A DNA stretch of 6,493 bases from NCBI GenBank assembly GCA_020438595.1, contig JAGQUI010000157.1, positions 1 through 6,493 of the forward strand, given 5' to 3'. Source of the stretch: Propionibacteriaceae bacterium. Its GTDB lineage: Bacteria > Actinomycetota > Actinomycetes > Propionibacteriales > Propionibacteriaceae. The position numbers were made by a program, and so were the translations under genes. Position 1 is the first letter of the stretch; each line of letters starts with the position of its first letter. Shown piece by piece: positions 1 to 6,493 of the stretch. The notes beneath the pieces were generated by a model. That model was not told where the DNA came from and did not search any database. It saw only the letters and a program-made list of their open reading frames with translations.

Positions 1-54
1 CCGAGTTGTCAGAATCTGGTGCGCCTATAGGCGCACCAGATTCTGACAACTCGG
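1..54. repeat. Perfect 54-bp palindrome downstream of pheA
   Basis: Positions 1-27 are the exact reverse complement of 28-54, with no mismatch and no spacer. As RNA it would fold into a stem of about 25 bp closed by a TATA loop. It begins 11 nt past the pheA stop codon, so a terminator or 3'-end stabiliser for pheA is the simplest role. No T-run can be checked, because the transcript would leave the window at position 1. It is less GC-rich than its surroundings. The arms could extend further left outside the window; position 55 is C, so a G at position 0 would lengthen it. A dispersed palindromic repeat or a protein-binding site is also possible. Confidence 0.85.
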
Positions 55-65
55 CGGGTGGGGGG

Positions 66-980
66 TCAGACGTCTGCGGGGTTCACCAGGGACGCGTACC
101 AGGTGGCGGCCGCCTCGAAGTCGGAGTCGGCGAAACCCCGGGCCACGGCAGGGCGGACGCCGTCGGCCCTCGGATACGAACCGAGGAAGATCACGTCCTC
201 GCAGATCCGGTGCAGGCCGAGCATCGCCTCCGCCACGCGCGGATCGCGCAGGTGCCCCTCGGCGTCGATGCTGAAGCAGTAGTTCCCGATGCCGGTCTTG
301 GTCGGCCGGGACTCGATCCGGCACAGCGAGACGCCGCGGCCGGAGAACTGCTCCAGGATCTCCAGCAGGGCGCCGGCCCGGTCGGTGTGCATGTAGGCGA
401 CCAGGGTGGTCTTGTCCGCGCCCGTGCGGGCCGGCGGCTCGGTGGGACGCGAGACGAGCACGAACCGGGTCACCGCGCTGTCGTTGTCGGCGATCCCGGT
501 GGCGACCGCCTCCAGCCCGTACATCTCGCCGGCGATCCGGCCGCAGATGGCGGCGTCGAAACGCGAGCCCGGATCGGCCACCTCCATGGCCGACGCCGCG
601 TTCGACCCGCCCTCCACCACCGCAACGGACGGCAGGTTCGCCGCCATCCAGCCGCGGGTCTGGGCCGCCGAGTGCGGGTGGGTGACCACCCGGCGCACGT
701 CGGCCAGGGCCGTGCCGGGGCGGGCGTACAGGTTGAACTGCACCGGCACCAGCACCTCGCGGACGATCATCAGGCGCCGTCCGGCCGCCAGCGTGTCGAG
801 CGTCGCGGACACCCCGCCCTCGACCGAGTTCTCGATCGGGACCATCACGGCCTCGACCGCCCCGGACCGGACCGCGTCCAGCGCCTCACCCACCGTGGCG
901 AAGGGGACCGCCTCGTCGGTGGAGATGGTCAGCAACGCCTGGTGGGTGAAGGTTCCCGCGGGTCCGTAGTATCCGAGCAC
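66..980 (-). CDS. pheA: Prephenate dehydratase
   Basis: This monofunctional enzyme of 304 residues converts prephenate to phenylpyruvate, the committed step to phenylalanine, in the cytoplasm. The catalytic domain spans about residues 1-180. It shows GPAGTFT (6-12), PIENSVEGGV (48-57), HPHSAAQ (101-107) and the signature TRF (171-173), whose Thr is catalytic in the family. A C-terminal ACT domain (about 190-268) carries ESRP (223-226) and GNYCF (232-236), which in characterised PheA proteins bind phenylalanine for feedback inhibition, so allosteric control is likely. No chorismate mutase domain is attached. Residues 270-304 form an extra tail. The start is GTG at 980, chosen because homologues begin just before the GP-GTFT motif and because a -10 box lies 6 nt upstream. 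No leader peptide or attenuator is visible. The gene lies 97 nt downstream of mptB and is probably transcribed separately. Confidence 0.96.
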   Translation of the reverse strand: MLGYYGPAGTFTHQALLTISTDEAVPFATVGEALDAVRSGAVEAVMVPIENSVEGGVSATLDTLAAGRRLMIVREVLVPVQFNLYARPGTALADVRRVVTHPHSAAQTRGWMAANLPSVAVVEGGSNAASAMEVADPGSRFDAAICGRIAGEMYGLEAVATGIADNDSAVTRFVLVSRPTEPPARTGADKTTLVAYMHTDRAGALLEILEQFSGRGVSLCRIESRPTKTGIGNYCFSIDAEGHLRDPRVAEAMLGLHRICEDVIFLGSYPRADGVRPAVARGFADSDFEAAATWYASLVNPADV

Positions 981-986
981 CCGCTC

Positions 987-992
987 AGCGTA
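987..992 (-). promoter_or_regulatory. Candidate leaderless promoter of pheA (-10 box)
   Basis: On the minus strand TACGCT (992 to 987) matches the actinobacterial -10 pattern TANNNT and ends 6 nt before the GTG start. That spacing places the transcription start at the start codon, as in leaderless mRNAs. There is no convincing Shine-Dalgarno sequence, which fits. No good -35 box is seen; the -35 region lies just beside the palindrome at 1012-1072. The call is inferred from sequence only. Confidence 0.5.
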
Positions 993-1011
993 GTGGTGCG
1001 CGCCCGACTGA

Positions 1012-1072
1012 ATCGGGGACGGTTCTCTTTCGCGTCGCCCGGCGCGGTGACGCGAACCGGGACCGTCCCGAT
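1012..1072. repeat. Imperfect palindrome, REP-like, between mptB and pheA
   Basis: The left outer arm reads ATCGGGGACGGTTC (1012-1025) and the right arm ends GACCGTCCCGAT (1061-1072). Inside is a perfect 8-bp stem, TTCGCGTC (1029-1036) with GACGCGAA (1049-1056), closing a 12-nt loop. It starts 5 nt past the mptB stop, so it could act as a terminator for mptB, though no T-run follows. The terminal motif GGGGACGGTTC is identical to the ends of the two larger repeats at 4408 and 5501, but there are no DnaA-box nine-mers here. It is probably a divergent or shorter member of the same family. Confidence 0.7.
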
Positions 1073-1077
1073 CCGGC

Positions 1078-2661
1078 TCAACCGACCGGGGCCGGTTCCT
1101 CCCGCTGCCGCGCCCGGCGCAGCCACTCCGGCTGCCGGGGGAGTTCGTGGCCCCACGTCCACCACCAGTGCACGATCGCCACCAGCACCAGGACCTGCGC
1201 GCCGGAGCACAGCACGTTGCGGACCACGTCGGCGATCGCCACCATCGGCTCGCTGAACTGCACCGAGCGTCCGGTCACGTAGGCGACCGACAGCCAGAAC
1301 CCCCGCCACATCATCAGCACGTCCAGGCGCGAGGCGACCATCAGGCCGAGCGGCACCCAGGTGGTGAGGTCGTACCAGCTGAGCGTGTACGGGGAGGTGA
1401 CCAGCCAGGCCGAGGTCAGGATCGCCGCCGTGCGCACCGCGATGGTGAGGGGGTCGCGGCGCGGGTCGTGGTGGTCGGGGACGCCGGGAACCAGGCGCCA
1501 CGGCATCACCCGGGACAGCATCCAGATCACGACGACCATCAACGCCCAGCCCGCCCAGCCGATGAAACCGCGGGCGGGCAGGTCGCCGATGATCGGCGTC
1601 AGCGCCCACTGCAGCCAAGGCGCCCACGAGCCGGCCGAGATGTAGCCGGTGTTGCGGCCCGCGGCGAGCAGCGCCTGCGGCACCAGCAGGCCGTAGGCGA
1701 TGACCAGCGGGATCACCGCGCCGAGGCACAGTTGCAGCAGCTTGCGCCAGTCCCGGCGGTAGCCCCAGGCCATCGCGACACCGTAGAAGACGAGCGACAC
1801 CTTCACCGTCCCGGCGAGGCCGATCCCGAGGCCGGCCAGGAACGGGCTGCGGCGCATGAAGAACAGCCCGACGATCGCGAACACCAGCGTGAACGCCTCG
1901 TTGTGCGCCCCGGCCAGCACCGACCAGATCATCAGCGGGTTGAGCACGGTGAACAGCACGGCGCGGGTCTGGATCTTGTGGTTGTCGTGGGCCATGTTGA
2001 CGGCCAGCGCGCCGATCACCAGGAACGGCAGCAGCGCGAACATCTGCAGCCAGAACACGGTGTCGTGCATGTTGCCGTTGCCGAGCCAGGCCGCCAGCCA
2101 CTGCGAGGCGGACGCGAGCGGGCCGTACACGCTCGGGGTGTCCTGCCAGGGCCGCTCCGTCCAGATCAGCACCGGGTCGTACTCCTGGCGGAAGATCCCG
2201 GCCGGGGTGATGTCGTAGGGGTTCAGGCCGAGCACCTGAAGGCGTCCGTACGCGGCGTACATCAGCACGTCGGCCGAGGTCATCGGCGGGACGAGGCTGG
2301 TCAGGACGCTGAGCAGCGCACCGAGGCCGAACAGCTTCTTGTTGTTCGGCCGCCAGCCGGTGTTGATGGCCCGCCAGCAGATCCACATGCCGAGGGTGCC
2401 GGCGGCGAGACCCAGCCACAACGCGGGCACCGCGACCCACTCGCTCAGCGTGATCGTGCCCACCGGCAGGTACCACGGCGGCAGGTAGTCGACCCGGGGT
2501 CCGAGCTTCAGCGCGACCGAGGAGGGCCCGGCGAACGCCACCGCGAGGGTGAGCAGCGAACTGGCCACGATCAGCCAGATGCCCCGCTTCGGGTCGCTCG
2601 TCCACGGCGCGGCGAGGGCCGTGCGCAGCCGGCCCGACGCGCCGCCCACCTCAGACCTCAT
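1078..2661 (-). CDS. mptB: MptB-like polyprenol-phosphomannose-dependent alpha-1,6-mannosyltransferase
   Basis: This 527-residue integral membrane protein is probably a GT-C glycosyltransferase that adds mannose from polyprenyl-phosphate-mannose to a lipid-linked glycan on the outer face of the membrane. I count roughly 11 to 13 hydrophobic segments, the first at about 29-47 and the last at about 484-500. The first large loop holds the GT-C-type acidic motif SADVLMYAAYGR with Asp131, followed by GLNPYDITP (145-153) and VYGPL (178-182). NPLMIW (241-246), GAHNEA (251-256), Lys287 and SPYTLSWYD (423-431) also match the MptA/MptB family pattern. In mycobacteria and corynebacteria MptB helps build the mannan backbone of lipomannan; the acceptor here is inferred. 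The ATG at 2661 has GGGGG 5 nt upstream. MptA and other GT87-like proteins look similar, so the exact paralogue is less certain than the family. Confidence 0.82.
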   Translation of the reverse strand: MRSEVGGASGRLRTALAAPWTSDPKRGIWLIVASSLLTLAVAFAGPSSVALKLGPRVDYLPPWYLPVGTITLSEWVAVPALWLGLAAGTLGMWICWRAINTGWRPNNKKLFGLGALLSVLTSLVPPMTSADVLMYAAYGRLQVLGLNPYDITPAGIFRQEYDPVLIWTERPWQDTPSVYGPLASASQWLAAWLGNGNMHDTVFWLQMFALLPFLVIGALAVNMAHDNHKIQTRAVLFTVLNPLMIWSVLAGAHNEAFTLVFAIVGLFFMRRSPFLAGLGIGLAGTVKVSLVFYGVAMAWGYRRDWRKLLQLCLGAVIPLVIAYGLLVPQALLAAGRNTGYISAGSWAPWLQWALTPIIGDLPARGFIGWAGWALMVVVIWMLSRVMPWRLVPGVPDHHDPRRDPLTIAVRTAAILTSAWLVTSPYTLSWYDLTTWVPLGLMVASRLDVLMMWRGFWLSVAYVTGRSVQFSEPMVAIADVVRNVLCSGAQVLVLVAIVHWWWTWGHELPRQPEWLRRARQREEPAPVG

Positions 2662-2690
2662 TTCTGCCCCCGCTGATCTCCAACGAGTGC

Positions 2691-2718
2691 AGGCTACCGG
2701 GTTCGCCGGGTTGGTCAG
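2691..2718 (-). promoter_or_regulatory. Candidate promoter of mptB
   Basis: On the minus strand CTGACC (2718 to 2713) matches TTGACA at four of six positions and is followed after 16 nt by TAGCCT (2696 to 2691), a TANNNT-type -10 box. Transcription would begin near 2684-2688, giving a leader of about 25 nt that contains the GGGGG ribosome-binding sequence at 2667-2671. This supports mptB as a unit separate from aat-fpg. Confidence 0.45.
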
Positions 2719-2738
2719 ACCACTGCCCGGGCCCGATA

Positions 2739-2782
2739 CCGGACCGTTATCCGGACGCGTGTCCGCACGGCCGGGCCCGGCC
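2739..2782 (-). terminator. Hairpin cluster, possible aat-fpg terminator
   Basis: Between the fpg stop and the mptB promoter lie several short GC-rich hairpins. GGCCGGGCCCGGCC (2769-2782) is a perfect palindrome. CGGAC and GTCCG (2752-2756, 2761-2765) pair around 4 nt. CCGGA and TCCGG (2739-2743, 2750-2754) pair around 6 nt. A further 5-bp hairpin overlaps the fpg stop (2801-2813). None has a T-run, so termination is inferred from position and structure alone. Confidence 0.3.
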
Positions 2783-2812
2783 CTGAGGAGCCTCCGGGAC
2801 GGGGGACGCCCC

Positions 2813-3676
2813 CTACTTCAGCAGCTTCGACATCCGTCGGTCGGCGAGCGGCTTGCCGCCGGTCTGGCAGCCGGGGCAGTACTGCAGCGAGGAGTCGGCG
2901 AAGGACACCTCGGCGATGGTCGTGCCGCAGACGTCGCACGGCTGCCCGGTGCGGCCGTGGACGCGCAGGTTCAGCTTCTTGTCGCCCTTGAGTTCCTTCG
3001 CGGCCAAGCCGGCGGACCGGGCCACCGCGTCGGCGAGTTCGGTGCGGATCGCGGAGTACAACGTCTCCCGCTCGACGCCGGACAGCCCGCTGGCCGGCTT
3101 GAACGGGCTCAGCCTCGCGGCGTGCAGGATCTCGTCGGAGTAGGCGTTGCCGATGCCGGCGATGATCCGCTGGTCGCGCAGGACGCCCTTGAGCTGGGCG
3201 CGTCCGGCCTTCGCCAGGATGCCGTCGAGCACGTCGGGCGTGAACCCGTCGGCGAGCGGGTCGGGCCCGAGCGTGACGATGCCGGGCACGTCGTCGAGGG
3301 TGTCGACCACGTACACGGCGAGCCGCTTCTGGGTGCCCATCTCGGTGAGTTCGAAGCCGGTGTCGTCGTCGAAGACCACCCGCAGCGCCAGCGGGCCGCG
3401 TCCGGGACGGGCCGGCTTCGCGGGCATCGCGTCCTTCCAGGTCAGCCAGCCGCCGCGGGCGAGGTGGCACACGAGCCAGAGCCCGCCGACGGAGAGGCAG
3501 ACGAACTTGCCGCGCCGCTCGACGCCGTCCACCTCGAGGCCGTTCAGGGCGGTGAGCGGCAGCTGGAACGTCTTCAGGCAGGCGAACGCGGCCAACTCGG
3601 TGCGCGCGACCGTGCGTCCGACGCTGTTGCGGACCAGGAAGCCGCGCAGGGCCTCGACCTCCGGCAGCTCAGGCAT
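2813..3676 (-). CDS. Fpg/Nei family DNA glycosylase / AP lyase
   Basis: This 287-residue base-excision repair enzyme should remove oxidised bases and nick the abasic site. The N-terminus MPELPEVE supplies the catalytic Pro2 (the amine that forms the Schiff base) and Glu3. Lys57 sits in ERRGKF, the conserved beta-hairpin lysine. The helix-two-turn-helix region is LKGVLRDQRIIAGIGNAYSDE (about 162-182), including the DNA-contacting Asn177. The C-terminal zinc finger has Cys247, Cys250, Cys267 and Cys270 (C-x2-C-x16-C-x2-C). The arginine found five residues before the third Cys in E. coli Fpg and Nei is Ser262 here. ATG at 3676 is chosen over upstream frames because Pro must be residue 2. The start overlaps the aat stop by 8 nt, so the two are co-translated. 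Whether the substrate is 8-oxoguanine (Fpg-like) or oxidised pyrimidine (Nei-like) cannot be told, so no symbol is given. Confidence 0.93.
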   Translation of the reverse strand: MPELPEVEALRGFLVRNSVGRTVARTELAAFACLKTFQLPLTALNGLEVDGVERRGKFVCLSVGGLWLVCHLARGGWLTWKDAMPAKPARPGRGPLALRVVFDDDTGFELTEMGTQKRLAVYVVDTLDDVPGIVTLGPDPLADGFTPDVLDGILAKAGRAQLKGVLRDQRIIAGIGNAYSDEILHAARLSPFKPASGLSGVERETLYSAIRTELADAVARSAGLAAKELKGDKKLNLRVHGRTGQPCDVCGTTIAEVSFADSSLQYCPGCQTGGKPLADRRMSKLLK

Positions 3677-4361
3677 GCTCCTCCTCCCGGGACGGCCAGG
3701 CGGGCGCCGGCGCGGCGAGGGCCTCGGCGAGCAGGCCGAGGTACTCATCACGCTCCACCTCGATCACGCCCAGGCTGGCCAGGTGGTCGGTCTGCCACTG
3801 GACGTCGATGATGCGCTCCTCGGCGTGCTCGTCGTCGAGCAGGTCGACCAGGGCCAGCAGGGCGACCTTCGACGCGTCCCGGCCGTGGTCGGGATCGTGG
3901 AACATCGACTCGCCGGCGAACAGGCCGCCGAGCGAGACGCCGTACAGCCCGCCGACCAGCCGGCCCGCGGCGTCCCAGGTCTCCACGGAGTGCACCCAAC
4001 CGGCCTCGTGCAACGAGAGGTAGACCCGACGGACGTCGTCGTCGATCCAGCCGTAGGGGCGGGACGGGTCGGCGCAGCGCTCCAGCACCTCGGCGAAGGC
4101 GGCGTCGATCGTGGTGGTGTAGCGCTTCGCCGACTTGCGCAGCGAGCGGGTCACGCGCAGCGCGTCCAGCAGCAGGACGCCGCGGTGCACCGGCGACCAC
4201 CAGCCCATCTGGCCGAACCCCGAGGAGTGCAGCGGCATCGGGAACACGCCCTCGGCGTAGCCGGCCAGCACCAGCGCCTCGTCGAACTCGGCGGAGAACG
4301 CGATCAGGTCCTGCGCCGGCCAGCTCGCCGGCGGCCCGAAGATGCCCGGACGCCGCGCCAT
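3669..4361 (-). CDS. aat: Leucyl/phenylalanyl-tRNA-protein transferase
   Basis: This 230-residue cytoplasmic enzyme transfers Leu or Phe from aminoacyl-tRNA to proteins with N-terminal Arg or Lys, marking them for ClpS/ClpAP-type proteolysis (bacterial N-degron pathway). Family motifs appear in order: GYAEGVFPMP (34-43), WWSPVHRGVL (54-63), GWIDDDVRRVYLSLHEAGWVHS (104-125, with VETW following), GGLYGVSLGGLFAGESMFH (137-155), SKVALLAL (164-171) and DVQWQTDHLASLG (186-198). Length fits E. coli Aat (234 residues). Small departures from the E. coli form are FPM for FPW and GWI for TWI. ATG at 4361 is preferred: an in-frame ATG at 4439 would add 26 unconserved residues encoded by the repeat at 4408-4509. 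The gene precedes and overlaps the glycosylase gene. Its upstream region faces the EcsC gene across 348 nt that contain paired DnaA boxes. Confidence 0.95.
   Translation of the reverse strand: MARRPGIFGPPASWPAQDLIAFSAEFDEALVLAGYAEGVFPMPLHSSGFGQMGWWSPVHRGVLLLDALRVTRSLRKSAKRYTTTIDAAFAEVLERCADPSRPYGWIDDDVRRVYLSLHEAGWVHSVETWDAAGRLVGGLYGVSLGGLFAGESMFHDPDHGRDASKVALLALVDLLDDEHAEERIIDVQWQTDHLASLGVIEVERDEYLGLLAEALAAPAPAWPSREEEHA
3678..3688 (-). promoter_or_regulatory. Strong ribosome-binding site for the glycosylase inside aat
   Basis: The minus strand reads GGGAGGAGGAG just before the ATG at 3676. It is formed by the Arg-Glu-Glu-Glu codons near the C-terminus of Aat. The site fixes the glycosylase start at MPELPEVE and supports translational coupling with aat, whose TGA stop (3671 to 3669) lies within the first codons of the glycosylase. 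Confidence 0.8.
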
Positions 4362-4367
4362 GCCCCG

Positions 4368-4373
4368 ATTCTG
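4368..4373 (-). promoter_or_regulatory. Possible -10 box of aat-fpg
   Basis: On the minus strand CAGAAT (4373 to 4368) ends 6 nt before the aat ATG, the same geometry as the pheA promoter, which would make the aat transcript leaderless. The first base departs from TANNNT and no -35 box is recognisable. GGGG directly before the ATG could instead be a poor ribosome-binding site on a longer leader. Confidence 0.25.
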
Positions 4374-4407
4374 CCAGTTGCGCCCGACAGCGCCGCCCGC
4401 CAGGTCC

Positions 4408-4509
4408 GGGGACGGTTCCGGACGGTCCGGGTTATCCACAGATCCGGCCCGGAATCGGGGGCTGTGGAAAAGGTGGACCGAGTGAGGAACCGTCCCCTAC
4501 TCGGTCCGG
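4408..4509 (+). repeat. 102-bp REP-like element, left copy
   Basis: The 90-bp core (4408-4497) is bounded by perfect 12-bp inverted repeats, GGGGACGGTTCC (4408-4419) and GGAACCGTCCCC (4486-4497). Nested inside are GGTCC/GGACC (4424-4428, 4475-4479) and TTATCCACAG/CTGTGGAAAA (4432-4441, 4462-4471), so the whole core can fold as one interrupted hairpin. The inverted copy at 5400-5501 matches at 94 of 102 positions, and five of the six core differences fall in the spacer between the two nine-mers. No target-site duplication and no transposase are seen. The likeliest class is a non-autonomous, RAYT-type REP or MITE element; that class is inferred. Confidence 0.9.
4432..4471. promoter_or_regulatory. 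Inverted pair of DnaA-box-like sites, left copy
   Basis: TTATCCACA (4432-4440, plus strand) equals the strong E. coli DnaA box. TGTGGAAAA (4463-4471) is the reverse complement of TTTTCCACA. Both fit TTWTNCACA. The two point toward each other across 22 nt. They lie about 70 to 110 bp upstream of the aat start and about 240 to 280 bp upstream of the EcsC start. DnaA binding is inferred, not shown; actinobacterial DnaA often prefers TTGTCCACA. Confidence 0.55.
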
Positions 4510-4674
4510 GGTCCGGTACGGCAGACCGTGTCGCGATTCTGCCATCCAGTCCGTCCCACTAGCCTCACCCGTTCCACTCCGAGCGTCGGGCGGCCGAACC
4601 ACGACGATGCACTCGGGGACGTCCCGGGGTCATCTCCGGGAACGCCACCCTGCCGGGGGTGGGGTCCCGACGCC

Positions 4675-4703
4675 TAGGCTGGAGCCGTCCGCACCAGAGA
4701 GGA
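4675..4703 (+). promoter_or_regulatory. Candidate -10 box and ribosome-binding site of the EcsC gene
   Basis: TAGGCT (4675-4680) fits the TANNNT -10 pattern, with a likely start a few bases downstream. AGAGAGGA (4696-4703) is a good ribosome-binding sequence 6 nt before the ATG at 4710. No -35 box is evident. The ribosome-binding site rules out the upstream in-frame GTG at 4659. Confidence 0.5.
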
Positions 4704-4709
4704 ACGCCG

Positions 4710-5393
4710 ATGGCGAACGCCGCCAGTGACTTCGGCAAGCAACTGGTCACCCGCACCCCGGAGGTGGCCGGCGGCCTGTTGCGCAGCATCGTGGACTTCG
4801 CCATCGACGGCAGCCAGGCGTTCCCCGGCGCGAAGGTCACCGCAGCCCGCTCCCTGCAGTCGAAGGGCGACCGCGAGCAGGCCATCGACTCCCTCGCCCG
4901 CCACCACGTCTCGATGGCCTCGATGCAGGGCTTCCTGACCAGCGTGGGCGGCCTGATCACCCTGCCGGTCGGCCTGCCCGCGAACATCGCCGGGCTCGCC
5001 GTGCTCAGCGTCCGGATGATCGCCGGCATCGCGCACCTGCGTGGCTACGACGTGGACGACCGGCGCGTGCGGACCGCGCTCACCCTCGCCATGCTCGGCG
5101 ACGACGAGGTGCGCCGGCTCGTCGCGGACGGAAAGCTGCCGACCTCGCCGCTCGCCATCGCGACCGCACCCATGTTCGACCCGGCCCTGGAGCAGCGGAT
5201 CAGCGAGCGGGTGATGGGGGCGCTCGCCGGACGCCTCGGCGGCAAGCACCTCGCGGTCGTCGTGGTGCGGCGGATTCCCCTGGTCGGTGGCGGCGTCGGC
5301 GCCGCCGTGGACGGCTGGCTCACCTTCGGCCTGGCCGGCTACGCCAAGCGCGAGTTCGTGGCGCGCTACCAGGCGTCCATCCCGCGCCAGTAG
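4710..5393 (+). CDS. EcsC family protein
   Basis: This 227-residue protein resembles the EcsC domain family, named after a gene of the Bacillus ecs ABC-transporter operon; the biochemical role of the family is unknown. Matching features include a glycine- and proline-rich core SVGGLITLPVGLPANIAGLAVLSVRM (78-103, with moderate hydrophobicity), IAHLRGYDVDD (107-117), LAMLGDDEV (126-134) and a C-terminal RRIPLVGGGVGAAVDGW (187-203) followed by a FGLAGYAKREF segment (206-216). There is no signal peptide. The hydrophobic stretches are interrupted by Gly and Pro, so peripheral membrane contact is more likely than clear spanning helices. No ABC-transporter genes lie next to it. It is the only plus-strand gene in the window and is enclosed by the inverted repeats at 4408-4509 and 5400-5501, the second starting 6 nt past its stop. 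Its base composition looks like that of its neighbours. Confidence 0.8.
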   Translation: MANAASDFGKQLVTRTPEVAGGLLRSIVDFAIDGSQAFPGAKVTAARSLQSKGDREQAIDSLARHHVSMASMQGFLTSVGGLITLPVGLPANIAGLAVLSVRMIAGIAHLRGYDVDDRRVRTALTLAMLGDDEVRRLVADGKLPTSPLAIATAPMFDPALEQRISERVMGALAGRLGGKHLAVVVVRRIPLVGGGVGAAVDGWLTFGLAGYAKREFVARYQASIPRQ

Positions 5394-5399
5394 CGGCGT

Positions 5400-5501
5400 C
5401 CGGACCAAGTCGGGGACGGTTCCTCACTCGGTCCACCTTTTCCACAGGCCCCGTTTCCGGCCCGGAATTGTGGATAACCCGGACCGTTCGGAACCGTCCC
5501 C
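5400..5501 (-). repeat. 102-bp REP-like element, right copy (inverted)
   Basis: This is the reverse-complement copy of 4408-4509. Its core (5412-5501) has the same perfect 12-bp ends, GGGGACGGTTCC (5412-5423) and GGAACCGTCCCC (5490-5501), and exactly the same 90-bp length. It lies between the convergent EcsC and alr genes, 6 nt past the EcsC stop, where its hairpin could also end or protect transcripts. Differences from the left copy cluster between the two nine-mers and in the last bases on the gene-facing side. Confidence 0.9.
5438..5477. promoter_or_regulatory. Inverted pair of DnaA-box-like sites, right copy
   Basis: TTTTCCACA (5438-5446) and TGTGGATAA (5469-5477, reverse complement of TTATCCACA) repeat the left pair exactly, with the same 22-nt spacing, while the sequence between them has changed at five positions. 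The AT-rich nine-mers stand out in very GC-rich surroundings. Being between convergent gene ends, this pair is unlikely to control a promoter, so DnaA titration or a purely structural role fits better here. Confidence 0.55.
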
Positions 5502-5505
5502 ATTT

Positions 5506-5540
5506 CCCGTCGGTGTCGATGGGCTCGATCGGCCGACGGG
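5506..5540 (-). terminator. Probable alr terminator hairpin
   Basis: CCCGTCGG (5506-5513) pairs perfectly with CCGACGGG (5533-5540), and CGAT (5517-5520) pairs with ATCG (5528-5531) inside. It begins 1 nt past the alr stop. On the minus strand it is followed by AAAT and not by a T-run, so it would be a stem-only terminator of the kind often seen in GC-rich actinobacteria. It may also serve the convergent EcsC transcript. Confidence 0.5.
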
Positions 5541-5541
5541 G

Positions 5542-6493
5542 TCAGCCGACGTGGGTGCGGGCGACGCGGCCGGTGATCAGGCAGGTGACCTCGTAGGGGA
5601 TCGTGCCCATCAGTTCGGCGATCTCGGACGTGGTGACCTCTTCGGCGCCGTCGCGTCCGACCAGCACCACCTCGTCGCCGACCGCGACATCCGTGGTCGG
5701 CCCGAGGTCGAGCATCGTCTGGTCCATGCAGACCCGGCCCGCGATCGGGTACGACCGGCCCCCGACCAGCATCCGGCCGCGGTTCGACAGCAACCGGGAG
5801 TAGCCGTCGCCGTAGCCGATCGGGACGGTGGCGATCCAGGTGTCCGCCGGCGCGGTCCAGGTGCGCCCGTAGCCGACGGTCTCGCCGGCCCGCACCCGCT
5901 TGGTGAACGTCACGCGGGTGCGCCACTCCAGGCCCGGCAGCAGCGGGACGGTGCGGGCCGCCTCCGGATCGGGGAGGGCGCCGTAGACCATGATCCCGGG
6001 ACGGACCAGGTCGAACCAGGCGTCCGGGTGGCCCAGCACCGCCCCAGAGTTCGCCAGGTGCTTCAGCACCGGCCCGTGCACGGCCTCGACCTCCTCGGCC
6101 GTGCGCCGGAACAGGGCGATCTGGTCGCGGGTGAACCCCTCCCCCCGCGGGGAGTCCGAGATCGGCAGGTGCGAGAACACCCCCTCCAGCTCGACCCCGG
6201 GCGTCGCGTCCACCAGGGCGGCCAGCCCGGGCGCATCCCCGGGCTCGCAGCCGACCCGGCGCATGCCGGTGTCGACCTTCAGGTGCACGGACGCGGTCGT
6301 CCCCTGCCCGGACGCAGCGGACGCGGCCTCCGCGATCGACGCGGCGTCGGCCACGCACAGCGTCAGCCCCGCCGCCACGGCCGCGGCGACCTCCTCGCCC
6401 CGGGCCGGCGAGAACTTCAGGATCGGCAGGCCCACCCCAGCGGCCCGCAGTTCGAGGCCCTCCGAGGTCGTCGCCACGCCCAGCCAGTCGGCC
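5542..6493 (-). CDS. alr: Alanine racemase (N-terminus outside the window)
   Basis: This PLP enzyme interconverts L- and D-alanine and supplies D-Ala for peptidoglycan. 316 residues plus the stop are visible; the full protein is usually about 370-390, so about 60 residues, including the PLP-binding lysine, lie beyond position 6493. The frame is open to the edge (ADWLGVATTSEG, as in homologues), so the GTG at 6477 is internal and not the start. Numbering from the first visible residue, LKVDTGMRRVG holds Lys72 and Arg79, equivalents of carbamylated Lys129 and Arg136 of Geobacillus Alr. Others are HLANSG (145-150), VRPGIMVYG (163-171) with the PLP-contacting Arg164, VGYGRTW (206-212) with catalytic Tyr208, RVCMDQ (253-258) and IPYE (298-301). 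All key residues in the visible part are intact. The gene converges on the EcsC gene, 148 nt away. Confidence 0.96.
   Translation of the reverse strand, partial: ADWLGVATTSEGLELRAAGVGLPILKFSPARGEEVAAAVAAGLTLCVADAASIAEAASAASGQGTTASVHLKVDTGMRRVGCEPGDAPGLAALVDATPGVELEGVFSHLPISDSPRGEGFTRDQIALFRRTAEEVEAVHGPVLKHLANSGAVLGHPDAWFDLVRPGIMVYGALPDPEAARTVPLLPGLEWRTRVTFTKRVRAGETVGYGRTWTAPADTWIATVPIGYGDGYSRLLSNRGRMLVGGRSYPIAGRVCMDQTMLDLGPTTDVAVGDEVVLVGRDGAEEVTTSEIAELMGTIPYEVTCLITGRVARTHVG

Follow-up and report, generated by a model that had tools for sequence, protein, structure and literature searches.

Our main finding is that the window, by which we mean the whole 6,493-bp stretch of DNA that was analysed, holds two copies of what sequence comparison identifies as a REPIN-like element of the RAYT (REP transposase) kind, with DnaA-type boxes on the inner side of its REP arms. 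The part that appears to be new is that one box links this REPIN, its RAYT and competence genes. We regard as probable the explanation that the element is mobilised by a RAYT and shares with RAYT and competence promoters a site that is read by one host protein.

The element in the window

The anatomy of the element can be read directly from the two window copies (Table 1), which are 93% identical to each other, have palindrome ends of 12 bp (GGGGACGGTTCC/GGAACCGTCCCC) and each fold into a hairpin when treated as a DNA strand, with z of -5.4 for copy 1 and -5.0 for copy 2 against shuffles. The first-pass annotation had described two nine-mers facing each other across 22 nt, both of them present again in the second copy, and a spacer with five differences between the copies, and the sequences agree on each of these points. 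The motif TTWTNCACA occurs four times in the window versus 0.01 expected, and none of 200 shuffles reached four; the nine-mers are real and non-random. It had further been claimed that the A/T mismatch between the arms is conserved. This stands for the two window copies, but two of the three copies in a related genome (G144) have TTTTCCACA on both arms, and the argument built on a conserved mismatch therefore fails.

Table 1. Coordinates of the two element copies and their parts in the window
Feature	Position	Strand	Context or basis
REPIN-like element, copy 1	4408..4497	+	aat-ecsC gap; 90-bp imperfect palindrome
Copy 1 left REP arm, GGGGACGGTTCC...	4408..4431	+	18 of 24 columns invariant over six copies
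Copy 1 DnaA-type box, TTATCCACA	4432..4440	+	only position 3 varies over six copies
Copy 1 spacer	4441..4462	+	five copies have a 22-nt spacer; 10 of its 22 columns are invariant in them
Copy 1 DnaA-type box, TTTTCCACA, facing the first box	4463..4471	-	TTWTNCACA match and copy alignment
Copy 1 right REP arm	4472..4497	+	contains the 22-mer at 4475-4496, dispersed as REP units
REPIN-like element, copy 2	5412..5501	-	ecsC-alr gap; 90-bp imperfect palindrome
Copy 2 DnaA-type box, TTTTCCACA	5438..5446	+	TTWTNCACA match
Copy 2 DnaA-type box, TTATCCACA	5469..5477	-	TTWTNCACA match

The genes around the elements, as named by Pfam, are a prephenate dehydratase, one gene without a match, an Fpg/Nei-type glycosylase, aat, an EcsC-family gene and alr. 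An Rfam search of the window with E-values up to 1 gave no match. The EcsC-family gene (4710-5393), which lies between both elements, matches the PADLOC candidate defence family PDC-S29 with an E-value of 3.2e-68. A composite transposon made of the two inverted elements around ecsC was considered and rejected, as relatives have adjacent aat and ecsC genes without the element. The window also contains a third palindrome at 1015-1069 (GGGGACGGTTC...GAACCGGGACCGTCCC), which is REP-like and lacks the nine-mers, and a perfect 27-bp inverted repeat with zero loop at its very start (1-54), which could be a terminator or a palindrome at an assembly end.

Copies in relatives and constraint on the boxes

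Six full copies are known: the two in the window, one in UBA6238 (G001) and three in G144. The window pair sits in neighbouring gaps and the other four copies occupy four different loci. A query with the 90-bp element gave the full-length G001 copy (G001:C35:89351-89440), and a search of 198 Propionibacteriaceae genomes with a pattern of REP start, box and facing box recovered that copy together with three further full elements, all in G144. This pattern gave 16 rows, eight for the four elements, each counted once from either side, and eight without paired REP ends; the reversed control gave one match. By the patterns used there is one full element in G001 and there are three in G144. None was seen in a Propionicimonas MAG (G002) with the 90-bp query and the exact pattern, none was found in viral contigs with the exact pattern and none in plasmids by distant blastn.

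The Aat protein closest to that of the window is from G144, at 89% versus 88% for G002, and the aat-ecsC gap of this closest relative by Aat (locus L095) does not have the element. The alignment of the window to this locus jumps from 4403 to 4590 over about 64 nt, which implies either an insertion in the line of the window or a loss in G144. Occupation of several loci combined with an empty site is what a REPIN/RAYT system should leave behind, and both are seen here. From these comparisons the element is probably mobile. Other REP palindromes occur in or near the gap that holds copy 2, namely in the ecsC-alr gap of L095 and after ecsC in L101 and L103, as if REPs had entered the gap after ecsC repeatedly in relatives. 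Tandem single REP units (GATCTGGACCGAGTTCGGAACCGTCCCC) lie directly behind one of the full elements of G144, after position 814 of L290 (G144:C294).

Constraint on the boxes is observed in the alignment of the six copies, where 16 of the 18 box columns are invariant and the two that change are the third positions of the boxes (A or T in the left box, T or G in the right). Among the REP arm columns 40 of 50 are invariant, which means that the boxes are conserved to a similar degree as the arms, and not more. The first-pass annotation had proposed two checks on this point. Greater conservation of the nine-mers than of the rest, for which it proposed to look, is not borne out against the REP arms. 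Free drift of the nine-mers, which would have spoken against its reading, is absent from these six copies, which change at position 3 only.

The similar conservation of boxes and arms, and the folding of the whole element as one hairpin, are what would be expected if only the hairpin mattered and the nine-mers were stem sequence that resembles DnaA boxes by chance. However, the sole change in the boxes falls on position 3 and its pair is broken in four of the copies (both window copies, W1 and W2, the G001 copy and the C294 copy of G144). The same nine-mer is also fixed in the promoters of the likely mover, the RAYT, and a relative of the element built from another REP type (L089) has the same two-box layout, with decayed boxes. 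We consider chance resemblance in the stem to be quite improbable.

REP units and the RAYT partner

The link between REP and RAYT is observed in two genomes in which the REP sequence is abundant. In the genome_contigs collection the exact 22-mer of the right arm is found in 14 stretches of only two genomes, G001 and G002, both of them Propionibacteriaceae. At E-values up to 10 the 90-bp query gave 159 matches in G001 and 54 in G002, counts in which some matches are included on both strands; among the matches listed, most cover the outer 26 bp, which is the REP tip in the right arm. Most REP matches in these two genomes are without a box. Each of the two genomes has two RAYT-like genes, with PF01797 (Y1_Tnp) over its cut-off in both. 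The REP of the window flanks the RAYT at G001:C75 on both sides and lies upstream of the one at G144:C268. The AlphaFold2 model of the G001:C75 protein (pLDDT 83) is closest to the REP-bound TnpA-REP structure 4er8, with an E-value of 7.7e-7. The REP-associated transposase model NF047646 matches all four RAYTs, the one member shown scoring 68.2 bits, which is below the cut-off of 80.

Taken together, the REP matches, the RAYT genes, the REPs that flank them and the 4er8 and NF047646 matches point to a REPIN-like derivative. REPINs are described in the available text of PMC3116915 as REP doublets that form hairpins and go with RAYT transposases. The element has the inverted REP pair and the hairpin, it is intergenic, the same REP stands beside a RAYT gene in the relatives G001 and G144, and the partner protein is a RAYT by family, fold and model. 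Unlike the REPINs of that text, it has two DnaA-type boxes on its loop side, and its full form is rare here while single REPs are common.

A second group of known systems is similar in other respects. TIRtrons with their TIRYTs, and TnpA-REP subclass 2.1, have the terminal repeat GGGGWSAS according to the accessible parts of PMC3733652 and PMC6006769, and the GGGGAC... ends and long Y1 protein with a C-terminal HTH found here resemble these descriptions; the likeness to subclass 2.1 is one of ends and protein layout. According to the available text of PMC6006769, the terminal repeats do not resemble DnaA boxes, whereas here DnaA-type boxes are found in the RAYT promoter and on the inner flank of the REP.

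The box before RAYT genes

RAYT genes were collected with a profile search of the Propionibacteriaceae at a threshold of 1e-20, in which at most 13 candidates were scored per genome. This gave 32 matches in 18 of the 198 genomes, 30 with a locus and two without (both G180). Seven loci of a distant group (G180/G188) were counted apart, leaving 23 family loci. Box positions are counted from the start of the profile; in four loci this start falls one codon into the gene.

Of the four RAYT genes in G001 and G002, three carry TTWTCCACA immediately before the gene, and in the remaining one TTCTCCACA takes this position. Over the family loci, TTWTCCACA is found on the gene strand in 16 of 23, and TTNTCCACA at -79 to -113 in 22 of 23. 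In 18 of the 22 boxed loci a TANNNT follows 47-50 nt downstream of where the box begins, with none at any other offset within the 80 nt read, and a second box stands 29-32 nt upstream of the first in 13 of the 22. The promoter stretches contain 26 boxes in 2,070 bp, compared to one in the remaining 78,881 bp of these loci, and neither TTRTCCACA nor TTTTCCACA occurs on either strand of 42,426 bp around aat (12 loci). All 23 RAYT loci have GGGGAC upstream of the first box, at most 34 nt away in eight.

None of the seven G180/G188 loci has a box on the gene strand, one of them having an inverted box at -58. Elsewhere in the phylum, 29 new RAYT loci were gathered and five were left out as partial matches or contig edges (L147, L152, L157, L163 and L164); a box at -60 to -120 was absent from all 24 loci read, one of which has TGTGGAAAA at -222.

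The orientation of the boxes depends on where they are found: they face each other in the element, form direct repeats in RAYT promoters and diverge in the yraN promoters described below (16 of 19). The spacing to a same-strand -10 that marks the RAYT promoters is also absent from the element, with no TANNNT at promoter distance from any of its 12 boxes, so the element boxes resemble binding sites that have no RAYT-type promoter attached.

The box before competence genes

Genome-wide, TTWTCCACA has 17 matches in G001 and 19 in G002 against six in each for the reversed pattern, an excess of only about threefold. A number of the other sites are upstream of DNA uptake and processing genes. An extended pattern, CTGTGGAY-N-TTWTCCACAG, matched in 27 of the 198 genomes with no match for its reversed control; it was used as a lead only, because it picks promoters by the motif itself. 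Eight proteins from its loci were scanned with NCBIfam. Two are ComEA, for which the full-length model is below its cut-off in both and the HhH-repeat model over it in one, while one YraN and one Ssb are over their cut-offs; the rest are a DNA-3-methyladenine glycosylase I (below cut-off), a weak FlgA-type match and two proteins without a match. For ssb this is the single example with a box.

For comEA and yraN, loci were found by protein family and not by motif, and the 30 best-scoring loci of each were read, along with 20 further yraN loci of our own choosing. The box was looked for in up to 450 bp around the open-frame start of comEA and in 260 bp for yraN. Before comEA, TTNTCCACA is present in 22 of the 30 loci and missing from eight, with a background of three boxes in 86,814 bp. 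In 17 of the 22 boxed loci comEA has an in-frame start codon at a distance of 58-60 nt from the beginning of the box, a spacing as for a leaderless transcript. Judged by the position of its -10, RAYT transcription would start at about the same distance from the box.

Before yraN, TTNTCCACA is present in 19 of the 30 best-scoring loci and in nine of the 20 further ones, one of the nine (G147, at -28) being probably within the start of the gene; 11 loci of each set are without it. Outside the stretches searched, the first 30 loci hold a background of four boxes in 88,747 bp. The spacing from box to -10 is kept in 14 of the 19 boxed loci, a softer result than that for RAYT because the -10 pattern had been widened for yraN.

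This shared promoter architecture is observed, and it does not seem to follow the RAYT genes. At the 1e-20 threshold, a RAYT profile match is missing from the genomes of 21 of the 22 comEA loci with a box, and from those of every one of the 19 such yraN loci among the first 30; the box therefore seems independent of RAYT. From its distribution, we take the box to be a site in the promoters of competence-type genes which is used by RAYT genes as well. Among the titles and abstract openings listed for open-licence PMC papers, none reports the box in RAYT or competence promoters.

Which protein may read the box

That the nine-mers are DnaA-type boxes, as had been proposed from their form, is further supported by the dnaA-dnaN regions of relatives, which have TTTTCCACA and TTGTCCACA in G001 and TTATCCACA and TTCTCCACA in G002. 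The DnaA profile finds one protein per genome over its cut-off. DnaA is the simplest candidate reader because of this shared box form and the one protein per genome that passes as DnaA, yet a reader other than DnaA is at least as likely.

One form of the preferred explanation is that DnaA itself is the binder and regulates the transcription of competence and RAYT genes, with the elements carrying DnaA sites. The TTNTCCACA form with its change at position 3 recurs in the dnaA-dnaN regions of both relatives, which argues for DnaA along with its single protein per genome, but sequence does not separate DnaA from other proteins that recognise the same site, and a term search for 'dnaa' found it absent from the main texts of three Micrococcus luteus competence papers. 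We see DnaA as binder as a real possibility that stays somewhat short of even.

The first-pass annotation had gone further, suggesting a dispersed element that titrates DnaA or times replication. The comparison is with datA and DARS, which are clusters of DnaA boxes, with paired DnaA-type nine-mers away from the origin. The element likewise carries paired DnaA-type nine-mers away from the origin, in the box form of the dnaA-dnaN regions of two relatives and conserved over six copies. Unlike datA and DARS, however, it is probably mobile, has two boxes in each of few copies and shows nothing that points to a role in replication. The patterns used give only 0-3 full elements per genome of a relative, too few to sequester DnaA. 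Furthermore, the G001 element accounts for only two of the 17 TTWTCCACA sites of that genome, several others of which, by eye and uncounted, stand before genes. A system of titration or replication timing is thus very unlikely.

The boxes could alternatively be bound by the C-terminal helix-turn-helix of the RAYT itself. A C-terminal domain of subclass 2.1 RAYTs is likened to DnaA domain IV (DnaA_C-like) in the accessible parts of PMC6006769, and at the C-terminus of the RAYTs found here lies a helical region that matches HTH models weakly. Nevertheless, almost all boxed comEA and yraN loci are in genomes without a RAYT match, the RAYT loci read elsewhere in the phylum do not have the box at the corresponding place, and similarity to host DnaA domain IV is undetectable (hhalign probability 1.8%, two DnaA sequences). 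We find binding by the RAYT improbable. The narrower proposal that the RAYT C-terminus is a DnaA domain IV was rejected, as Pfam gave weak HTH matches only and no Bac_DnaA_C at E-values up to 1 in four RAYTs.

A model of shared control

In the explanation that we prefer, of an element moved by a RAYT and sharing its box with RAYT and competence promoters, the element would be non-autonomous, its two inverted REP arms being mobilised in trans by the RAYT, a Y1/HUH single-strand transposase. Each arm carries a DnaA-type box at its inner side, which is unusual, and the same box stands at a fixed distance before RAYT, comEA and yraN, with one example for ssb, in the Propionibacteriaceae. A host DNA-binding protein, either DnaA or another with the same target, would bind all these boxes and set the timing of RAYT and DNA-uptake genes. 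We infer that the element boxes derive from the REP-plus-box end of RAYT units, as GGGGAC precedes the RAYT boxes in the same way that REP precedes the element boxes, which suggests descent from the RAYT end or a shared design. Several of the results above weigh against the preferred explanation: most REP matches in G001 and G002 are boxless, the element boxes differ in orientation from those of RAYT and yraN promoters and have no TANNNT at promoter distance, the box columns are no better conserved than the REP arms, L089 has decayed boxes, the RAYT loci read outside the family and those of G180/G188 do not have the box at the corresponding place, part of the yraN and comEA loci are without TTNTCCACA, and TTWTCCACA exceeds its reversed control only about threefold.

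Such a shared switch would make sense given that RAYT acts on single-stranded DNA, as described in the available text of PMC6006769, and that this substrate is present both in DNA uptake and at replication forks. The weakest step in the preferred explanation is the reason for keeping the boxes. They may be kept to bring the binder to the hairpin and thereby fit mobilisation to the conditions under which RAYT is produced, which we hold to be somewhat less likely than not; alternatively they may be kept by mere inheritance. The promoter comparisons suggest that hairpin hopping and DNA uptake may be under one control.

A bolder reading is that DnaA, or a reader of DnaA boxes, is the missing competence regulator in Propionibacteriaceae with RAYT in the same regulon, the TTNTCCACAG boxes being bound some 60 bp upstream of the points where transcription of comEA and of the yraN operon is inferred to begin. 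Held jointly these claims are rather unlikely. If they were true, REP mobility would be tied to DNA uptake and single-stranded DNA, and moving REPINs, which carry a pair of boxes, could bring the reader to new places. For Micrococcus luteus, the regulatory cascade of competence is said to remain unidentified in the available text of PMC12849477 (January 2026), a text in which a description of a comEA-comEC operator is absent; in comparison, the box is known here from the comEA and yraN genes of Propionibacteriaceae. A comEA-lacZ reporter is already employed in M. luteus (PMC12849477). The box thus offers a sequence handle on two questions, the competence switch in Actinomycetota and the regulation of subclass 2.1-like RAYTs. 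Its fixed distance to the comEA, yraN and RAYT starts makes shared control directly testable.

Other sites and repeats

A box of the TTNTCCACA type also precedes a gene in each of seven other loci (L076, L062, L071, L075, L079, L085 and L057). By eye, the genes of these loci look like nrdR, a pilin-like DUF4244 gene, DUF559-type nucleases and a GIY-YIG nuclease. On the minus strand of L180 and L182, divergent boxes stand before SAF/CpaB-like membrane proteins, which are perhaps parts of a Tad pilus; in NCBIfam the L182 protein has a weak FlgA C-terminal match only. The centre of L081 (G002:C204:35677) shows a third REP type, GTGGGGACAGACCCCAC, with a single GTTATCCACAG in its loop. In L078/L080 (G001:C61), repeats of the form GTAGGACCGAGCGGGCC lie between two TTATCCACA sites that are 225 nt apart.
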